The notes under the pieces were generated by a model. It searched no databases and was not told where the DNA came from. It saw only the letters and a program-made list of their open reading frames with translations. DNA of 64,000 nucleotides from Nocardioides aquaticus (GTDB taxonomy: Bacteria; Actinomycetota; Actinomycetes; Propionibacteriales; Nocardioidaceae), in the NCBI RefSeq assembly GCF_018459925.1, contig NZ_CP075371.1:4340001-4404000 (forward strand). Reading direction: 5' to 3'. Position 1 is the first letter of the stretch. Each line of letters begins with the position of its first letter. Positions 1-64,000 of the stretch are shown piece after piece. A program made the translations under genes and the position numbers.

Positions 1-1
1 G

Positions 2-1132
2 GCGTCGTCCGGCGGGTCGCTCTTCGACCTCGGTGGCGGCGACGAGCCGGCCGCCGCGCCGGCTGCGAAGGCGTCCGACGCACCCGCCGAGGTGCCGGCC
101 GACAAGGGTCTGGGCGGCGGGTCGCTGTTCGACCTCGGCGGTGACGAGCCGGCTGCGAAGGCCGAGCCCGCCGCACCGGCGGCGGCCGAGCCGGCCCCGA
201 AGCCGGCGACGAAGCCGGCCACGGACCTCGGGTCCGGCGGGTCGCTCTTCGACGTGGAGGCCGACGAGCCCGCGCCGGCAGCACCCGCCGTCGACCCGAA
301 GCCCGCCGAACAGGCGACGGCCGAGCCGGACGCGACGACGGAGCCGGCGACGCCGGCCACGAAGCCGGCCACGGACCTCGGGTCCGGCGGGTCGCTCTTC
401 GACGTGGTGGCCAACGAGCCCGCGCCGGCAGCACCCGCCGCCGACCCGAAGCCCGCCGCCGAGGCGCCCGCGACCAAGGCCCCCGAAGAGGCCCCGGCGC
501 AGGCCACCCCGGCACCGGCCACCCCGGCACCGGCCTCCCCGGCACCGGCGTCGTCCGCCCGGTCGACCGACCCGACCCGCCGCTCGATGTTCGACATCGC
601 CGCCCCGGCCGCCCCGGCCGCAGCGGCAACGGCTCCCGCCGTCGCCGAGCCCGAGGCCCAGCCCGAGGCCGAGCCCGCACCCACACCCGGGGCCGTCGCG
701 AGCGAGCCTGAGGCCGCACCGGCCCCGACCGCGGTCACCCCGGCGCCCTCGACCGAGATCCCCGAGGGCGGGTCCCTCTTCGACCTCGGGGAGCCCACTG
801 CCCCGGCACCGGCCGCCCCCGCCCCCGCGGCGGCACCGGAGCCGGTCGCCGCGACCAGCCCGGCGCCGGCGGACGAGGACACCGAGACCGTGTCGGCCGA
901 CGCCATCGTGGCGGAGGCTGCCGAGGCCGGGATCACCGAGCCCGAGGCACAGGCAGAGGCCGAGGCGCGGACCGCCGAGGCCGGGCAGGCCGCCGAGGGC
1001 CAGCCCGCGGACGAGGCCGACGCCGCGGCCGAGCCCCCCGGGGACGCGGAGCAGCCGGCCCCGTCGGGCGAGCAGCACCAGCCGCGCACCGACGCCGACA
1101 TCAGCGGGTCGAGCAGCCTCTTCGACCTCTGA
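2..1132 (+). CDS. Ala/Pro-rich repeat protein with SLFD[LVI] motifs (5' end outside window)
   Basis: The reading frame is open from the window edge to a TGA at 1130-1132, so the start lies upstream. The protein is almost entirely Ala, Pro, Glu and Asp and should be disordered and acidic. Set into it are seven short hydrophobic motifs, GGSLFDL three times, GGSLFDV twice, RSMFDI once and a final SSSLFDL that is the very C-terminus. The linkers between them are PA/PE-rich. A 50-residue unit around two of the motifs is duplicated in tandem. I do not recognise the family. Evenly spaced SLFD[LVI] motifs on a flexible chain look like repeated docking motifs for a partner protein, but that is inference. 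An alternative start at 92 (ATG) would drop the first motif; because the same repeat pattern continues upstream of it, I prefer the open 5' frame. Confidence 0.75.
   Translation, partial: ASSGGSLFDLGGGDEPAAAPAAKASDAPAEVPADKGLGGGSLFDLGGDEPAAKAEPAAPAAAEPAPKPATKPATDLGSGGSLFDVEADEPAPAAPAVDPKPAEQATAEPDATTEPATPATKPATDLGSGGSLFDVVANEPAPAAPAADPKPAAEAPATKAPEEAPAQATPAPATPAPASPAPASSARSTDPTRRSMFDIAAPAAPAAAATAPAVAEPEAQPEAEPAPTPGAVASEPEAAPAPTAVTPAPSTEIPEGGSLFDLGEPTAPAPAAPAPAAAPEPVAATSPAPADEDTETVSADAIVAEAAEAGITEPEAQAEAEARTAEAGQAAEGQPADEADAAAEPPGDAEQPAPSGEQHQPRTDADISGSSSLFDL
211..458 (+). repeat. Tandem 150-bp coding repeat
   Basis: Bases 211-308 and 361-458 are nearly identical by eye (about 3 differences in 98 bases). 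They encode the 50-residue unit containing GSGGSLFDV followed by an Ala/Pro linker. The near identity at DNA level, including third codon positions, points to recent duplication or gene conversion within the repeat protein. Confidence 0.8.
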
Positions 1133-1156
1133 GTCCCGCCCGCCGGTCGGCCCGGT

Positions 1157-1209
1157 CATGACAGCAGCGGATCACTGCCAGCAGGTGGCAGTGATCCGCT
1201 GCTGTCATG
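1157..1209. terminator. Perfect 24-bp-stem palindrome, likely bidirectional terminator
   Basis: Arms 1157-1180 and 1186-1209 are exact reverse complements (24 bp) around the 5-base loop GCAGG. It lies between the converging repeat-protein gene and the DUF559 gene, and the latter's TGA (1207-1205) is inside the right arm. There is no T-tract, as is usual for high-G+C actinobacteria. The outer arm sequence GACAGCAGCGGATCACT is shared with the palindrome at 2253-2305 on the other side of the DUF559 gene. Confidence 0.75.
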
Positions 1210-2176
1210 CGGCGAGACCGGCAGGGCAGCCCGGACCGCACGGACGGGCGTACGCCTCCACCCCGTGCTGCCGCAGGAACGCCGCCACCTTGGCCGCGGT
1301 ACGGCACGGCCGGTCCAGCACCTGCCCCCAGCCGAGACGGACCGTGGTCCGTCCGGAGGCGGCGACGTCGAGGTCACGCTCGAGGTCGAGGTCCCGCGCC
1401 AGCGGGTCGTCGTGGTGCAGCCGACCGTCCAGCTCGACGACGGCGGCGCCGAGCGTCACGTCGCGGTAGACGACGCCGGCGACCCCCGCCTCCCGCCGTT
1501 GCCGCTCGGCCCGGGGCAGGCCGTGGGCGCGCTCCACCCCGGTCAGGTAGCGGTGCTCGAGCACCGAGCAGGTCCCCTCGGCGACGTCGCGCAGCACGTC
1601 CTGCGTCCAGCGGCGTCGGGGGTACCGCGTGCGCTGGGCCAGGGCGGCGACCAGCTGCGCGGCGGTCGTGCGCCGGGAGCCCGCCGCCCGCGCCAGCACC
1701 GCGACCCGGTCCAGCTCCGCGCCGGCCGCGGCGGCCGTGTCGAGCACCGCGTCGGCGTACCGCTGCCGCGGCGGTCCGAGGTTCCACAGCACGGTCTCGT
1801 CGAGGCGGGCCACCTGGTGCACGACCACCCCGTCGAGCGGGGACGGTCGGGAGCGGCTGCGGTCGACCGCCACGTGGACGGCCGGACGACCCCGGTCGGG
1901 CCGCCCCGGGACGGGACCGTCGTACGCGCGGAGCGCGGAGCCGCCGTGCAGGGCGGCGGGCCAGGTCGCGAGCACCGCAGCCCAGGCGTGCTGGGTCCAG
2001 GAGGGCCGGCCGGTGTGGTCGACGTAGACGCCGGGCAGCAGGGTGGTCCAGGTACGGCCCCGCAGCATCCGCCGGACGTCCGCCTCGCCGAGACCGGCCT
2101 CGAGGGCCTGGCGGCGCGCCACGACGCCGTCCTGCCGCTGGAGCAGGGCGCGTACGACGGCGGGCGACTCGTCCAC
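1205..2176 (-). CDS. AbiEi-like winged-helix + DUF559 (Vsr-like) nuclease-domain protein, paralogue 1
   Basis: The 323-residue protein has two parts. Residues 1-75 resemble the AbiEi-type winged-helix domain (QDGVVARRQALEAG, then LLPGVYVDHTGRPSW). The C-terminal third looks like a DUF559/Vsr-type PD-(D/E)XK nuclease fold: CSVLEHRYL, GVVYRDVTLG, VVELDGRLHHDD, RDL and R.GW.QV. The Asp of YRD and the Glu of VELDG are the likely metal ligands. It ends with a Cys pair (CGPGC). Two paralogues are at 54511 and 56548. No AbiEii toxin gene is adjacent, so a classic toxin-antitoxin role is not supported. The gene sits between two palindromes (1157 and 2253) with identical 17-base arms, and its stop codon is inside the first. 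Domain assignment is by motif; biochemical function is unknown. It could be a solitary defence or repair nuclease or a selfish endonuclease. Confidence 0.8.
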   Translation of the reverse strand: MDESPAVVRALLQRQDGVVARRQALEAGLGEADVRRMLRGRTWTTLLPGVYVDHTGRPSWTQHAWAAVLATWPAALHGGSALRAYDGPVPGRPDRGRPAVHVAVDRSRSRPSPLDGVVVHQVARLDETVLWNLGPPRQRYADAVLDTAAAAGAELDRVAVLARAAGSRRTTAAQLVAALAQRTRYPRRRWTQDVLRDVAEGTCSVLEHRYLTGVERAHGLPRAERQRREAGVAGVVYRDVTLGAAVVELDGRLHHDDPLARDLDLERDLDVAASGRTTVRLGWGQVLDRPCRTAAKVAAFLRQHGVEAYARPCGPGCPAGLAA

Positions 2177-2252
2177 GCCGCGCAGCCTGCGCCCGGAGGT
2201 GTCCGCGGCGCCAGGCCCGTGCCACCGACCTGTGGACGACCACGCCGCCCGC

Positions 2253-2305
2253 CATGACAGCAGCGGATCACTATCACCTGGTGGCAGTGATCCGCTGCTG
2301 TCGTG
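2253..2305. repeat. Palindrome matching the one at 1157 (upstream side of DUF559 gene)
   Basis: Arms 2256-2272 (GACAGCAGCGGATCACT) and 2286-2302 are exact reverse complements of 17 bp. The centre 2275-2283 is CACC-T-GGTG. The 17-base arms are identical to those of the palindrome at 1157-1209, so the DUF559 gene lies between two copies of one element about 1.1 kb apart. It is 77 bases upstream of that gene's start and 18 bases beyond the stop of the 2323-2646 gene, so it could also terminate that operon. Confidence 0.7.
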
Positions 2306-2322
2306 TGCCGGGCAGGCGGGCC

Positions 2323-2646
2323 TCAGCCTCCGGCGGTGTCGTCCTCCTGCACCGGCACCACGACCGGACGCACGCGGGCCCAGACCACGAAGCCCACGCC
2401 CACCACGAGCAGCACGATCCCGGCGATCAGGTTGCTGTTGTAGTCGTCGGGGTCGGCGACCCCCGGCGTGCTCTCGGTGAAGAGACCGGTGACGGTGAGG
2501 ATCACCCCGTAGACGGCCAGCAGGCCGCCGATGACGTTGCGGATGTCGAAGGCGCCGGCGGTGTGCGTGCGTTCCTCGAAGGCCGCCTTCTCGGTCTCGG
2601 ACATCGACGCCTCGGCGGGCGACCCGGACTGGTGCTCGTTGCTCAT
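2323..2646 (-). CDS. Small two-TM membrane protein, likely symporter partner
   Basis: The protein has 107 residues with a polar, acidic N-terminus of about 35 residues. Two predicted membrane spans follow (VIGGLLAVYGVILTVTGLF and LIAGIVLLVVGVGFVVWA), then a short charged tail. It starts 11 bases after the stop of the sodium:solute symporter gene and is clearly in the same operon. Small membrane proteins downstream of or next to SSS-family transporters are common in actinobacteria and may act as accessory subunits. This one does not show an obvious DUF485 signature to me, so the functional link rests on position only. The 2253 palindrome follows it and may end the transcript. Confidence 0.75.
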   Translation of the reverse strand: MSNEHQSGSPAEASMSETEKAAFEERTHTAGAFDIRNVIGGLLAVYGVILTVTGLFTESTPGVADPDDYNSNLIAGIVLLVVGVGFVVWARVRPVVVPVQEDDTAGG

Positions 2647-2656
2647 GCGGTGCTCC

Positions 2657-4462
2657 TCAGAAGGCGAAGTTCAGGGCGATGACCATCACCAGGGCGATGC
2701 CGGCCAGCGGCATGGTGCGTCGGTACCACGGGTAGCCGGCCTCCTCGGCGTCGACGAGGTCCTCCTTGGGCGTCTCGGAGTAGACCAGGCCCCGGAGCTC
2801 GGCCGGGTCCTTGGGCTTGGTCACCAGCGACACGACCACGCTGAGGACGATGTCGACGACGAAGGCCGTCGCCGCGGCGACGAAGGCGGCGCCCTGGCCC
2901 CCCAGCGGGATGACCCCGAGGCTGGCCGCGCCGAACGCGTCCTCGGAGAGGAACGCGACCAGCACCGCGGACAAGGTGCCGGCGACCAGGCCGACCCAGC
3001 CGGCGGTCGGCGTCATCCGCTTCCAGAACATGCCGAGGATGAAGGTGGCGAACAGCGGGGCGTTGAAGAACCCGAACAGGGTCTGCAGGTAGTCCATGAT
3101 GTTGGTGAAGCCCGAGGCGAACACGGCCGTGCCGATCGCCACGACCGCCGCCACGACCGTGGCCCACCGGCCCACGCGCAGGTAGTAGTCGTCGGAGCGG
3201 TCCTTGACGACGTACTGCTCCCAGAGGTCGTAGGACAGCACGGTGTTGAACGCAGAGATGTTGGCGGCCATGCCGGCCATGAACGCGGCGAGCAGGCCCG
3301 CGATGGCCAGGCCCAGCAGGCCGTTGGGAAGCACGTCGCGCATCAGGTAGAGCAGCGCGTCGTTGTACTGCACCGTCCCCTCGGCCCCGCCGGCCACGGT
3401 CTCGCCGGCCTTGAGGTCGGCGATCTCGGAGACCAGGACGGCGGCGATCATGCCCGGCACGATCGTGACGAACGGGATGAACATCTTCGGGAAGGCGCCG
3501 ATGATCGGCGTCTTGCGGGCCGCGGAGATGGAGTTCGAGGCCATCGCGCGCTGGACCTCGACGAAGTTCGTCGTCCAGTAGCCGAAGGACAGCACGAAGC
3601 CGAGCCCGAAGACGATCCCGACCACCGACAGGAAGTCGTTGGAGAAGCCGGAGAGCGCGTTGCCCGGCCAGGAGTTCAGCTGCTCGGAGGCGGTCGCCGA
3701 GGCCGGGTTGCTCGCGGCGGCCTCGGTGATCCTGTCCTTGAGCCCGCCCCAGCCACCGACGCGGTGCAGGCCGATCAGGGTCAGCGGCAGCAGCGAGGCC
3801 ACGATCACGAAGAACTGCAGCACCTCGTTGTAGATCGCCGCGCTCAGCCCGCCCAGGGTGATGTAGGACAGCACGACGATCGCGGCCACGACCAGCGAGA
3901 GGTAGAGGTTCCAGCCGAGCATCGCCTGGATGATGCTGCCGAGCAGGTAGAGGTTCACCCCGGCGATCAGCAGCTGGGCCAGGGCGAAGGACAGCGCGTT
4001 GACGAGGTGGGCGCCCGTACCGAAGCGGCGGCGCATGAACTCGGGCACCGAGCGCACCTTGGAGCCGTAGTAGAACGGCATCATCACCACGCCGAGGAAC
4101 AGCATGGCCGGGATCGCGCCGATCCAGAAGTAGTGGGTCGCGGGCAGGCCGAACTCGGCCCCGGACGCCGACATCCCCATGATCTCGACGGCGCCGAGGT
4201 TGGCGGAGATGAAGGCGAGGCCGGTGACCCAGGCCGGCAACGACCGGCCGGACAGGAAGAAGTCCACCGAGTCCGAGACCTGGCGGCGGGCGAGGACGCC
4301 GATCCCGAGGACGACGAGGAAGTACAGCGCGACGATCAGGTAGTCGACGAAGCTCGCCGAGATGATCGTGGCCTGGGGGATGACGGGCAGCACCGGTGGA
4401 TTCCACACCTCGGACCGGCGGTTGCACAAGACCCCAGGGGGACCTTTGGCCCCATCCGACAC
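2657..4462 (-). CDS. Sodium:solute symporter (SSS) family transporter
   Basis: The protein is 601 residues from the GTG at 4462, with about 14 hydrophobic spans. It should import an organic solute with Na+ across the cytoplasmic membrane. Family features are the N-terminal DYLIVALYFLVVLGIGV span, the FFLSGRSLPAWVTGLAF segment after the first loop, and the GLLAAFMAGMAANISAFNTV stretch in the SSS core. The length suits the SSS family, with a C-terminal extra span ending in the cytoplasm or membrane. Substrate is not deducible; the pattern is closer to sugar/solute-type members than to PutP. The start is uncertain: residues 1-28 precede any membrane segment, there is no clear ribosome binding site, and in-frame GTG codons at 4408 and 4393 are plausible. 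It is followed at 11 bases by a small membrane protein. Confidence 0.88.
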   Translation of the reverse strand: MSDGAKGPPGVLCNRRSEVWNPPVLPVIPQATIISASFVDYLIVALYFLVVLGIGVLARRQVSDSVDFFLSGRSLPAWVTGLAFISANLGAVEIMGMSASGAEFGLPATHYFWIGAIPAMLFLGVVMMPFYYGSKVRSVPEFMRRRFGTGAHLVNALSFALAQLLIAGVNLYLLGSIIQAMLGWNLYLSLVVAAIVVLSYITLGGLSAAIYNEVLQFFVIVASLLPLTLIGLHRVGGWGGLKDRITEAAASNPASATASEQLNSWPGNALSGFSNDFLSVVGIVFGLGFVLSFGYWTTNFVEVQRAMASNSISAARKTPIIGAFPKMFIPFVTIVPGMIAAVLVSEIADLKAGETVAGGAEGTVQYNDALLYLMRDVLPNGLLGLAIAGLLAAFMAGMAANISAFNTVLSYDLWEQYVVKDRSDDYYLRVGRWATVVAAVVAIGTAVFASGFTNIMDYLQTLFGFFNAPLFATFILGMFWKRMTPTAGWVGLVAGTLSAVLVAFLSEDAFGAASLGVIPLGGQGAAFVAAATAFVVDIVLSVVVSLVTKPKDPAELRGLVYSETPKEDLVDAEEAGYPWYRRTMPLAGIALVMVIALNFAF

Positions 4463-4499
4463 TCACGCACCGCCGCCGCTGGTCGCACTGGCGGCACCT

Positions 4500-4551
4500 C
4501 GACGTCACCACACCCTTGTCGTGACGTCACAATGATGTCAGAGTGGCGTCA
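4500..4551 (+). promoter_or_regulatory. Direct-repeat operator (11-bp spacing) overlapping the start of the RHH gene
   Basis: TGACGTCA (4522-4529), TGATGTCA (4533-4540) and TGGCGTCA (4544-4551) follow each other with an exact 11-base period. A fourth copy, CGACGTCA, is at 4500-4507, two periods before the first. The last copy overlaps the ATG of the ribbon-helix-helix gene. Tandem half-sites one helical turn apart are typical of ribbon-helix-helix operators, so autoregulation is likely. This is inference from spacing; the gene has no clear Shine-Dalgarno and may be nearly leaderless. Confidence 0.6.
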
Positions 4552-5084
4552 TGGACCTGACCCCGTACGTCGAGAGCCTCCGCCGCGACCTGCTCGCCGC
4601 CGCCGGGGCCGACGAGCAGACCCACGCGGTCGCCGAGCGACTGGGGTACGCCCTCGAGCCGGCCGCCCGCCTGGCCCTGATGGAGGCGGTCTCCCACGCC
4701 GCCGCCGAGATCACCGCCGAGATGGCCGGCGGAGGCGTCGACGTCCGCCTCGACGGCCGCGACCTCGACTTCGTCGTCCATGGCGGCACCGCGGGCGTGC
4801 CGACGCCGCCGGTGCCGCCCGCGCCGCCCGCGCCCCCGGAGACCGACGAGGACGGCGGCGTCGCCCGGATCACGCTGCGGCTGCCCGAGCACCTGAAGAA
4901 CAAGGCCGAGGAGGCCGCCGCCGGCGCCGGGCACTCCCTGAACACCTGGCTGGTGAACGTCGTGCGCGACGCGACCCGCGAGGGCGCGGCCCGGGTCGAC
5001 GTCGACCTCTCCAGCCTCCCGCTGACCGGCGGGTTCGACCCGTTCGGCCACCGCGCCGGCCGTCGTACGACCGGCTGGCTCTGA
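4551..5084 (+). CDS. HicB-like ribbon-helix-helix DNA-binding protein
   Basis: The protein has 177 residues. An N-terminal alpha-helical region (about 1-65) is followed by a proline-rich linker (PPVPPAPPAPP near residues 85-98). A ribbon-helix-helix domain then spans about 104-145: ARITLRLPEHLKNKAEEAAA gives the strand and first helix, and HSLNTWLVNVVRDA the second. It heads an operon with the DUF4097 gene 37 bases downstream. Annotation pipelines call such proteins HicB-family antitoxins, but no HicA-type toxin is present, so I read it as a transcription factor controlling the DUF4097 gene and itself. The three 11-bp-spaced TGNNGTCA repeats across its start codon support autoregulation. Confidence 0.8.
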   Translation: MDLTPYVESLRRDLLAAAGADEQTHAVAERLGYALEPAARLALMEAVSHAAAEITAEMAGGGVDVRLDGRDLDFVVHGGTAGVPTPPVPPAPPAPPETDEDGGVARITLRLPEHLKNKAEEAAAGAGHSLNTWLVNVVRDATREGAARVDVDLSSLPLTGGFDPFGHRAGRRTTGWL

Positions 5085-5121
5085 CCACCACCGACCGCCC
5101 CACCCGAACCCGAGGAGCCCC

Positions 5122-5952
5122 ATGACCGCCATCCGCGACCACGCCTTCGACACCCCCGAGCCGGTCCGCCTCCTCGCGCGTCTGGGCCGCGGCAGCCTGA
5201 CCGCCACGACCGAGGACACCGCCACGGCGTCGGTCAAGGTCACCGGCTGGCACGCCCGCGACGTCGTCGTCGACCTCGTCGACGGCACCCTGTCGGTGAC
5301 CGTCCCCCAGCACAGGGGGTTCGCCGAGCGCGACATCGAGGTCGACGTCGAGGTGGTGCTCCCCACCGGCAGCGACCTCGACGTGCGGACCGGCACCGCC
5401 GACCTGCGGGCCGAGGGCTCGTACGGCGCGGCGTCGCTGCGCAGCGGCAGCGGGGCGCTGGTGGTCGACACCCTCACCGGGGCCGGCCTGGTCGAGACCG
5501 GCTCCGGTGACGTGCACCTGGCCCGCGTCGGGGGCGAGCTGCAGGTCAAGTGCGGCAGCGGCGACGTGACTGTCGAGCACGCCGCGGCGGCCGTCGTCGT
5601 GTCCACGGGCTCCGGCGACGTCCGGCTCGGCGAGGTGCTCGGCGACCTCGCCGTGAAGACCGGGTCCGGCGACCTGCACGTCGCCCGGCCCCTCGGCGAC
5701 GTCACGATGACCAGCGGCAGCGGCGACGTCGTGGTGGACCGGGCCGCGGCGACCACGATCACCCTGCGCGGCGCCTCGACCGACGCGCGGGTCGCGATCC
5801 CCGTGGACCTGCCCGTGTGGACCGACGTGACCAGCCTCAGCGGCTCGGTCCGCGCCGACACCTCCCCGCGCGGCGAGCCCACCGACGACCGCCCCCACCT
5901 GACCCTGCGGGTCAGCACCGTGAGCGGCGACGTCCACCTGCTCGACGCCTGA
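5122..5952 (+). CDS. DUF4097-family putative adhesin/beta-helix protein
   Basis: The protein has 276 residues with no signal peptide or membrane segment. The central part is a ladder of short repeats rich in SGSG-D-[VL] (RSGSGALVVD, ETGSGDVHLARV, KCGSGDVTV, STGSGDVRLGEV, KTGSGDLHVARP, TSGSGDVVVD), each about 19 residues. This is the hallmark of the DUF4097 parallel beta-solenoid. Members often accompany regulators or membrane-stress genes. The proposed adhesin name has little experimental basis, and this copy is predicted cytosolic. GAGGAGC lies just before the ATG at 5122. It is second in an operon after the ribbon-helix-helix gene and is followed by a 49-residue basic protein. Confidence 0.88.
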   Translation: MTAIRDHAFDTPEPVRLLARLGRGSLTATTEDTATASVKVTGWHARDVVVDLVDGTLSVTVPQHRGFAERDIEVDVEVVLPTGSDLDVRTGTADLRAEGSYGAASLRSGSGALVVDTLTGAGLVETGSGDVHLARVGGELQVKCGSGDVTVEHAAAAVVVSTGSGDVRLGEVLGDLAVKTGSGDLHVARPLGDVTMTSGSGDVVVDRAAATTITLRGASTDARVAIPVDLPVWTDVTSLSGSVRADTSPRGEPTDDRPHLTLRVSTVSGDVHLLDA

Positions 5953-5964
5953 CCCCGTACCTCC

Positions 5965-5989
5965 GACCCGACCCGACCCGACCCGACCC
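5965..5989 (+). repeat. Pentanucleotide tandem repeat (GACCC)x5
   Basis: Five perfect copies of GACCC lie between the DUF4097 stop and the AAGGAG ribosome binding site of the next small gene. Such a tract can vary in copy number and could tune spacing of the 5' side of that gene. No further function is visible. Confidence 0.85.
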
Positions 5990-6002
5990 GAAGGAGACCC
6001 TC

Positions 6003-6152
6003 ATGCACGAGTTCCGCCCGCTCGCCGAGATCGAGGCGCGTCAGCGATCCGCCGACCGCACCACCGCCACCCGCTACGCCCGTCCCGGCGTCCCCGGCAC
6101 CACCCGTCGCCGGCGTGGTCAGCCGCGCATCGACACGCCCTCGCGCCAGTAG
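6003..6152 (+). CDS. Small basic protein (49 aa), third gene of the RHH/DUF4097 operon
   Basis: The ATG at 6003 is preceded by a strong AAGGAG ribosome binding site (5991-5996). The frame ends at a TAG at 6150-6152, giving a 49-residue, very Arg-rich protein that starts MHEFRPLAEIEARQ and carries RRRRGQPRID near its end. The first 15 residues could form an amphipathic helix; the rest is likely disordered and could bind nucleic acid or membrane. It overlaps the 3' end of the convergent siderophore-interacting gene by 34 bases. The ribosome binding site and the operon position are the reasons for accepting it. Function is unknown. Confidence 0.6.
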   Translation: MHEFRPLAEIEARQRSADRTTATRYARPGVPGTTRRRRGQPRIDTPSRQ

Positions 6153-7114
6153 CCCATGAAGGCGACCTGGCCGCGGTCGACGCCGCGCTCGCGCACCAGG
6201 TGGCGACGCAGACCGGTCACCACCTTCGACTCCCCCGCGATCCACGCGTACAGGCCCTCACGGACGTCCGCACCGGGGTCGGGCGCGATCTGCTCCCCCG
6301 ACGAGGAGTAGACCGGCGTCTCCCACACGTTCGGGTCGACCTCGTCGTCGTCGACCTCGGGCAGCTCCCGGGGGTCGACCCCGAGACGGGCGACGGTCGC
6401 GGCGTGCAGCAGGTCCCCCCGCGCCGCCCCGTCCCGCGGGAGCCAGTGCACCTCGACACCCGCCGGGCCCTCGAGGGCCTGCACGTCCGCGGAGGTCGGC
6501 ACCTCGAGCAGCGCGCACCCCGCGGCGTCCGGCCCGAGGTCGCGCAGGATGCCGGCCACCGCCGGCACCGCGGTCTCGTCGGCGACGAGGAGGACCCGGT
6601 CGGTCGGCGCCGGCGCGAACTCGCGCCCGCCGAACTCGTGGCCGCGCCGCGGGACCAGCACCAGCAGCCGGTCACCCTCGGCGGCCGCCGAGGCCCACCG
6701 GTTGCCCGGCCCGTCCGGCTCCCCGTCCACGTGCTCGTGCACGACGATGTCCACCACCAGGCGGCGGTGCTCGCCGAGCCCGCGCACGTCGCGGACGGTG
6801 TAGGTGCGCATGCTGCCGCGCTCCTCCTCCGGCAGCGCCTGCCACGCCTCCCACCAGGTCGCGCCGGCCATCGGCAGCTGCGGCAGCGAGCCGTCGTCGC
6901 AGGGGAAGATCACCTTGAAGCGCTGGTCCAGCCAGCTGCCGTCGACGTCCATCTCGGCCAGGCAGGCCCCACCGAGCTCGACCCGGACGAACGACGGCGA
7001 GAGCCGGTCGACCGAGGCCACCTCCACCTCGCCGAGCACGAGCGGCAGCTCGGCGGGCTCGGTCATGCCGGGGTCGGTCGTTCCGGGGTCGGTCGTGCCG
7101 GGGTCGGTCGTCAT
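6119..7114 (-). CDS. Siderophore-interacting protein (SIP, FAD-dependent ferric reductase family)
   Basis: The protein has up to 331 residues. The N-terminal FAD-binding barrel includes SFVRVELGGACLAEMDVDGS and a RTYTVRDV motif, the R-x-Y-[ST]-type flavin-binding signature of the ferredoxin reductase fold. A Rossmann-like C-terminal domain follows (RVLLVADETAVPAVAGIL). SIP proteins such as ViuB/YqjH release iron from imported ferric siderophores in the cytoplasm. The first 15 residues are three TTDPG repeats from 15-base DNA repeats, and the ATG at 7066 (MTEPAELPL) is an alternative start. Its start overlaps the ATPase stop by 4 bases (ATGA), placing it last in the iron-uptake operon behind the IdeR box at 11097. 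Confidence 0.9.
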   Translation of the reverse strand: MTTDPGTTDPGTTDPGMTEPAELPLVLGEVEVASVDRLSPSFVRVELGGACLAEMDVDGSWLDQRFKVIFPCDDGSLPQLPMAGATWWEAWQALPEEERGSMRTYTVRDVRGLGEHRRLVVDIVVHEHVDGEPDGPGNRWASAAAEGDRLLVLVPRRGHEFGGREFAPAPTDRVLLVADETAVPAVAGILRDLGPDAAGCALLEVPTSADVQALEGPAGVEVHWLPRDGAARGDLLHAATVARLGVDPRELPEVDDDEVDPNVWETPVYSSSGEQIAPDPGADVREGLYAWIAGESKVVTGLRRHLVRERGVDRGQVAFMGYWREGVSMRG

Positions 7115-7920
7115 GCGTCCTCCTGGGGGACGGGGGCGTGGGTGCGCCCGATGGGCACCACCAGCGGGGTGCCGGAGACCGGGTCGGTGATCACGGTGTT
7201 GTCGAGGCCGAAGACCTCCCGCACGTTCGCCGAGGTCACCACCTCGGCCGGGGTGCCCTCGGCCAGGACGACACCGTCGCGCATGGCGACGAGCCGGTGG
7301 CCGTAGCGGGCCGCGAGGTTGAGGTCGTGGAGCACCATCACGATGGTGGTGCCGGAGCGGGCGTTGAGCTCGGCGAGCAGGTCCAGCATCTCGACCTGGT
7401 GGGCGACGTCGAGGTAGGTCGTCGGCTCGTCGAGCAGGAGCAGGTCGGTGCCCTGGGCCAGGGCCATCGCGATCCAGACCCGCTGGCGCTGCCCACCGGA
7501 GAGCTCGTCGACGACGCGGTCGGCGAGGCCGGCGGTGTCGGTGAGGACCATCGCCTCCTCGACGGCCGCCCGGTCCTCGGCGCCCCAGCGGGCGAAGATG
7601 CCCTGGTGCGGGTGACGGCCGCGGCCGACGAGGTCGGCGACGGTCACGCCGTCGGGGGCGACCGGGTTCTGGGGCAGCAGCCCGAGGACCTTGGCGACCT
7701 CCTTGGTCGGACGCCGGTGGATCACCTCGCCGTCGAGCAGCACGCTGCCGCCGCGGGCCCGGACCAGCCGGGCCAGGCCCCGCAGCAGGGTCGACTTCCC
7801 GCAGGCGTTCGGGCCGACCACGACGGTCACCTGCCCGTCGGGGACCTCGACGGTCACGTCGTGGACCACGGTGCGGTCGCCGTACCCCAGGCTCACGGCC
7901 TCGGTGCGCAGCCTGCTCAT
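7111..7920 (-). CDS. Iron-siderophore ABC transporter ATP-binding protein (FecE/FepC type)
   Basis: The ATPase has 269 residues. Walker A is GPNACGKST at about residues 36-44, the signature is LSGGQRQRVWIAMALAQ, Walker B is LLLLDEPTTYLD, and the switch His is in MVLHDLNLA. These match cytoplasmic ATPases powering ferric-siderophore import through FecCD permeases. I chose the ATG at 7918-7920 because it begins MSRLRTEAVSLGYG, just before the usual first strand; the longer frame upstream is a shadow of the permease gene. It overlaps the upstream permease and downstream SIP genes by 4 bases each, indicating tight translational coupling. Confidence 0.95.
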   Translation of the reverse strand: MSRLRTEAVSLGYGDRTVVHDVTVEVPDGQVTVVVGPNACGKSTLLRGLARLVRARGGSVLLDGEVIHRRPTKEVAKVLGLLPQNPVAPDGVTVADLVGRGRHPHQGIFARWGAEDRAAVEEAMVLTDTAGLADRVVDELSGGQRQRVWIAMALAQGTDLLLLDEPTTYLDVAHQVEMLDLLAELNARSGTTIVMVLHDLNLAARYGHRLVAMRDGVVLAEGTPAEVVTSANVREVFGLDNTVITDPVSGTPLVVPIGRTHAPVPQEDA

Positions 7921-8975
7921 CCGGCTCTCCCTCCTGCGGCGCCGCGCGCCAGCAGCCACAGCAGGAACGGTCCTCCGACCGCTCCCGTCACCACCCCGAC
8001 GGGGAGCACCACGCCGGGGACCAGGTACGCCGCCACGTAGTCCGCGAGCAGCATCAGCACGGCCCCCACCAGGGCACCGGCGAGCAGGCTGTGCCGTCCG
8101 CCGAGCAGGGACCGGGCGATCGGCCCGGCCATGAAGGCCACGAACGAGACCGGCCCCGCGGCGGCCACGGCCACCGACGTCAGCAGCACCCCGACCAGCA
8201 GCAGCACGTCGGTGCGGTGCCGGCCGACGCCGAGCCCGGCAGCGGCGTCGTCGCCGAGCTCGAGCACCGGCAGCGCGCGGGACAGCCAGACCAGCAGCGG
8301 CAGCAGCACGGCCAGGGCCGCGGCCAGCGCGCCGATCGTCGCCCAGGGCACGTTGTTGACGCTGCCGACCAGCCACCGCAGCGCCAGCTGCACGTCGTAG
8401 GTCGCCGAGCGGGCGAAGAGGTACTGCACGACCGAGACCATGGCCGCGGCCATGCCGACGCCGACCAGGACGAGGCGGTAGCCGCCGGTGGTGCCGGCCA
8501 CCCACCGCACGACGACCGAGACGACGACGGCGCCGACGACGGCGAAGACCGAGACGGCGCCGTCCCGCAGCCCGATCACCAGCAGGGCGAACACGCCCGC
8601 GGCGCTGGCGCCCATGCTGACGCCGATCACGTCCGGGCTGGCCAACGGGTTGCGGAGCAGGGTCTGGAACAGCGACCCGGCGCTGCCGAGCGCCAGCCCC
8701 ACCAGCAGGGCCAGCACGGCCCGCGGGAGCTTGGACTCCATCACGATGAAGGTCGCGACCGGGATCTGCTCGCCGAGCACGATCCGGACGAAGTCGGGCG
8801 CGGTGACGGTGTAGTCACCGAGGAGCACACGGACCGCGAACGCGGCGACGAGGGCAGCGACCAGCCCGCCGATCACCCGCTGCCGGCGCCGGCGGGGGCG
8901 ACGGGTGGCCGCCCGCAGGTGGGGGCGTACGGGCGTGTGCTCCCGCACCGGCGCACGCAGCGTCGGCGCGCTCAC
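7917..8975 (-). CDS. FecCD-family iron-siderophore ABC transporter permease
   Basis: The permease has 352 residues. A basic cytoplasmic N-terminus of about 35 residues (RRPRRRRQR) is followed by about nine or ten hydrophobic spans. The family hallmarks LPRAVLALLVGLALGSAGSL and FQTLLRNPLASPDVIGVSMG are present, and GPVSFVAFMAGPIAR matches the conserved cytoplasmic coupling region. It pairs with the adjacent FecCD paralogue to form the membrane channel of the iron-siderophore importer. It overlaps its neighbours by 4 bases on both sides. Confidence 0.94.
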   Translation of the reverse strand: MSAPTLRAPVREHTPVRPHLRAATRRPRRRRQRVIGGLVAALVAAFAVRVLLGDYTVTAPDFVRIVLGEQIPVATFIVMESKLPRAVLALLVGLALGSAGSLFQTLLRNPLASPDVIGVSMGASAAGVFALLVIGLRDGAVSVFAVVGAVVVSVVVRWVAGTTGGYRLVLVGVGMAAAMVSVVQYLFARSATYDVQLALRWLVGSVNNVPWATIGALAAALAVLLPLLVWLSRALPVLELGDDAAAGLGVGRHRTDVLLLVGVLLTSVAVAAAGPVSFVAFMAGPIARSLLGGRHSLLAGALVGAVLMLLADYVAAYLVPGVVLPVGVVTGAVGGPFLLWLLARGAAGGRAG

Positions 8976-9988
8976 AGGCCCATCCGCCCGCGTCGCACCA
9001 GCAGCAGGAAGAAGGGCACGCCGACGACCGCGGTCATGATGCCGACCTGCACCTCGCCCGGCGGCAGCACCACCCGGCCGACCGTGTCGGCGAGCAGCAC
9101 CAGCACCGCGCCGTACCCGGCCGAGAGCGGCAGCAGGAGGCGGTGGTCGGAGCCGGTGACGCCCCGGACCAGGTGCGGGACGACCAGCCCGACGAACGCG
9201 ATCGGGCCGGCCACCGCGGTGGCGGTGCCGGCGAGGAGCACGATCGCGACGCCGACCAGGACCCGGTCGCGGCCGGTGTGGCGCCCGAGGCCCTTGGCGA
9301 GGTCGTCGCCGAGCGCCAGCGAGTTGAGGGTCTTGCTGAGCAGCAGGGCCATCGCGATGCCGACCAGGAGCACCGGCGCCACGGCTCCGACGGTGTCCCA
9401 GTCGCGGCCGCCGAGGGAACCCACCTGCCAGCGGCGCATCACGTCGAGCGTCGTCTGGTCGACCATCTGCACCGCGACCGTCCAGCTGCTGGCGGCCGCG
9501 GCGAAGGCCGCCCCGGCGACGGTGAGCTTCGCCGGCGTGGCGCCGTCGCGGCCGAGCCCGGCGATGGCGTGCACCATGACCGAGGCGACCGCGGCCCCGA
9601 CGAACGCGAGCAGCATGTAGGCGTGCAGGCCACCGGCGCCGAGGTAGACGATGCCGAGCACGATCGCCAGCGCGGCGCCCGCGTTGACGCCGAGGATGCC
9701 GGGGTCGGCGAGCGGGTTGCGGGTCAGGCCCTGCATCGCGGCGCCGGCCAGCCCGAGGGCCGTGCCGACCAGCAGCCCGAGCACGGTGCGGACCGCCCGC
9801 GACTCGAGCACCACCCGGTCGGGACCGGCCTCGAGCACCGCCAGGGGCGAGACACCGCGCGAGCCGACGAGGACGGAGGCGACCGCGGCGAGCAGCAGCA
9901 CCACGAGCATCACGGCGCCGGCGCGCGCCGGACCGGCCGCGGGGCGCGCCCGCGGCCGGTCCAGCAGCTCTGGTGAGCTCACCGCCAT
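8972..9988 (-). CDS. FecCD-family iron-siderophore ABC transporter permease
   Basis: The protein has 338 residues and is the second permease of the operon. The segments RAVRTVLGLLVGTALGLAGA and MQGLTRNPLADPGILGVNAG are canonical FecCD motifs, and GPIAFVGLVVPHLVRGVTG is the conserved coupling region near the C-terminus. About nine or ten membrane spans are expected. It is first of the two permease genes in transcription order, 25 bases after the binding-protein gene, and overlaps the next permease by 4 bases. Confidence 0.94.
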   Translation of the reverse strand: MAVSSPELLDRPRARPAAGPARAGAVMLVVLLLAAVASVLVGSRGVSPLAVLEAGPDRVVLESRAVRTVLGLLVGTALGLAGAAMQGLTRNPLADPGILGVNAGAALAIVLGIVYLGAGGLHAYMLLAFVGAAVASVMVHAIAGLGRDGATPAKLTVAGAAFAAAASSWTVAVQMVDQTTLDVMRRWQVGSLGGRDWDTVGAVAPVLLVGIAMALLLSKTLNSLALGDDLAKGLGRHTGRDRVLVGVAIVLLAGTATAVAGPIAFVGLVVPHLVRGVTGSDHRLLLPLSAGYGAVLVLLADTVGRVVLPPGEVQVGIMTAVVGVPFFLLLVRRGRMGL

Positions 9989-10013
9989 CGTCTCGTCCTC
10001 GGGGCCGGCCGGG

Positions 10014-11075
10014 TCAGGACCCGGAGCCGTCGCCCTCGACGGCCGCGGCGACGTTCGGCACGTAGTTCTCGAGCGCCGAGGGCAGCGACAGCGGCGACGG
10101 GGCCGAGAAGCCGATGGCCTCGGTCAGGTCGACCGCGGCGTACCAGCGGTTGTCGGCGATGGCGGGGATCTGGCGGGTCAGCGGGTTGCTGGCCAGGTCC
10201 TCGACCTCCTCCTCGGAGGCGGCGTAGGTCAGGAAAACGTCCGCGTCGAGCTCGGAGGCCCGCTCGGAGGAGACGTTGAAGAGGAACTGGCCCTCCTCGC
10301 TGTTCTCCTCGACGAACTCGGTGTTGACCATGCCCAGCTCGGCGAGCAGCCGCGGCCGGTTGTCCTCGGGCGTGTAGACGTAGAAGGAGGAGTTGTCGCC
10401 GGCGTTCGGGCCGCCGAAGACGAACGACGCACCCTCGAGCTGGGGGTACTCCTCGGCCGTGGCCGCGAACAGCTCCTCGGTCTCGGCCTGGACCTGGTCG
10501 GCCAGCTCGGTACGACCCAGGGCCTGACCCACGAGCTCGAGCGACTGCTGCCAGGTGGTCGTGTAGGGCGCCTCCGGGTAGGCCACCACGGGGATGCCGG
10601 CCTCGGTGAGCTGGTCGTACTCCTCCTGGGTCATGCCCGAGGCGGTCGCGGTGACCAGGTCGGGCTCGAGGCGCACGATCTTGTCGACCGGCACGCCGTC
10701 GGTCTCGTCGAGACGGACGGGCTGCTCGGCGCCGTCGATCTCGGCCAGGGCCTCGTCGAAGAAGTCCGAGGAGTCGTTCTCGTTGCCGGCGTATGTGATC
10801 TTCACGGCGCCGACCGGGACCACGCCGAGCGACAGCGGGAAGTCGGCCTCGGCGTAGCCGACCGAGACGACCCGGGTCGGCTCCTCCTCGATGGTGGCCT
10901 CGCCCAGCGCGTGCTCGATGGTGACCGGGAAGGCGTCGGCGTCGACCTCGCTGGTCGGCTCGACCGCCTCGGTCGCGGCCTCGTCGGAGGGGCCGGTGCT
11001 GCAGGCGGTCAGGGTGGTCAGCGCCAGGGTGGCGGCGGCCAGGCCGGTCAGGCGGTGCAGTGGGCGCACGGTCAA
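10014..11075 (-). CDS. Iron-siderophore ABC transporter substrate-binding lipoprotein
   Basis: The protein has 353 residues with a lipoprotein signal: basic MTVRPLHRL, a hydrophobic stretch and the lipobox LTAC with Cys25 as the predicted lipidated residue. An acidic linker follows, then a FepB/FhuD-type periplasmic-binding fold with VVSVGYAEADFPLSLGVVPV and the long-helix region. As the first gene of a fecB-fecC-fecD-fecE-SIP operon, it captures ferric siderophore outside the membrane. The IdeR/DtxR-like box 22-40 bases upstream of its start predicts iron repression of the whole operon. Confidence 0.94.
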   Translation of the reverse strand: MTVRPLHRLTGLAAATLALTTLTACSTGPSDEAATEAVEPTSEVDADAFPVTIEHALGEATIEEEPTRVVSVGYAEADFPLSLGVVPVGAVKITYAGNENDSSDFFDEALAEIDGAEQPVRLDETDGVPVDKIVRLEPDLVTATASGMTQEEYDQLTEAGIPVVAYPEAPYTTTWQQSLELVGQALGRTELADQVQAETEELFAATAEEYPQLEGASFVFGGPNAGDNSSFYVYTPEDNRPRLLAELGMVNTEFVEENSEEGQFLFNVSSERASELDADVFLTYAASEEEVEDLASNPLTRQIPAIADNRWYAAVDLTEAIGFSAPSPLSLPSALENYVPNVAAAVEGDGSGS

Positions 11076-11096
11076 GCTCCTCGGTTCGTCGGATAC

Positions 11097-11115
11097 CGAG
11101 GTAAGGCTAACCTAA
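11097..11115 (-). promoter_or_regulatory. IdeR/DtxR-type iron box of the siderophore operon
   Basis: The 19-base site has a perfect right half CTAACCTAA (11107-11115, plus strand). The left half CGAGGTAAG (11097-11105) matches the consensus TTAGGTTAG at 6 of 9 positions. It lies immediately upstream of the binding-lipoprotein gene. In actinobacteria, Fe2+-loaded IdeR/DtxR binds such sites to repress iron uptake. A second, better-matched copy is at 29306. Confidence 0.85.
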
Positions 11116-11150
11116 CTCCCGCGCCAGTGGCAGTCGGGGTGACCCGGGTC

Positions 11151-11726
11151 TCAGATCAGGGTCCGGTGGAAGCCCTGAAAGGACCGCGAGGGCGTCGGGC
11201 CGCGCTGGCCCTGGTAGCGCGAGCCGTAGCGCGCGGAGCCGTACGGGTGCTCGGAGGCCGAGGAGAGCCGGAAGAAGCAGAACTGGCCGATCTTCATGCC
11301 GGGGTAGAGCTTGATCGGCAGGGTCGCCACGTTGGCCAGCTCCAGGGTCACGTGGCCGGAGAAGCCCGGGTCGACGAAGCCCGCGGTGGCGTGGGTGAGC
11401 AGTCCGAGACGGCCGAGCGAGGACTTGCCCTCGACGCGGGCGGCGACGTCGTCGGGCAGCGTGACGACCTCGTACGTCGACCCCAGCACGAACTCCCCCG
11501 GGTGCAGGATGAACGCCTCGTCCCCGTCGGGCTCGACGATCCGGGTGAGGTCGGACTGGTCGGCCGCGGGGTCGATGTGCGGGTACTTGTGGTTCTCGAA
11601 GACGCGGAAGTAGCGGTCGAGGCGCACATCGATCGAGGACGGCTGCAGCATCTCGGGGTCCCAGGGCTCCATCGCCACCCGGCCCGCGTCGATCTCGGCC
11701 AGGATGTCGCGGTCGCTGAGCAGCAC
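11151..11726 (-). CDS. dcd: dCTP deaminase (actinobacterial dcd, possibly bifunctional with dUTPase)
   Basis: The protein has 191 residues. It converts dCTP to dUTP, and actinobacterial members such as the Mycobacterium tuberculosis enzyme also hydrolyse dUTP to dUMP. Visible motifs are [16 protein letters not shown], the nucleotide-binding [10 protein letters not shown] (residues 100-109), [20 protein letters not shown] with the catalytic Glu129, and the phosphate-binding C-terminal tail [14 protein letters not shown]. Length matches the family. The 55-bp dispersed repeat begins 26 bases before its start, in its promoter region. Confidence 0.96.
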
Positions 11727-11751
11727 GCCCGCACCCTACTGCCGCCGCAAC

Positions 11752-11806
11752 CGTCATCTCGAGGCGCCGCGAGCGTCATCTCGGCTGTCCGCGAGCGTCG
11801 TCTCGG
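11752..11806. repeat. Dispersed 55-bp repeat, copy 1
   Basis: This 55-base stretch matches the reverse complement of 30081-30135 at 52 of 55 positions. Internally it is built of near-repeats of the unit GCGAGCGTCATCTCGG, with a short ending CGAGGCGC. It lies between the divergent dcd and SGNH-hydrolase genes. Internal tandem structure plus a second inverted copy 18 kb away suggests a small mobile or amplified element of the REP/BIME kind. Confidence 0.8.
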
Positions 11807-11829
11807 CGGGGTGTTGGCAGGATGCGGCC

Positions 11830-12627
11830 GTGAGCACCGCTGCGTACCGCCGCTTCGTCGCCCTCGGCGACTCCTTCACCGAGGGCGTCGGGGACCCCGA
11901 CCCCACCCGCCCGAACGGCCTGCGGGGATGGGCGGACCGGGTCGCCGAGGTCCTCGCCGCGCGTGCCGACGAGGCCGGCCACGACTTCGGGTACGCCAAC
12001 CTGGCCATCCGCGGCCGCAAGCTGCACGGCATCCTCGACGAGCAGCTCACGCCCGCGCTGGCGCTCGAGCCGGACGTCGTGACGATCTACGCCGGCGCCA
12101 ACGACATCCTGCGGCCGCGGGTCGACCTCGACGCGATGGTCGACCGCTACGACGAGGCGATCGGCCGACTGGCCGGGACCGGCGCCCGGGTGCTGGTCTT
12201 CACCGCCTTCGACCCGGGCGGCTCGGCGATCTACCGCGCCGTACGGGGGCGGTTCGCGCTCTACAACGAGCTGGTCCGCGCGGCGGCGGACCGTCACGGC
12301 GCCGGGATCGTGGACTTCTGGCGGCTGCGGGACTACCGGGACTGGGGGTTCTGGGACGAGGACCGGATGCACATGGGCCCGGCCGGTCACCTGCGGATGG
12401 CCACCGAGGTGCTCGCCGCCCTCGGCGTCGACCACGACCTCCCGCCGGCCGTGCCCCGCGCGGTGGTCGCGCCCGACGCCCGGCAGCGGCTCAAGGAGAA
12501 CGCCGCGTGGACCCGTGAGTCGGCCCTGCCGTGGGTGCACCGCCGCCTCACCGGCCGGTCCTCGGGCGACGGACTGGCCCCCCGCTACCCCGTCCTGGGG
12601 CGCCCGGTCTCCCCCGGCGGGGCGTGA
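11830..12627 (+). CDS. SGNH/GDSL-type hydrolase
   Basis: From the GTG at 11830 the protein has 265 residues. It starts VSTAAYRRFVALGDSFTEGVG, the block I motif of SGNH hydrolases with Ser15 as nucleophile. Block III appears as TIYAGANDIL (the N of SGNH), and block V as DRMHMGPAGHLRMA (Asp/His). No signal peptide is seen, so it is predicted cytosolic. The family includes esterases, lipases and acyltransferases; substrate cannot be read from sequence. I rejected the ATG at 11704 because the extra N-terminus is encoded by dcd and the dispersed repeat. The C-terminal 50 residues are basic and contain WTRESALPWVHRRL. Confidence 0.88.
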   Translation: MSTAAYRRFVALGDSFTEGVGDPDPTRPNGLRGWADRVAEVLAARADEAGHDFGYANLAIRGRKLHGILDEQLTPALALEPDVVTIYAGANDILRPRVDLDAMVDRYDEAIGRLAGTGARVLVFTAFDPGGSAIYRAVRGRFALYNELVRAAADRHGAGIVDFWRLRDYRDWGFWDEDRMHMGPAGHLRMATEVLAALGVDHDLPPAVPRAVVAPDARQRLKENAAWTRESALPWVHRRLTGRSSGDGLAPRYPVLGRPVSPGGA

Positions 12628-12676
12628 GCCGCCCGACATCGTCTATCCTCTCATCCGACCGGTCCGCCGGTCGCCT

Positions 12677-12752
12677 GCGGACGTAGCTCAGTTGGTAGAG
12701 CGCGACCTTCCCAAGGTCGATGTCGCGAGTTCGAGTCTCGTCGTCCGCTCCA
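12677..12752 (+). tRNA. tRNA-Gly (anticodon CCC)
   Basis: The 76-base gene has acceptor stem GCGGACG/CGTCCGC and an encoded CCA. The D-arm is GCTCAGTTGGTAGAGC and the T-arm contains GTTCGAGTC. The anticodon stem GACC/GGTC encloses loop TTCCCAA, so the anticodon CCC is at 12710-12712. It reads GGG glycine codons. No neighbouring integrase or attachment-site duplication is seen. Confidence 0.96.
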
Positions 12753-12796
12753 CACTCCCCCCTCGTCCCCGGGACGCCGGCCCCTAGGCTCTGACC

Positions 12797-13438
12797 GTGT
12801 CGTTCTCCGGTTTCCCCGTCGCCGCGCTCGACTTCTACGACGACCTCGAGATGGACAACACCCGGTCGTTCTGGGAGGCCCACCGCACGACCTACGAGGA
12901 GTCGGTCAAGGCCCCGATGACCGCGTTGATCGAGGAGCTCGCGCCCGAGTTCGCGACCGAGGGCCGACCCGCCAAGGTCTTCCGGCCGTACCGCGACGTG
13001 CGCTTCAGCAAGGACAAGACGCCCTACAAGACCCACCAGGGCGGCTTCGTCCCGGCGGGCCCGTCGTGGGGCTTCTACGTCGAGCTCAGCCCCCGCGGGG
13101 TCCGCGCCGGCGCGGGGATCTACGAGGCCTCCGGCGAGCGCCTCGCAGCCCTCCGGGCCGCGATGGCCGACGACCGCACCGGCCCGGCCCTGCGCCGGGC
13201 CCTGACCACCCTGGAGAAGGCCGGCTTCGAGGTCGGCGGGGAGCAGCTGAAGACCTCCCCGCGCGGCTACCCGGCCGACCACCCGCGGATCGCGCTGCTG
13301 CGCCACAAGACGATCGTGGTCGGGCGCGACCACGGCTTCGACCCGGTCATCCACACCCCCGAGATCGGTGCCCTGGTGCGTCGCGACTGGCAGGCGCTGC
13401 GACCGCTGGTGACCTGGGTGCAGCGCGCGCTGGCCTGA
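12797..13438 (+). CDS. DUF2461 (TIGR02453) family protein
   Basis: The 213-residue protein from the GTG at 12797 has the DUF2461 hallmarks: FSGFPVAALDFYDDLEMDNT at the N-terminus, SFWEAHRTTYEESVKAP, and the central FRPYRDVRFSKDKTPYKTH. GFYVELSPRGVRAGAGIYEA follows. The family is widespread and uncharacterised, and annotated only as a conserved cytosolic protein. No signal or membrane segment is present. It starts 44 bases downstream of the tRNA. Confidence 0.9.
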   Translation: MSFSGFPVAALDFYDDLEMDNTRSFWEAHRTTYEESVKAPMTALIEELAPEFATEGRPAKVFRPYRDVRFSKDKTPYKTHQGGFVPAGPSWGFYVELSPRGVRAGAGIYEASGERLAALRAAMADDRTGPALRRALTTLEKAGFEVGGEQLKTSPRGYPADHPRIALLRHKTIVVGRDHGFDPVIHTPEIGALVRRDWQALRPLVTWVQRALA

Positions 13439-13546
13439 GCCCGGGCACGGGCCCCCGGCCACCGGCCACCGGGTGTTCACCCGCAGGCCGCCCCGGGGCC
13501 GTGCGCCCCTCGCCGCCGCGTGACCCGGTCGCGTGAGACTCGCGGC

Positions 13547-14410
13547 ATGGCCAAGCGCAAGGCGTACCTGCACATCGGGCTCCCCGGGGTCGGCGACGTC
13601 CTCGACACCGCCGTCCAGCGGCACCGCACCAACCTCGCCGAGCTGGACGTGCTCGTGCCGACCAAGGCCCGCGAGGAGTCGTTCCGGGCCGCGATCGAGC
13701 TGCGTCGGCGGCACAAGGAGTGGGGCTACCGCCGCAAGGAGGTCGAGGGCGCGTGGGCCGGGATCGCCCGTCGGGCCCTGAAGGGCCGCTCCACCGTGCT
13801 GGTCAGCCAGGCCGCCCTGGCCGGGGCCGCCGAGGACGAGATCGACCTGCTGACCACGCAGCTGCCCGGCCTGAAGCTGCACGTCGTCGTCACCGTGGCG
13901 GCCCCCGACGGGTGGGCCGAGCCCGGTGACCCCGACACCGACCTGGCCTCGGTGCTCGGCCGCTGGCGGCGCGCGGTGCGCGAGCCCGACCGGCTGCACG
14001 TCGTGGTCGTACCTCCGGGCGACGCCGGGCGGGAGACGGCGTGGCGCGAGCTCGGCCGGGTCGTCGGCTTCGGCACCCGGTCGTTGTCGCTGGCCGGCCT
14101 CGAGCCCGGCGCGGCGCCGGCCCTGCGGCCGCTCGACGCCGCCGGCACGCAGCGGCTGCGCGAGCGGGCGGAGACCTGGCGCACGGCGGTCGTCGACGGC
14201 GGCCACGACGTGCGCGGCGACCTCGCGGACCTGCTGCCGGCCGCCCCGGCTCCGACGCCCGACCTGGACGGCGCCCTGCTGCGCACGACGCGGGCCCTGG
14301 CCGAGGCCCGGCGCGACGTCGAGCGGCTCAGCCGTCGCAACGAGACGCTGGAGGCGCGCCTCGACGAGGCCGGCCAGGTCCCGCGTCGTCGCCGCTTCTC
14401 GGTGGCCTGA
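13547..14410 (+). CDS. Conserved hypothetical protein with sulfotransferase-like N-terminus and coiled-coil tail
   Basis: The protein has 287 residues from the ATG at 13547, which begins MAKRKAYLHIGLPGVGDVLD. The HIGLP-x-x-G opening resembles the 5'-PSB loop of sulfotransferase-fold proteins (usually HIGLPKTGTT), but the Lys and Thr residues that bind PAPS are absent. Enzymatic sulfotransfer is therefore doubtful. LKLHVVVTVAAPDGW and LHVVVVPPGD are later beta strands. The last 45 residues (ALLRTTRALAEARRDVERLS) form a predicted coiled coil ending in a basic tail. I do not recognise a named family. It stands alone, followed by a G+C-rich hairpin. Confidence 0.7.
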   Translation: MAKRKAYLHIGLPGVGDVLDTAVQRHRTNLAELDVLVPTKAREESFRAAIELRRRHKEWGYRRKEVEGAWAGIARRALKGRSTVLVSQAALAGAAEDEIDLLTTQLPGLKLHVVVTVAAPDGWAEPGDPDTDLASVLGRWRRAVREPDRLHVVVVPPGDAGRETAWRELGRVVGFGTRSLSLAGLEPGAAPALRPLDAAGTQRLRERAETWRTAVVDGGHDVRGDLADLLPAAPAPTPDLDGALLRTTRALAEARRDVERLSRRNETLEARLDEAGQVPRRRRFSVA

Positions 14411-14411
14411 G

Positions 14412-14446
14412 GACCCCGCCCCGCCGGAGCGGGGCACGGCGGGGTC
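14412..14446. terminator. G+C-rich hairpin between converging genes
   Basis: GACCCCGCC (14412-14420) pairs with GGCGGGGTC (14438-14446), with a nested CCCCGC/GCGGGG stem inside. It starts two bases after the stop of the 13547 gene and precedes the convergent Rrf2 gene, so it may serve both. Two direct copies of CGGGGTCAGTG follow. Confidence 0.6.
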
Positions 14447-14466
14447 GGCACGGGGTCAGTGCGGGG

Positions 14467-14925
14467 TCAGTGCGGCTGCCAGGCGTCCTGGTCGCGGGTG
14501 CGCGCCTCGACGGCCTCGGGCAGGGTGCCCGCGGCGAGGTCGCCGATCGAGACGTCCTCGAACACCTCGCGCAGGGCGCTGCGTGCCGCGATCCAGACCC
14601 GCTGCAGCACCTCGGTGTGGTCGTTGTAGCTCACGCCCTCGGGACGCAGCCCGTAGACGGAGACCAGCGGGCCGTCGACGGCCCGGATCACGTCGGCCAC
14701 GCTGACCCCGGCGGCGTCGCGCGCCAGGCGCCACCCACCGGACTGGCCGCGCTGGGAGCGGACGACCCCGGCGCGTCGCAGGTCGGCCAGGATCGCCTGG
14801 AGGAACCCGTGGGGGATCTCCTGGCGTCGACCGAGCTCCTCGGCACTGATCGCCCGCTCGCCGTCGGCCCGGGCCATCTCGACCAGGGCGCGCAACGCGT
14901 AGTCGGACTTGGCTGAGACGCGCAC
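14467..14925 (-). CDS. Rrf2-family transcriptional regulator without cluster cysteines
   Basis: The protein has 152 residues. An N-terminal winged helix (MRVSAKSDYALRALVEMARA, then PHGFLQAILADLRRAGVVRS and the wing QRGQSGGWRLAR) is followed by the Rrf2 dimerisation helix (ADVIRAVDGPLVSVYG). The sequence contains no Cys, so it cannot bind the [2Fe-2S] or [4Fe-4S] cluster used by IscR, NsrR or RsrR. It probably senses something else. It is divergent from the acyl-CoA dehydrogenase gene, and the inverted repeats at 15004-15035 lie between them, so control of that gene is plausible but unproven. Confidence 0.9.
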   Translation of the reverse strand: MRVSAKSDYALRALVEMARADGERAISAEELGRRQEIPHGFLQAILADLRRAGVVRSQRGQSGGWRLARDAAGVSVADVIRAVDGPLVSVYGLRPEGVSYNDHTEVLQRVWIAARSALREVFEDVSIGDLAAGTLPEAVEARTRDQDAWQPH

Positions 14926-15003
14926 CCGGCGAGTGTCCCAGACGCGGCGACCCTTCGGGGCGGGCGACCTGCCTTGCGAGGGTCGGGAACCGGTCGTACG
15001 ATA

Positions 15004-15035
15004 ATGTTACTGGTCAGTAGACCGAGCGGTAACAT
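15004..15035 (+). promoter_or_regulatory. Candidate operator upstream of acyl-CoA dehydrogenase
   Basis: Two overlapping dyads are visible: TACTG-GT-CAGTA (15008-15019), and the wider pair ATGTTAC (15004-15010) with GTAACAT (15029-15035). They lie 43-74 bases before the start at 15078, in an A/T-richer patch of otherwise very G+C-rich DNA. Such sites suit a TetR- or Rrf2-type dimer. Which protein binds is unknown. Confidence 0.5.
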
Positions 15036-15077
15036 CGCTGCCGCACCGACCGTCACCCGCCAAGGAGCCCCCCGGAC

Positions 15078-16937
15078 ATGAGCCACTACCGCAGCAACCT
15101 GCGCGACATCGAGTTCAACCTCTTCGAGGTGCTCGGGCGCGGAGAGGTCCTCGGCACCGGCCCGTTCGGCGAGGTCGACACCGACACCGCCCGCGAGATC
15201 CTGTCCGAGGTCGACCGCCTCGCCCGCGAGGACCTCGCCGCGTCGTACGTCGACAGTGACCGCACCCCGCCGGTCTTCGACCCGGCCACCCACACCGCGC
15301 CGGTCCCGGCCTCGTTCGCGGCGAGCTACCACGCGTGGATGGACTCGGAGTACTGGCGCCTGCAGATCCCTGAGGCGCTCGGCGGCCAGCCGGCTCCCTC
15401 CAGCCTGGTCTGGGCGATGGGCGAGCTGATCCTCGGCGCCAACGCGCCGGTGTGGATGTACGCCGCCGGCCCGTCGTTCGCCTCGGTGGTCCACCGCAAC
15501 GGCAACGAGCGCGACCAGCGCATCGCGCAGTTCATGATCGACCGCCGCTGGGGCTCCACGATGGTGCTGACCGAGCCCGACGCCGGCTCCGACGTCGGCG
15601 CCGGACGCAGCAGGGCCACCCCCAACGAGGACGGCTCCTGGAACATCGAGGGCGTCAAGCGGTTCATCACCTCGGCCGAGTCCGACCTGCAGGAGAACAT
15701 CCTGCACCTGGTGCTCGCCCGCCCCGCGGGCGTCGAGGGTGTCGGCGGGCCGGGCACCAAGGGCCTCAGCCTCTTCCTGGTGCCGAAGATCCACTTCGAC
15801 CACGAGACCGGCGAGCTGACCGGCGAGCGCAACGGCGTCTACGTGACCAACGTCGAGCACAAGATGGGGATCAAGGTCTCCAACACCTGCGAGGTCACCT
15901 TCGGCGACCCGTCCGTCGGCGGCGGCGAGCCGGCGAGGGGCTGGCTGCTGGGCGAGGTGCACCAGGGCATCGCGCAGATGTTCCAGGTGATCGAGAACGC
16001 CCGGATGATGGTCGGCACCAAAGCCATCGCGACCCTGTCGACCGGCTACCTCAACGCGCTCGACTACGCCAGGACCCGCGTGCAGGGCGCCGACCTGGCC
16101 CGCGCCGCCGACAAGACCGCGCCGCGGGTCCCGATCACCCGGCACCCCGACGTGCGCCGCTCGCTGATGGTGCAGAAGTCCTTCGCCGAGGCGATGCGCG
16201 CACTGGTGCTCTACACCGCGACCTGGCAGGACGAGGTGATGCTGGCCGAGCACCGCGGCGAGGGCGCCGAGCTGGCCGCGGCCGTCAACGACCTCCTGCT
16301 GCCCATCGTCAAGGGGTACGGCTCGGAGCGGTCCTGGGTCCTGCTCGGGACCGAGTCGCTGCAGACCTTCGGCGGCTCCGGCTTCCTGCAGGAGTACCCG
16401 ATCGAGCAGTACGTCCGGGACGCCAAGATCGACACCCTGTACGAGGGCACCACCGCCATCCAGGGCCAGGACTTCTTCTTCCGCAAGATCGTCAAGGACC
16501 AGGGCCGGGCCCTGGGCCACCTGACGCACGAGATCGAGGCCTTCCTGACCAGCGAGGCCGGCAACGGGCGGCTCAAGAACGAGCGCGCCCTGCTGGCCAC
16601 CGCGCTCGAGGACGCCCACGCGATCGTCGGCCACATGATCGAGGACCTGATGGCCTCCGCCGAGGACGCGTCGAGCATCTACAAGGTGGGCCTCAACACC
16701 AGCCGCCTGCTGATGGTGCTCGGCGACGTCGTCTGCGCCTGGCTGCTGCTGCGCCAGGCCGACGTCGCGCTGCAGAAGCTCGGCGGCGACCCGGGCCGGG
16801 ACACGGCCTTCTACGAGGGCAAGGTCGCGGCCGCGCAGTTCTTCTGCCAGTACAACCTGCCCAAGGTGAGCGCCGAGCGCGCCATCGCCGAGGCCACCGA
16901 CTCCTCGGTCATGGACCTGGACGAGGCAGCGTTCTGA
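15078..16937 (+). CDS. Acyl-CoA dehydrogenase (long form, FadE type)
   Basis: The protein has 619 residues, about 200 longer than classic acyl-CoA dehydrogenases. This suits the subfamily with an extra C-terminal helical domain. It should oxidise acyl-CoA to trans-2-enoyl-CoA with [19 protein letters not shown] is the flavin/substrate motif, [11 protein letters not shown] follows, and [20 protein letters not shown] near residue 460 carries the YEGT catalytic-base region. [16 protein letters not shown] is in the C-terminal helical bundle. The start [20 protein letters not shown] is characteristic of this subfamily and is preceded by AAGGAG. It appears to be a single-gene unit ending in the hairpin at 16962. 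Chain-length preference cannot be read from sequence. Confidence 0.93.
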
Positions 16938-16961
16938 GCGGCCACCGGAGCACCACCCCTG

Positions 16962-16996
16962 CGGCCTGCTGCGCGGCGGTCCCGCGCGGCAGGCCG
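16962..16996 (+). terminator. Hairpin after acyl-CoA dehydrogenase
   Basis: CGGCCTGC (16962-16969) pairs with GCAGGCCG (16989-16996), and GCGCG/CGCGC pairing extends the stem inward. It lies 25 bases after the acyl-CoA dehydrogenase stop and 12 bases before the next gene. No T-tract is present. Confidence 0.55.
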
Positions 16997-17008
16997 TAGG
17001 GTCCCGGC

Positions 17009-17209
17009 ATGGGACTTGGAGCAGGTGTCCTGCTGATGTTCGTCGGCGCCGTCCTCGCGCTGGACGCGATCGCGATGCCGCAGGCCGTGACCGACGTCGT
17101 GCGCACCGACGTCGTGGGGTGGATCTGCCTGGCGATGGGCGCGCTGGCGATCGTGCTCGGCGTGGTCACCAGCCGCCAGTCGCACCGGCAGCACCCGAAC
17201 CGGCACTGA
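17009..17209 (+). CDS. Small two-TM membrane protein (66 aa)
   Basis: The 66-residue protein starts MGLGAGVLLMFVGAVLALDA, giving one membrane span. A second span is VVGWICLAMGALAIVLGVVT, followed by a basic His/Arg-rich tail (SRQSHRQHPNRH). Layout and size recall the small DUF6458-type membrane proteins of actinobacteria, but I am not certain of the family. It overlaps the 3' end of the convergent LysR gene by 44 bases. Function is unknown. Confidence 0.65.
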   Translation: MGLGAGVLLMFVGAVLALDAIAMPQAVTDVVRTDVVGWICLAMGALAIVLGVVTSRQSHRQHPNRH

Positions 17210-18110
17210 GCCCGCCACCGACCCCGCCCGCGGGCCGCATCCCGGCGCGGGCGGCCCGGCGTACGGCGTCGCTCAACCGGTCCAGGGCCGGGGTGTCGAG
17301 CCGCCACCGCTGCCAGTGCAGCGCCACGTCGACCGGGTCCGGCCCGAGGTCGACCACCTCGTCCGCCTCCCGCATCGGGGCCAGCTGCGGCTCCGGCAGC
17401 AACCCCCAGCCGAGGCCGAGCCTGACCGCCTCGGCGAAGTCGGCCGAGGTCGGCACCCGGTGGACCACCGGGGGCTCGGGCAGGCCGCGGGCCCGCAGGA
17501 CGGCGTGCTGCAGGTCGTCCTGCTCGTTGTAGACCACCATCGGGAGGCCGGCGGGGGCGTCCGGCGCCGGACCGTCCGGGAGCAGCGAGCGTGCCGCGAC
17601 GGCGTGGTAGCGCAGCGCACCGAGCGGCTCGCTCGAGCAGCCCTGCACGGCCCCCGGCTCCGAGGTCACCGCGCCCAGCGCGTCGCCGCGGCGCAGCAGG
17701 TCCGCCGAGTACGCCTGGTCCTCCACGTGCAGCCGCAGCGCGACGACCGAGCCGTCCGGTGCGGGCCGGGCCAGCTCGGCCAGCACCCCCCGGAACCAGG
17801 TGGCCAGCGCGTCGGCGCTGACGGCGACGGTCAGGACTACCGGGCCGGCCCCCGCGCCGGCCAGGACCTCCGCGGCCTCCGCGCGCAGCAGCGCCGTCTG
17901 CCGGGCCAGCCGGACCAGCGCCTCGCCCGCGACGGTCGGGCGGCAGGGCGCCGTGCGCCGGACCAGCACCTGCCCGGCGGCCTGCTCGAGCGAGCGGATC
18001 CGCTGGCTCACCGCCGACGGCGTGACGTGCAGGTGGCGGGCCGCGGCCTCGAACGTGCCGTGGTCGACGATGGCGGCCAGGGCGGCGAGCTGGGCGGGGG
18101 CGGGGTCCAC
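17166..18110 (-). CDS. lysG: LysR-family regulator of the ArgP/LysG (IciA) type
   Basis: The protein has 314 residues. The N-terminal winged helix is LAALAAIVDHGTFEAAARHL with recognition helix HVTPSAVSQRIRSLEQAAGQ, a close match to the IciA/ArgP/LysG subfamily. A periplasmic-binding-like effector domain follows, including VAVSADALATWFRGVL. LysG senses cytosolic lysine or arginine and activates the exporter LysE. The LysE-family gene lies immediately divergent at 18191 and the dyad 18115-18139 lies between them, which supports that assignment. Confidence 0.92.
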   Translation of the reverse strand: MDPAPAQLAALAAIVDHGTFEAAARHLHVTPSAVSQRIRSLEQAAGQVLVRRTAPCRPTVAGEALVRLARQTALLRAEAAEVLAGAGAGPVVLTVAVSADALATWFRGVLAELARPAPDGSVVALRLHVEDQAYSADLLRRGDALGAVTSEPGAVQGCSSEPLGALRYHAVAARSLLPDGPAPDAPAGLPMVVYNEQDDLQHAVLRARGLPEPPVVHRVPTSADFAEAVRLGLGWGLLPEPQLAPMREADEVVDLGPDPVDVALHWQRWRLDTPALDRLSDAVRRAARAGMRPAGGVGGGLSAGSGAAGATGGW

Positions 18111-18114
18111 CCAC

Positions 18115-18139
18115 CGATCATAAGCACGACTGATGATCG
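18115..18139 (+). promoter_or_regulatory. Dyad operator in the LysG-LysE intergenic region
   Basis: CGATCAT (18115-18121) and ATGATCG (18133-18139) form a perfect inverted repeat with an 11-base spacer. It sits 5 bases upstream of the regulator's start and about 52 upstream of the exporter's. LysR-type regulators bind dyads of the T-N11-A kind in exactly this position. Confidence 0.7.
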
Positions 18140-18190
18140 TGAAGATTGTTTCGCTGGCCTGAACGCACGGGCGCGCCTAGCGTCGGTCGT

Positions 18191-18835
18191 GTGCTCGCCT
18201 CCCTCCTCGCCCCGGCCACCGCGGCGGCCACCGCGACCCTCACCGGCCTGGTCACCGGCCTGGCCCTGATCGTGGCGATCGGTGCGCAGAACGCCTTCGT
18301 CCTGCGTCAGGGACTGGCCCGCGCCCACGTCGGGGCGGTGGTCGCGATCTGCCTGGCCTCGGACGCCGTGCTGATCATGGCCGGGGTGGCCGGCGTCGGC
18401 GCCCTGGTCCAGCAGGCCGGCTGGCTGCTCGAGGTCGTGCGGTGGGGCGGGGTGGCGTTCCTGGCCGTCTTCGGCCTGCTCTCGCTGCGGCGCGCGGCCC
18501 GCCCGGACGTGCTCCGGGCGGCGGAGTCCGGCGCGGGGACCCGCCGCAGGGCCGTGCTGACCGCGCTGGCCCTGACCTGGCTCAACCCGCACGTCTACCT
18601 CGACACCGTGCTGTTCCTCGGCTCGGTGGCCACCACCCAGGGGCCCGACGAGCGGTGGTGGTTCGGGCTGGGCGCGGTGCTCGGCAGCGCGGTGTGGTTC
18701 CTCGGGCTGGGCTACGGCGCGCACCGCGCCCACCGCCTGCTGTCCCGACCGCGCTCCTGGCAGGTCCTCGACGCCCTGATCGGGGTGGTGATGCTGCTGC
18801 TGGCCGTGACCCTGGCCCGGACCGACCTAGGCTGA
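18191..18835 (+). CDS. lysE: LysE/ArgO-family amino-acid exporter
   Basis: The protein has 214 residues from the GTG at 18191, with about six membrane spans. The family signature is ALIVAIGAQNAFVLRQGL, and LTWLNPHVYLDTVLFLGSVA is the second hallmark with the Asn-Pro of TM4. LysE exports lysine and arginine, ArgO arginine; substrate here is inferred. I preferred 18191 to the ATG at 18146 because the latter lies in the regulatory region. It is followed 4 bases later by an SDR gene, suggesting co-transcription. Confidence 0.92.
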   Translation: MLASLLAPATAAATATLTGLVTGLALIVAIGAQNAFVLRQGLARAHVGAVVAICLASDAVLIMAGVAGVGALVQQAGWLLEVVRWGGVAFLAVFGLLSLRRAARPDVLRAAESGAGTRRRAVLTALALTWLNPHVYLDTVLFLGSVATTQGPDERWWFGLGAVLGSAVWFLGLGYGAHRAHRLLSRPRSWQVLDALIGVVMLLLAVTLARTDLG

Positions 18836-18839
18836 GCCG

Positions 18840-19796
18840 ATGAGCTCCGCCGCCCTCACCCCCTGGTCCCTCACCGACGTGCCCGACCAGGCCGGGCGTA
18901 CGGCCGTGGTCACCGGGCCCAGCCTCGGCGGCCTGGGCCACCACACCGCGCTCGAGCTGGCCCGACGCGGCGCGCGCGTGGTCCTGGCCGGGCGCAACCC
19001 CGAGAAGCTCGGGGCCACCGCAGACGCGATCACCGCCGAGCTGGGGGGCGACCAGCCCGCCCCCGAGCAGCTGGTCGTCGACCTCTCCGACCTGACCTCG
19101 GTCCGCGCGGCCGCGCGCAGGGCCGCCGACCTGGGCCCGCTGCACCTGCTGGTCAACAATGCGGGCGTGATGGGCACCCCGGAGCGCCGCACCCCGGACG
19201 GGCTCGAGCTGCAGATGGCCACCAACCACTTCGGGCCCTTCCTGCTGACCGGCCTCCTGCTGCCGCAGCTGGTCGCGGCGGAGGACGCCCGGGTGGTCAC
19301 GGTCTCCTCCCTGATGCACCGACGCGCCCGGTCGGCGCCGCTCGGCGACCCCCGCCAGCAGGGTCGCTACCGGAAGTGGCAGGCCTACGCGCAGTCCAAG
19401 CTCGCGAACCTGCTGTTCACCTTCGAGCTGGAGCGACGCCTCCGCGAGGCGGGGCTCCCGGTGGCCGCCACGGCCGCGCACCCCGGCTTCGCCGGCACGC
19501 ACCTCGCCGCGAACGGGCAGTTCGGCGGGGCCGCCGACGGGCTGACCGGGCGGGCCTCGTCGGTGTACGACGCCGCCGTCCGCGCGGTCGCCCAGCCGGT
19601 CGCCGTCGGCGCGTGGCCGACCCTGATGGCCGCCACCGCCGACCTCCCGGGCGGCACGTACTGCGGCCCGGACGGGCCCGGCCAGATGCGCGGACGGCCG
19701 CAGGTCGTCACCGCCAGCGCCGCCGCCCAGGACGCGGGGGCGCAGCGGGCGCTGTGGGTGCTCAGCGAGCGGACCGTGGGGCTGACCTGGCCATGA
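18840..19796 (+). CDS. SDR-family oxidoreductase (RDH/WWOX-like)
   Basis: The protein has 318 residues. Its N-terminal nucleotide motif is TGPSLGGLGHHTALELARRG (TGxxxGxG type), followed by VVLAGRN. LLVNNAGVM is the NNAG motif, the catalytic Ser is in VVTVSSLMHRR, and YAQSKLANLLF carries the YxxxK pair. HPGFAGTHLA follows. The pattern resembles SDRs related to retinol dehydrogenase and protochlorophyllide reductase; the substrate is unknown. It starts 4 bases after the LysE stop and overlaps the end of the convergent GrpB gene by 35 bases. Confidence 0.9.
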   Translation: MSSAALTPWSLTDVPDQAGRTAVVTGPSLGGLGHHTALELARRGARVVLAGRNPEKLGATADAITAELGGDQPAPEQLVVDLSDLTSVRAAARRAADLGPLHLLVNNAGVMGTPERRTPDGLELQMATNHFGPFLLTGLLLPQLVAAEDARVVTVSSLMHRRARSAPLGDPRQQGRYRKWQAYAQSKLANLLFTFELERRLREAGLPVAATAAHPGFAGTHLAANGQFGGAADGLTGRASSVYDAAVRAVAQPVAVGAWPTLMAATADLPGGTYCGPDGPGQMRGRPQVVTASAAAQDAGAQRALWVLSERTVGLTWP

Positions 19797-20328
19797 TCTC
19801 CGCGACGACGTCGCTCTTGGCGTCGGAGTAGGCGTTCATGTCGGCCCAGTCCTGCGCGACGAGCCGGCGCTTCGTGCGCTCGTAGAGCACCCGGTCCTCC
19901 TCCGAGGACCGCAGCCGGTCCCGGAACCGGACCTTGTCCTGGGCCTCGTCGTCCCCGACCTCGTGCACGTGCACGTGGACGTCGAGCGCGGGCGTGCGGA
20001 CCAGCCGGTGGCCCGGCTCGCGGACCCGCAGCAGGTAGCCCGCCTCCAGGAGCGGGACCAGGTAGTCCTCCTCCGCCGTGATGTCCTCCACCGTCACCAG
20101 GACGTCGAGGATCGGCTTCGCGGCCAGCCCGGGCACCGACGTCGAACCGACGTGCTCCACCGCGACCGCGTGCGCGCCGACGGCGGCCCGGATCCGCGCC
20201 TCGTGCTCGGCGTAGCGGTCCGGCCAGGTGGGGTCGGGCTCCTCCAGGACGAGCTCGCGCCTCTCGACGCCGCCGACCAGGTCGACGGTGGTGACGTCGG
20301 GGCGGCGGGGCGTACGGGAGGTGCTCAC
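19762..20328 (-). CDS. GrpB-family (UPF0157) protein, nucleotidyltransferase fold
   Basis: The protein has 188 residues from the GTG at 20328 (VSTSRTPRRPDV). The family core is clear: VEHVGSTSVPGLAAKPILD (the GS-x9-D nucleotidyltransferase-like motif), then DVLVTVEDI, DVHVHVHEVGDDEA and RFRDRLRSSEEDRVLYERTK. GrpB proteins share the fold of minimal nucleotidyltransferases and some are fused to kinases such as CoaE; their biochemical role is poorly defined. The longer frame from 20382 has no visible homology and I did not use it. Confidence 0.9.
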   Translation of the reverse strand: MSTSRTPRRPDVTTVDLVGGVERRELVLEEPDPTWPDRYAEHEARIRAAVGAHAVAVEHVGSTSVPGLAAKPILDVLVTVEDITAEEDYLVPLLEAGYLLRVREPGHRLVRTPALDVHVHVHEVGDDEAQDKVRFRDRLRSSEEDRVLYERTKRRLVAQDWADMNAYSDAKSDVVAEIMARSAPRSAR

Positions 20329-20415
20329 CGCACAATGGTCTCCCGCGGTACGTCCGTGTGTCGACACGCCGACGACGCCCACACGAACGTGCCGTTCGGC
20401 GGGGGCCCGCCGCGC

Positions 20416-22044
20416 TCAGTCCTCCGCGAGGGTCGGGAAGCGGTCGACCACGCGCACCAGCCCGCCCGCGGTGGCGACCGTGGCAGCGGCGTCCGCGCCG
20501 AGCAGCACCCCGCCGCGGCGTCCGGCGTACGCCGGCCCGGTGCCGGCGCGGGCGGCGAACCGCAACTCACCGGTCCGGGCGTCGAGGCCGGTGAGGTACC
20601 ACGCGTCGACGCCCCACCAGCTCGGACGCACGGCCCAGGCGTGCACCAGGCCGCTGACCGGGGAGACGGCCGGCCGCACCGAGGGCGACACCACGTCGGA
20701 GGTCCAGGTCGTGCGACACCGCCCGTCGACGAGGTCGACCCTCGCCAGGCCGCCCGCGGGGGCGCGGCCCAGCAGCGTGCTGCGCGGGCCGGTCCAGCCG
20801 GCGGCGTTGGCCACGACCACCCCGGCGCGGTCGACCGGCAGCGGGTCGGCCTCCACGGCGCTGGCCTCGTCGTCGAAGAGCGCGGTCTGGCAGACCAGCG
20901 ACCCGTCCACGGCCCGCACCAGGCGCAGCTGCACCCGGGGGTCGGCGTTGTCGGTCAGCGCGAGCAGCGGCCCCGAGGCGTCGGTCCCGTCGAGCAGGAC
21001 CGGGGCGGTGCCGCCGCCGCGGCTGACCTGGCCGGTCCGCACCCCCGTCCCGGCGTCGTAGACCGACCGCCACCGCACCTCCAGCCGCCCGGCCGGGTCG
21101 CGCCCGACGGCGGCGAGCACCTGGGTGGTGACCACGTAGGCGGTGCCGTCCACGGCGGTCACCGGGTTGGCGACCGTCCCGGGCAGCCGGAGCGAGGCGA
21201 CGCCGTCCGCGGGGTCGACCACCCCGACCCTGCCGGCCGACCCGGCCCACCACAGCCCGGTGGCGTCGGGGGCCACGGCGACCAGGCACTCCCCCTCGGC
21301 CAGCTCCCCGCGCAGGTCGGTCGAGCCGGCCAGGGTCAGGTCGGGCTCCCCGGCGGCGTCGGTGGTGGCCAGCACGTCGAGCGCGCCGGCCGCCGTGCCC
21401 ACGACGACCTGGTCGCCGGTGACCGCCAGCGCTCGTCCGCACCGGGCCGGCGCACCCGACGGCGCCGGTGGCAGCTCGCGGGAGACCAGCGGCCGCAGGG
21501 TCCCCGGGTCGAGCACCCGCAGCACGCGGGTCCCGCCGCCAGGTTCGTCGTCCTCGCCGCCCTCGGCGCAGACCGCGACCAGCCACCCCGTGGGCAGCGC
21601 GGCCAGCTCGCCGCAGTCGGCACCGCCGAACCAGGCCCCGTCCACCTCCGGGGAGTCCCCCAGCGGGCCGGGCGGCCCCGGCGCGAGAGCCGGCAGCGGG
21701 TCGGCCACCGCGGCCCGACCGAGGTACGACGGGGTCACCCAGGTGCCGGTGGACGGCGGCAGGGGCAGCCGCCCGGCCGGCGCGAGCACGAGGACCGCCG
21801 CGAGGGCGCCGACGACGACCACCGCGCCCAGGGCGACCTGCCACCAGGCCAGGGCACGCGGGCGCAGCCAGGCACGCACGCGCGGGCCGACCCGCGGCAG
21901 CACCAGCAGGAGCACGCCCAGCAGCAGGCCGACCGGGCCGAGCACCCGGACCAGCAGCAGCCAGGCCGCCAGCGCGGCGGTGACGGCCAGGACGCGCCCG
22001 ACCGCGGCGACCCCGTCCGGTCCCGGGACCCCCGGCAGCCTCAC
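20416..22044 (-). CDS. Membrane-anchored beta-propeller (PQQ-like) protein
   Basis: The protein has 542 residues from the GTG at 22044. It opens with three or so hydrophobic spans (VLAVTAALAAWLLLVRVLGP, VGLLLGVLLLVLPRV and VALGAVVVVGALAAVLVLAP). An extracellular domain of about 420 residues follows, with repeated strands of the PQQ/WD-like propeller type (GTAYVVTTQVLAAV, GLDARTGELRFAARAG, GGVLLGADAAATVATAGG). Extracytoplasmic Cys residues (ADCGEL, VAVCAEG, CQTALF, DGRCRTTW) could form disulfides. Its GTG overlaps the crotonase TGA by 4 bases, so the two are translated together. Function is unknown. Confidence 0.78.
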   Translation of the reverse strand: MRLPGVPGPDGVAAVGRVLAVTAALAAWLLLVRVLGPVGLLLGVLLLVLPRVGPRVRAWLRPRALAWWQVALGAVVVVGALAAVLVLAPAGRLPLPPSTGTWVTPSYLGRAAVADPLPALAPGPPGPLGDSPEVDGAWFGGADCGELAALPTGWLVAVCAEGGEDDEPGGGTRVLRVLDPGTLRPLVSRELPPAPSGAPARCGRALAVTGDQVVVGTAAGALDVLATTDAAGEPDLTLAGSTDLRGELAEGECLVAVAPDATGLWWAGSAGRVGVVDPADGVASLRLPGTVANPVTAVDGTAYVVTTQVLAAVGRDPAGRLEVRWRSVYDAGTGVRTGQVSRGGGTAPVLLDGTDASGPLLALTDNADPRVQLRLVRAVDGSLVCQTALFDDEASAVEADPLPVDRAGVVVANAAGWTGPRSTLLGRAPAGGLARVDLVDGRCRTTWTSDVVSPSVRPAVSPVSGLVHAWAVRPSWWGVDAWYLTGLDARTGELRFAARAGTGPAYAGRRGGVLLGADAAATVATAGGLVRVVDRFPTLAED

Positions 22045-22847
22045 CGCCCGCGGGGGCCGAAGACCGGCGCGACCCTGGCCAGCGCGGCCTCCCGGGCGAC
22101 CTTGGTGTTGCGCGCCCCGAGCAGGAACGCCTGCTCGACGCGCTCCCGGGCGAAGGTACGCCGGGGACTGGCCGACCACGTGGAGTCGAAGAGGCGCTTG
22201 GTGGCGGCGAGCTGGTCCGGCGAGCGCTGGACCAGGCGGGCCGCGAGCTCGTGCGCCGCGGCGACGGGGTCGCCGTCCAGCTCGCTGACCAGACCCAGGT
22301 CGAGGGCCTGCTTGCCGCTGACCACCTCCGCGGTCATCGTCAGCCGCTTGGCGGTGTCGATGCCGACCAGCTGGGACAGGCTGGCGATGCCGCTCATGTC
22401 CGGCACGATCCCCCACTTGCCCTCCAGCACCGACCACGACGAGTCGGGCGTGGCGATGCGGAAGTCCGCAGCCAGGGCGATCTGCAGGCCGCCGCCCAGG
22501 CAGTGGCCGTGCACCGCGGCGACGACCGGGACCGGCAGCCTGCGCCAGGCCCAGCAGGCCTCCTGGAAGGTGTTGGTGCCGCGCCACGGCCTCGGGACGA
22601 AGGCGCGGGCGATGCCGACGGGGTGCCGCATCACCGAGCCGAAGTCGAGGCCGGCGCAGAAGGCGTCCCCCTCGCCGGAGAGGACCACGGCGCGCAGGTG
22701 CCGGTCGCGGCGCAGCCGCCGGGCGGTGGCGACGAGCTCGTCGAGGATCGGCAGGGTCAGCGCGTTCAGCTTGTCCGGCCGCGCGAGCCGGACGTGGGCG
22801 ACACCGTCCTCGACCGCGCAGGAGACGTGGACGGCGGGGCTCGGCAT
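22041..22847 (-). CDS. Crotonase-fold enoyl-CoA hydratase/isomerase
   Basis: The protein has 268 residues. Oxyanion-hole segments are DAFCAGLDFGSV and HGHCLGGGLQIALAADFRIA. The active-site region is SVLEGKWGIVPDMSGIASLS: a Glu is present near the usual first catalytic position, and PDMSG has Asp rather than the Gly of PGAGGTQ-type hydratases. This recalls dienoyl-CoA isomerase-like members. It should act on an acyl-CoA in the cytoplasm, possibly in beta-oxidation with the acyl-CoA dehydrogenase at 15078; specificity is unresolved. It is coupled to the propeller gene by a 4-base overlap, an unusual pairing. Confidence 0.9.
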   Translation of the reverse strand: MPSPAVHVSCAVEDGVAHVRLARPDKLNALTLPILDELVATARRLRRDRHLRAVVLSGEGDAFCAGLDFGSVMRHPVGIARAFVPRPWRGTNTFQEACWAWRRLPVPVVAAVHGHCLGGGLQIALAADFRIATPDSSWSVLEGKWGIVPDMSGIASLSQLVGIDTAKRLTMTAEVVSGKQALDLGLVSELDGDPVAAAHELAARLVQRSPDQLAATKRLFDSTWSASPRRTFARERVEQAFLLGARNTKVAREAALARVAPVFGPRGR

Positions 22848-22982
22848 GGGGGCAGCCTAGGAGGTGGCGGCCCCGTCCGCGCACGTCCGCCCGACCCGGA
22901 CGGAGACACCCGCTCCACTAGAGTGGGGACGCGAGCCGGGCTCGCTGCCCCCTGACCTCCCCCGCCCGTCGAGAGGCCGAGT

Positions 22983-25922
22983 GTGCTCACTGTCGTCCTC
23001 GCCCACGCCCTCGCGGCGTGCGTCGCCCCCGCGCTGGTCCGCCGCGTGGGGCGCTGGGCGTTCCTGGTGCTGGCCCTGGTCCCCGCGGCGACCTTCGTCT
23101 GGGCGCTGACCTGGGCCGGGACCGTGACCGGTGGCGGCGCTGCCGTGTCGGTGACCCCGTGGGTGCCGGCGCTCGGGCTCGACCTCGCGCTGCGGATGGG
23201 CCTGCTGCAGTGGGTGATGGTGCTCGTGGTCGCGGGCGTCGGCGTGCTGGTGATGGCCTACTGCACCTGGTACTTCGAGGGCACCCCGCCCGAGTCCCTG
23301 GCCGGCTTCGGGCTGGCCTTCACCGCCTTCGTCGGCACCATGCTCGGCGTGGTCCTGGCCGACGACCTGCTCCTGCTCTACGTCTTCTGGGAGCTGACCA
23401 CGGTCTTCTCCTACCTGCTGATCGGCTTCAAGCCCACCGACCGCACCGGGCGACTGGCCGCCATGCAGGCGCTGCTGGTGACCACGCTCGGCGGGCTGGC
23501 GATGCTGGTCGGGATGCTGGTGCTCGGCCAGCAGGCCGGCACCTTCCGGATCAGCGAGATCCTGGCCGACCCGCCCGTCGGCACCGCGACCACGGTGGCG
23601 CTGCTGCTGATCCTGCTCGGCGCGCTGACCAAGTCCGCCCAGGTGCCGTTCCACTTCTGGCTGCCCGCGGCGATGGCCGCGCCGACCCCGGTCAGCGCCT
23701 ACCTGCACGCCGCGTCCATGGTCAAGGCCGGCGTCTACCTGGTCGCCCTGCTGGCCCCCGCGTTCGCCGGCACCCCCGGCTGGCACCCCGTGGTGCTCGG
23801 CCTCGGCACGGCGACGATGCTGCTGGGCGGCGCCCGGGCCCTGCGCCAGCTGGACCTCAAGCTGCTGCTGGCCTACGGGACGGTCAGCCAGCTGGGCTTC
23901 CTGATGGTGCTGGTGGGGATCGGCACGCGGACCGCGGCCCTGGCCGGTCTCGCGATGCTGCTGGCCCACGCCCTGTTCAAGGCCACGCTGTTCCTCGTCG
24001 TCGGGATCGTCGACCACCAGACCGGCACCCGCGACCTGCGCGAGCTGTCCGGGGTCGGGCGCCGGATGCCGGTGGTCGCGGTCGCCGCCGCGGTCGCCGG
24101 CGCGTCGATGGCCGGGGTGCCGCCCCTGCTCGGCTTCGTCGGCAAGGAGACCGTCTGGGCCGCCCTGCTCGAGATCCTCGACGGCACCCGGGGCGACCTG
24201 CCGCCGGCCGCCGGGTGGGCCGTGCTGGTCGGGCTGGTCCTCGGCTCGGCGCTGACCGCCGCCTACACGTTGCGCTTCTGGTGGGGCGCCTTCGCCGCGA
24301 AGCCCGGCGTCGCGGCCACCCGCGTCACCCCGGTGCCGGCCCCCTTCGCGCTCGCCCCGGTGGTCCTGGCCGGCCTCACCGTCGTGCTCGGCTTCGCCGG
24401 CGGCCTGCTGACCGACGTCCTCGACGGGTACGCCGACCTCCTGCCCGCCGGCGAGGAGGACGAGTACCTCGCCCTGTGGCACGGCCTCGAGCTGCCGCTC
24501 GCGCTGTCGGCGGCCGCCCTGCTGCTCGGCCTGCTGCTGTTCCGGCTGCAGCACCAGTACTGCCGGCTCGCCGCCCGGGTCGGCACCCGCTTCACCGCCG
24601 ACGCGGCGTACCGCGTGGTCCTGCGCCGGGTGGACCGCTTCTCGGTCGAGGCCACCGGCCTCTTCCAGCGAGGCTCGGTGCCGACGTACCTCGCGGTGAT
24701 CCTGCTGGTCGTGCTGGCGCTGCCCGGCGCGGCCACGGTCGCGGTGCTCACCGGCGGCACGGAGGGCGGTCCGCTGGGGGTCCGCCTGTGGGACTCCCCC
24801 GCCCAGGGCGCCGTCGCGCTGGTGACGGTGCTGGCCGCGGTCGCCGCCGCGCGGTCGCGGCGCCGGCTGCGCGCGGTCGCGCTCGCCGGGGTCACCGGGT
24901 ACGGCGCGGGCCTGATCTTCCTGCTGCACGGCGCACCGGACGTGGCCCTGACGCAGGTGCTGGTCGAGACCGTCAGCCTGGTCGTCTTCGTGCTGGTGCT
25001 GCGCCGGCTGCCCCCGTTCTTCAGCGACCGCCCGCTGAGCGTGCGGCGCTGGTGGCGCGCGGCCCTCGGCGTGGCCGTCGGCACGGCCGTCTCCGGGTTC
25101 CTGCTGGTCTCGGCCAACGCCCGCACCGCGCGCCCGATCTCGGAGGCGTTCCCCGACGCGGCGTACGACTTCGGCTACGGCAAGAACGTCGTCAACATCA
25201 CCCTGGTCGACATCCGGGCCTGGGACACGATGGGCGAGATCGCGGTCCTCGTCGCCGCGGCGACAGGCGTGGCCAGCCTGATCTTCATCGACAGCCGCAC
25301 CTCCGGCATCCGGCGCGTGCGCGACATCCCGTACCCGCGCGACGTCAAGAAGCTCTCCTCGCAGAGCGGGCGCCGTGCCTGGCTGCCGGGGCCCCGCACG
25401 CTCAGCCCCGAGCGCCGCTCGATCGTCTTCGAGGTCGTCACGCGCCTGGTCTTCCACACCGTCATGGTCTTCGCGCTCTACCTCCTGCTGGCCGGGCACA
25501 ACCTGCCGGGCGGCGGGTTCGCGGCCGGCATGGTCGCCGGGCTGGCCCTGATGGTCCGCTACCTGGCCGGCGGCCGGTACGAGCTCGACGAGGCCGCCCC
25601 CGTCGACGCCGGCGTGCTGATCGGGACGGGCCTGTTCGTGGCCGCCCTGGCCAGCCTCGGCCCGCTGCTGGTCAGCGGCGAGGCCCAGCGCACCTACGAC
25701 GTCTACCTCTACCCGCCGCTCCTCGGCGAGATCCACCTGGTGAGCTCGGTCGGCTTCGACATCGGCGTGTTCCTGGTGGTCGTCGGGCTGGCCCTCGACG
25801 TGCTGCGCACCTTCGGCTCGCGCCTGGACCGCCACATCCTGCGCGAGGAGCAGGCCCGCGACCGCGGCGAGAGCGTCGACCGCCAGGCCGAGGCCGGCCG
25901 CGAGGGGGCGGCGCCGCGATGA
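22983..25922 (+). CDS. mrpA: Mrp-type Na+/H+ antiporter subunit A fused to subunit B
   Basis: The protein has 979 residues and about 24 membrane spans. The complex I NuoL-like core carries AYLHAASMVKAGVYLVALLA, the Lys-bearing LLAYGTVSQLGFLMVLVG and LAHALFKATLFLVVGIVDHQ. A NuoJ-like DUF4040 segment (GAPDVALTQVLVETVSLVVF) follows. The C-terminal 160 residues are an MrpB domain (VTRLVFHTVMVFALYLLLAG, HNLPGGGFAAGMVAG), so MrpB is fused here and not missing. The complex exchanges cytoplasmic Na+ for external H+ in pH and salt homeostasis. It heads a six-gene operon with 4-base overlaps throughout. The GTG at 22983 is used; a GTG at 22981 is out of frame. Confidence 0.96.
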   Translation: MLTVVLAHALAACVAPALVRRVGRWAFLVLALVPAATFVWALTWAGTVTGGGAAVSVTPWVPALGLDLALRMGLLQWVMVLVVAGVGVLVMAYCTWYFEGTPPESLAGFGLAFTAFVGTMLGVVLADDLLLLYVFWELTTVFSYLLIGFKPTDRTGRLAAMQALLVTTLGGLAMLVGMLVLGQQAGTFRISEILADPPVGTATTVALLLILLGALTKSAQVPFHFWLPAAMAAPTPVSAYLHAASMVKAGVYLVALLAPAFAGTPGWHPVVLGLGTATMLLGGARALRQLDLKLLLAYGTVSQLGFLMVLVGIGTRTAALAGLAMLLAHALFKATLFLVVGIVDHQTGTRDLRELSGVGRRMPVVAVAAAVAGASMAGVPPLLGFVGKETVWAALLEILDGTRGDLPPAAGWAVLVGLVLGSALTAAYTLRFWWGAFAAKPGVAATRVTPVPAPFALAPVVLAGLTVVLGFAGGLLTDVLDGYADLLPAGEEDEYLALWHGLELPLALSAAALLLGLLLFRLQHQYCRLAARVGTRFTADAAYRVVLRRVDRFSVEATGLFQRGSVPTYLAVILLVVLALPGAATVAVLTGGTEGGPLGVRLWDSPAQGAVALVTVLAAVAAARSRRRLRAVALAGVTGYGAGLIFLLHGAPDVALTQVLVETVSLVVFVLVLRRLPPFFSDRPLSVRRWWRAALGVAVGTAVSGFLLVSANARTARPISEAFPDAAYDFGYGKNVVNITLVDIRAWDTMGEIAVLVAAATGVASLIFIDSRTSGIRRVRDIPYPRDVKKLSSQSGRRAWLPGPRTLSPERRSIVFEVVTRLVFHTVMVFALYLLLAGHNLPGGGFAAGMVAGLALMVRYLAGGRYELDEAAPVDAGVLIGTGLFVAALASLGPLLVSGEAQRTYDVYLYPPLLGEIHLVSSVGFDIGVFLVVVGLALDVLRTFGSRLDRHILREEQARDRGESVDRQAEAGREGAAPR

Positions 25923-26365
25923 ACGTCAGCCTCGTCCTCGTCGCGACCTGCGGCGTCCTGGTCGGCACCGGTGTCTTCCTGATGCTCGAGCGGAGCCTGA
26001 CCCGGGTGCTGGTGGGCCTGGTCCTGCTCAGCAACGGTGTCAACCTCGGCTTCATGGTCTCGGCCGGTGAGCCCGGGGAGCCGCCGATCTACGGCAGCGC
26101 CCCGACCGCCGCGATGGCCGACCCGCTGCCCCAGGCCCTCGTGCTGACCGCGATCGTGATCACCCTGGGCACCACCGCGTTCCTGCTGGCGATGGCCCAC
26201 CGCAGCTGGCAGCTGCACGGTCACGACGAGGTCCAGGACGACGTCGAGGACGCCTCCATCCGCCGGCTCGCCGACGCCGACGAGACCTCGCAGGGCTACG
26301 ACCTCGACGACCGCGACCAGCACGGCGACCACACGACCACCGGACCCGAGGAGGACCGCGGATGA
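25919..26365 (+). CDS. mrpC: Mrp antiporter subunit C (NuoK-like) with charged tail
   Basis: The protein has 148 residues. Three membrane spans match NuoK/MnhC: VLVATCGVLVGTGVFLML, LTRVLVGLVLLSNGVNLGFM and ALVLTAIVITLGTTAFLLAM. The conserved DPLPQALVLTAIVI precedes the third. About 50 extra residues at the C-terminus are strongly acidic with scattered His (HGHDEVQDDVEDAS, DQHGDH), longer than the usual tail of about 110-residue MrpC proteins. The ATG overlaps the mrpA stop (ATGA). Confidence 0.95.
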   Translation: MNVSLVLVATCGVLVGTGVFLMLERSLTRVLVGLVLLSNGVNLGFMVSAGEPGEPPIYGSAPTAAMADPLPQALVLTAIVITLGTTAFLLAMAHRSWQLHGHDEVQDDVEDASIRRLADADETSQGYDLDDRDQHGDHTTTGPEEDRG

Positions 26366-28050
26366 CCGGCCTCGGCGTGACCGCCCTGCTGCCCCTGCCC
26401 GTCCTGCTCTCGCTGCTCGGGGCCGGCGCGGCGCTGATGCTCTCGGGGCGCCCGACCCTGCAGCGGTGGGTCAGCACCTCCGTGCTGGCCGCGGTGGTGG
26501 CGATCGCGGCGATCCTGCTGGTGGTGGTGGACCGCGAGGGACCGCAGGTGCTGACCCTCGGCGGCTGGTCCTCGACGCTGGGCATCTCCCTGGTCGCCGA
26601 CCGGCTCGCGGCGCTGATGCTGCTGGTCTCCTCCGTCGTCACCCTCGCCGTCCTCGTCTACTCGATCGGCCAGGGGATCACCGACGACGACCGCGAGGCA
26701 CCCGTCTCGATCTACCACCCCACCTTCCTCGTGCTGGTGGCCGGCGTCTCCAACGCCTTCCTCTCCGGCGACCTGTTCAACCTGTTCGTCAGCTTCGAGA
26801 TGCTGCTCTTCGCCAGCTACGTCCTGCTGACCCTGGGTGGGACCACCGCGCGGGTCCGCGCCGGCACGATCTACGTCGTGGTCAACCTGGTCAGCTCGAT
26901 GCTGTTCCTGATCTCGATCGCCGCGGTCTACTCCGCGGTCGGCACCCTCAACATGGCCCAGGTCGCCCTGCGTGTCGGCGAGGTGCCCGACGGCGTCTCG
27001 CTGGTCCTGCAGCTGCTGCTGCTGGTCACCTTCTCGATCAAGGCCGCCGTCTTCCCGCTGTCGCTCTGGCTGCCGGACAGCTACCCCACGGCCCCGGCGC
27101 CGGTCACCGCCGTCTTCGCCGGCCTGCTCACCAAGGTCGGCGTCTACGCGATCCTGCGGACGCAGACGCTCATCTTCCCCGACAGCGACCTCACGGTGCT
27201 GCTGCTGGTGGCCGCGCTGCTGACGATGGTGATCGGGGCGCTGGGCGCGATCGCGCAGTCCGACATCAAGCGGATGCTGTCCTTCACCCTGGTCAGCCAC
27301 ATCGGCTACATGATCTTCGGGATCGCCCTGGCCAGCACCGCGGGGCTGTCCGGCGCGATCTTCTACGTCGCCCACCACATCACCATCCAGACCGCGCTGT
27401 TCCTGGTGGTGGGACTCATCGAGACCCGGGCGGGGAGCACCTCGCTGCTGCGCCTGGGCGGGCTGGCGCGGCTCTCACCCCTGATCGCGGTGCTCTTCTT
27501 CATCCCCGCGATGAACCTCGCCGGCATCCCGCCGATGTCGGGGTTCCTCGGCAAGACCGGGCTGCTGCAGGCCGGCCTGGCCGACGGCTCGCCGCTGGCG
27601 CTGGTGCTGGTGGCCGCCGGCGTCGTGACCAGCCTGCTCACGCTGTACGCCGTGGCCAAGACGTGGGCGCTCGCCTTCTGGCGCAGCCCCGAGCAGGCCC
27701 ACGACATGACGACGTCGATGATCGACCCCGACAGCGGCACCCCGGCCGAGAGGCACGGCGACCACGTGCACATGGGACCGGTGACCTTCGGGCCCCGCGA
27801 CCTCGAGGCCGCGCGCTCGCTGCGCGCCGACGACGACCCGGACCGCGACCTGCACCAGCTGCTGCTGGAGGACGCGCTGCCCCGCCGGCTGCCGCTGCTG
27901 ATGACCGCCCCGGCCGCCGCCCTGGTCGCGGTGAGCCTGGCCCTCAGCCTGGTCGGGGGCCCGTTCTACGCCTACACCGACCGGGCCGCCGCCGACCTCG
28001 CGGACCGCCAGCCGTACCTCTCCGCCGTGCTCGGGGAGGACGCCCGATGA
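26362..28050 (+). CDS. mrpD: Mrp antiporter subunit D (NuoN/M-like)
   Basis: The protein has 562 residues and about 14 spans. The proton-translocating segments include FVSFEMLLFASYVLLTLGG with the conserved TM5 Glu, FSIKAAVFPLSLWLPDSYPT with the TM7 Lys, and SDIKRMLSFTLVSHIGYMIF. HHITIQTALFLVVGLIETRAG is also typical. A hydrophilic loop of about 65 residues after TM13 (AHDMTTSMIDPDSG through DRDLHQLLLEDAL) is His- and Asp-rich. It pairs with MrpA as the second antiporter-like subunit. It overlaps both neighbours by 4 bases. Confidence 0.96.
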   Translation: MTGLGVTALLPLPVLLSLLGAGAALMLSGRPTLQRWVSTSVLAAVVAIAAILLVVVDREGPQVLTLGGWSSTLGISLVADRLAALMLLVSSVVTLAVLVYSIGQGITDDDREAPVSIYHPTFLVLVAGVSNAFLSGDLFNLFVSFEMLLFASYVLLTLGGTTARVRAGTIYVVVNLVSSMLFLISIAAVYSAVGTLNMAQVALRVGEVPDGVSLVLQLLLLVTFSIKAAVFPLSLWLPDSYPTAPAPVTAVFAGLLTKVGVYAILRTQTLIFPDSDLTVLLLVAALLTMVIGALGAIAQSDIKRMLSFTLVSHIGYMIFGIALASTAGLSGAIFYVAHHITIQTALFLVVGLIETRAGSTSLLRLGGLARLSPLIAVLFFIPAMNLAGIPPMSGFLGKTGLLQAGLADGSPLALVLVAAGVVTSLLTLYAVAKTWALAFWRSPEQAHDMTTSMIDPDSGTPAERHGDHVHMGPVTFGPRDLEAARSLRADDDPDRDLHQLLLEDALPRRLPLLMTAPAAALVAVSLALSLVGGPFYAYTDRAAADLADRQPYLSAVLGEDAR

Positions 28051-28556
28051 GCCGTCTCCGCCTGCTCCAGTGGCCCGTGGTGCTCTGGCTGACCCTGGTC
28101 TGGTGCGCGCTGTGGGGCAGCGCGAGCCCCAAGATCCTGCTGTCCGGCGCCCTGGTCGGCGTGGCGGTCTGCGTGGTCTTCCCGCTGCCACGGCTGCGCG
28201 CCGACGGCGTCGTCCGGCCGTGGCCGCTGCTCGTGCTGCTGGGAAGGTTCCTGGTCGACGTGGTGGTGGCCAGCGTGCGCGTCTCGGTGACCACGCTGCG
28301 TCCCGGCCACCCGCGCAGCGCGATCGTCCAGGTCGACCTGGCCACCTCCTCCGACCTCGTCCTGACCGTCGTGGCCGAGCTGGTCTCCCTGGTCCCCGGG
28401 GCCGTCGTGATCGAGACCCGGCGCTCGACCCACACCCTCTTCCTGCACGTCCTCGACGCCCCCGACCCCGCCGCCGTCGAGGAGTCGCGGGCCGCTGCCC
28501 TCGCCCAGGAGCAGCGGGTCCTGCGGGCCTTCGCCCGGAAGGAGCCGGCCTCGTGA
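28047..28556 (+). CDS. mrpE: Mrp antiporter subunit E
   Basis: The protein has 169 residues. Two hydrophobic stretches near the N-terminus (VVLWLTLVWCALWGSA and ILLSGALVGVAVCVVFPL) are followed by LVLLGRFLVDVVVASVRV and a cytoplasmic MnhE domain. The conserved VAELVSLVPGAVVIETRRST and HTLFLHVLDAPD are present. MrpE is required for assembly or full activity of the complex. It overlaps mrpD (ATGA) and mrpF (GTGA) by 4 bases. Confidence 0.95.
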   Translation: MSRLRLLQWPVVLWLTLVWCALWGSASPKILLSGALVGVAVCVVFPLPRLRADGVVRPWPLLVLLGRFLVDVVVASVRVSVTTLRPGHPRSAIVQVDLATSSDLVLTVVAELVSLVPGAVVIETRRSTHTLFLHVLDAPDPAAVEESRAAALAQEQRVLRAFARKEPAS

Positions 28557-28918
28557 CCATCGCCATCCTCGTCGCCGGGGCGATCCTCGGGATCTCCGCG
28601 GTGCTGGTCGTCCTGCGGATGACGCTGGGTCCGACCATGCTCGACCGCGCCATCTCCTTCGACGTCCTGGCCGCGGTGCTGCTGGCCGGGATCGCGCTCG
28701 ACGTGGCCGCGGACCGCGACGCCGACGCCGTGCCGATCCTGCTCGTGCTCACCCTGCTCGGCTTCGTCGGCTCGGTCTCCATCGCCCGGTTCTTCCCCGG
28801 CAGCGACGACGTCGACGAGCCGCGCCTCGACGAGGACCCCGCCGGCGACGAGCAGGCCTCGTCGGACCGCGCGGACGACGGCACGTTCGGCCGCCCGACC
28901 GGTGGGGGGCTGCTGTGA
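28553..28918 (+). CDS. mrpF: Mrp antiporter subunit F
   Basis: The protein has 121 residues. Three spans of the MnhF type are TIAILVAGAILGISAVLVVL, DVLAAVLLAGIALDVAAD and PILLVLTLLGFVGSVSIARF, with the conserved GPTMLDRAISFD between the first and second. About 35 extra acidic residues form the C-terminus, as in the MrpC of this operon. GTG start overlaps the mrpE stop by 4 bases. Confidence 0.95.
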   Translation: MTIAILVAGAILGISAVLVVLRMTLGPTMLDRAISFDVLAAVLLAGIALDVAADRDADAVPILLVLTLLGFVGSVSIARFFPGSDDVDEPRLDEDPAGDEQASSDRADDGTFGRPTGGGLL

Positions 28919-29283
28919 GCTGGGCGGGCGTGGCCGACGGGGTGGCCGGGGTGCTGTTCGTCCTCGGCGCGCTGTTCAGCCTGGTCGCGGCGATCGGCCT
29001 GCTGCGCTTCCCCGACGTGCTGACCCGGATGCACTCGGCGGCCAAGCCGCAGGTGCTCGGGCTGATCCTGATCACCGTCGGCGTCGGGCTGCGGCTGCGC
29101 GACCCGTCGGTCGTGGCGCTGCTCGGCCTGGTGGTGCTGTTCCAGCTGGTGACGGCCCCGGTCGCCAGCCACATGATCGGACGGGCCGCGGTGCGCGGCG
29201 GCCGGGTGCGCACCGACCTGCTCGAGGTCGACGAGCTCTCCGAGCGGCAGGACGACGTCGAGGAGCCGCGCGGGGCGCCCTGA
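28915..29283 (+). CDS. mrpG: Mrp antiporter subunit G
   Basis: The protein has 122 residues. MnhG features are GVLFVLGALFSLVAAIGLLR, the conserved RFPDVLTRMHSAAKPQVLGL, and the last span VVALLGLVVLFQLVTAPVAS. It is the final gene of the operon, with a GTG start overlapping the mrpF stop. Its own stop is 22 bases before the IdeR box of the next unit. Confidence 0.95.
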   Translation: MSWAGVADGVAGVLFVLGALFSLVAAIGLLRFPDVLTRMHSAAKPQVLGLILITVGVGLRLRDPSVVALLGLVVLFQLVTAPVASHMIGRAAVRGGRVRTDLLEVDELSERQDDVEEPRGAP

Positions 29284-29305
29284 CCCCCTGGCGACCCGGT
29301 CCGAT

Positions 29306-29324
29306 TGAGGTTAGGCTTACCTAA
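29306..29324 (+). promoter_or_regulatory. IdeR/DtxR-type iron box upstream of the DUF2470 gene
   Basis: The left half TGAGGTTAG and right half CTTACCTAA around a central G match the TTAGGTTAG-N-CTAACCTAA consensus at 8 of 9 positions each. It ends 27 bases before the ATG at 29352, so it should overlap the promoter. This is the better of the two iron boxes in the window and predicts repression in iron-replete cells. Confidence 0.9.
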
Positions 29325-29351
29325 GTCGTTCTGATCGATCGGGGAGGTCCC

Positions 29352-30089
29352 ATGTCGCCGTCGTACGCCGAGCGTGCCCGCGCCGTCGTGGTCACCGCCA
29401 CCGCGCTCGAGGTCGGGGTGCTGTCGATGACCGTCCCGGTCGAGCGGCACCTCGCCGACGCCGACGGCTCGCTGCTCCTCTGCGCGCCCCCCACCGGGTC
29501 CGGCGAGCCGGGCTCGCCGCTGGCCCTCGCCGGCCGGTTCCCCGGACCGGTGCTCACGGCCAGCCTGACCGACGTCGCCGGCGTCCCGCAGCCCGACCGG
29601 GTGCGTGGCCGGGTCCGGCTGACCGGGGCGCTCACGCTGGCCGCCGGCCCCCTGGCCCCGGAGGTGACCGACCACCTCGGCGCCGGCCCGGGCCGGCCCG
29701 TCCTGCGACTGGTGCCGCAACGGGTCGCGATCGACTGGCGGGTCGGACCGGAGCAGGAGGGCTGGCAGGGGGTGGACGCCGCCGCCTACGCCGCCGCCGC
29801 CCCGGACCCCCTGGCCGGCTGGGAGGCCGGGTGGACCGCGCACCTCGACCGGGACCACCCCGGCCTGGCCGCGGCGCTGGCCCGCAGCGTGCGGCCCGAC
29901 CTCGACCCCGCGGCCGTCGTCCGACCGGTGCTCGTCGACCGCGGCGGGATCACGCTGCGCGTCCACCACGCCCCGCGCGGCGGCAGCGAGGACCTGCACC
30001 TGCCGCTCGGCCGCGAGGTCCGGTGCGGCTGCGACGCCCGGCTCGCGCTCCAGGAGCTGGTCGAGACCCGCCTCGGCCCGCCGAGATGA
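29352..30089 (+). CDS. Iron-regulated DUF2470/HugZ-like protein
   Basis: The protein has 245 residues. The first half resembles a split-barrel, pyridoxamine-oxidase-like domain (SPLALAGRFPGPVLTASLTD, RVRGRVRLTGALTL). The second contains WTAHLDRDHPGLAAALARSV followed by VLVDRGGITLRV, the DUF2470 pattern. Related two-domain proteins (HugZ/HutZ class) bind heme and help extract its iron. The IdeR box just upstream supports an iron-acquisition role; heme binding here is inferred. The C-terminal RCGCDARLALQELVE is an extra with two Cys. A GGGAGG ribosome binding site precedes the ATG. The stop codon TGA is supplied by the 55-bp dispersed repeat. Confidence 0.82.
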   Translation: MSPSYAERARAVVVTATALEVGVLSMTVPVERHLADADGSLLLCAPPTGSGEPGSPLALAGRFPGPVLTASLTDVAGVPQPDRVRGRVRLTGALTLAAGPLAPEVTDHLGAGPGRPVLRLVPQRVAIDWRVGPEQEGWQGVDAAAYAAAAPDPLAGWEAGWTAHLDRDHPGLAAALARSVRPDLDPAAVVRPVLVDRGGITLRVHHAPRGGSEDLHLPLGREVRCGCDARLALQELVETRLGPPR

Positions 30090-30135
30090 CCCTCGCGGAC
30101 AGCCGAGATGACGCTCGCGGCGCCTCGAGGTGACG
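30081..30135. repeat. Dispersed 55-bp repeat, copy 2 (inverted relative to copy 1)
   Basis: This matches the reverse complement of 11752-11806 at 52 of 55 positions. A further partial unit, CTTGCGGACAGCCGTGAC, continues to 30153. It contains two near-identical units CCGAGATGACNCTCGCGG. The TGA of the preceding gene (30087-30089) lies inside it. Confidence 0.8.
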
Positions 30136-30175
30136 CTTGCGGACAGCCGTGACGCCGGGGTGACACCATCGCGGC

Positions 30176-30958
30176 ATGACGACCGCTGACTCGGGCCGCC
30201 CGTCACGACCGGCCGGCACCATCCTCGCGCTCGGGGGTGGCGGCTTCTCCGTGGGCGAGAGCCCGCTCCTGGACGACCTCCTGCTCGACCTCGCCCGGCC
30301 ACGCGCCGAGCGGCGCGGCCACGGCGACCGGCCGCGGGTGGCGTTCGTCGGGACGGCGAGCGGTGACGCCGACGGCTACGTCGAGAAGTTCGAGGCCGCC
30401 TTCGCCGACCGCGCGGAGACGACCGTCGTGCCGCTGTTCTGGCGTGACGGCTCCGACCTCGCCGCGACGCTGCTGGACCAGGACGCGGTGTTCGTCGGCG
30501 GTGGCAGCACGCTGAACCTGCTGGCGCTCTGGCGCCTGCACGGGCTGGACGAGGCGATGGCTGCGGCGCTGGCCGACGGCGTCGTGCTGTCCGGGATCAG
30601 CGCAGGGATGAACTGCTGGTTCGACGCGTCGGTCACCGACTCGCACGGCCCGCTGAGCGCGCTCGACGACGGGCTGGGGTTCCTGCCCGGGTCGGCGTGC
30701 CCGCACTACGACGGCGAGGCCGACCGGCGTCCGGCGTACCTCGACATGGTCGGCTCCGGGGCCCTCCCCAGCGGCTTCGCCGCCGAGGACGGGGTCGGCC
30801 TGCTGTTCCGCGACGGCGCCCTCGTCGAGGCGGTCAGCGAGCGCCCCGACGGCCGCGCGTTCCGGGTGCACCTGTCCGGCGGCGCGCTGGACGTCGACGA
30901 CGCCGCCGACCTCGCCGACGTGGCCGAGAGCCCGCTGGACGTGCGGTTCCTGGGCTGA
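30176..30958 (+). CDS. Peptidase E (S51 family) / cyanophycinase-like protein
   Basis: The protein has 260 residues. ILALGGGGFSV opens the fold. DAVFVGGGSTLNLLALWRLH and VLSGISAGMNCWFDASVTDS carry the substrate loop and the nucleophile Ser of the G-x-S-A-G motif, as in peptidase E, which cleaves Asp-X dipeptides. LLFRDGALVEAVSE is the usual C-terminal region. No signal peptide is seen, so it is cytosolic. Peptidase E is favoured over cyanophycinase because no cyanophycin genes are near. It is a single gene followed by a perfect 46-bp palindrome. Confidence 0.9.
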   Translation: MTTADSGRPSRPAGTILALGGGGFSVGESPLLDDLLLDLARPRAERRGHGDRPRVAFVGTASGDADGYVEKFEAAFADRAETTVVPLFWRDGSDLAATLLDQDAVFVGGGSTLNLLALWRLHGLDEAMAAALADGVVLSGISAGMNCWFDASVTDSHGPLSALDDGLGFLPGSACPHYDGEADRRPAYLDMVGSGALPSGFAAEDGVGLLFRDGALVEAVSERPDGRAFRVHLSGGALDVDDAADLADVAESPLDVRFLG

Positions 30959-30968
30959 GCCGACCCGG

Positions 30969-31014
30969 ACGTCGTACGGCGCGCACCGCAGCTGCGGTGC
31001 GCGCCGTACGACGT
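30969..31014. terminator. Perfect 46-bp palindrome with no loop (bidirectional terminator candidate)
   Basis: Bases 30969-30991 are the exact reverse complement of 30992-31014: ACGTCGTACGGCGCGCACCG then CAG on the left arm. It begins 11 bases after the peptidase E stop and ends 31 bases before the convergent desaturase stop. That position fits a shared terminator. A zero-spacer dyad this long could also be a binding site or cruciform. Confidence 0.7.
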
Positions 31015-31044
31015 TGCGCGGGTGCCCCGGTGGGGGCGGGCCGG

Positions 31045-32286
31045 TCAGGCGGCCTTGGCGGCCTTGATCCGGCGGGCCTGCTGCTCCAGGCGGGCCTGGG
31101 CGGCGCGGCGGACCTTGGGACCGCCGGTGGCCATGCCGTAGAGGAGCTTCATCTGGCTCGGCAGGTTCTTCGGCGTCGTGGTGGTCATGAAGCCGTTGGG
31201 CAGCGAGAGCCGGACGACCTTGTGCCAGGCGCTGCCGACCTGCTGGGGAAGCGGGGCCTCGTGGTAGCGCAGCTCGTACTTGTCGAAGAGCGCCTTCACC
31301 TGGGGGGCGATCTCGGCGTACCGGTTCGACGGCAGGTCCGGGAACAGGTGGTGCTCGATCTGGTGCGACAGGTTGCCGGTCATCAGGTGCATCGCCTTGG
31401 AGCCGGAGATGTTGGCCGAGCCGAGCATCTGGCGGACGTACCACTGGCCGCGGGTCTCGTTGTCCGGGATCGCCTTGCGCTCGAAGGTCTCGACGCCCTC
31501 GGGGAAGTGGCCGCACATGATCACCGAGTGGGACCACACGTTGCGGACCACGTTGGCGGTGAAGTTCGCGGCCAGGGCCGGGAGGAACCCGCCGAAGGGC
31601 AGCGCGAGCGCCGGGTTGACGACGTAGTCCTTGGTGGCCTGCTTGCGGATCTTGGTGAGCGTGTTGCGGGCGCGGCGCTTGAACTCCTCGCTGCGCTTCT
31701 CCTTCGGGATGGAGAGGTTCTTGCCCAGCTCGAGGTCGTAGGCCGCGATGCCGTACTCGAAGAAGCAGGCGTTGATCGCGTTCCACAGCGGCTGCGCGAG
31801 GTACATCGGGATCCAGCGCTGGTCCTCGTCGACGCGCATGATGCCGTAGCCGAGGTCGTTGTCCTTGCCCACGATGTTCGTGTACGTGTGGTGGACCTCG
31901 TTGTGGGAGTGCTTCCAGCCCTCGGCGGTGGAGGCGTTGTCCCACTCCCAGGTGCTGGAGTGGATCTTCGGGTCGCGCATCCAGTCCCACTGGCCGTGCA
32001 TGACGTTGTGCCCGATCTCCATGTTCTCGAGGATCTTGGCGATGCTCAGGCCGATCGTGCCCGCGACCCAGGCCGGCGGGAACGCGCTGGCCAGCAGCAC
32101 CGCGCGGCTGCCGAGCTCGAGCTTGCGCTGCACGTCGACCATCCGACGGATGTACGCCGCGTCGGACGCGCCGCGGTCGTCGATGATGCTCTGGCGGATC
32201 GCGTCGAGCTCGACGCCGATCTGCTCGACGTCGGCCTCGGTGAGGTGCGCGGTGGGGTTCTCGGGCTTCTTGGTCATGACGGTCAT
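31045..32286 (-). CDS. Membrane fatty-acyl desaturase (DesA3-like)
   Basis: The protein has 413 residues from the ATG at 32286, preceded by GGAGG. Three His boxes that bind the di-iron centre are visible: HNVMH (93-97), HSHNEVHH (126-133) and HQIEHH in the C-terminal third, with HxxxH/HxxHH spacing. Hydrophobic pairs flank them. Mycobacterial DesA3 is a stearoyl-CoA Delta9 desaturase that takes electrons from the oxidoreductase Rv3230c; here the ferredoxin-reductase gene is immediately upstream in the same operon, the same arrangement. Regiospecificity is inferred. Confidence 0.93.
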   Translation of the reverse strand: MTVMTKKPENPTAHLTEADVEQIGVELDAIRQSIIDDRGASDAAYIRRMVDVQRKLELGSRAVLLASAFPPAWVAGTIGLSIAKILENMEIGHNVMHGQWDWMRDPKIHSSTWEWDNASTAEGWKHSHNEVHHTYTNIVGKDNDLGYGIMRVDEDQRWIPMYLAQPLWNAINACFFEYGIAAYDLELGKNLSIPKEKRSEEFKRRARNTLTKIRKQATKDYVVNPALALPFGGFLPALAANFTANVVRNVWSHSVIMCGHFPEGVETFERKAIPDNETRGQWYVRQMLGSANISGSKAMHLMTGNLSHQIEHHLFPDLPSNRYAEIAPQVKALFDKYELRYHEAPLPQQVGSAWHKVVRLSLPNGFMTTTTPKNLPSQMKLLYGMATGGPKVRRAAQARLEQQARRIKAAKAA

Positions 32287-32341
32287 GGGTGCCTCCGTGG
32301 TGACGGTGGTCGGGTGGGTCAGGTCGGGGTGGGTCGGTAGG

Positions 32342-33505
32342 TCAGTGGTCGATCGAGCAGGCGCCGGCGGGCGCGTTGACGCAGGTCTGCACGAGCACGC
32401 CGCGCGGGTCGGTCTCGCCGGGGACGGCGGTGGTGATGGCGCCGTTGCGCAGGTCGCGCACCGACCCCTCACGCATCGGCAGGACGCAGCCCATGCAGAT
32501 GCCCATCCGGCAGCCGCTGGGCATCAGCAGCCCCGCCGCCTCGGCGGCGTCGAGGATCGGTGTGGCGCCGTCGATCTCGACGTCGGTGGCCGAGGTGGAG
32601 AAGGTGACGGTGCCGCCCTCACCGGGCTCGACCCGCGAGGTGCGGAACTGCTCGACGAAGAGCTCGAGGCCGTGCTCCTGGTGGTGGGCGTCGAGGGCGT
32701 CGAGCATCCCGGAGGGCCCACAGGCGAACGTGCGACGCTCGGCCAGGTCGGGGACGTGGTCTCCGATCGTGCCCACGTCGAGCACGCCGTGCTCGTCGTC
32801 GTAGCGGGCGACCAGGCGGATCGCGCCGGCCGCGTCCAGCGCGACCAGGTCGTCGTGGAAGATCGAGTCGGGCTGGCTGGGCGCGACGTGCACGACCACG
32901 ATGTCGCGGTCCGCGCCGCGCGGGGGCAGCAGCACGCCCTCGTCGGTGGACGGGAACAGGTTGCGCAGCATCCCGATCACCGGGGTGATCCCGGAGCCGG
33001 CGGTGACGAAGAGCAGCTTGCGCGACTCGGGCGGCAGCACGAACTCACCGGCGGCCTGCTCGAGGTGGACCAGGGTGCCCGGGCGGGCGCCGTGGACGAG
33101 GTGGGTGCTGACGTGGCCGTCGGGCACCGCCTTGACGGTGATCGAGACGTGGCCGTCGGCTCGAGGACCGTGGGTCAGCGAGTAGGCGCGCCAGTGGCGC
33201 ACCCCGTCGACGTCGATGCCGATCCGGACGTACTGGCCGGGCACGTGCCCGGCCCAGTCGGCGCCGGGCTTGATCTCGATCGTCGCGGCGTCGCGGGTCT
33301 CGGGGTGGACGGCCACGATCCGGCCGCGCAGCGGGCCGCCGGCGCGCAGCGGGCTGAAGACGTCCAGCACGTCGTCGAGCTCCAACGGTGTCACCGCAGC
33401 CTCGGCCACGCGGCGCACGCGCGAGCCCACGGCGGCCCTCAGACCGGCCGCGCCGCGCCCTCGTCCCGAGGACGGGCCGATGCGCAGGGAGGAGAAGGAG
33501 CTCAT
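32342..33505 (-). CDS. Ferredoxin-NADP-type reductase with C-terminal 2Fe-2S domain (desaturase electron donor)
   Basis: The protein has 387 residues from the ATG at 33505. The FAD domain contains RAYSLTHGPR, the R-x-Y-S flavin motif. The NAD(P) domain has LLFVTAGSGITPVIGMLRNL. A C-terminal plant-type ferredoxin domain has CRMGICMGCVLPMREG and a fourth Cys in VQTCVNAP, giving the C-x4-C-x2-C...C cluster ligands. It should pass electrons from NAD(P)H to the adjacent desaturase (55 bases downstream), as Rv3230c does for DesA3. It is divergent from the PucR regulator, with an inverted repeat at 33528-33545 between them. Confidence 0.93.
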   Translation of the reverse strand: MSSFSSLRIGPSSGRGRGAAGLRAAVGSRVRRVAEAAVTPLELDDVLDVFSPLRAGGPLRGRIVAVHPETRDAATIEIKPGADWAGHVPGQYVRIGIDVDGVRHWRAYSLTHGPRADGHVSITVKAVPDGHVSTHLVHGARPGTLVHLEQAAGEFVLPPESRKLLFVTAGSGITPVIGMLRNLFPSTDEGVLLPPRGADRDIVVVHVAPSQPDSIFHDDLVALDAAGAIRLVARYDDEHGVLDVGTIGDHVPDLAERRTFACGPSGMLDALDAHHQEHGLELFVEQFRTSRVEPGEGGTVTFSTSATDVEIDGATPILDAAEAAGLLMPSGCRMGICMGCVLPMREGSVRDLRNGAITTAVPGETDPRGVLVQTCVNAPAGACSIDH

Positions 33506-33527
33506 GCCTCTAGTCTGCTCGACCCGC

Positions 33528-33545
33528 GGCACAACTTCCTGTGCC
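33528..33545 (+). promoter_or_regulatory. Inverted repeat between reductase/desaturase operon and PucR regulator
   Basis: GGCACA (33528-33533) and TGTGCC (33540-33545) form a perfect dyad with spacer ACTTCC. It is 23-40 bases upstream of the reductase start and 55-72 upstream of the regulator start. It is a natural candidate for the operator through which the divergent PucR protein controls both genes; binding is unproven. Confidence 0.55.
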
Positions 33546-33599
33546 CAGGACGTGATTCGGGCAGTACTCTTTGTTCACTCGAGACGAAAAGGAGGATCC

Positions 33600-34778
33600 A
33601 TGGCGACCGTCGGTCCACGGGAGCGGGTGAGTCAGGGCGTGCTGCTGCCGGCGGAGTCCGCCGAGGCGATCCGGGCGCACCTGCCGAGCGTCGCCGACGA
33701 CGTCGTCGCCGCCATCATCGCCGAGATCCCCGGTTACGAGGACGACCTCGGCGGACGGATGGGCAGCACCATCCGTACGGCGGTGCAGATGGCGCTCGGC
33801 GGGTTCCTGTCCCTGGCCTCGGGACGGCGTGGCAGCGACCCCCGCACCCCGACCGCGCCGGCGGTCGAGGGGGCGTACGCCCTGGGCCGCGGGGAGGCCC
33901 GGAGCGGCCGCAGCACCGCGGCGCTGCTCTCGGCGTACCGGATCGGGGCGCGGGTCTCCTGGCGCGAGATGTCCGGCGTCGCGGTGGCCAGCGGGCTGGA
34001 CGCCGCCCAGACGGCCTCCTTCGCCGAGCTGGTCTTCGCCTACATCGACGAGCTCTCGGCCAGCAGCGTCGCCGGCCACGACGACGAGCTCGCCACCGCC
34101 GGCCGGGCGCGCGAGCAGCTGCGGGAGCGGCTGGCGCGCCACCTGCTCGACGAGGCCCCCGCCGAGACCGTCACGCTGGCCGCCGAGGAGGCCGGCTGGG
34201 CGCCGCCGAGCACGCTGACCGCGCTGGTGGTCCCGTCGCCCCAGGTACGCCCGGTCCTCTCCGCCCTGCCCCCCGGCACCCTGGCGGTGACCGACGTCGC
34301 CGGCCTCGACGACGCGGCCGTGCTGCTGGTGCCCGACTGCCACGGCTCGGCCCGGTCCACCACCCTGGGCCGGGTCGCGGACCGCGGCGTCGTCGCCGGC
34401 CCCGCCCGCCCCTGGACCGACGTGCGACGCTCGGTCGACCGCGCCCGCCGGGCGCACGCCCTGGGCCTGGGCGGGGACACCGAGGAGCACCTCGAGCAGC
34501 TGGTGCTCACCGCCGACCCCGAGGCGCTGGCCGACCTCCGGGCCCGCGCCCTGGCCCCCCTGGCCGACCTCAAGCCGGCAGCGGTGGAGAAGCTGACCGC
34601 GACCCTGCGGTCCTGGCTGCTCCACCAGGGCCGCCGCGAGGACGTCGCCGCCGACCTCTTCGTGCACCCGCAGACCGTCCGCTACCGCCTGCAGCAGCTG
34701 CGCGAGCTCTACGGCGAGGACCTCGAGGACCCCGCCACGGTGCTGCGTCTCGTGATCGCCCTGGGAGCGCTCCCGTAG
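33600..34778 (+). CDS. PucR-family helix-turn-helix transcriptional regulator
   Basis: The protein has 392 residues from the ATG at 33600, preceded by a strong AAAAGGAGG. The C-terminal PucR-type HTH is clear (LLHQGRREDVAADLFVHPQT and VRYRLQQLRELYGEDLEDP). A GGDEF-like middle region and an N-terminal helical domain (AIRAHLPSVADDVVAAIIAE) precede it. The adjacent divergent desaturase and reductase genes suggest it controls membrane fatty-acid unsaturation. That is inference from position and from the dyad between them. Confidence 0.9.
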   Translation: MATVGPRERVSQGVLLPAESAEAIRAHLPSVADDVVAAIIAEIPGYEDDLGGRMGSTIRTAVQMALGGFLSLASGRRGSDPRTPTAPAVEGAYALGRGEARSGRSTAALLSAYRIGARVSWREMSGVAVASGLDAAQTASFAELVFAYIDELSASSVAGHDDELATAGRAREQLRERLARHLLDEAPAETVTLAAEEAGWAPPSTLTALVVPSPQVRPVLSALPPGTLAVTDVAGLDDAAVLLVPDCHGSARSTTLGRVADRGVVAGPARPWTDVRRSVDRARRAHALGLGGDTEEHLEQLVLTADPEALADLRARALAPLADLKPAAVEKLTATLRSWLLHQGRREDVAADLFVHPQTVRYRLQQLRELYGEDLEDPATVLRLVIALGALP

Positions 34779-34787
34779 GTTGGCGGC

Positions 34788-35771
34788 ATGCCGAAGCTCC
34801 CCCGTCCGGCAGGACGTTCCCCCCTGCCCGGGCTCGTGGCCGGTGTCGCCGCCCTGACGCTGCTGCTGGGCGCCTGCTCCGGCGGCGCCGGGAGCGACAC
34901 CGCCGGCGCCGCCGACCCGTCCTCCGCCGCCACGCCGTCGTCGCCCTCGTCGGAGGGCTCCCCGGACGCCCCGACGACGTCCGCCCCGACGACGGCCGCC
35001 CCCAACGGGGAGCAGTACGTCGCGCTCGGTGACTCCTACACCGCCGCCCCCCTCGTGCCGTCCACGGACACCGCCGACGGCTGCCTGCGCTCGGACGGCA
35101 ACTACCCCCACCTCCTCGCCGCCGAGCTGGGCTACGAGCTCACCGACGTGAGCTGCGTGGGCGCCACGACGAGCTCGATGATCGGGGTGCAGCAGACCGG
35201 GTCCGGCGCGCAGCCGGCCCAGTTCGAGGCGCTCGGCCGCGGGACCGACCTGGTCACGGTCGGCATCGGCGGCAACGACGTCGAGCTGTTCACCACCCTG
35301 TTCCAGCAGTGCCTGCCACTGGCGGCCCAGGACCCCGACGGGGCGCCGTGCACCGAGCAGCTGAAGGGCGGGCCGGACGACCTGCTCCCCGCCGTGGCCC
35401 GCGTGGACGGGCTGGTCGAGGCCATCGTCACCGGGATCCGCCAGCGCGCGCCGAAGGCCGAGATCGTGGTCGTCGACTACCCGCAGCTGCTGCCCGCCGA
35501 GGGCACCTGCGAGGCCGGCGCCCTCGCCGCCGGCGACTACCCGTACGTCCGCGAGGTCAACGCCGCGCTGTCGCGCGCGGTGATGGCCGGCGCCCGGGCG
35601 GCCGACGCCGAGGTGATCGACGTGCTCGGGATGAGCCGGGGCCACGACGTCTGCTCGGAGGACCCCTGGGTCAACGGCATCCAGACCGACCCGGAGCGCG
35701 CCCTGGCCTTCCACCCGTTCGCCGTCGAGCAGGAGGCCGTGGCCGCCGCGATCGCCGACCTGGTCGGATGA
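34788..35771 (+). CDS. Exported SGNH hydrolase lipoprotein
   Basis: The protein has 327 residues. The signal ends in LLLGACSGG with a lipobox Cys, followed by a Ser/Thr/Pro-rich linker of about 45 residues. The SGNH domain begins YVALGDSYTAAPLVP with the nucleophile Ser. Block II is CVGATTSSMIG, block III VTVGIGGNDVEL and block V FHPFAVEQEAVAAAI with the catalytic His. Paired Cys residues (DGCLRS and CVGA; QQCLPL and APCTEQ) suggest disulfides, as in secreted actinobacterial lipases of this family. It starts 9 bases after the PucR stop and may be co-transcribed with it. Confidence 0.92.
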   Translation: MPKLPRPAGRSPLPGLVAGVAALTLLLGACSGGAGSDTAGAADPSSAATPSSPSSEGSPDAPTTSAPTTAAPNGEQYVALGDSYTAAPLVPSTDTADGCLRSDGNYPHLLAAELGYELTDVSCVGATTSSMIGVQQTGSGAQPAQFEALGRGTDLVTVGIGGNDVELFTTLFQQCLPLAAQDPDGAPCTEQLKGGPDDLLPAVARVDGLVEAIVTGIRQRAPKAEIVVVDYPQLLPAEGTCEAGALAAGDYPYVREVNAALSRAVMAGARAADAEVIDVLGMSRGHDVCSEDPWVNGIQTDPERALAFHPFAVEQEAVAAAIADLVG

Positions 35772-35783
35772 CCCGCCGGGTCA
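35769..35783. terminator. 15-bp palindrome joining two convergent stop codons
   Basis: TGACCCG-C-CGGGTCA is a perfect palindrome whose two ends are the TGA stops of the SGNH hydrolase (35769-35771) and the M4 peptidase (35783-35781). The genes therefore end 9 bases apart in a shared dyad. It is short for a terminator. Confidence 0.4.
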
Positions 35784-37388
35784 GCCCACCCGGACCGCCG
35801 ACCACGCCGACCTGACGGCGACGACCGGCACCGACCCGGGGCCGTACAGGTCCTTGGCGGCCTGGACGGTGGCGCCGCGCGCGGCACGGTAGTCGGTGCG
35901 CGGGGTCATGTAGATCGTCAGCGCGCGGTACCAGATCGCCGTCGCCTGCTCCCGCCCGATCCCGCTCACCGCGGAGCCGTCGCAGGTCGGGCTGTCGTGC
36001 GCGATCCCGTTGATCTCCTTCGCGCCGCTGCCCTCGGCCAGCAGGTAGAAGAAGTGGTTCGCCGGGCCCGAGGAGTAGTGGACGTCGACCCTCGCGACCC
36101 TCCGGGAGTAGCAGGACAGGCTCAGCCCGTCGGCGTGCGGGTCGTCCATCCGCCGGATGTAGCGGGTGGCGGGGTCGTAGCGCGTGAAGACCTCGCCGCC
36201 CAGCACGTAGTCGCCGGGGTCGGTGGCGCTGTCGGCCGAGAACTCCACCATCGTGCCGAGGATGTCGCTGGTGGCCTCGTTGAGCCCGCCGGGCTCGCCG
36301 CGGTAGACCAGGCCGGCGGTCGCGCTCGTGACGCCGTGGGTCATCTCGTGGCCGACGATGTCGTACGAGGTCAGCGGGCCCAGCCCGCCCCGGCCGTCGC
36401 CGTAGGTCATGCAGAAGCAGTAGTCGTCCCAGAAGGCGTTGGCGAACCGGCCCGCGTGGACCAGGGAGCTGGCGCCGACGCCGTCGTCGCCGATGCCGAT
36501 CCGGCCGAAGCCGTCCTCGTAGAAGTCCCAGGTGGCCGCGGCGCCGTGGTGGGCGTCCACGGCGGTGGTCTGCGGGTCCGCCAGCGTGCCGTCGCCCCAG
36601 AGGTTGTCGGTGTCCGTCACGAGCGGGTTGACGCCCCGGCGGCCCAGGGAGGCGTCGTAGGTGCGGCCGGCACCCCGGGTCGGGTCGACCATGGAGTAGA
36701 CGCCCTGCGAGCCCAGGGTGGACTCGACCGGGACGGTGCCGACGTAGTGCCCCTGGCCGGTGCCGGTCTCGGCCAGCACCGAGGGCCACCGGTCGAGGAC
36801 CCCGCCGGACCCGCGTGCCGCGACGAAGACCAGCTCGCCCACCGGCGACCCGTCGGCGCGCGCCCCGCGCACCTCGACCCGCCAGGCCAGGCGGGGCGGG
36901 TCGCCGACGGCGAGCACGACGAGGTCCCGGCGCGCGGACTCGTCCTGCAGGTCGAGCCGGGCCCGGGCCGTACGGACCGCGCTCGCTGCCGTCACGGTCG
37001 GCCTGGTCGCGACCCGGAGGCGGGTGGTCGGGCCGGTCAGCGAGTCGCCGTCCGCCCCGCCCTGGTGGACGACCACGTCGCCGCCGACCACCTCCAGCCC
37101 CGCGTGGGTCCGCTGGAAACGTACGTGGCTGCGGCCCTGCGCCTCGAGCACCGTGTCGACGGCCACCAGCGCGTCCCGCGCGCCGAGTCCTGCCAGGCCC
37201 CGCGCGGCGCGCCGGGCGGTGTCGCGGGCGGCGCCGGCCCGGGCACCGTCCTCGGGCGCGACACCGGGTGAGCGCGGCACGGCGGCCGCGGGGAGGGCTG
37301 CCGGCGCGGCCTGCGCGGGCGCGACGAGCGCGGCGGCGAGGCCGGAGGCGCACAGCAGCGCCACGGCGACGAGGGGCGGACGGTTCAC
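35781..37388 (-). CDS. Secreted M4-family (thermolysin-like) metallopeptidase
   Basis: The protein has 535 residues from the GTG at 37388, preceded by GGAGG. A signal peptide (ALLCASGLAAALVAPAQAAP) and a propeptide of about 170 residues with an FTP-like region come first. The catalytic domain contains VGHEMTHGVTSATAGLVY with the zinc HExxH, and GGLNEATSDILGTMVEF with the third zinc ligand Glu. A His acting in the transition state is expected near NHFFYLLAEGSG. It is secreted and autoprocessed in known family members. Cys pairs near YCFCMTYGD and SLSCYSRRV may form disulfides. It is the only gene of its unit as far as can be seen. Confidence 0.94.
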   Translation of the reverse strand: MNRPPLVAVALLCASGLAAALVAPAQAAPAALPAAAVPRSPGVAPEDGARAGAARDTARRAARGLAGLGARDALVAVDTVLEAQGRSHVRFQRTHAGLEVVGGDVVVHQGGADGDSLTGPTTRLRVATRPTVTAASAVRTARARLDLQDESARRDLVVLAVGDPPRLAWRVEVRGARADGSPVGELVFVAARGSGGVLDRWPSVLAETGTGQGHYVGTVPVESTLGSQGVYSMVDPTRGAGRTYDASLGRRGVNPLVTDTDNLWGDGTLADPQTTAVDAHHGAAATWDFYEDGFGRIGIGDDGVGASSLVHAGRFANAFWDDYCFCMTYGDGRGGLGPLTSYDIVGHEMTHGVTSATAGLVYRGEPGGLNEATSDILGTMVEFSADSATDPGDYVLGGEVFTRYDPATRYIRRMDDPHADGLSLSCYSRRVARVDVHYSSGPANHFFYLLAEGSGAKEINGIAHDSPTCDGSAVSGIGREQATAIWYRALTIYMTPRTDYRAARGATVQAAKDLYGPGSVPVVAVRSAWSAVRVG

Positions 37389-37509
37389 GGTGCCTCCTGG
37401 GACGGGCACCGGGGTGCCGGCGCCCGCTCAACCTAGGACGGCCCGCCGGCCACCACGAGGGCCCGTCGGCCGCCCGTCCGGAGGACCTCCGACCCTGCCG
37501 GTCCCAGGC

Positions 37510-39042
37510 TCAGAGCGCGCGGTGGGTGACCCGCCCGTCGACCACGGTCAGCGCGACGCTCGTGCCCCGCAGGTGCCCGTTCGAGGCCGCGGAGTCCGGC
37601 TCGAACTCCAGCGGGTCGGCGTCGAGCAGGGCGAGGTCGCCGCGGGAGCCGACGGCCACGGTGCCCTGGCCGTCGGTGCTGGCGGCCAGCGCCTCCAGCG
37701 TGGTCAGGGCCTGCTCGGGGTGCCACGGCTCACGCAGGTCGGCCGAGCGGTGCACGGCCGCGCCCATCGCCAGCCAGGGGTCAAGCGGCGAGACGGGGGC
37801 GTCCGAGCCGAGGACGAGGCGGGCGCCGGCGTCGAGCATCCACCGGAAGGCGAAGCAGCGCTCGGCCTGGCCCGGCCAGACCAGCTCGGTCAGGTCGCGG
37901 TCGTCGAGGAGGTGCGCCGGCTGGACGCTCGCGCGCAGCCCCAGCCGGGCGATCCGGCTCACGTCGTCGCGCAGGACCAGCTGAGCGTGCTCGATCGAGC
38001 CGCGCGCGCGGCTGATCTCGTAGGCGTCCAGCGCCCCGGTGACCGCGGCGTCGCCGATGGCGTGGGTGGAGACCTCCAGCCCGTGGTCCCGGGCCCGGGT
38101 CAGCAGCGCGACCAGCTCGGCGCCGCTCTGGTTGGGGGCGCCGTGGGCGTGCTGCACCCGCTCCGCGTCGGCGTACGGCTCGCAGCACCACGCCGTCCGC
38201 GTGTTCAGGGAGCCGTCGCTGATGATCTTCAGCGGCCCCATCGTCAGCAGCGGGTCGCGGCCCAGCGGGTCGCCGGTGCGCAGCCCGGCGCCGATCACGG
38301 CGTCCAGGCCGTCGGCGTAGGTCGCCATCCGGACCCGGAGCAGGTCGCACCCGGCCTCCCAGCGCGCGCACCACTCCTCCGCGCCGCCGGAGAACTCGAA
38401 GTCGACGACCCCGACCACGCCCAGCGAGGCGGCGGCCTCGAGCGAGCGCCGGTACGCCGCCGGGGAGGTGCCCTCGCTGCCGACCAGCTCGTCGAGGCGG
38501 GCGTACGCCGGGAACCAGTCGTTCTCGGCGACCACGCCGTCGCGCCACTCGATGCCCAGGGCCCGCATCCCGGCCGAGCTGACCCACGCGTGGTGGGCGT
38601 CGCCCGCGATCAGCACCACCACGCGGTCGCCGACCACCTCGTCGAGCTCGACGGTGCTGGCGCGGCGGTACCAGCCGCCCGGGCGGTGCCCGAAGCCGAC
38701 GACCGGGGCGTCGCCGTCGTCCTCACCGAGGACGTCGGCCAGCAGCCGCAGGCAGTCCTCGGGCGAGCGGGCCTCGGAGAGGTCGAGCCGCTCCCGGTTC
38801 AGCGTCCACTGGCCGAGGTGGGTGTGCTGGTCCCACAGCCCCGGCATCAGCCAGCGGCCCTCGGCAGCCACCTCCTCGACCCCGTCGGGGCGGCGCAGGC
38901 GCGGGCCCACCTCGGTGACGCGTCCGTCCTCGACGAGCACGTCGACGGGTCCCCCGCCGGCGGGACCCGGGGCGGCGGGCGCGGCGGCGGGTGCGGGCTC
39001 GAGCGGCACCAGGTGGGCGTCGCGGATCAGCAGGCTGGGCAC
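37510..39042 (-). CDS. Amidohydrolase family protein (YtcJ-like)
   Basis: The protein has 510 residues from the GTG at 39042 (VPSLLIRDAHLVPLEP); an in-frame GTG at 39081 would add 13 residues. It belongs to the metal-dependent amidohydrolase superfamily: GLWDQHTHLGQW is the HxH motif, STHAIGDAAVTGALDAYE carries a third His, RGSIEHAQLVLRDDVSRI a fourth, and LVLGSDAPVSPLDPWLAMGA the catalytic Asp. YtcJ-like members are long (500-560 residues) with few known substrates. It is a single gene divergent from the exported protein at 39110. Confidence 0.9.
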   Translation of the reverse strand: MPSLLIRDAHLVPLEPAPAAAPAAPGPAGGGPVDVLVEDGRVTEVGPRLRRPDGVEEVAAEGRWLMPGLWDQHTHLGQWTLNRERLDLSEARSPEDCLRLLADVLGEDDGDAPVVGFGHRPGGWYRRASTVELDEVVGDRVVVLIAGDAHHAWVSSAGMRALGIEWRDGVVAENDWFPAYARLDELVGSEGTSPAAYRRSLEAAASLGVVGVVDFEFSGGAEEWCARWEAGCDLLRVRMATYADGLDAVIGAGLRTGDPLGRDPLLTMGPLKIISDGSLNTRTAWCCEPYADAERVQHAHGAPNQSGAELVALLTRARDHGLEVSTHAIGDAAVTGALDAYEISRARGSIEHAQLVLRDDVSRIARLGLRASVQPAHLLDDRDLTELVWPGQAERCFAFRWMLDAGARLVLGSDAPVSPLDPWLAMGAAVHRSADLREPWHPEQALTTLEALAASTDGQGTVAVGSRGDLALLDADPLEFEPDSAASNGHLRGTSVALTVVDGRVTHRAL

Positions 39043-39109
39043 GGGCGCCAACGTAGGAGACGGACGGTCGTCACACGGCACCGGGCCAGGGAGCGGACGG
39101 GACGCTACC

Positions 39110-39757
39110 GTGACGCCCGTGCGGGGTCGTGTCGTCGGGTTGGTGGTCGTGCCGGCCCTCCTGGGGCTCGGCGGGGGCTGGGTCCTGGCCGGCCTGGACG
39201 CCCGGTCCGACGCCGCCGCCGGGCCCGCGAGCCCCCTGGCGGCGAGCTCGCCGTCGGTCCCGGTGACGACCGAGGAGCCGTACGCCGCCGACGGCGGGCC
39301 GCCGGCGCTGGCCGTCGACCTCGACTACCGCGACCGACGACTGGGCACGCGCCCTTTCGGCTGGACCTACGAGGCGCCGGCCGGCTGGGTCGCCACCGAC
39401 ATCGGGGCCGGTGAGACCAAGCTGGTGCCGCCCGACGGCGTCGAGAACGGCTACGGGATGCGGGTCAAGCTGGTCAGCGAGCGGGTGGCCCCGGCCCAGA
39501 TGGTCGAGCAGAAGCTCGCCGCCCTCGAGGCCGGCTACCCCGACGTGACCGTCCGCGGCAGCTCGCCGGACACCCTCGCGGTCAGCTACCGGTCGCTGCC
39601 GGAGAACTGGCGGCGCTTCAACACCTTCCGCTGGTTCACCCGTCCCAGCTCGACCGAGGCCGTGGTCGAGGTGTCGGTCTTCGGGCGCGAGCGCGACCTG
39701 CCCGGCCTCGACGACCTGCTCGACCAGGTCGCGGCCAGCCTGCGGCCGGTGGGCTGA
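39110..39757 (+). CDS. Exported hypothetical protein with N-terminal anchor
   Basis: The protein has 215 residues from the GTG at 39110; a second GTG at 39119 is possible. A hydrophobic segment at about 9-28 (VVGLVVVPALLGLGGGWVLA) is a signal anchor. A Ser/Pro/Ala linker and a soluble extracytoplasmic domain follow (GWTYEAPAGWVATDIGAGET, MVEQKLAALEAGYPDVTVRG). The domain resembles the small extracytoplasmic domains found at the ends of actinobacterial Ser/Thr kinases, and a similar fold may exist in the kinase encoded convergently next door. I do not recognise a named family. Confidence 0.78.
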   Translation: MTPVRGRVVGLVVVPALLGLGGGWVLAGLDARSDAAAGPASPLAASSPSVPVTTEEPYAADGGPPALAVDLDYRDRRLGTRPFGWTYEAPAGWVATDIGAGETKLVPPDGVENGYGMRVKLVSERVAPAQMVEQKLAALEAGYPDVTVRGSSPDTLAVSYRSLPENWRRFNTFRWFTRPSSTEAVVEVSVFGRERDLPGLDDLLDQVAASLRPVG

Positions 39758-39768
39758 GGGCGGCCCGG

Positions 39769-41244
<1,476 letters not shown>

Positions 41245-41394
41245 GGTCACCTGCGCATCATGGGGTGCGCACGCCCAGGCGGCAACCGTTCGGGCCGTGG
41301 CTGCGTCCCACCAGCACAGGCCCCGCCCGCGGGGCGGACAGGCATGATGGTGCGACCGGACAGGCCAGGCCCGATGACCACGAGGACCCCCCAG

Positions 41395-41997
41395 ATGACC
41401 CCCGACCCCTGCGAGCCCGACGGGACCCGTGAGAGCGACGGGACCCGCGAGCCGGACCGGGTCGACGCGCTGGCCCGGGCCGCGGCGGCCGGCGACCCCG
41501 TCGCCCTCGAGGACCTGCTCGGCGTCGTCCGGCCCCGGATCCTCGCGGTCTGCCGCGGGGTCCTCCCGCACGGCCCCGACGCCGAGGACGCCTGCCAGGA
41601 GGCGATGCTCTCGGTCGCGACCAAGGTCGGGTCGTGGCACGGACGCGGACGGTTCACGACGTGGCTGCACGTCGTGGCTCTCAACAGCGCCCGGAGCACG
41701 TACCGCCGCCTCAAGCGCCAGGCGGTGGCCGTCGACCCCGCCGAGGGCGGCCGCCTCGAGCGACCCGACCCGCGCACCACCAGCGTCATCGCCGGCACCC
41801 GGCTGGACCTGCTCGAGGCGATGGAGGCCATCGGGGCCGGGCACCCGCAGGTCGTCGAGCCGCTGGTCCTGCGTGACGTCTACGGCCTGACCTACGCCGA
41901 GATCGCGGAGGCCCTCGGGCTCCCGCTGGGCACGGTCAAGGCCCAGGTGCACCACGGCCGCCGGCTCGCCCGGCCGCTGCTGCAGGCGGACCTGTGA
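41395..41997 (+). CDS. ECF-type RNA polymerase sigma factor
   Basis: The protein has 200 residues from the ATG at 41395, which has GAGGA about 9 bases upstream; ATGs at 41374 and 41344 are alternatives. Region 2 spans EDLLGVVRPRILAVCRGVL to DAEDACQEAMLSVATKVGSW and RFTTWLHVVALNSARSTYRR. Region 4 is LVLRDVYGLTYAEIAEALGL then PLGTVKAQVHHGRRLA. There is no separate anti-sigma gene next to it. The downstream M1 peptidase gene starts inside its stop codon (GTGA), so the two are translationally coupled. The divergent kinase is a possible regulator. Confidence 0.92.
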   Translation: MTPDPCEPDGTRESDGTREPDRVDALARAAAAGDPVALEDLLGVVRPRILAVCRGVLPHGPDAEDACQEAMLSVATKVGSWHGRGRFTTWLHVVALNSARSTYRRLKRQAVAVDPAEGGRLERPDPRTTSVIAGTRLDLLEAMEAIGAGHPQVVEPLVLRDVYGLTYAEIAEALGLPLGTVKAQVHHGRRLARPLLQADL

Positions 41998-43436
41998 GGC
42001 GCACGGCCCCGGCCGCCCTCCTGGCGGCACTGGCGCTGGCGGCACCGACGCTGGCGGCGTGCTCGTCGGAGCCGGCCGCGCAGCCGGGAGCGGCCGCCGC
42101 CGAGGACCCGTACGCCGCCGCGGTCAGCGACCCGCGGGAGGACTCGCTGTACCCCGACGTCGGGGACCCGGGCGTCGACGCGCTGCACTACGACCTGGAC
42201 CTCGCCTGGGACCCGGACGCCCGCGAGCTCGCCGCGACCGAGGTCCTCACCTTCCGCGCGACCACCACCGCGGAGTCCTTCCGCCTCGACCTCGGCGAGC
42301 CGCTCGAGGTCACCGCCGCCACCCTGGACGGGGAGCCGGTCGACGTCGCCCGGGAGGGCAAGGACCTGGTCGTCGGCGCCCCGGTCGAGGCCGACGCGCG
42401 CCACGAGCTGGCCCTGGACTACGCCGGCACGCCTCAGCCGGTCCCGGCCCCGAGCGCCCGCGACGACATCGCCACCACCGGGTGGCACACCACGCCGACC
42501 GGGGAGACCTGGACGATGCAGGAGCCCTACGGCGCCTACAGCTGGTACGCCGTCAACGACCACCCCTCCGACAAGGCGTTCTACGACGTGGCCGTCGAGG
42601 TGCCCTCGCCGTGGGTCGGCGTCTCGAACGGCGAGCTGGTCTCCCGCACGGAGGAGGCCGGCACGACCCGGACGCAGTGGCACCTCGAGGAGCCCGCCGC
42701 GTCGTACCTCGTCACGGTGGCGACCGGCGAGCTGGAGGTGACCGAGGAGGTCTCCGCCGGCGGCACCCCGATCAGCTACTGGACCCCGCCGGACCTGGCA
42801 CCGCGCCGACTGGCGAACCTGCGGGTCGCACCGGACGCGCTGACCTGGCTGGAGGAGCGGCTGGGGCCGTACCCGTTCTCCACCCTCGGGTTCGTGGTGG
42901 TCGACGGCGACAGCGGCATGGAGACCCAGACCATGGTCACGCTGGGGAACGACGCCTACACGACCTCGGAGCCGGTGGTGGTGCACGAGATCGCGCACCA
43001 CTGGTACGGCAACCAGGTCGGGCCCGCCGACTGGAGCGAGGTGTGGATGAACGAGGGCATGACGATGTACCTCCAGCTGGCCTGGGAGGCCGAGCACGGC
43101 GGCCGCCCGCTCCAGGAGGAGATGGACGAGATCGCCGCCGGCGACGCCGCCAGCCGGGCGTACGCCGGCCCGCCCGCCTCCTTCGACCCGGCCGCGTTCG
43201 GCGACGGGAACATCTACTACCTGCCCGCGCTGATGTGGCACGAGCTGCGGGCCGACCTCGGCGAGGACGCCTTCTGGTCCATGGTGCGGGCCTGGCCGGC
43301 CGCGCGGGACGACGTCGCCACCGACCGCGAGGACTACTGGGCCTGGCTGGAGGAGGAGACCGGCACCGAGCTGACCGGGTTCCTCGAGGCGTGGCTCCTC
43401 GGCGAGCGGACGCCGCCGGTCGACGCCGCCGGGTAG
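41994..43436 (+). CDS. M1-family metallopeptidase lipoprotein (short form)
   Basis: The protein has 480 residues. A lipoprotein signal ends in LAACSSE. The aminopeptidase N-like beta domain follows (LHYDLDLAWDPDARELAATE). Catalytic motifs are GMETQTMVTLGN (GxMEN-type, here MET rather than MEN), VHEIAHHWYGNQVGPADWSE (HExxH) and WMNEGMTMYLQ with the third zinc ligand. It lacks the C-terminal armadillo-like domain of full-length aminopeptidase N (about 850 residues). Loss of the usual GAMEN Asn may change substrate recognition. Its GTG overlaps the sigma factor TGA by 4 bases. Confidence 0.92.
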   Translation: MRRTAPAALLAALALAAPTLAACSSEPAAQPGAAAAEDPYAAAVSDPREDSLYPDVGDPGVDALHYDLDLAWDPDARELAATEVLTFRATTTAESFRLDLGEPLEVTAATLDGEPVDVAREGKDLVVGAPVEADARHELALDYAGTPQPVPAPSARDDIATTGWHTTPTGETWTMQEPYGAYSWYAVNDHPSDKAFYDVAVEVPSPWVGVSNGELVSRTEEAGTTRTQWHLEEPAASYLVTVATGELEVTEEVSAGGTPISYWTPPDLAPRRLANLRVAPDALTWLEERLGPYPFSTLGFVVVDGDSGMETQTMVTLGNDAYTTSEPVVVHEIAHHWYGNQVGPADWSEVWMNEGMTMYLQLAWEAEHGGRPLQEEMDEIAAGDAASRAYAGPPASFDPAAFGDGNIYYLPALMWHELRADLGEDAFWSMVRAWPAARDDVATDREDYWAWLEEETGTELTGFLEAWLLGERTPPVDAAG

Positions 43437-43500
43437 CGCGGTCCACAGGCGCGGGCCGGACCCTTCCGTCGGGTGGGAGGGCGTGGGTAGCGTGCGCGCC

Positions 43501-43881
43501 ATGAGGCGCCCGCCCCACGAGAACGTCGCCACCGTGCTGGTCGACCCCGCGGTGCTGCGCGACCTCGAGCTGGAGCTGATGGCCCTCGACCTGTGGGTGT
43601 GGCCGGTCGCGACCGCCCCGATCGCCGACGACGGCCCCCGGATGGCCTTCCAGGTGCGCCGCCGGATGCTGATGGCCCGGCGCGGGGCGTGGGACCTCGC
43701 CGCGGACTGGACCCCGGTCTGGATCGCCTTCGGCGACTCCTGGCACACCGGCGACGAGCCGCTGCCGTGGTCGGCGCACGCCGCGCTCTGGGACGCGCTG
43801 TCCCACCACGCCGCGCACGTGCGCTACCGGCTCGGGCTGGGCGGGGTGCCGCGGCTGACGGTGCAGCGCGAGGCCGGCTGA
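43501..43881 (+). CDS. Conserved hypothetical protein (126 aa)
   Basis: The protein has 126 residues from the ATG at 43501; a GTG at 43492 is also possible. It is soluble, with many Trp (LDLWVWPVATA, WTPVWIAFGDSWH) and His residues (WDALSHHAAHVRYRL). No domain is recognised. It follows the M1 peptidase gene by 64 bases in the same direction and ends before the palindrome at 43890. Function is unknown. Confidence 0.6.
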   Translation: MRRPPHENVATVLVDPAVLRDLELELMALDLWVWPVATAPIADDGPRMAFQVRRRMLMARRGAWDLAADWTPVWIAFGDSWHTGDEPLPWSAHAALWDALSHHAAHVRYRLGLGGVPRLTVQREAG

Positions 43882-43889
43882 CGGCGCGT

Positions 43890-43934
43890 CGACGGGTGAT
43901 CTGCACCCACCTGGTGCACGCAGACCACCCACCG
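43890..43934. terminator. 45-bp imperfect palindrome with ACCTGGTGC core (family member)
   Basis: GGTGATCTGC (43894-43903) pairs with GCAGACCACC (43920-43929) with one mismatch, and the centre is CACC-T-GGTG. It lies between converging genes (stops at 43881 and 43939), so it may be a bidirectional terminator. It aligns along its full 45 bases with the palindromes at 54399 and 55487, sharing CCACCTGGTGCA with the former. Confidence 0.6.
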
Positions 43935-43938
43935 ACCG

Positions 43939-44403
43939 TCAGGGGCGGCACCCGATGTCGGACAGGATGGTCAACCGGCTGGCCCGCACCGTGCGGGCCG
44001 CCGTGGCGGACCACGTCGCCGTGTTCGGGACCCGCGCGGTCACCTGGACCGCGTAGTCGCGGCTGCCGAGCAGACCGGGTGCGTAGGTCGTGGAGCTGAG
44101 GGTGATGGACGGCGTCGCGGTGCTCGCCCCGTTCACGACGACCGCGGTGCCGCCGACCGTGGCGGTGGGGGTGAGGTAGACCCCGCCGACCTGCTGCCCG
44201 GTCCAGCTGATGGTCACGGTGGACGCCGTCGACCCCGGCCCCGGCGAGCACGTGAGCGTGATCGGTCGGACGGCCAACGCCGTGGACACCGCCGAGACGC
44301 TGGAGGTCTTCGTCCAGCTCGCCCACGTCGACGCGGTCGGCGCGGACAGTGACACCGCGAGGGCGAGGGCCGCACCCAGGACGCCGACGTCCCGGAGCGT
44401 CAC
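43939..44403 (-). CDS. Exported protein of a SipW-type cluster
   Basis: The protein has 154 residues from the GTG at 44403. A hydrophobic signal segment (VGVLGAALALAVSLSAPTAS) precedes TWASWTKTSS, a motif common where SipW-type signals are cleaved. An Ig-like beta domain follows (TLTCSPGPGSTASTVTISWT, YAVQVTARVPNTATW) and ends with a Cys (DIGCRP). Its start overlaps the TasA-like gene stop by 4 bases. It is probably an extracellular surface or fibre protein; the family is not named with certainty. Confidence 0.72.
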   Translation of the reverse strand: MTLRDVGVLGAALALAVSLSAPTASTWASWTKTSSVSAVSTALAVRPITLTCSPGPGSTASTVTISWTGQQVGGVYLTPTATVGGTAVVVNGASTATPSITLSSTTYAPGLLGSRDYAVQVTARVPNTATWSATAARTVRASRLTILSDIGCRP

Positions 44404-45047
44404 GGCGCCTGGCCCGCGACCAGCGACAGCGTCGGGCGGTAGGTCTTCCCCTGGACCGCGACGTCCGTGACGGTGCTGGGCAGCGCGACCTCGACGCAGA
44501 ACGTGGTCGAGCCGGCGGGAGCCAGGGCAACGCCTGTCACCACCGGCGCCGCGGTCGCCCCGAGCTGTCCCCCGTTCGCTCCTCCGAAGACCTGGTCGGT
44601 GCCGGAGCACGTCTGCACCCGGGGGTAGACGAGGTCCTCCAGGGAGGCCGCCCCTCCCCGGAAGATCCTCACCCGCGCGGCATCCACCAGCTGGTTGCCG
44701 TTCGCGTCGTTCGCGGCGGCGGTGGCGGTGGCGGTCAGCGTGATCGGCACGGTGCCGGAGTTCTTGACGGTCAGGACGGAGGCGATGCTCTCCCCCGGGG
44801 CCATGTTCGTGAGCTGCAACGGGGTCCAGGTGGGGATGTTGTCGACGTCCCCGCTGCCACCGTTCACCTTGAGGTCGAGCGTGCCCGAGCTGATGGTGGC
44901 GCCCGTGACCGTCGCGGCGTCGTTCCACGCGGCGTACGTCCCGATGGTGGTCACGGACGCGAGCGCTGCCGTGGTGCTCAGCAGGACGAGCGGGCCGCGA
45001 CCCAGCCGCCGTCTGCGGTGCTGGCGCTCGGCACGGTGGTCAGGCAC
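44400..45047 (-). CDS. TasA/CotN-like exported protein with SipW-type signal peptide
   Basis: The protein has 215 residues. Basic RRRRLGRG is followed by LVLLSTTAALASVTTIGTYA then AWNDAATVTGATISSGTLDL, the pattern of SipW-dependent signal peptides (SxG..A.W.D..T..G..I..GTLDL). The mature domain has CalY/TasA-type strands (LTNMAPGESIASVLTVKNSG). In Bacillus, TasA is cut by SipW and forms biofilm fibres. The putative SipW-type peptidase gene starts upstream and overlaps by 8 bases. Confidence 0.85.
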   Translation of the reverse strand: MPDHRAERQHRRRRLGRGPLVLLSTTAALASVTTIGTYAAWNDAATVTGATISSGTLDLKVNGGSGDVDNIPTWTPLQLTNMAPGESIASVLTVKNSGTVPITLTATATAAANDANGNQLVDAARVRIFRGGAASLEDLVYPRVQTCSGTDQVFGGANGGQLGATAAPVVTGVALAPAGSTTFCVEVALPSTVTDVAVQGKTYRPTLSLVAGQAP

Positions 45048-45645
45048 GTGACTCCTCCTCGACTGCGGGACGGACGGCCGGGTGCGCCTTCTCCCGGCGT
45101 CGGTCGCGCCGGGCCTGCCACAGCAGCGCCGCGGCGTACGCGAAGAACCCGCCGGCGGCGGCGTAGACCAGCAGCTGGTGCTGGCCGGGGGTGAAGAGCA
45201 CCCCGAGGCGACCCACCCACGGCAGCGAGTACCAGACCTCGCCGCGGACCTGCTCGGGCCGGACCGGTTCCGCGTCCGGCTCCTCGTTGGCGTCGCCCTG
45301 CAGCGTGTACGACCGCTGGCCCTCGCCGTCGTAGGAGATCCCGACGACCCGGTGGGTGACCACCGTCGGCTCGCCGCTCTCCAGCTGGTAGGTGACCGCG
45401 TCGCCGACGGTGATGTCGTCGCTCGGCCTGACCACCACCAACGACCCCGGGGGGTACGTCGGGGTCATCGACCCCGTCAGCACCGTGTACGGCGCCGCGC
45501 CGGCGACCCGCGGCACCAGCACCGCGCCCACCACGACGGCGAGCACCACGGCCGTCATCGCCCAGCTCAGGGCGTTGACCACCAGCGCCACCGGCCGACG
45601 CGAGGTCGACCGGCGGCGCCCGGAGGGGGCGGACGCACGGGCCAC
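45040..45645 (-). CDS. SipW-like (ER/archaeal-type) signal peptidase I
   Basis: The protein has 201 residues. The N-terminal membrane span is AMTAVVLAVVVGAVLVPRVA, the nucleophile Ser is in TVLTGSMTPTYPPGSLVVV, and the His of TVVTHRVVG occupies the place of the Lys used in bacterial LepB, as in S26B (SipW and eukaryotic SEC11) enzymes. LQGDANEEPD supplies the Asp. A second span near the C-terminus (LLVYAAAGGFFAYAAALLWQ) is followed by a basic tail. It should process the three exported proteins encoded beside it. Confidence 0.9.
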   Translation of the reverse strand: MARASAPSGRRRSTSRRPVALVVNALSWAMTAVVLAVVVGAVLVPRVAGAAPYTVLTGSMTPTYPPGSLVVVRPSDDITVGDAVTYQLESGEPTVVTHRVVGISYDGEGQRSYTLQGDANEEPDAEPVRPEQVRGEVWYSLPWVGRLGVLFTPGQHQLLVYAAAGGFFAYAAALLWQARRDRRREKAHPAVRPAVEEESRA

Positions 45646-45657
45646 GGGAGGGGTCGC

Positions 45658-46245
45658 TCAGACCTGGCGGAGGGTGACCGTGAGGTCGGTCAGCACGGCG
45701 GTCAGCTCCGGACCGGGGTTGAACTCCTCCCCGGAGTTGCTGTCGTTGTCGACACCCGGCACGGTCTCGTTGCCGTCGAACGGGAGCTCCACGCGGTACT
45801 GCACCTCGATCTCGTCGCCGTCAGCGAGGTCGTCGGTGAGGGTGGCGTCACCCGCCGGCAGCGGCTCGAAGACGGGGTCGGTGGCCGGGGGGTTCACGGC
45901 GTACTGCGCCCCGAAGGTGAGCTCGTCGGCCAACGTGCTCTGCGTCAGGTCCGGCGCGTCGAAGGCCAGCGCGGTCTCCAGGTTGTCGCCGACCAGGTCG
46001 ACGGTGAAGTCACAGCTGCGGGTCAGCACGTCGCCCGGCACGATCCGGAACGTCGCGAGGTCCCGGACGACGCCGTCGACCTCCCAGGCCTCGCAGTCCG
46101 TCGGGACCAGGTCGAGGGACCCCGAGGTGATGGTGCCGCCGGGAGACTCCTCCGGGTCCTGCCAGAAGGCGAGGGAGCCGAGACCGCCGACGAGGAGGCT
46201 GGCGCCGGCGACGGCCGCGACGGCGGCCTTCTTTGACTTGTGCAT
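45658..46245 (-). CDS. Alternate-type signal peptide exported protein (RER_14450-like family)
   Basis: The protein has 195 residues from the ATG at 46245, preceded by GGAGGA. It starts MHKSKKAAVAAVAGASLLVG, then GLGSLAFWQDPEESPGGTIT and SGSLDLV. This matches the alternate signal-mediated exported protein family (TIGR04089 type), in which an A-F-W motif follows the hydrophobic stretch. The acidic mature domain has two Cys (PTDCEA, TRSCDF). It is first in the four-gene unit with the SipW-like peptidase, which presumably cleaves it. The family name is from memory of the motif and not searched. Confidence 0.82.
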   Translation of the reverse strand: MHKSKKAAVAAVAGASLLVGGLGSLAFWQDPEESPGGTITSGSLDLVPTDCEAWEVDGVVRDLATFRIVPGDVLTRSCDFTVDLVGDNLETALAFDAPDLTQSTLADELTFGAQYAVNPPATDPVFEPLPAGDATLTDDLADGDEIEVQYRVELPFDGNETVPGVDNDSNSGEEFNPGPELTAVLTDLTVTLRQV

Positions 46246-46425
46246 GGGGGGTTCCTCCGGGGGGTGAGGTGAGCAGACCGAAGAGCCTGCTATCTCACAG
46301 TGCGGCACCCCTCGGTCCTCCGTGGCGGAACCCCGCCAGGCTCTCGGCCGCGAGACCACCACGGCCGCGGTGCCGTCTGCGCTGTCCGCGCACGACCTCC
46401 CCGGCAGCACGACTAGCCTTCGCGC

Positions 46426-47409
46426 ATGGTCTCCCGTCGTCTGCTCGGGACCGGGGTCCTGGTCCTGGTCGCGGCGCTCGCTGCGACGCTGCTCGCGGCC
46501 GTCCTGCACCTCACCGACGGCCGTGGCGGAGCAGCCGGACACGGCGGGACCCGGGACCGGGCCGCCGGTGGGCCGCCCCGCGCCGCCCCGCTGCCGGGGC
46601 GGGTCGTCGACGACCTGGGCGTGGTCTCCTTCAACGCCCGCCGCACCCTCACCCCCGACCAGGCCCGCCGGGACTGGGCACGACTCGCCGGCAGGCCCGG
46701 TGTCGACCTGGTCGGGTGGCAGGAGGCGGCGACCCCGATGTTCCGCGACCTCGCCTCGGAGTACCGGGCCCGCGGCTGGGGCACCTGGCAGGCACCCGGC
46801 ACCGGCGCGGCCGCGCCGCTGGCGGTCACCTGGCGACGGGACACCTTCGCCTTCCTCGGTGCCCGGACCCGCATGATGCACCCCGGGGCCTCTGCCGCCG
46901 TCACCGCTGCCCCGTTCCCGTCCCGCTGGGTCGTCACCGTGCGGCTGCGCCACCGCGAGTCCGGGCGGACGGTGAGCCTGCTGAACACCCACGTCAACCA
47001 GACGATCGAGACCGGGCAGCGCTTCGAGCGCAACCTCAACGCCCGGCGCGCGAAGCGCCACTACCGGACGATGGCGCGGATGTGGTCCCGGACTCCCGGT
47101 GACGTCGTGCTCGGCACGGGCGACTACAACTTCGACCACGCCGACGACGCCGCGGCCCGGCCCGCAGGAGGGCTGTCCCGGGTGTTCGAGGGGAAGGCGG
47201 TCTCGTCCTACGACTCCCTCGGCCTCGACGGCGTCGTGCCGACCCGCAACACCCGGTGGATCGACTACGTCTGGCTGGCCGCCGACTCCGTGCGCCGCCG
47301 CACCGAGGACGGCTTCCGCGGCCCGGCCCAGCTCGCCGCGCACCGCACCCTGGACGGGTTCGAGTCCGACCACCGCCCGCTGCTGGTGCGGGTCCGGCTC
47401 TACGCCTGA
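46426..47409 (+). CDS. Exported endonuclease/exonuclease/phosphatase-fold protein
   Basis: The protein has 327 residues. An N-terminal hydrophobic anchor (LLGTGVLVLVAALAATLLAA) targets it outside or into the membrane. The EEP fold is recognised from VVSFNARR, DLVGWQEAATP (the metal-binding Glu), LLNTHVNQ, LGTGDYNFDHAD (the D-x-N motif) and the final FESDHRPLLVRVRL with the catalytic His of SDH. Such proteins act as nucleases or phosphodiesterases on nucleic acids, lipids or inositides. It is divergent from the SipW cluster across a 180-base gap with no other clear feature. Confidence 0.88.
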   Translation: MVSRRLLGTGVLVLVAALAATLLAAVLHLTDGRGGAAGHGGTRDRAAGGPPRAAPLPGRVVDDLGVVSFNARRTLTPDQARRDWARLAGRPGVDLVGWQEAATPMFRDLASEYRARGWGTWQAPGTGAAAPLAVTWRRDTFAFLGARTRMMHPGASAAVTAAPFPSRWVVTVRLRHRESGRTVSLLNTHVNQTIETGQRFERNLNARRAKRHYRTMARMWSRTPGDVVLGTGDYNFDHADDAAARPAGGLSRVFEGKAVSSYDSLGLDGVVPTRNTRWIDYVWLAADSVRRRTEDGFRGPAQLAAHRTLDGFESDHRPLLVRVRLYA

Positions 47410-47460
47410 CCCGCACCGCCCAGGACAGCAGCGCCCAGGCAGCGCCCAGCCCGACGCCGC

Positions 47461-48963
47461 CTAGAACAGCAGCGCGGAGCCCGGGTCCTCGAGGATGCCG
47501 GCCACGTCGGCCAGGAAGCGCGAGCCCATCTGCCCGTCGACGTGACGGTGGTCGAAGGACAGCGCGAGCGTGGTGACCTGACGCGGCACGATCTCGTCGA
47601 CGCCGTCGCGGGTGACCACCCACGGCTGCTTGCGGATCGCCCCGAAGCACAGGATCGCCGACTCGCCGGGGTTGATGATCGGCGTGCCCGCGTCGACGCC
47701 GAAGACGCCGACGTTGGTGATCGTGAAGGTCCCGCCGCTCATGTCGGCGGGGGTCGTACGCCCCTCCCGCGCCGTCGCGGTGAGCTCGCCGAGCGCCGCG
47801 GCGAGGTCGTGCAGCGACATCGCGTCGGCGTCCTTGACGTTGGGCACGACCAGCCCGCGGGGCGTGGCCGCGGCGATCCCGAGGTTCACGTAGTGGCGGA
47901 CCACGACCTCCTGCGCCGCCTCGTCCCACCACGAGTTGATCTCGGGGGTGCGCCGCACGGCGAGGGTGACCGCGCGGGCCAGCACCAGCAGCGGGCCGAC
48001 CTTGACGTCGCGCAACGAGCGGTGCCGCTGGAGGCGCTCGACCAGCTCCATGGTGGCGGTGACGTCGACGGTGACCCACTCCGTCACGTGCGGGGCGGAG
48101 AAGGCGGAGCCGACCATCGCGCCGGCCATCATCTTGCGCACCCCCTTCACCGGCTCGCGGGTCTCCCGGGCACCGGCGTGCGCCGCGGACGCGCCGGCGG
48201 CGGCAGCAGGCGCGGCAGCAGGCGCGGGGGCCTCGGCCGGGGCCGTCCCCCGCCCGGCGGCGGACTGGACGTCGTCGCGGGTCACCGTTCCGCCCGGACC
48301 GCTCGCGGTCAGCGCGGTCAGGTCCACCCCGAGGTCCTTGGCCAGCTTGCGCACCGGGGGCTTGGCCAGCACCCGGACCTCCTGGGGCGACGTGGCCCGG
48401 GCCGGGACCAGCGCCTCGGCCGTCTCCGGCTCGGGTCCGCGGGCGGAGGTGGCCGGCACGGCCGGCTCGTCGGACTCGACGACGTCGTCGGAGAGCGCAC
48501 CCCCGGGGGCGAAGGCGCCCTGGAGCTGCATCTGGGTGTTGGCGCCCGCCTCGGACGACGGCGAGGCCGCGCCCTTGCGGCGCCGGCGCACCGGACCCCG
48601 GTCGGCCTTGTTGCGCCCGACCAGGCTCTCGCCCTCCCCGCCGCCGCTGGCGGCCGGGTTGGACAGGTCGATCTCCATCTCGGCGGTCGGGGCCGGCGGG
48701 GCGTCGGCCTCGGGCGCCGCGGCCTCGGCCGGGTCGACGATCCGGATGATCGGGGTGCCGACCTCCACCATCTGTCCCTCGTCGACCAGCAGCGCGACGA
48801 CGGTGCCGGCGTACGGGGAGGGCAGCTCCACCAGGGACTTGGCGGTCTCGATCTCGACGACGACGTCGTTGATCTCGATCGTGTCGCCGACCTGGACGCG
48901 CCAGGTGACGATCTCGGCCTCGGTGAGCCCCTCGCCGGGGTCGGGCAGCTTGTACTCAGCCAT
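47461..48963 (-). CDS. bkdC: Dihydrolipoamide acyltransferase (E2), BkdC/PdhC type
   Basis: The protein has 500 residues. One lipoyl domain contains EIETAKSLVELPSPY with the lipoylated Lys at about residue 42. A linker rich in Pro/Ala is followed by the peripheral-subunit-binding domain (LAKPPVRKLAKDLGVDL, TASGPGGTVTRDDV). The catalytic core ends with LSFDHRHVDGQMGSRFLADV, carrying the HxxxDG motif. It forms the core of a branched-chain 2-oxo acid or pyruvate dehydrogenase complex. The E1beta and E1alpha genes lie immediately upstream in the same operon; E3 is not in the window. Confidence 0.92.
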   Translation of the reverse strand: MAEYKLPDPGEGLTEAEIVTWRVQVGDTIEINDVVVEIETAKSLVELPSPYAGTVVALLVDEGQMVEVGTPIIRIVDPAEAAAPEADAPPAPTAEMEIDLSNPAASGGGEGESLVGRNKADRGPVRRRRKGAASPSSEAGANTQMQLQGAFAPGGALSDDVVESDEPAVPATSARGPEPETAEALVPARATSPQEVRVLAKPPVRKLAKDLGVDLTALTASGPGGTVTRDDVQSAAGRGTAPAEAPAPAAAPAAAAGASAAHAGARETREPVKGVRKMMAGAMVGSAFSAPHVTEWVTVDVTATMELVERLQRHRSLRDVKVGPLLVLARAVTLAVRRTPEINSWWDEAAQEVVVRHYVNLGIAAATPRGLVVPNVKDADAMSLHDLAAALGELTATAREGRTTPADMSGGTFTITNVGVFGVDAGTPIINPGESAILCFGAIRKQPWVVTRDGVDEIVPRQVTTLALSFDHRHVDGQMGSRFLADVAGILEDPGSALLF

Positions 48964-48978
48964 GTCGGGTCTCCTGGC

Positions 48979-49962
48979 CTAGAACTCGAACGAGCGGTCG
49001 ACGGCGTCCAGCACCCGGTCGAGGTCGGGGAGGTACTCCTCCTCGATCCGCGACGCCGGGTAGGGCGTGTCGAAGCCGCCGACGCGCAGCACCGGCGCCT
49101 CGAGGGAGTAGAAGCAGTGCTCGGTCACCCTCGCGGCGACCTCGGCGCCGATCCCGAGGTTGACGTGCGCCTCGTGGGTGATCACGGCGCGGCCCGTACG
49201 GCGCACGGAGTCCAGGACCGGGCCCATGTCGAGCGGCGAGAGGGTACGCAGGTCGATCACCTCGACCGAGCGGCCCTCGGTCGCGGCGGCCTCCGCCGCG
49301 GCCAGGGCGGTCTTCACCGTCGGGCCGTAGGCCAGCACGGTCAGGTCGGTGCCGGCGCGCACGACGCGGGAGGTGAACAGCGGGTCGGGCCGGGCGGTGT
49401 CGTCGAGGTCGGCCTTGTCGGCGTGGTACTGCCGCTTGGGCTCCAGGAAGATCACCGGGTCGTCGCTGGCGATGGCCTGCTGGATCATCCAGTAGCCGTC
49501 GACGGGGTTGGAGCAGGCCACGACCTTGAGGCCCGGGGTGTGCGCGAACTGCGCCTCGGGCGACTCGGAGTGGTGCTCGACCGCGCCGATGCCACCGCCG
49601 AAGGGGATCCGGATCACCATCGGCATCGGCGAGCGGCCCTTGGAGCGGTAGCTCATCTTCGCGACCTGGCAGACGATCTGGTCGTAGGCCGGGTAGACGA
49701 AGCCGTCGAACTGGATCTCGACGACCGGCCGGTAGCCGCGCAGGGCCATCCCCACGGCGGTGCCGACGATGCCGGACTCGGCCAGCGGGGAGTCGATGAC
49801 GCGGTCCTCGCCGAAGTCCTTCTGCAGGCCGTCGGTGATCCGGAAGACGCCGCCGAGCTTGCCGACGTCCTCGCCCATGAGGAGGACCTTGGGGTCGTCC
49901 TCCATCGCCTTGCGCAGGCCCATGTTGAGGCCCTTGGCCAGGGTGATCCTGCTGGTGCTCAT
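48979..49962 (-). CDS. bkdB: 2-oxo acid dehydrogenase E1 beta subunit
   Basis: The protein has 327 residues. Its N-terminal KGLNMGLRKAMEDDPKVLLM and GEDVGKLGGVFRITDGLQKD are the E1beta signature. It continues with RVIDSPLAESGIVGTAVGMA and GYRPVVEIQFDGFVYPAYDQ. RTGRAVITHEAHVNLGIG is the C-terminal domain. It pairs with E1alpha in a thiamine-diphosphate-dependent decarboxylase (alpha2beta2). Start overlaps the E1alpha stop by 4 bases. Branched-chain versus pyruvate specificity is not settled; the split alpha/beta architecture and mycobacterial synteny favour Bkd. Confidence 0.92.
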   Translation of the reverse strand: MSTSRITLAKGLNMGLRKAMEDDPKVLLMGEDVGKLGGVFRITDGLQKDFGEDRVIDSPLAESGIVGTAVGMALRGYRPVVEIQFDGFVYPAYDQIVCQVAKMSYRSKGRSPMPMVIRIPFGGGIGAVEHHSESPEAQFAHTPGLKVVACSNPVDGYWMIQQAIASDDPVIFLEPKRQYHADKADLDDTARPDPLFTSRVVRAGTDLTVLAYGPTVKTALAAAEAAATEGRSVEVIDLRTLSPLDMGPVLDSVRRTGRAVITHEAHVNLGIGAEVAARVTEHCFYSLEAPVLRVGGFDTPYPASRIEEEYLPDLDRVLDAVDRSFEF

Positions 49963-51131
49963 CGCGCGCCCTCGCTCTCGAAACCGGCGTGGTAGGCCGC
50001 GAAGCCCTCGCGCTGGACGCGCAGCTCCTCGGTCTCCTCGGCGTAGACGTGCTCGAACATCGCGCCCGGCTCCGGGTCCGGGAGCGCCTTGCAGCCCTCA
50101 CGCAGGTGGTGGCCGAGCTCGTCGGCCTCCTTCTTCAGGTCGGCCAGGAACGTCTCGTCGACCAGGCCGTTGCGCTTGAGGTACACCTCGACCCGGGCGA
50201 TCGGGTCCTTGAGCTTCCAGTGCTCGACGTCGTCGGAGAGCCGGTAGCGGGTCGGGTCGTCGGTCGTGGTGTGGGCGCCCATCCGGTAGGTGTAGGCCTC
50301 GACCAGGGTCGGGCCCTGGCCGTCGCGGGCGCGCTGGAGCGCCGCCTGCGTGACGGCGTACGTCGCGAGCACGTCGTTGCCGTCGACCCGGACGCCGGGG
50401 AAGCCGAAGCCGAGCGCGCGCTGGTAGAGCGGGATCCGGCTCTGCCGCTCGATCGGCTCCGAGATGGCCCACTGGTTGTTCTGGCAGAAGAACACCACGG
50501 GGGCGTTGTAGGAGGCGGCGAAGATGAAGGCCTCGTTCACGTCGCCCTGGGAGGACGCGCCGTCGCCGAAGTGCGCGACGACCGCCGCGTCGCGGTCGGG
50601 GTCGCCGGTGCCGACGACGCCGTCGCGCTGCATGCCCATCGCGTAGCCGGTGGCGTGCAGCGCCTGGGCGCCGATCACGATCGTGTAGAGCCCGAAGTGC
50701 TTCTCGGCGGGGTCCCAGGCGCCGTGGTCGACGCCGCGGAAGAGCCCGAGCAGGTCGAGCGGGTCGATCCCGCGGCACCAGGCGACGCCGTGCTCGCGGT
50801 AGGTCGGGAAGACGTGGTCCTGGGGGCGCAGGGCCCGCCCGGCGCCGATCTGCGCGGCCTCCTGGCCCAGCAGCTGGGCCCAGATGCCGAGCTCGCCGTG
50901 GCGCTGCAGCGCGGTGGCCTCGGTGTCGATCCGCCGGGTCAGCACCATGTCGCGGTAGAGGCCGCGCAGGTGGTCGGCGGAGAAGTCCAGGTCGAACTCC
51001 GGGTGGTGCACGCGCTCGCCCTCGGGCGTCAGCAGCTGCACCAGCTCGGGGCCGCCGTCGGTCTGCTGGGGCCCGAAGACCTCCACCAGGTCGGGCCCGA
51101 AGGACGGGTCGTGGGGTGGGGTCGGGCTCAC
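49959..51131 (-). CDS. bkdA: 2-oxo acid dehydrogenase E1 alpha subunit
   Basis: The protein has 390 residues. The thiamine diphosphate motif begins HFGDGASSQGDVNEAFIFAA and ends NN in VFFCQNNQWAIS. RMGAHTTTDDPTRYR is the conserved phosphorylation-loop region of E1alpha. GRALRPQDHVFPTYREHG is also typical. It is the first gene of the E1alpha-E1beta-E2 operon. Upstream, the inverted repeat at 51224-51246 could be the regulator site. Confidence 0.92.
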   Translation of the reverse strand: MSPTPPHDPSFGPDLVEVFGPQQTDGGPELVQLLTPEGERVHHPEFDLDFSADHLRGLYRDMVLTRRIDTEATALQRHGELGIWAQLLGQEAAQIGAGRALRPQDHVFPTYREHGVAWCRGIDPLDLLGLFRGVDHGAWDPAEKHFGLYTIVIGAQALHATGYAMGMQRDGVVGTGDPDRDAAVVAHFGDGASSQGDVNEAFIFAASYNAPVVFFCQNNQWAISEPIERQSRIPLYQRALGFGFPGVRVDGNDVLATYAVTQAALQRARDGQGPTLVEAYTYRMGAHTTTDDPTRYRLSDDVEHWKLKDPIARVEVYLKRNGLVDETFLADLKKEADELGHHLREGCKALPDPEPGAMFEHVYAEETEELRVQREGFAAYHAGFESEGAR

Positions 51132-51223
51132 GTCGGCTCCTCGCTCTCACCGGTGGACGGGGTCTCCGCCAGGCCGGTCCGGTCGCGGTGGGGCACGCGC
51201 CACGAGGGTGGGTGGCGCTGTGA

Positions 51224-51246
51224 CCCCGACCACAGTCAGGTCGGGG
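51224..51246. promoter_or_regulatory. Inverted repeat upstream of the dehydrogenase operon
   Basis: CCCCGACC (51224-51231) and GGTCGGGG (51239-51246) form a perfect 8-bp dyad with spacer ACAGTCA. It lies about 93 bases upstream of the E1alpha start and 86 bases upstream of the SRPBCC gene. It could be an operator or a simple G+C-rich hairpin. Confidence 0.4.
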
Positions 51247-51331
51247 CCAACGTACCGAACGCCTCGGTGCCGCCGCCAATCCCACCCCTGTCGGGGAGCG
51301 TCGCCGGGGACCGCCTCCCTACGGTGGGGCC

Positions 51332-51805
51332 ATGAGCACCCCCAGCGTCTCCTCCTCCACCGTGATCGAGGCCTCCCCGGCCCGGGTCTTCGCGATCCTG
51401 GCCGACCCGCGCCAGCACCAGCGCATCGACGGGTCCGGGACGCTGCGCGGCTCGGTGGAGGGCCCGGACACGCTGACCCTCGGCTCGACGTTCGGGATGG
51501 GGATGAAGCAGGGCGCGGCGTACCGGACGAAGAACACCGTGGTGGAGTTCGAGCAGGACCGGCTGATCGCCTGGAAGCACTTCGCGCCGCACCGCTGGCG
51601 CTACGAGCTCGAGCCCGTCGCCGGGGGCACCAAGGTGACCGAGACGTGGGACCTGTCCAGGGTGCCGGGGCCGATCCGGCTCGGGCTCAAGGTCACCGGG
51701 TTCCCCACGAAGGCGCGCCGCGGCATCGAGGGCACCCTGGTCAAGCTCGCGCACGCCGCCGAGGCCGACGAGAAGAACGCGACGGCCCAGGACGGCAAGG
51801 CCTGA
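51332..51805 (+). CDS. SRPBCC-family protein
   Basis: The protein has 157 residues. The N-terminus SSTVIEASPARVFAILADPR is the first strand and helix of the START/SRPBCC (polyketide cyclase 2-like) fold. RLIAWKHFAPHRWRYELEPV and GGTKVTETWDLS are mid-sheet strands, and IEGTLVKLAHAAEADE is the long C-terminal helix. These small cytosolic proteins bind hydrophobic ligands; the ligand here is unknown. It stands alone and divergent from the dehydrogenase operon. Confidence 0.88.
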   Translation: MSTPSVSSSTVIEASPARVFAILADPRQHQRIDGSGTLRGSVEGPDTLTLGSTFGMGMKQGAAYRTKNTVVEFEQDRLIAWKHFAPHRWRYELEPVAGGTKVTETWDLSRVPGPIRLGLKVTGFPTKARRGIEGTLVKLAHAAEADEKNATAQDGKA

Positions 51806-51835
51806 GCCGCGGGTCTCGGCCCAGAGAGTCTCGGC

Positions 51836-52255
51836 CTAGAGGGTCTCGGGCTGCTCCTCGGGCTCCTCGCCCCCCGGCAGCGTCCAGCCCTGCTGGTCGG
51901 CCACGAGGCGCACCTCGCGCACGAGGCGGGTGACGTCGCCCTCGAAGACCTCGAGGCGCTCGGCGAGGACGACGGCGTGGAACTCGTTGTCGTCGAAGCG
52001 GGCGATCACCACCGGGGTGCCGACCTCGCGGACCACCGGGCTCTCCTCGGGCGAGAGGTCGTCGCTGGTGTGCAGGCTGACCGGCACGCCCAGCTCCTCC
52101 GCGATCGCCTGCCACGCGTCCTGGTCGTCCGTCAGGTCGCAGAGCCCGCAGTGGTCGTCGGCCCCCTCGCCGGCCTCGGTGCCGCTGGGTGTCTGCTCGG
52201 CCTGCCCGCCGGCGGCGTGCTCGACGGCGATGAGCTCGAGGACCTGGGGCCTCAC
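51836..52255 (-). CDS. Hypothetical acidic protein with CGLC motif
   Basis: The protein has 139 residues and is strongly acidic (pEEPEEQPETL at the C-terminus). The pair DDHCGLCDLTDDQ resembles a redox or metal-binding CxxC motif. The remainder contains WQAIAEELGVPVSLHTSDDL, VVREVGTPVVIARFDDNEFH and LVREVRLVADQQGW, which look like a small alpha/beta domain. Its GTG overlaps the 4-alpha-glucanotransferase stop by 4 bases, so it is co-translated with malQ. I do not recognise it. Confidence 0.65.
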   Translation of the reverse strand: MRPQVLELIAVEHAAGGQAEQTPSGTEAGEGADDHCGLCDLTDDQDAWQAIAEELGVPVSLHTSDDLSPEESPVVREVGTPVVIARFDDNEFHAVVLAERLEVFEGDVTRLVREVRLVADQQGWTLPGGEEPEEQPETL

Positions 52256-54354
52256 GGGGCGTCCTGCTGGGTGCTGATCACCCGCGCCAGGCTACGGGCC
52301 CGGGTCGAGGTCAGCACGTCCTCGAGCGAGATCGGTCGCTCGTCGGGGCCGGACAGCGGGACGCGCCAGTTGGCGTACTCGTCGCTCGTGCCGGGCTGGT
52401 TCTGCGTACGCCGGTCGCCGACCGCGTCGGTGAGCGCGACGTTGCGCAGCCGGCTGGGCGTCAGGGTCAGGTAGGCGTGCAGGGCCTCGACCACCTGCTC
52501 CACCCCGGCCCCCTCGGCCAGGCCGGTCTGGCGGCGCACCTCGGACAGCCAGGTCGCCCGCTCCGCCTCGTCGGCCGCGCGCTCCTCGGCAGCCGGACGC
52601 GTCAGCAGGTCGAGACGCTCGCGCAGGTCGACGTGGGACCCGGTGAGGTAGCCGGCGCTGGGCGGCAGGTCGTGGGTGGTGACCGAGGCCAGGCACAGCT
52701 CGCGCCACTCCTGGGCCGGCAGCGGGTCGCCGTCCTCGTCGCGCTCGAACCACAGGATCGAGGTGCCGAGCACGCCGCGCTCGAGCAGGTAGGCGCGGGC
52801 GGAGTCCTCGACGACGCCGAGGTCCTCCCCCACCACCACGGCACCGGCGCGCTGGGCCTCGAGGCAGAGCACGCCGATGATGGCGGCGTGGTCGTAGCGG
52901 ACGTAGGTGCCGTCGGCCGGCGACCCGCCCTCCGGCACCCACCACAGCCGGAACAGCCCGATCACGTGGTCGATGCGGACCCCGCCGGCGTGGCGCAGCA
53001 GGGCGGCGACCATCTCGCGGAACGGCTCGTAGCCGGTGGCCTCGAGCCCGGTCGGGGTCCACGGCGGCTGGCCCCAGTCCTGGCCGCGCTGGTTGAAGGC
53101 GTCCGGCGGCGCGCCGACGCGCACGCCCTCGGCGTACGCCTCCCGCAGCCGCCAGGCGTCCGCGCCGCCGGGGTGCACGCCGACGGCGAGGTCGTGCATC
53201 GTCCCCAGCGCCATCCCGGCGCCGGTGGCCGCGCCCTGGGCGGTGGCCAGCTGCTCGTCGAGCACCCACTGGAGCCACACCTCGAAGGCGACCTCGTCGG
53301 CCAGCTCCTCGCGGGCTGCGGCGACGGCCGGGCCGTGCGCGTCCTGCAGGTCCGTGGGCCACTGCCGGAAGTCGGGGCCGTGCTCGGCGGCCAGCGCGCG
53401 CCAGGTGGCGAGCTCGGTCAGCGACGCCCCCTCCCGCGCGACGAACGCCTCGAGCGCGAGCCGCCGCCCGGGCGTCAGGCCGGCGTCGTGGACCACCCGG
53501 AGCGCCCGGCGCTTGGCGGTCCAGGAGGTGTCGCGGTCGATGGCGTCGAGGTCGTCCAGCGCGGTGTGGACGTCGGCGGCGAGCCCGTCGACCACCGCAC
53601 GGTCCTCGGCGGGGAGGTCGGCGTACTCCGGGACCCGCTCGACGCGCAGGTAGAGCGGGTTCGGGAAGCGGCGGGTGGTGGGGAGGTACGGCGAGGGCTC
53701 CAGCGGGGCGACCGGCTCGGCCGCGTGCAGCGGGTTGACCAGCACGTAGTCGGCACCGAGGCCGGCCGACCACACCGCGAGGTCGGCCAGGTCGGCGAGG
53801 TCTCCCACGCCCCACGACTGCCGCGACCGGACGCTGTAGAGCTGGGTGGCGAACCCCCACCCGTGGCGCTCCCCCAGGCTCGGCGGGAGGCCGAGGACCG
53901 GCGGGGTGACGACGACCCGGCAGCGGGCGTCGCCGGTGACGAGCTCGTGGTAGCCGAGCGGGAGGTCGTCGGGCAGCCGGACGGACCGGCGTACGACGGC
54001 CGCGCCGTCCACCTCCCGCGTGCCCCCGGGCCGCGGGGTCGCGAGGTCGCGGCTGCTGCCGTCCTCGAGGTCGAGCCGTAGCGCGGGCGGCTCCTCGCCG
54101 TCGGGCGTGTGCAGGTCGACCGCCACGGCCTCCCCGGCGACGGTGACGACCGCCGGCGGCAGCACCCGCCGCCACGGCGCGGCCTCCTGCTCGACCAGCG
54201 CCGCCTCGGGATCCGCGACGTCGACCCCCATCGCGGTCAGGACGCGGACGATGGTGGTCTCGGGCACGTCCACGGGCTGGTCCTGCCAGTCCTCGTAGGC
54301 GGTGTCGACGCCGTAGACCGTGGCGAGCCGGGCGAGCGCGGGAGGCAGGGGCAC
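52252..54354 (-). CDS. malQ: 4-alpha-glucanotransferase (GH77)
   Basis: The protein has 700 residues from the GTG at 54354. An N-terminal domain of about 140 residues, typical of the actinobacterial long form, precedes the GH77 barrel. Catalytic residues are visible: the nucleophile Asp in GGVRIDHVIGLFRLWWVP, the acid/base Glu in VVVGEDLGVVE, and the stabilising Asp in SVTTHDLPPSAGYL. WGVGDLADLADLAVWSAGLG is a conserved barrel strand. It transfers maltodextrin segments in glycogen or maltose metabolism. The longer frame from 54474 would run through the palindrome at 54399 and is unlikely. Confidence 0.94.
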   Translation of the reverse strand: MPLPPALARLATVYGVDTAYEDWQDQPVDVPETTIVRVLTAMGVDVADPEAALVEQEAAPWRRVLPPAVVTVAGEAVAVDLHTPDGEEPPALRLDLEDGSSRDLATPRPGGTREVDGAAVVRRSVRLPDDLPLGYHELVTGDARCRVVVTPPVLGLPPSLGERHGWGFATQLYSVRSRQSWGVGDLADLADLAVWSAGLGADYVLVNPLHAAEPVAPLEPSPYLPTTRRFPNPLYLRVERVPEYADLPAEDRAVVDGLAADVHTALDDLDAIDRDTSWTAKRRALRVVHDAGLTPGRRLALEAFVAREGASLTELATWRALAAEHGPDFRQWPTDLQDAHGPAVAAAREELADEVAFEVWLQWVLDEQLATAQGAATGAGMALGTMHDLAVGVHPGGADAWRLREAYAEGVRVGAPPDAFNQRGQDWGQPPWTPTGLEATGYEPFREMVAALLRHAGGVRIDHVIGLFRLWWVPEGGSPADGTYVRYDHAAIIGVLCLEAQRAGAVVVGEDLGVVEDSARAYLLERGVLGTSILWFERDEDGDPLPAQEWRELCLASVTTHDLPPSAGYLTGSHVDLRERLDLLTRPAAEERAADEAERATWLSEVRRQTGLAEGAGVEQVVEALHAYLTLTPSRLRNVALTDAVGDRRTQNQPGTSDEYANWRVPLSGPDERPISLEDVLTSTRARSLARVISTQQDAP

Positions 54355-54398
54355 CCGAAGATCGTAGGTGCGCGGACCGGGTGACCGCGCTCCCCGGT

Positions 54399-54443
54399 CG
54401 ACGTGTCGTTTCCGTCCACCTGGTGCATGCAACCGACCCATCG
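54399..54443. repeat. 45-bp degenerate palindrome with ACCTGGTGC core, between divergent genes
   Basis: The core CCACCTGGTGCATGCA is conserved with the element at 43890, and the full 45 bases align without gaps. The arms pair only weakly (GTCGTT with AACCGAC, plus outer GGTCGA at 54396 with TCGACC at 54441). It lies between the divergent malQ and DUF559 genes, so it cannot be an ordinary terminator. It is about 66 bases upstream of the DUF559 start. Confidence 0.6.
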
Positions 54444-54510
54444 ACCAGCTCCTCCACAGGTGTGGCCAGGACACCGGCCGGCGGGGGCGGCCCCCGACGA
54501 GGCTGGAGCC

Positions 54511-55467
54511 ATGGCTGCACCCACCCCGGTCGACCGAGGACCCGGCTCGGACGACCTCCGCGTCCTGGTCCGGGCCCAGGACGGGGTCGTCTCACGCCCC
54601 CAGCTGCTGTCTGCAGGACTGCGGGACCACGACATCGCCCGGATGCTGCGCCGGCGCGAGCTGGCGCCGGTCCACCTGGGCGTCTACGTCACGCACACCG
54701 GGCCGTTGACGTGGCAGCAGCGGGCCTGGGCCGCCGTGCTGGCCCACCACCCCGCCTGGCTGACCCGGGAGTCCGCCCTGCCCGACCCTCCACAGGACGG
54801 GGTGATCCACGTGGCCGTCGCTCCAGGGCGGAAGGTGCGTCCGGTGCCTGGTGTCGTGGCCCATCGCACGGCCCGTGTGCACCACCGTGTCGCCCCGATG
54901 TCCACCCTGCCGAGGCTGCGGCTGGAGGAGGCCGTGGTCGAGGTGGCTGCAGCGGCACGGGACCCGTACGACGCCTTCGCCGCTTTCGCCCGCCTCTGCC
55001 ACACCAGGCGAAGTCACCCGCAGGCGATCGCCGAGGCGCTCCGGAGGCGACGCGGTGTCCCGGCCGGCTCCTTGCTGCTGGAGATGCTCGCGGACCTGGC
55101 CGAGGGTGCCTGCTCGGTGCTCGAGCGGGAGTACCTCGTCCGGGTCGAGCGTGCGCACGGGCTGCCGGCGCCGGCCCGGCAGCTCCGGGTCCGTACCGCC
55201 GGCGGCGTCGTGTACCGGGACGCCGACCACCTCGCGTACGGCGTGGTCGTGGAGCTCGACGGGAGGCTCTTCCACGACTCCCCCCACCGCCGGGCCGAGG
55301 ACCTCGACCGGGACCTCGACACCGTCGCCGAGGCTGGGGGCGTGACGCTGCGGATCGGATGGCGCCAGGTGACCCGCGATGCCTGCCGCACCGCGCACCG
55401 GATCGGTCGGGTCCTGCAGCGGCACGGGTGGGAGGGAACGGTGGGCCGGTGCCCGGGATGCCCCTGA
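54511..55467 (+). CDS. AbiEi-like winged-helix + DUF559 nuclease-domain protein, paralogue 2
   Basis: The protein has 318 residues from the ATG at 54511; the upstream ATG at 54403 is inside the palindrome and I reject it. The N-terminal domain is VRAQDGVVSRPQLLSAGLRD followed by LAPVHLGVYVTHTGPLTWQQ. The C-terminal nuclease-like part is CSVLEREYLVRVERAHGLPA, GVVYRDADHLAYG, VVVELDGRLFHDSPH and LRIGWRQV. It ends with RCPGCP. Motif residues match paralogues 1 and 3. It lies between the palindromes at 54399 and 55485 and stops 17 bases before the second. Function is unknown. Confidence 0.82.
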   Translation: MAAPTPVDRGPGSDDLRVLVRAQDGVVSRPQLLSAGLRDHDIARMLRRRELAPVHLGVYVTHTGPLTWQQRAWAAVLAHHPAWLTRESALPDPPQDGVIHVAVAPGRKVRPVPGVVAHRTARVHHRVAPMSTLPRLRLEEAVVEVAAAARDPYDAFAAFARLCHTRRSHPQAIAEALRRRRGVPAGSLLLEMLADLAEGACSVLEREYLVRVERAHGLPAPARQLRVRTAGGVVYRDADHLAYGVVVELDGRLFHDSPHRRAEDLDRDLDTVAEAGGVTLRIGWRQVTRDACRTAHRIGRVLQRHGWEGTVGRCPGCP

Positions 55468-55484
55468 CCTGGGTCGCCGCCCAT

Positions 55485-55533
55485 GTCGGTGGGTGGATCG
55501 TCTCTACCTGGTGCGTGCGATCTACCCGTCGAC
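55485..55533. terminator. Imperfect palindrome with ACCTGGTGC core, downstream of DUF559 paralogue 2
   Basis: GGGTGGATCG (55491-55500) pairs with CGATCTACCC (55518-55527) with one mismatch, and outer GTCG (55485) pairs with CGAC (55530). The core TACCTGGTGCGTGC aligns with those at 43890 and 54399 over 45 bases. It lies between converging genes (stops at 55467 and 55538), so it could be a bidirectional terminator. Confidence 0.6.
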
Positions 55534-55537
55534 CGCG

Positions 55538-56452
55538 CTAGTGCACCTCGCCCAGGTCCTCGTGCGCGCGGTGGGAGGCCGGCTCGAGCTGGAAGGTGGC
55601 GTGCCGGACCGCGAAGTGGTCGCCCACGCAGCGGCACAGCTCGTCGAGGATCGGGCCCACGCCCCGCTCGGCCAGCGCCTCGTCGGTCACCGTCACGTGG
55701 GCCGACAGGCTGGGGAGGCCGCTGGTGATGGTCCAGGCGTGCAGGTCGTGGACGTCGACCACGCCGGGCACGTGGCGCACGTGGTGCTCCACGGCGTCGA
55801 GGTCGAGGCCCTTCGGCGCGATCTCGAGCAGCACGGCGCCGGCGTCGCGCAGCAGCAGGACCGCGCGCGGCAGGATCAGCGCGGCGATCAGCAGGGAGGC
55901 GACCGGGTCGGCCTCCTGCCAGCCGGTGGCCAGGATGACCAGCGCCGCGGCCACCGCCAGGAAGGACCCGACGAGGTCGCCGAACACCTCCGCGGCGGCC
56001 CCGCGCAGGTTGATCGACCCGGTGTCGGAGCGCTGCAGGATGGTCAGCGAGACGCCGTTGGCGACCAGCCCGACCAGCGCGAAGCCGAGCATCGGCAGCG
56101 CGTCGACGTCCGGGGCGTCACCCAGGCGGCTCAGCCCCGACCAGGCGATGAAGGCGCAGACGCCCAGCAGCACCACGGCGTTCGCGACGGCGGCCAGGAC
56201 CTCGGCGCGGTGCAGACCGAAGGTGGAGCGACGCCCCCCGCCGAGACCGGCGACGTACGACGCCCCGAGCGCGAGCACGACCGCCCCGGCGTCGGTGGCC
56301 ATGTGCCCGGCGTCGGCCAGCAGCGCCAGTGACCCGGTGACCACGGCGCCGACCACCTCGACGACCAGCACCGTGACGGTGACCAGCAGCGCCCACCGCA
56401 GCTTGGAACGGTCGGCGGCGCGCCCGGCGGCGTGCCCGTGGTCGTGGCCCAT
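55538..56452 (-). CDS. Cation diffusion facilitator (CDF) transporter, ZitB/CzcD-like
   Basis: The protein has 304 residues with six spans. A His-rich N-terminus (MGHDHGHAAG) is typical of Zn2+ exporters. ALLADAGHMATDAGAVVLAL carries the HxxxD site in TM2. The TM5 site reads AAAEVFGDLVGSFLAVAA, with Glu in the usual His position before GD. The C-terminal cytoplasmic domain (VVDVHDLHAWTITSGLPSLS, AHVTVTDEAL) is the CDF dimerisation fold. It should export Zn2+, Co2+ or similar ions in exchange for protons. It lies between the two DUF559 paralogues. Confidence 0.93.
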   Translation of the reverse strand: MGHDHGHAAGRAADRSKLRWALLVTVTVLVVEVVGAVVTGSLALLADAGHMATDAGAVVLALGASYVAGLGGGRRSTFGLHRAEVLAAVANAVVLLGVCAFIAWSGLSRLGDAPDVDALPMLGFALVGLVANGVSLTILQRSDTGSINLRGAAAEVFGDLVGSFLAVAAALVILATGWQEADPVASLLIAALILPRAVLLLRDAGAVLLEIAPKGLDLDAVEHHVRHVPGVVDVHDLHAWTITSGLPSLSAHVTVTDEALAERGVGPILDELCRCVGDHFAVRHATFQLEPASHRAHEDLGEVH

Positions 56453-56547
56453 GTCAGCAGCCTAGGAGCGACCGGCACCTCCGGCGTGGTGACGTTGTCC
56501 ACAGGTCGCCGGCGCAGCACCCGCACCAACGCGGCTCCCGCGCCACG

Positions 56548-57516
56548 ATGACGTGCATGACCGGGATGGACGAGGAGGGGCTCGCCCATCTGCTCCGCTG
56601 GGTGCAGGACGGGGTCGTGTCCCGCCGCCAGCTGTTCGACCTGGGCGCCGAGCCCCATGACCTGCGGCGGTGGCTCAGGCGCGGGCGCTTCACGCCGGTC
56701 CACCCCGGGGTCTACGTCGAGCACAACGGCCCGACCACCTGGGACCAGCGCGCCTGGGCGGCGGTCCTGCTCCACGAGCCGTGCGCCCTGACGCGGGAGT
56801 CGGCCCTGCCCCGACCACCGGACCGGGCGCCGGTCCAGGTCGCCATCGGGCTCCGCCGCAGCGTGCGCGCCGTGCCCGGGGTGGTGGCCCACCGCACCGC
56901 ACACTGGGAGGACCGCGTCCGGCCGGGGTCGTGCCCTCCTCGCCTGCGCATCGAGGAGGCAGCGGTCGAGGCCGCCCTCCACGAACCGGACCCGGGCCGT
57001 GCGTACCGGCTGCTGGCCGAGGCGACGTGGTCCCGGCAGACCGATGCGAGGACGATCGCGGCCACGCTGGGCCGGCGCCGTGGCGGGGCCAACCACGCGC
57101 TGCTGGCGGGCATGCTCGACGACCTCGCGCTCGGAGCGTGCTCGGTGCTGGAGCGCGAGTACCTGCACCGCGTCGAGCGGGCGCACGGTCTCCCCTGCGC
57201 CGAGCGGCAGGTGGGGGCGACGGCCGTGGGACGCGTGCAGCGTGACGTCGAGTACCGGCGGTTCGCCGTCGTCGTGGAGCTGGACGGGCGGGCGTTCCAC
57301 GAGTCGCCGCAGGCGTTCGACCAGGACCTCGGCCGCGACCTGGCCACAGCGGCGCTCCGCCACGGCTCGGACCGCGTCACGCTCCGGGTGGGGTGGGGCC
57401 AGGTGCTGCGCGACGCCTGCAGCACGGCGGGTCACGTCGGCGACGTCCTGCGGTCCAGGGGCTGGGAGGGGACCCTGCGGCGCTGCCCGCAGTGCCCGCG
57501 GCCCGTCGGGTCGTGA
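56548..57516 (+). CDS. AbiEi-like winged-helix + DUF559 nuclease-domain protein, paralogue 3
   Basis: The protein has 322 residues; ATGs at 56557 and 56566 are alternative starts. The N-terminal domain is LRWVQDGVVSRRQLFDLG then FTPVHPGVYVEHNGPTTWDQ. The C-terminal part is CSVLEREYLHRVERAHGLPC, RDVEYRRFAVVVELDGRAFH and TLRVGWGQVLRDAC. It ends RRCPQCPRP. Its TGA stop (57514-57516) is inside the left arm of the perfect palindrome at 57510-57548, as in paralogue 1. No matching long palindrome is visible upstream. Confidence 0.82.
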   Translation: MTCMTGMDEEGLAHLLRWVQDGVVSRRQLFDLGAEPHDLRRWLRRGRFTPVHPGVYVEHNGPTTWDQRAWAAVLLHEPCALTRESALPRPPDRAPVQVAIGLRRSVRAVPGVVAHRTAHWEDRVRPGSCPPRLRIEEAAVEAALHEPDPGRAYRLLAEATWSRQTDARTIAATLGRRRGGANHALLAGMLDDLALGACSVLEREYLHRVERAHGLPCAERQVGATAVGRVQRDVEYRRFAVVVELDGRAFHESPQAFDQDLGRDLATAALRHGSDRVTLRVGWGQVLRDACSTAGHVGDVLRSRGWEGTLRRCPQCPRPVGS

Positions 57517-57548
57517 TCTGGTGCCACCTACTGGCACCAGATCACGAC
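57510..57548. terminator. Perfect 17-bp-stem palindrome after DUF559 paralogue 3
   Basis: GTCGTGATCTGGTGCCA (57510-57526) pairs exactly with 57532-57548 around loop CCTAC. It lies between converging genes and contains the stop codon of the DUF559 gene. Bidirectional termination is likely. The inner GGTGCCACCTACTGGCACC echoes the core of the other elements but does not contain ACCTGGTGC. Confidence 0.75.
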
Positions 57549-57555
57549 CTGACGT

Positions 57556-58275
57556 CTAGCGCGGCGTGAGCTTCTTCTCCTTGGCCTCCCAGACCAGCTC
57601 GCCCTGGTCACCCGCGAGGGCGTCGAGGATCGCGGTGACGACCTCGTCGGAGGCGACCGGCTCGGGGAGGCGCGGCGGCTCACCGGCCAGCGCGCGCTGG
57701 TCGAGGCCGGTGTCGAGGTGCGGGGGGCGGACGTCGACGACGCGGAAGGCGCGGCGCTGCTCCTTGCGCAGCACCCCGAGCCACGTCGACAGCGCGGACT
57801 TCGCCGCGGAGTAGTCGGCCATCCCGACCGTGGGGAGGTCGGCGAGGATCGCGGAGAGGACGACGGCGGTGCCGTGCTCGGACTCCGTCAGCGCGGGCGC
57901 GGCGGCGCGGACCAGCGCCATCGGCGCCTGCACGTTGACCGCGAAGAGCTCCTCGGTGACGGCGGCGTCCAGGTCGACCGCCTTGCCGAAACCGGCCGCA
58001 CCGACGGTGACCACCAGCAGGTCGAGGCCGCCGAGCTCGGCGACCGCGGCGTCGACGGCACGGCGCACCGAGTCCGCGTCGACCGCGTCGAGCACCTGCG
58101 GGGTCGTGCCGGTCCTCTCGCCGAGGGCGGCGAGCCGCTCCTCGTCCCGGCCGGCGGGCACGACGCGGGCGCCGCGCTCGACCAGCGCGTCGACCAGCTT
58201 GCCGCCGATCACGCCGGTCGCACCGGCGACCAGCACCCGGGCCCCGTCGATCTGCATTCCGTCGCGGTCGGCCAT
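57556..58275 (-). CDS. SDR-family oxidoreductase
   Basis: The protein has 239 residues. VLVAGATGVIGGKLVDALVE is the nucleotide-binding loop, and VVTVGAAGFGKA replaces the usual NNAG (here TVGAAG). The catalytic YSAAKSALSTWLG motif is present, with Ser in VVLSAILADLPT. The loss of NNAG may mark a divergent member. It starts 1 base after the stop of the glutathionyl-hydroquinone-reductase-type gene and is co-transcribed with it. Substrate unknown. Confidence 0.88.
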   Translation of the reverse strand: MADRDGMQIDGARVLVAGATGVIGGKLVDALVERGARVVPAGRDEERLAALGERTGTTPQVLDAVDADSVRRAVDAAVAELGGLDLLVVTVGAAGFGKAVDLDAAVTEELFAVNVQAPMALVRAAAPALTESEHGTAVVLSAILADLPTVGMADYSAAKSALSTWLGVLRKEQRRAFRVVDVRPPHLDTGLDQRALAGEPPRLPEPVASDEVVTAILDALAGDQGELVWEAKEKKLTPR

Positions 58276-58276
58276 G

Positions 58277-59251
58277 TCAGCCCAGCTTCTCGCGGTCGTG
58301 GCTGGTCAGCCACACCGCGGGGTCGGGTCCGGCCGGGACGATCCCGGTCGGGTTGATGTCGGTGTGCACCACGTAGTAGTGCGCCTTGATCTGCTCGAAG
58401 TCGATCGTCTCGCCGAACCCGGGCGTCTGGAACAGGTCCCGGGCGTAGCCCCACAGCGCCGGCATCTCGGTGAGCTTGTTGCGGTTGCACTTGAAGTGGC
58501 CGTGGTAGACCGCGTCGAAGCGGGCCAGCGTGGTGAAGAGTCGTACGTCGGCCTCGGTGATCGCGCTGCCCATCAGGTAGCGGCGGTCGGTCAGCCGCTC
58601 CTCGAGCCAGTCCATCGCGGTCCAGAGGCGGTCGTACGCCTCCTGGTAGGCGTCCTGGGAGCCGGCGAAGCCGCAGCGGTAGACGCCGTTGTTGACCTCG
58701 GTGAAGACCCGGCGCATGACCTCCTCCATCTCGTCGCGGACGTCCGCGGGCCACAGGTCCGGGGCGCCCTCGCGGTGGTGCTCGCGCCACTCGAAGAAGA
58801 GGTCGTGCGTGATCTGCGGGAAGTCGTTGGTCACGACGGCCTTCGTGGGCACGTCGACCATCGCCGGCACCGTGATGCCGCGGGGGTAGTCGGGGTCGCG
58901 GGCGAAGTACGCCTGCTGGAGCCGCTCGTAGCCCAGGACGGGGTCGACCCCACCGGGGTCGAGGTCGAAGGTCCAGGAGTCGGCGTCGTGGGTGGGGCCG
59001 GCCAGCCCCATCGAGAGGACGTCCTGGAGGCCCAGCAGCTCGCGCACGATGATCGCGCGGTTGGCCCATGGGCACGCCTTGGCCGCGGCCAGCCGGTAGC
59101 GCCCCGGCTCGACGGGCCAGGTCTCGACGTCCACGCTGCCGACGTACGGGTCCGCGGACGTCCCGGGCCGGGCGGTGACCCGGTCCTGGATGTAGTTCGT
59201 GTCCCGCTCGAAGGGCTTGCCCTTCTCGGTGTACGTCGGCTCGTCGCTCAT
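58277..59251 (-). CDS. Glutathionyl-hydroquinone-reductase-type enzyme (YqjG/Ecm4 family)
   Basis: The protein has 324 residues. The catalytic CPWA motif is at Cys60 (AAAKACPWANRAIIVREL). GSWTF-type strands and the helical C-terminal domain follow, with RYLMGSAITEADVRLFTTLA and FKCNRNKLTEM. The family reduces S-glutathionyl-hydroquinones with thiol. Most actinobacteria make mycothiol instead of glutathione, so the physiological thiol is probably mycothiol or other. It is operon-linked to an SDR, which could supply or consume a quinone. Confidence 0.9.
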   Translation of the reverse strand: MSDEPTYTEKGKPFERDTNYIQDRVTARPGTSADPYVGSVDVETWPVEPGRYRLAAAKACPWANRAIIVRELLGLQDVLSMGLAGPTHDADSWTFDLDPGGVDPVLGYERLQQAYFARDPDYPRGITVPAMVDVPTKAVVTNDFPQITHDLFFEWREHHREGAPDLWPADVRDEMEEVMRRVFTEVNNGVYRCGFAGSQDAYQEAYDRLWTAMDWLEERLTDRRYLMGSAITEADVRLFTTLARFDAVYHGHFKCNRNKLTEMPALWGYARDLFQTPGFGETIDFEQIKAHYYVVHTDINPTGIVPAGPDPAVWLTSHDREKLG

Positions 59252-59262
59252 GGCGCGAGCCT

Positions 59263-59305
59263 AGGAGGCCCCCGACTCACCCGGGGGGTGCGGCGGGGGC
59301 CTCCT
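59263..59305 (-). terminator. 12-bp-stem hairpin after the PepSY-like lipoprotein gene
   Basis: AGGAGGCCCCCG (59263-59274) pairs exactly with CGGGGGCCTCCT (59294-59305), and a nested CACCC/GGGTG stem is inside the loop. It is downstream of the 59325-59960 gene on the minus strand and just before the start of the next gene. It is a likely terminator of the lipoprotein gene. Confidence 0.7.
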
Positions 59306-59324
59306 GCGGCGGACGGACAGGGGG

Positions 59325-59960
59325 TCAGCGGTCGACGCGGACCACGCCGAACTGCTCGTCGAGCTCGACGCTGACGTCGTCGTCGGTCGCGGCGTCGAGC
59401 TGGACCTCGACCTCGAAGGCGTGGTCCTCGTCGGCGTCGGCGCGCTCGGCGTCGGTGACGCGGCCGCCACCGGTCTCGGCCAGCGCGGCGTCGACGGCGC
59501 GCTGGAGGGTCTGGCCGGTGAGGTTGTCGCCGTCGTCGTCCAGGTCGGAGTCGTCGAACCCGTCGTCGAAGCCGTCGTCGCCCGAGCCGCCGGCGGCCGG
59601 GGTCGGGGTGGCGGAGTCGCTCGGGGCGGGGCTGCTGGAGGCGTCGTCGGAGGGCGTGGCGGCCGAGGGGGCGCTCGGCGGCGTGCCGATCACGTCGAAG
59701 TTCTCGTCGAGCTGGACGTCGGCGTCCTCGCCGCCGGCGAACTGCACCTCGACCTCGAAGGCGTACTGGTCGTCGCCGTCGCCGGCGTCGACGCCGGTCA
59801 CGGTGGCCTCGCCACCGACGGCGGCGATCGCGGCCTGGGTGGCCTGGTCGCGGTCCTCGGCGGAGACGGTGTCGTCGTCACCGCCGCAGGCGCTCAGGCC
59901 GAGGCCGAGCGTGAGGGCGAGGACGGCGGCGGAGGCGGGACGGGCAAGGGTTCGGCGCAC
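59325..59960 (-). CDS. PepSY-like lipoprotein with internal duplication
   Basis: The protein has 211 residues from the GTG at 59960, preceded by AGGAG. The signal ends LGLSACGGD, a lipobox Cys. Two similar halves follow: DQATQAAIAAVGGEATVTGV with YAFEVEVQFAGGEDADVQLD, and TLQRAVDAALAETGGGRVTD with HAFEVEVQLDAATDDDVSVE. Each resembles a PepSY repeat. An acidic Ser/Pro/Gly linker of about 55 residues separates them. It is probably an extracytoplasmic sensor or inhibitor domain protein; function is unknown. Confidence 0.82.
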   Translation of the reverse strand: MRRTLARPASAAVLALTLGLGLSACGGDDDTVSAEDRDQATQAAIAAVGGEATVTGVDAGDGDDQYAFEVEVQFAGGEDADVQLDENFDVIGTPPSAPSAATPSDDASSSPAPSDSATPTPAAGGSGDDGFDDGFDDSDLDDDGDNLTGQTLQRAVDAALAETGGGRVTDAERADADEDHAFEVEVQLDAATDDDVSVELDEQFGVVRVDR

Positions 59961-60068
59961 GGTGTTGCTCCTGGGTTCGTGGGGGACGAGCGGGTGGCTG
60001 CTGTATGACGGCAACCCTGCGCCCCGCCGATGAGCCCGTCGTGAGAGCCGGGTGAGCGAAGATGAGAG

Positions 60069-60083
60069 ACCCCTCAGAGGGGT
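60069..60083 (-). terminator. 15-bp palindrome at the hisC stop
   Basis: ACCCCTC-A-GAGGGGT is perfect and contains the TGA of the aminotransferase gene (60076-60074, minus strand). With a 7-bp stem and 1-base centre it is a weak terminator, but its position supports one. Confidence 0.45.
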
Positions 60084-61165
60084 GCGACGTCTCCGTCCGG
60101 TCCGAAGCGGGCGGCGACGTCGACCAGACGGGTGTTCGCCTCGTCCTCGCCGATCGAGACCCGGCACCCCTCGCCGGCGAACGGCCGCACGACGATCCCG
60201 GCTTCCTCCGCCGCGGCGGCGAACGCCGCGGTCCGGGCACCCAGGTCGAACCACACGAAGTTGCCCTGCGGCGAGGGCACCCGCCAGCCGACCTGCCGCA
60301 GCCCCTCGACGACCCGGTCGCGCTCGACGACGAGGGCGTCGACCCGCTCCAGCAGCGCCTGCTCGGCGTCGAGGGAGGCCACGGCCGCGACCTGGGCGAC
60401 GGTCGAGACGCCGAACGGCAGCGACACGGCCCGGAGCGCGGCGGCGACCGGGGCCGGCGCGACCGCGTACCCGACCCGGAACCCGGCCAGGCCGTAGGCC
60501 TTGGAGAACGTGCGGAAGAGGACCACGTTGGGCCGGCCGCGGTAGGTGGCCAGCCCGTCGACGGCGTCGTCCATCCGGACGAACTCCAGGTACGCCTCGT
60601 CGACCACCACCAGCACGTGGGAGGGGACCCGGGCCAGGAACGCGTCGAGCTCGGACTGCGTCACCGACGGCCCGGTCGGGTTGTTGGGCGTGCAGACCAT
60701 CACCACGCGGGTGCGGTCGGTGACGGCGGCGGCCATCGCGTCCAGGTCGTGGCGGCCGTCGGCGTCCACCGGGACGCGTACCGAGACCGCGCCGGCCGAG
60801 GTGATCGCGATCGGGTACGCCTCGAACGACCGCCAGGCGTGGACGACCTCGTCACCGGGGTCGCAGTAGGCGGTGAGCAGCTGGTAGATCAGCGCGACCG
60901 ACCCGGTGCCGGCGGCGAGGTCCTCGACCGGGACGCCGAGGCGGTCCGAGAGCCCCGCGTAGAGCAGCGTGCTGCCCATGTCGGGGTAGCGGTTCATCGT
61001 GTCCACCGCGCGGTGCGCCGCCTCGACGACCCCGGGCAGCGGCGGGTACGGGTTCTCGTTCGACGACAGCTTGTAGGTCGTGGTCCCGGGCCGCGTGGTG
61101 GGCGGCCGGCCGGGCACGTAGGCCGGGATGCGCTCGACGTGGGCGCGGGGCTGGGGTGTGCTCAC
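60074..61165 (-). CDS. Histidinol-phosphate/aromatic aminotransferase (HisC/Pat family)
   Basis: The protein has 363 residues, a class II PLP-dependent aminotransferase. YKLSSNENPYPPLPGVVEAA is the conserved N-terminal segment, DLAAGTGSVALIYQLLTAYC the cofactor-binding region, and TPNNPTGPSVTQSELDAFL the Asn site. VVDEAYLEFV precedes the Schiff-base Lys in FRTFSKAYGLAGFRVGY. The C-terminal RVSIGEDEANTRLVDVAA is typical. The form is closest to phenylalanine aminotransferase Pat/HisC2 of actinobacteria. It catalyses histidinol-phosphate or aromatic amino acid transamination. Confidence 0.9.
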   Translation of the reverse strand: MSTPQPRAHVERIPAYVPGRPPTTRPGTTTYKLSSNENPYPPLPGVVEAAHRAVDTMNRYPDMGSTLLYAGLSDRLGVPVEDLAAGTGSVALIYQLLTAYCDPGDEVVHAWRSFEAYPIAITSAGAVSVRVPVDADGRHDLDAMAAAVTDRTRVVMVCTPNNPTGPSVTQSELDAFLARVPSHVLVVVDEAYLEFVRMDDAVDGLATYRGRPNVVLFRTFSKAYGLAGFRVGYAVAPAPVAAALRAVSLPFGVSTVAQVAAVASLDAEQALLERVDALVVERDRVVEGLRQVGWRVPSPQGNFVWFDLGARTAAFAAAAEEAGIVVRPFAGEGCRVSIGEDEANTRLVDVAARFGPDGDVAPL

Positions 61166-61174
61166 GCCCGCAGG

Positions 61175-61774
61175 CTAGTCCTCGCCCGCTCCGGCGCCCC
61201 GCCCGACGGGCGCCCGGCCGTGGCGCTCGTGGCGGTCCCGCCACGGACGCAGGACCAGCGCCAGCAGCAGCCCGATCCCGACGCCGACCGCGGCCCCGGT
61301 CACGTTGTCGATCACGTCGGTGGCGTCGCAGGCCCGGTCGATGCGGGCCAGCTCGAGCTGGACGGCCTCGATCGCCACGGAGTACGCCGCCAGCCCTACC
61401 AGCCCGGCCGGGACCGTCAGCCACGCCGAGCGCCACCGCGCCGCGGCCAGGACCAGGAAGGCGCCCGACGGCACGAACGCGACGGTGTTGAGCAGCCGCT
61501 GACCGCCGGAGAAGATCCAGAACCCGTCGGGGGCCGGTCCGCCGATGTCGAAGGAGCAGCCCGGCAGGCGGTCCTCGGCCAGCACGACGCCGGGGTCCGC
61601 GTCGGCCGGGATGAGCGTGACCAGGGCGATCACGACGACGGTCCAGACGAACGCGGCCGCGGCCCACCCGGCCACGCCGAGCCGCTTCGCGAGCAGCCAC
61701 CCGACCAGGCCGAGGACGGCGCCGGCGACGAGCGCGCCCAGCACCATCACGTCGTAGCCGCCCACGGGAAACAT
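61175..61774 (-). CDS. VanZ-family membrane protein
   Basis: The protein has 199 residues with about five spans (LVAGAVLGLVGWLLAKRLGV and WAAAAFVWTVVVIALVTLIP). The VanZ pattern is visible: LLNTVAFVPSGAFLVLAAAR, then LVGLAAYSVAIEAVQLELAR and ATDVIDNVTGAAVGVGIGLL. Some VanZ proteins alter glycopeptide sensitivity; the general role is unknown. It lies 9 bases upstream of the aminotransferase start. Confidence 0.88.
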   Translation of the reverse strand: MFPVGGYDVMVLGALVAGAVLGLVGWLLAKRLGVAGWAAAAFVWTVVVIALVTLIPADADPGVVLAEDRLPGCSFDIGGPAPDGFWIFSGGQRLLNTVAFVPSGAFLVLAAARWRSAWLTVPAGLVGLAAYSVAIEAVQLELARIDRACDATDVIDNVTGAAVGVGIGLLLALVLRPWRDRHERHGRAPVGRGAGAGED

Positions 61775-61805
61775 CCGTCGAAGGCTACGCGGGCCGGGCC
61801 GGGGG

Positions 61806-62693
61806 TCAGCCCGGCAGGACGACCTCGCCGCCGGGCACCGGCACCAGCTCGCGACCGACGGTGACGTCGAGCGGGTTGGTCAGGCAGCGGACCGAGCCGC
61901 CGCCCTTGTGGAACTCGCCGACCTCGACCAGCACGACCTCGAATCCCCACTCCTCCAGCTGCGCGCGGACACGCGGCGGGCAGGCCGGCATCACCACGGT
62001 GCGCCCGACGACCACGGAGTTCGCGCAGAAGGTGCTCAGCGCCTCCTCCTCGGTCAGCACCAGCGGCTCGGGGACCAGGTCGAGGAGCGCTGCGGCCGAC
62101 GCGTCGTCGAGCGCCGCCGGGCAGACCATCGCCCGGCGGTCGTCGAGCGGGCAGAAGGCGAGGTCGAGGTGGTACATGCCGGGGTGGGTGATCCGTAGCC
62201 CGCGCACGCGCAGGCCCAGGTCGGTGGCCAGCGCCTTGAGGGCGAGCTCCTCGGTGCGGGGGCCGTACCCGACGACGAGGTCACCGCCGAAGGCGAAGGC
62301 GTCCCCGGCCTCGAGGTGTGCGCCGACGCCGTCGCGGCCGACGTACGACGTGCTCCACCCCGCCGACTCGAACCAGCCGGCGGCCGACCCGGTCTCCATC
62401 CGGCGCTGCGGGTGGCGCATGTGCGACAGCACGACCCGGTCCCCGCCGTGCCCGGGCAGGGCCAGGCCGAGGTTCATCGCGTAGACCATGTCGGGGGCGT
62501 CGTCGCGCTGCGGCAGGACGTCGACCCGGGCGCCGAGGGAGCGCAGCACGCGGACCATCTCGGTCCACTGGGCGTGGGCGAGCGCGCCGTCGGGCTGCAC
62601 GGCCGGGTCCATGAACGGGTTGATCGCGTACTCGACACGGAAGGCCGTCGGCTCGACCGCGGCGTAGTGCCGTCCCCACGTCAGCTCGGTCAC
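61806..62693 (-). CDS. ddaH: Dimethylargininase/arginine deiminase-type amidinotransferase-superfamily enzyme
   Basis: The protein has 295 residues from the GTG at 62693, preceded by AAGGGG. The core motifs are APDMVYAMNLGLALPG (the substrate-site Asp), the His of THPGMYHLDLAFCPLDD and the catalytic Cys of GGGSVRCLTNPLDV. DDAH hydrolyses N-omega-methylated arginine to citrulline and methylamines, and related enzymes act on other guanidino compounds. It is divergent from a GntR-family regulator, with the dyad 62724-62738 between them. Confidence 0.9.
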   Translation of the reverse strand: MTELTWGRHYAAVEPTAFRVEYAINPFMDPAVQPDGALAHAQWTEMVRVLRSLGARVDVLPQRDDAPDMVYAMNLGLALPGHGGDRVVLSHMRHPQRRMETGSAAGWFESAGWSTSYVGRDGVGAHLEAGDAFAFGGDLVVGYGPRTEELALKALATDLGLRVRGLRITHPGMYHLDLAFCPLDDRRAMVCPAALDDASAAALLDLVPEPLVLTEEEALSTFCANSVVVGRTVVMPACPPRVRAQLEEWGFEVVLVEVGEFHKGGGSVRCLTNPLDVTVGRELVPVPGGEVVLPG

Positions 62694-62723
62694 GCAGCAC
62701 CCCTTCCCGCGACCACGGTCGCG

Positions 62724-62738
62724 GATTGTCAGACAATC
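62724..62738 (+). promoter_or_regulatory. GntR-type operator between ddaH and its divergent regulator
   Basis: GATTGTC-A-GACAATC is a perfect dyad with 7-bp arms. Its centre TGTC-A-GACA fits the FadR-subgroup consensus TNGTNNNACNA. It is about 31 bases upstream of the ddaH start and 60-70 upstream of the regulator's. The GntR protein probably represses both until bound to a ligand. Confidence 0.75.
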
Positions 62739-62799
62739 GGACAAGATCAGTGTGCCGGTCCGGGCACCACGCGACAAGTCGGGTCGCCGGGTGGGCATG

Positions 62800-63486
62800 A
62801 TGGGTGGCATGCCCGGGCAGACGACGGCGTTCGCCACGCTGCACCTCGACCACTCCTCCACGGTCGACCGTGCCGCCGAGGAGCTGCGTCGTGCCGTCTT
62901 CGAGGGCGAGGTCGAGTCCGGCACCCCGCTGCGGGAGGTCGCCCTGGCCGCCTCGCTCGGCGTCTCGCGCTCCACCGTCCGCGAGGCCCTCGGCGTGCTC
63001 GTGGCCGAGGGCCTGGCCACGCGGGAGCCGCACCGCGGCGTGAGCGTGGCCCGCCCGGCCGCCTCGTCGGTGCGCGACGTCTGCCGGGCCCGGCTGGTCC
63101 TCGAGGGTGCCGGGGTCCGCGGGTGGCGCGAGGCCGACCCGGCCGACCGCCGTGGCGTGCGCGAGGCGCTGACGCGCTACACCGACGCGGTCGCGGCCGG
63201 CGACTCCTTCCGCGCCCTCAACGAGCACCACCTCGCCTTCCACGTCTCCCTCGTCGCGCTCACCGGCAGCCCCCGCCTGGTCGCCGCGGCCGAGGCGCTG
63301 ATGACCGAGCTCAAGCTGGCCCTGGCCCAGGTCGACCGGATCCGCCGCAACACCCACGACCAGGCCGAGAGCCACACCGCGCTGGTCGCGCTGCTCGAGG
63401 CCGACGAGGTCGACGCCGCCGGGGCGTTCCTGTGCGCGCACCTCGACGACGCCGCCGTCCAGGTGATCGGCGCGCTCGGGCTGTAA
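62800..63486 (+). CDS. GntR-family regulator (FadR/FCD subgroup)
   Basis: The protein has 228 residues from the ATG at 62800; ATGs at 62797 and 62809 are equally possible. The winged helix is PLREVALAASLGVSRSTVRE then ALGVLVAEGLATREPHRGVS. The C-terminal FCD domain is mostly helical with the expected metal-binding residues in NEHHLAFHVSLVALTGSPRL and the His of AESHTALVALLEAD. FadR-type regulators respond to small carboxylates. It is divergent from ddaH and ends in the perfect palindrome at 63480. Confidence 0.88.
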   Translation: MGGMPGQTTAFATLHLDHSSTVDRAAEELRRAVFEGEVESGTPLREVALAASLGVSRSTVREALGVLVAEGLATREPHRGVSVARPAASSVRDVCRARLVLEGAGVRGWREADPADRRGVREALTRYTDAVAAGDSFRALNEHHLAFHVSLVALTGSPRLVAAAEALMTELKLALAQVDRIRRNTHDQAESHTALVALLEADEVDAAGAFLCAHLDDAAVQVIGALGL

Positions 63487-63553
63487 CGCTGTGTTACGTC
63501 ATCTGGGACGGTGTCGTGACACGGACCCAGATGACGTAACACAGCGTTACAGC
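63480..63553. terminator. Perfect 28-bp inverted repeat with nested hairpin
   Basis: Bases 63480-63507 are the exact reverse complement of 63526-63553. The left arm begins GCTGTAACGCTGTGTTACGT and continues CATCTGGG. The 18-base centre holds a smaller GTGTC-GT-GACAC stem. It carries the TAA stop of the GntR gene (63484-63486). Probably a strong terminator, though its length and lower G+C are unusual here. Confidence 0.75.
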
Positions 63554-63623
63554 GGCGTGGCGGCGGTCGGGGGCGCCGGCGGCGGTTCAGGCGGCGTTCA
63601 GCCGGGGCTGGGAGGATGGGCGG

Positions 63624-64000
63624 GTGACCCGATTCCTCACCTGGCTGCTGACCACCGCCCTGGCCCTGGCGGCCGCGACCGCCCTGCTGGACGGGCTCCG
63701 CTTCACCGGCCCGCGCTCCGGGAGCGCCGAGATCGAGTCCAAGATCCTGCCGCTGCTGGCGGTCGCGCTGATCCTGGGCGTGGTGTCGGCGTTCGTGAAG
63801 CCGGTGCTGCAGCTGCTCTCCTTCCCGCTGATCCTGCTGACCCTCGGGCTGTTCCTGCTGGTCATCAACGCGTTCATGCTGATGCTGACGGGCTGGCTGG
63901 CCGAGCAGCTCGGCGTCGGGTTCCGCGTCGACGGCTTCTGGTCCGCGGTCGGCGGCGCCGTCGTGATCACCGTGGTCACGTGGGCCCTCGACGCCCTCCT
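63624..64000 (+). CDS. PF04020 (phage-holin-like 4 superfamily) membrane protein (3' end outside window)
   Basis: The frame opens at GTG 63624 (GAGGATGGGCGG before it) and runs out of the window, giving at least 125 residues. Four hydrophobic spans fit the family (FLTWLLTTALALAAATALLD, ILPLLAVALILGVVSAFV, LLTLGLFLLVINAFMLMLTG and VGGAVVITVVTWALDAL). KPVLQLLSFPLILLTLGLFL is the conserved core of this small ubiquitous family, called phage holin only by similarity. No phage genes are near. Function unknown. Confidence 0.82.
   Translation, partial: MTRFLTWLLTTALALAAATALLDGLRFTGPRSGSAEIESKILPLLAVALILGVVSAFVKPVLQLLSFPLILLTLGLFLLVINAFMLMLTGWLAEQLGVGFRVDGFWSAVGGAVVITVVTWALDAL

What the first reader, a model, noticed from the sequence alone, without database searches (positions are those of the whole stretch)
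1157..2305. DUF559 nuclease gene lies between two palindromes with identical arms
Palindromes at 1157-1209 (24-bp perfect stem) and 2253-2305 (17-bp perfect stem) share the identical 17-base arm GACAGCAGCGGATCACT. The only gene between them encodes an AbiEi-type winged helix plus DUF559/Vsr-like domain, and its stop codon is inside the first. This is the layout of a self-contained unit bounded by its own recognition sites, such as a selfish endonuclease or a small mobile element. Nuclease and target site are inference; the repeat identity is seen.
Basis: partly seen in the sequence, partly recalled or inferred. Interest (0 to 1): 0.72.

Follow-up and report, generated by a model that had tools for sequence, protein, structure and literature searches.

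The report
Nuclease gene bracketed by dispersed palindromes
A gene for a predicted DNA-cutting protein sits between two copies of a 47-letter palindrome that is also scattered around the same bacterial genome, and many of its relatives in actinobacteria are bracketed by matching pairs of their own palindromes, which points to an undescribed repeat-and-nuclease partnership.

Summary
The palindrome is a dispersed repeat: 14 copies in this genome, 10 in Nocardioides sp. AX2bis (10 of 10 at orthologous sites, two of them beside the 86%-identical orthologue). Two of four G000-only copies have clean empty sites in AX2bis.

Of 93 related genes, 32 have a strong palindrome upstream, 46 at the 3' end, 20 both; control genes give 14/220, 25/229 and 0/216. 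The two palindromes of one gene usually match each other but differ between species, also at shared loci. Palindrome similarity tracks protein similarity, most for the winged helix.

The protein is predicted (pLDDT 94) to join an AbiEi-type DNA-binding half to an EDxHD/Vsr-type nuclease domain. No Y1 (RAYT-type) transposase was found in the genome.

Best reading: a REPtron-like partnership built from proteins unrelated to RAYT. Binding, cutting and spreading are inferred. Against: the palindromes beside two genes tested (G118, G086) are not dispersed, and 15 of 93 genes lack a detectable palindrome.

The parts
1205..2176 (-). AbiEi-EDxHD nuclease gene, 323 aa (GTG start at 2176, stop 1205-1207)
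1157..1209 (.). 3' flanking palindrome, family 1; overlaps the stop codon
   Evidence: 24-bp perfect stem; orthologous copy in AX2bis with 0 of 47 differences
2253..2305 (.). 5' flanking palindrome, family 1; 76 bp lie between it and the start codon
   Evidence: orthologous copy in AX2bis with 2 of 47 differences
56566..57513 (+). second homologue of the nuclease gene (316 aa, 44% identical; stop 57514-57516)
   Evidence: tblastn; AbiEi_4 Pfam E 9e-8, above its cut-off
57509..57549 (.). palindrome of a second family at the stop codon of that homologue
   Evidence: 18-bp perfect stem; related copies elsewhere in the genome
54511..55464 (+). third homologue (46% identical); flanking palindromes, if any, decayed
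   Evidence: tblastn; no palindrome scoring 11 or more beside it

Best explanation
This is a REPtron-like system: a resident gene bracketed by two copies of a palindrome that also lives as solitary copies around the genome. The protein's AbiEi half (winged helix plus second domain) most likely binds the 47-bp palindrome as a symmetric oligomer, and its EDxHD/Vsr-type C-terminal domain cuts or nicks DNA at or near it. Repair or replication of the cut DNA copies palindromes into new sites, mostly just downstream of genes, while the gene itself stays put and co-evolves with its palindrome. The 5' palindrome probably also serves as the gene's own operator and the 3' one as a transcription barrier. 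SHOWN: anatomy, dispersal, presence/absence at single sites, matched flanking pairs, protein-palindrome co-variation, sequence conservation of solitary copies. PREDICTED: the fold. INFERRED: binding, cutting, and that this protein causes the spread.
For: Dispersal: 14 family-1 copies in G000, 10 in AX2bis, 10 of 10 orthologous; 0 in the other 57 genomes. Two of four G000-only copies have clean empty sites in AX2bis. Bracket, score 13 or more: 5' 32/93 vs 14/220 control genes, 3' 46/93 vs 25/229, both 20/93 vs 0/216 (Fisher p 1e-9, 5e-13, 8e-12). Matched pairs: 26 genes with both at score 11 or more; same-gene similarity median 31, 22 of 26 above 17, the 95th percentile between genomes (median 8, n 646). 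Beyond the genus: of 25 further loci (20 from other genera) 11 have both, 8 of these above the between-gene 95th percentile of 24, one at 21, two unlike. Concerted change at shared loci: within-gene median 27 (n 17), across species at the same locus 9.5 (n 159). Co-variation: Mantel r 0.356, largest of 999 permutations 0.115; strongest for the winged helix (r 0.323, weight 0.225), weakest for the nuclease domain (0.263, 0.078). Other families dispersed: 11 of 98 genomes, up to 8 places including the flanking ones; G105 and G117. Fold. E207, D239, H255, D264 invariant in 85 of 85. AbiEi binds 23-N3-23-bp inverted repeats in its own promoter (PMC3985639, passages). No Y1_Tnp in the genome; the same search rings in 5 of 14 control genomes.
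Against: Dispersal is not universal: the palindromes beside the genes of G118 and G086 have no second copy within 3 mismatches of the pattern, G013 has one more. 35 of 93 genes have no palindrome at score 13, 15 none at 11; 4 of 26 same-gene pairs are no more alike than pairs from different genomes. No target-site duplication was seen. All 10 AX2bis copies are shared with G000 and orthologous copies keep private variants, so little movement or homogenisation has happened since the two split. Loss rather than gain at the empty sites is not excluded (no outgroup used). Co-variation may partly reflect physical linkage and shared descent. Nothing here shows that the protein binds or cuts DNA.
Confidence: 0.57

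Rival explanations
1. Operator scatter: the protein is an autoregulated AbiEi-type DNA-binding protein, and the dispersed palindromes are its regulatory or chromosome-organising binding sites kept by selection; the nuclease domain serves defence or is restrained by binding. Palindromes are not mobilised by it.
For: AbiEi precedent of 23-bp inverted-repeat operators. Solitary copies are conserved in sequence, not just pairing: 16 differences in 470 nt (4 central, 12 one-sided, 0 compensatory) against dS 0.337 in the gene. Similarity tracks the winged helix best.
Against: A regulon would put sites at promoters; 10 of 14 copies lie 6-30 bp after a stop codon and 10 of 14 between genes called as convergent. 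It does not explain the palindrome at the gene's own stop codon nor presence/absence of whole 47-bp sites.
Confidence: 0.22
2. Ordinary bidirectional transcription terminators: strong hairpins at the ends of convergent genes, the nuclease gene being one customer among many.
For: The two palindromes fold at -47 to -55 kcal/mol on either strand. Most copies lie at 3' ends.
Against: No U-tract terminator found in 1-4000. Control genes with strong palindromes at both ends: 0/216. Near-identical sequence at 14 sites, matched 5' and 3' pairs, and no compensatory change among 12 arm differences are not expected of independent terminators.
Confidence: 0.1
3. Composite mobile unit: palindrome-gene-palindrome transposes as one, and solitary palindromes are remnants (MITE-like).
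For: The bracket has steady geometry: 5' centre median -97.5 bp (n 42), 3' centre median +21.5 bp from the stop (n 62). Several homologues per genome in different places. 22 of 90 loci share no neighbour with any other locus examined.
Against: 60 locus pairs (29 loci) share neighbours on both sides and there the gene stays while the palindromes change. No target duplications seen. Of the four G000 homologues examined only one has a strong palindrome on both sides.
Confidence: 0.11

Closest known systems
REPtrons (REP palindromes with RAYT/TnpA-REP genes)
   Same: Gene flanked by palindromes that are also dispersed around the genome; gene usually single and not known to move; repeat families specific to the gene (PMC3733652 and PMC8266576, passages).
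   Different: RAYTs are HUH/Y1 enzymes acting on single strands; this protein is predicted as AbiEi plus EDxHD/Vsr and no Y1_Tnp is in the genome. Palindromes are near-perfect with about 23-bp arms; GTAG-type tags were not looked for.
AbiE type IV toxin-antitoxin, antitoxin AbiEi
   Different: Carries a nuclease domain; neighbours in the window are a 107-aa protein, an SSF symporter and a repeat-rich ORF, none matching a toxin family.
EDxHD homing endonucleases (I-Bth0305I) and Vsr
   Different: Free-standing gene between chromosomal genes; flanked by intact palindromes rather than interrupting one; AbiEi-type DNA-binding half.

Membership tests
REPtron / RAYT | gene flanked by palindromes that are also dispersed in the genome | tested here: met
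   but for some relatives (G118, G086) no dispersed copy was found
REPtron / RAYT | protein is a Y1 tyrosine (HUH) transposase | tested here: not met
   No Y1_Tnp in G000; predicted fold is AbiEi plus EDxHD/Vsr
REPtron / RAYT | single-stranded hairpin recognised and cleaved | not testable with these tools
   needs biochemistry
AbiE type IV toxin-antitoxin | AbiEi fold with winged helix | tested here: met
AbiE type IV toxin-antitoxin | AbiEii (DUF1814) toxin in the same operon | tested here: not met
   Of the three neighbouring ORFs scanned, one is an SSF symporter and two match no Pfam family; the rest of the genome was not searched for AbiEii
EDxHD homing endonuclease | EDxHD catalytic fold | tested here: met
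   (predicted model)
EDxHD homing endonuclease | E-D-H-D residues conserved | tested here: inconclusive
   E207, D239, H255, D264 invariant in 85 of 85; their equivalence to the motif is my reading, not a superposition
EDxHD homing endonuclease | gene lies in, or copies itself into, its cleaved target site | tested here: inconclusive
   no gene-less version of the locus was seen; at 29 of 90 loci the gene is at a site shared with another species
DUF559 (Pfam PF04480) | matches the profile | tested here: not met
   No match listed for the window protein at E up to 10; 5 of 85 relatives match at E up to 0.1, best 0.0032
intrinsic terminator | GC hairpin followed by U-tract | tested here: not met
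   none found in 1-4000; hairpin present, tail absent

The most novel reading that the evidence does not exclude
A class of palindrome-spreading systems widespread in actinobacteria, independent of HUH transposases, in which an AbiEi-homing-endonuclease fusion recognises a rapidly changing 45-50-bp palindrome, seeds it at gene ends by cut-and-repair, and enforces its conservation there: an invention of REP-type repeat biology convergent with RAYT.
Probability: 0.4. Interest if true: 0.92.

Novelty: new variant of a known kind. Interest (0 to 1): 0.85.

Why it matters
How REP palindromes spread is called poorly understood in the literature seen here (PMC8266576, abstract), and the dedicated enzyme described there is one type, RAYT. 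An unrelated predicted nuclease with cognate, co-varying palindromes gives an independent test case. It would also suggest a role for a large protein family (2199 proteins at E <= 0.001 among the 8000 candidates scored), whose listed names are 'AbiEi family antitoxin domain-containing', 'very-short-patch-repair endonuclease' or hypothetical. Its natural protein-palindrome pairs are ready-made for decoding DNA recognition by AbiEi-type winged helices.

Tried and rejected
Considered and set aside: a composite transposon moving as a unit (weakened, not excluded); conventional RAYT-mobilised REPs (no Y1_Tnp); Rfam RNAs (four matches, microRNA models far below their gathering scores); plain terminators; classical AbiE toxin-antitoxin (no toxin-like neighbour). 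Looking for target-site duplications in the four G000-only copies led nowhere: L001 and L022 are clean empties, L014 is filled by another local repeat, L006 aligns poorly. The PDB sequence search with the alignment found no relative. NCBIfam gave nothing useful. I saw passages of PMC3733652, PMC3943268, PMC3985639 and PMC8266576; PMC3239194 is not held.

Limits of the counts: homologues were taken from the upper part of the capped listing, not at random, most of them full-length. L051 was dropped as a duplicate of the window gene; L225, L226, L228, L229 and L232 as duplicates in the class-level set. tblastn rows under 180 residues were dropped. 85 of the 93 genes had a usable open frame for the alignment. 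Upstream counts use -350 to +30 from the start, downstream -100 to +250 from the gene end, the same for controls. Control regions were 20 fixed 20-kb stretches; at least one (L182) contains a homologue (L076) and was left in, which works against my reading. Control gene ends come from a simple ORF caller, the family's from tblastn. Related loci are not independent, so the Fisher p-values are too small. The 15th core match (288908) was assigned to family 2 by eye. The genome-contig scan may leave out records of this genome or its near kin.

Full report
What is in the window. Two palindromes, 1157-1209 and 2253-2305, carry identical 17-base arms and enclose one gene, 1205-2176 on the minus strand, whose stop codon lies in the first palindrome. 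The arm occurs four times in the window; no shuffle has it more than once. Aligned on their axis, the copies read GACAGCAGCGGATCACTGCCACC-W-GGTGGCAGTGATCCGCTGCTGTC with few exceptions, about 23 bp on each side of one central base.

The palindrome is a dispersed repeat. The genome (G000, 4.58 Mb) holds 14 copies; a core search gives 15 places, one of which I assign by eye to a second family. None of the other 57 genomes of that search, 36 of them of the same genus, has a match within 3 mismatches. An exact scan of genome contigs finds it only in Nocardioides sp. AX2bis (5 places; near kin of the window may be left out there). AX2bis (G119) has 10 copies within 3 mismatches; all 10 lie at sites orthologous to G000 copies, including both beside the 86%-identical orthologue of the gene. 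Of the four G000 copies with no AX2bis partner, two (L001, L022) have clean empty sites there, one (L014) is replaced by another local repeat and one (L006) aligns poorly. Ten of 14 copies lie 6-30 bp after a stop codon and ten of 14 between genes called as convergent by a simple ORF caller.

Solitary copies are conserved in sequence, not only in pairing. In the 10 orthologous pairs there are 16 differences in 470 nt: 4 at the central base, 12 on one arm only, none compensatory, while the nuclease gene has dS 0.337 and dN 0.084. Several private variants are shared by orthologues (for example L016/L098 and L003/L099), so copies persist by descent rather than by continuing homogenisation. This fits a bound sequence better than a bare hairpin; it also says that little movement has happened since the two species split.

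The bracket is a property of the gene family. Ninety-three homologues (3 in the window, AX2bis, 29 loci, 60) were scanned. A palindrome of score 13 or more lies upstream in 32, at the 3' end in 46, at both in 20; 35 have none at 13 and 15 none at 11. Genes called in 400 kb of Nocardioides DNA give 14/220, 25/229 and 0/216 in windows of the same size (Fisher p 1e-9, 5e-13, 8e-12, too small because loci are related). Geometry is steady: upstream centre median -97.5 bp from the start (n 42), downstream centre median +21.5 bp from the stop (n 62). In the 26 genes with both at score 11 or more, the two palindromes of one gene are alike (median similarity 31; 22 of 26 above 17) and unlike those of other genomes (median 8, 95th percentile 17); four pairs (L062, L135, L141, L143) do not stand out. 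Among 25 further loci from a class-wide search (20 outside the genus), 16 have an upstream and 17 a downstream palindrome at 11 or more, 11 both; of these 8 exceed the between-gene 95th percentile of 24, L233 has 21, L227 and L230 are unlike; 3 loci have none.

The gene stays, the palindromes change together, where this can be seen. Of 90 loci, 68 share a neighbour-like ORF with another on at least one side and 22 with none; 60 pairs, 29 loci, share neighbours on both sides. In those groups the pair around one gene is alike (median 27, n 17; 71% at 20 or more) but differs between species at the same locus (median 9.5, n 159 comparisons; 20% at 20 or more). At the window's own neighbourhood, L118 and L124 share the upstream neighbour and keep the gene with a different palindrome. 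Palindrome similarity follows protein identity (Mantel r 0.356; largest of 999 permutations 0.115; 78 genes), most for the winged helix (r 0.323, weight 0.225), less for the rest of the AbiEi half (0.303, 0.156), least for the nuclease domain (0.263, 0.078). The single column most associated is R35; R39 and E31 are also in the top ten, and all three lie in helix 31-39, the likely recognition helix (exploratory). Linkage and shared descent can contribute to this.

Dispersal was tested for four more palindromes, with a mixed result. A palindrome shared by five homologues (core CGGCCCGACCTAGCGG) occurs in 11 of 98 genomes, 1 to 8 places each, the flanking ones included, reversed control 0. TGCGGTGGCTGTGGTCC, chosen from G105 and related genes, gives 8 and 12 hits in G105 and G117 (4 and 3 of them in the flanking pair), 0-2 in the other 15 genomes, and 11 scattered reversed-control hits over all 17. 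In a distant genus (g45) TGATCATCRRSGATC, taken from flanking palindromes there, gives 4 to 94 hits in each of ten genomes; five genomes of other genera give 0, 0, 1, 2 and 19; reversed control 0. A full palindrome gives two hits, and of ten fetched places five are full palindromes by eye. Against: the palindromes of G118 and G086 are single within 3 mismatches, G013 has two places, G016 one. The window's genome also holds a second family, beside the homologue 56566-57513.

How it most likely works. The AbiEi half binds the palindrome, at the gene's own promoter side and at solitary copies; the nuclease half acts on DNA there; copies arise through repair of the cut. The gene is resident. The nearest analogy is the REPtron, where a resident gene flanked by REPs is thought to mobilise dispersed REPs (PMC3733652, PMC8266576, passages). 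It is not a member: no Y1_Tnp was found in the genome (5 of 14 control genomes ring) and the predicted fold is unrelated. The rival that deserves most weight is a set of conserved operators or architectural sites without mobilisation.

Verdict on the finding. Observation confirmed; interpretation partly supported: recognition sites likely, movement as a unit not shown. No account of this pairing turned up in the ten paper searches made. Novelty is set at a new variant of a known kind because the architecture is REPtron-like; the proteins are not.

Noticed in passing
window 30969-31014: Perfect 23-bp palindrome without loop (ACGTCGTACGGCGCGCACCGCAG...) between ORFs ending at 30958 (+) and 31045 (-); not beside a homologue of the nuclease.
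   Followed up: no
window 54397-54445 and 55491-55527: By eye, imperfect palindromes with an ACCTGGT centre lie either side of the third homologue (54511-55464); the script found nothing of score 11 or more there. They may be decayed flanking palindromes.
   Followed up: no
L014 (about 1553-1610) and L219: Another local repeat (GGTGGTCGAGGAGCGAGCGACAGCGAGCGTCTCGAGACC-like) sits beside the palindrome in G000 and in several copies at the palindrome-free AX2bis site.
   Followed up: no
L062, L116, L121, L135: A different palindrome type, GGATCCCCGG...CCGGGGATCC-like, lies at ends of several homologues, sometimes on one side only or beside the usual type.
   Followed up: no
window 92-1132: Ala/Pro-rich plus-strand ORF with repeated GGSLFDL/GSLFDV motifs; no Pfam family.
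   Followed up: no
G000:C1:4480560-4481516 (L104): A 71%-identical paralogue with an in-frame TAG whose 3' palindrome (TGCCGCGGATCACTGCG...) shares GCGGATCACTGC with the window's palindrome.
   Followed up: partly
window 1205-2176, residues C291, C313, C317: Three cysteines invariant in 85 of 85 relatives near the C-terminus, possibly a metal site.
   Followed up: no
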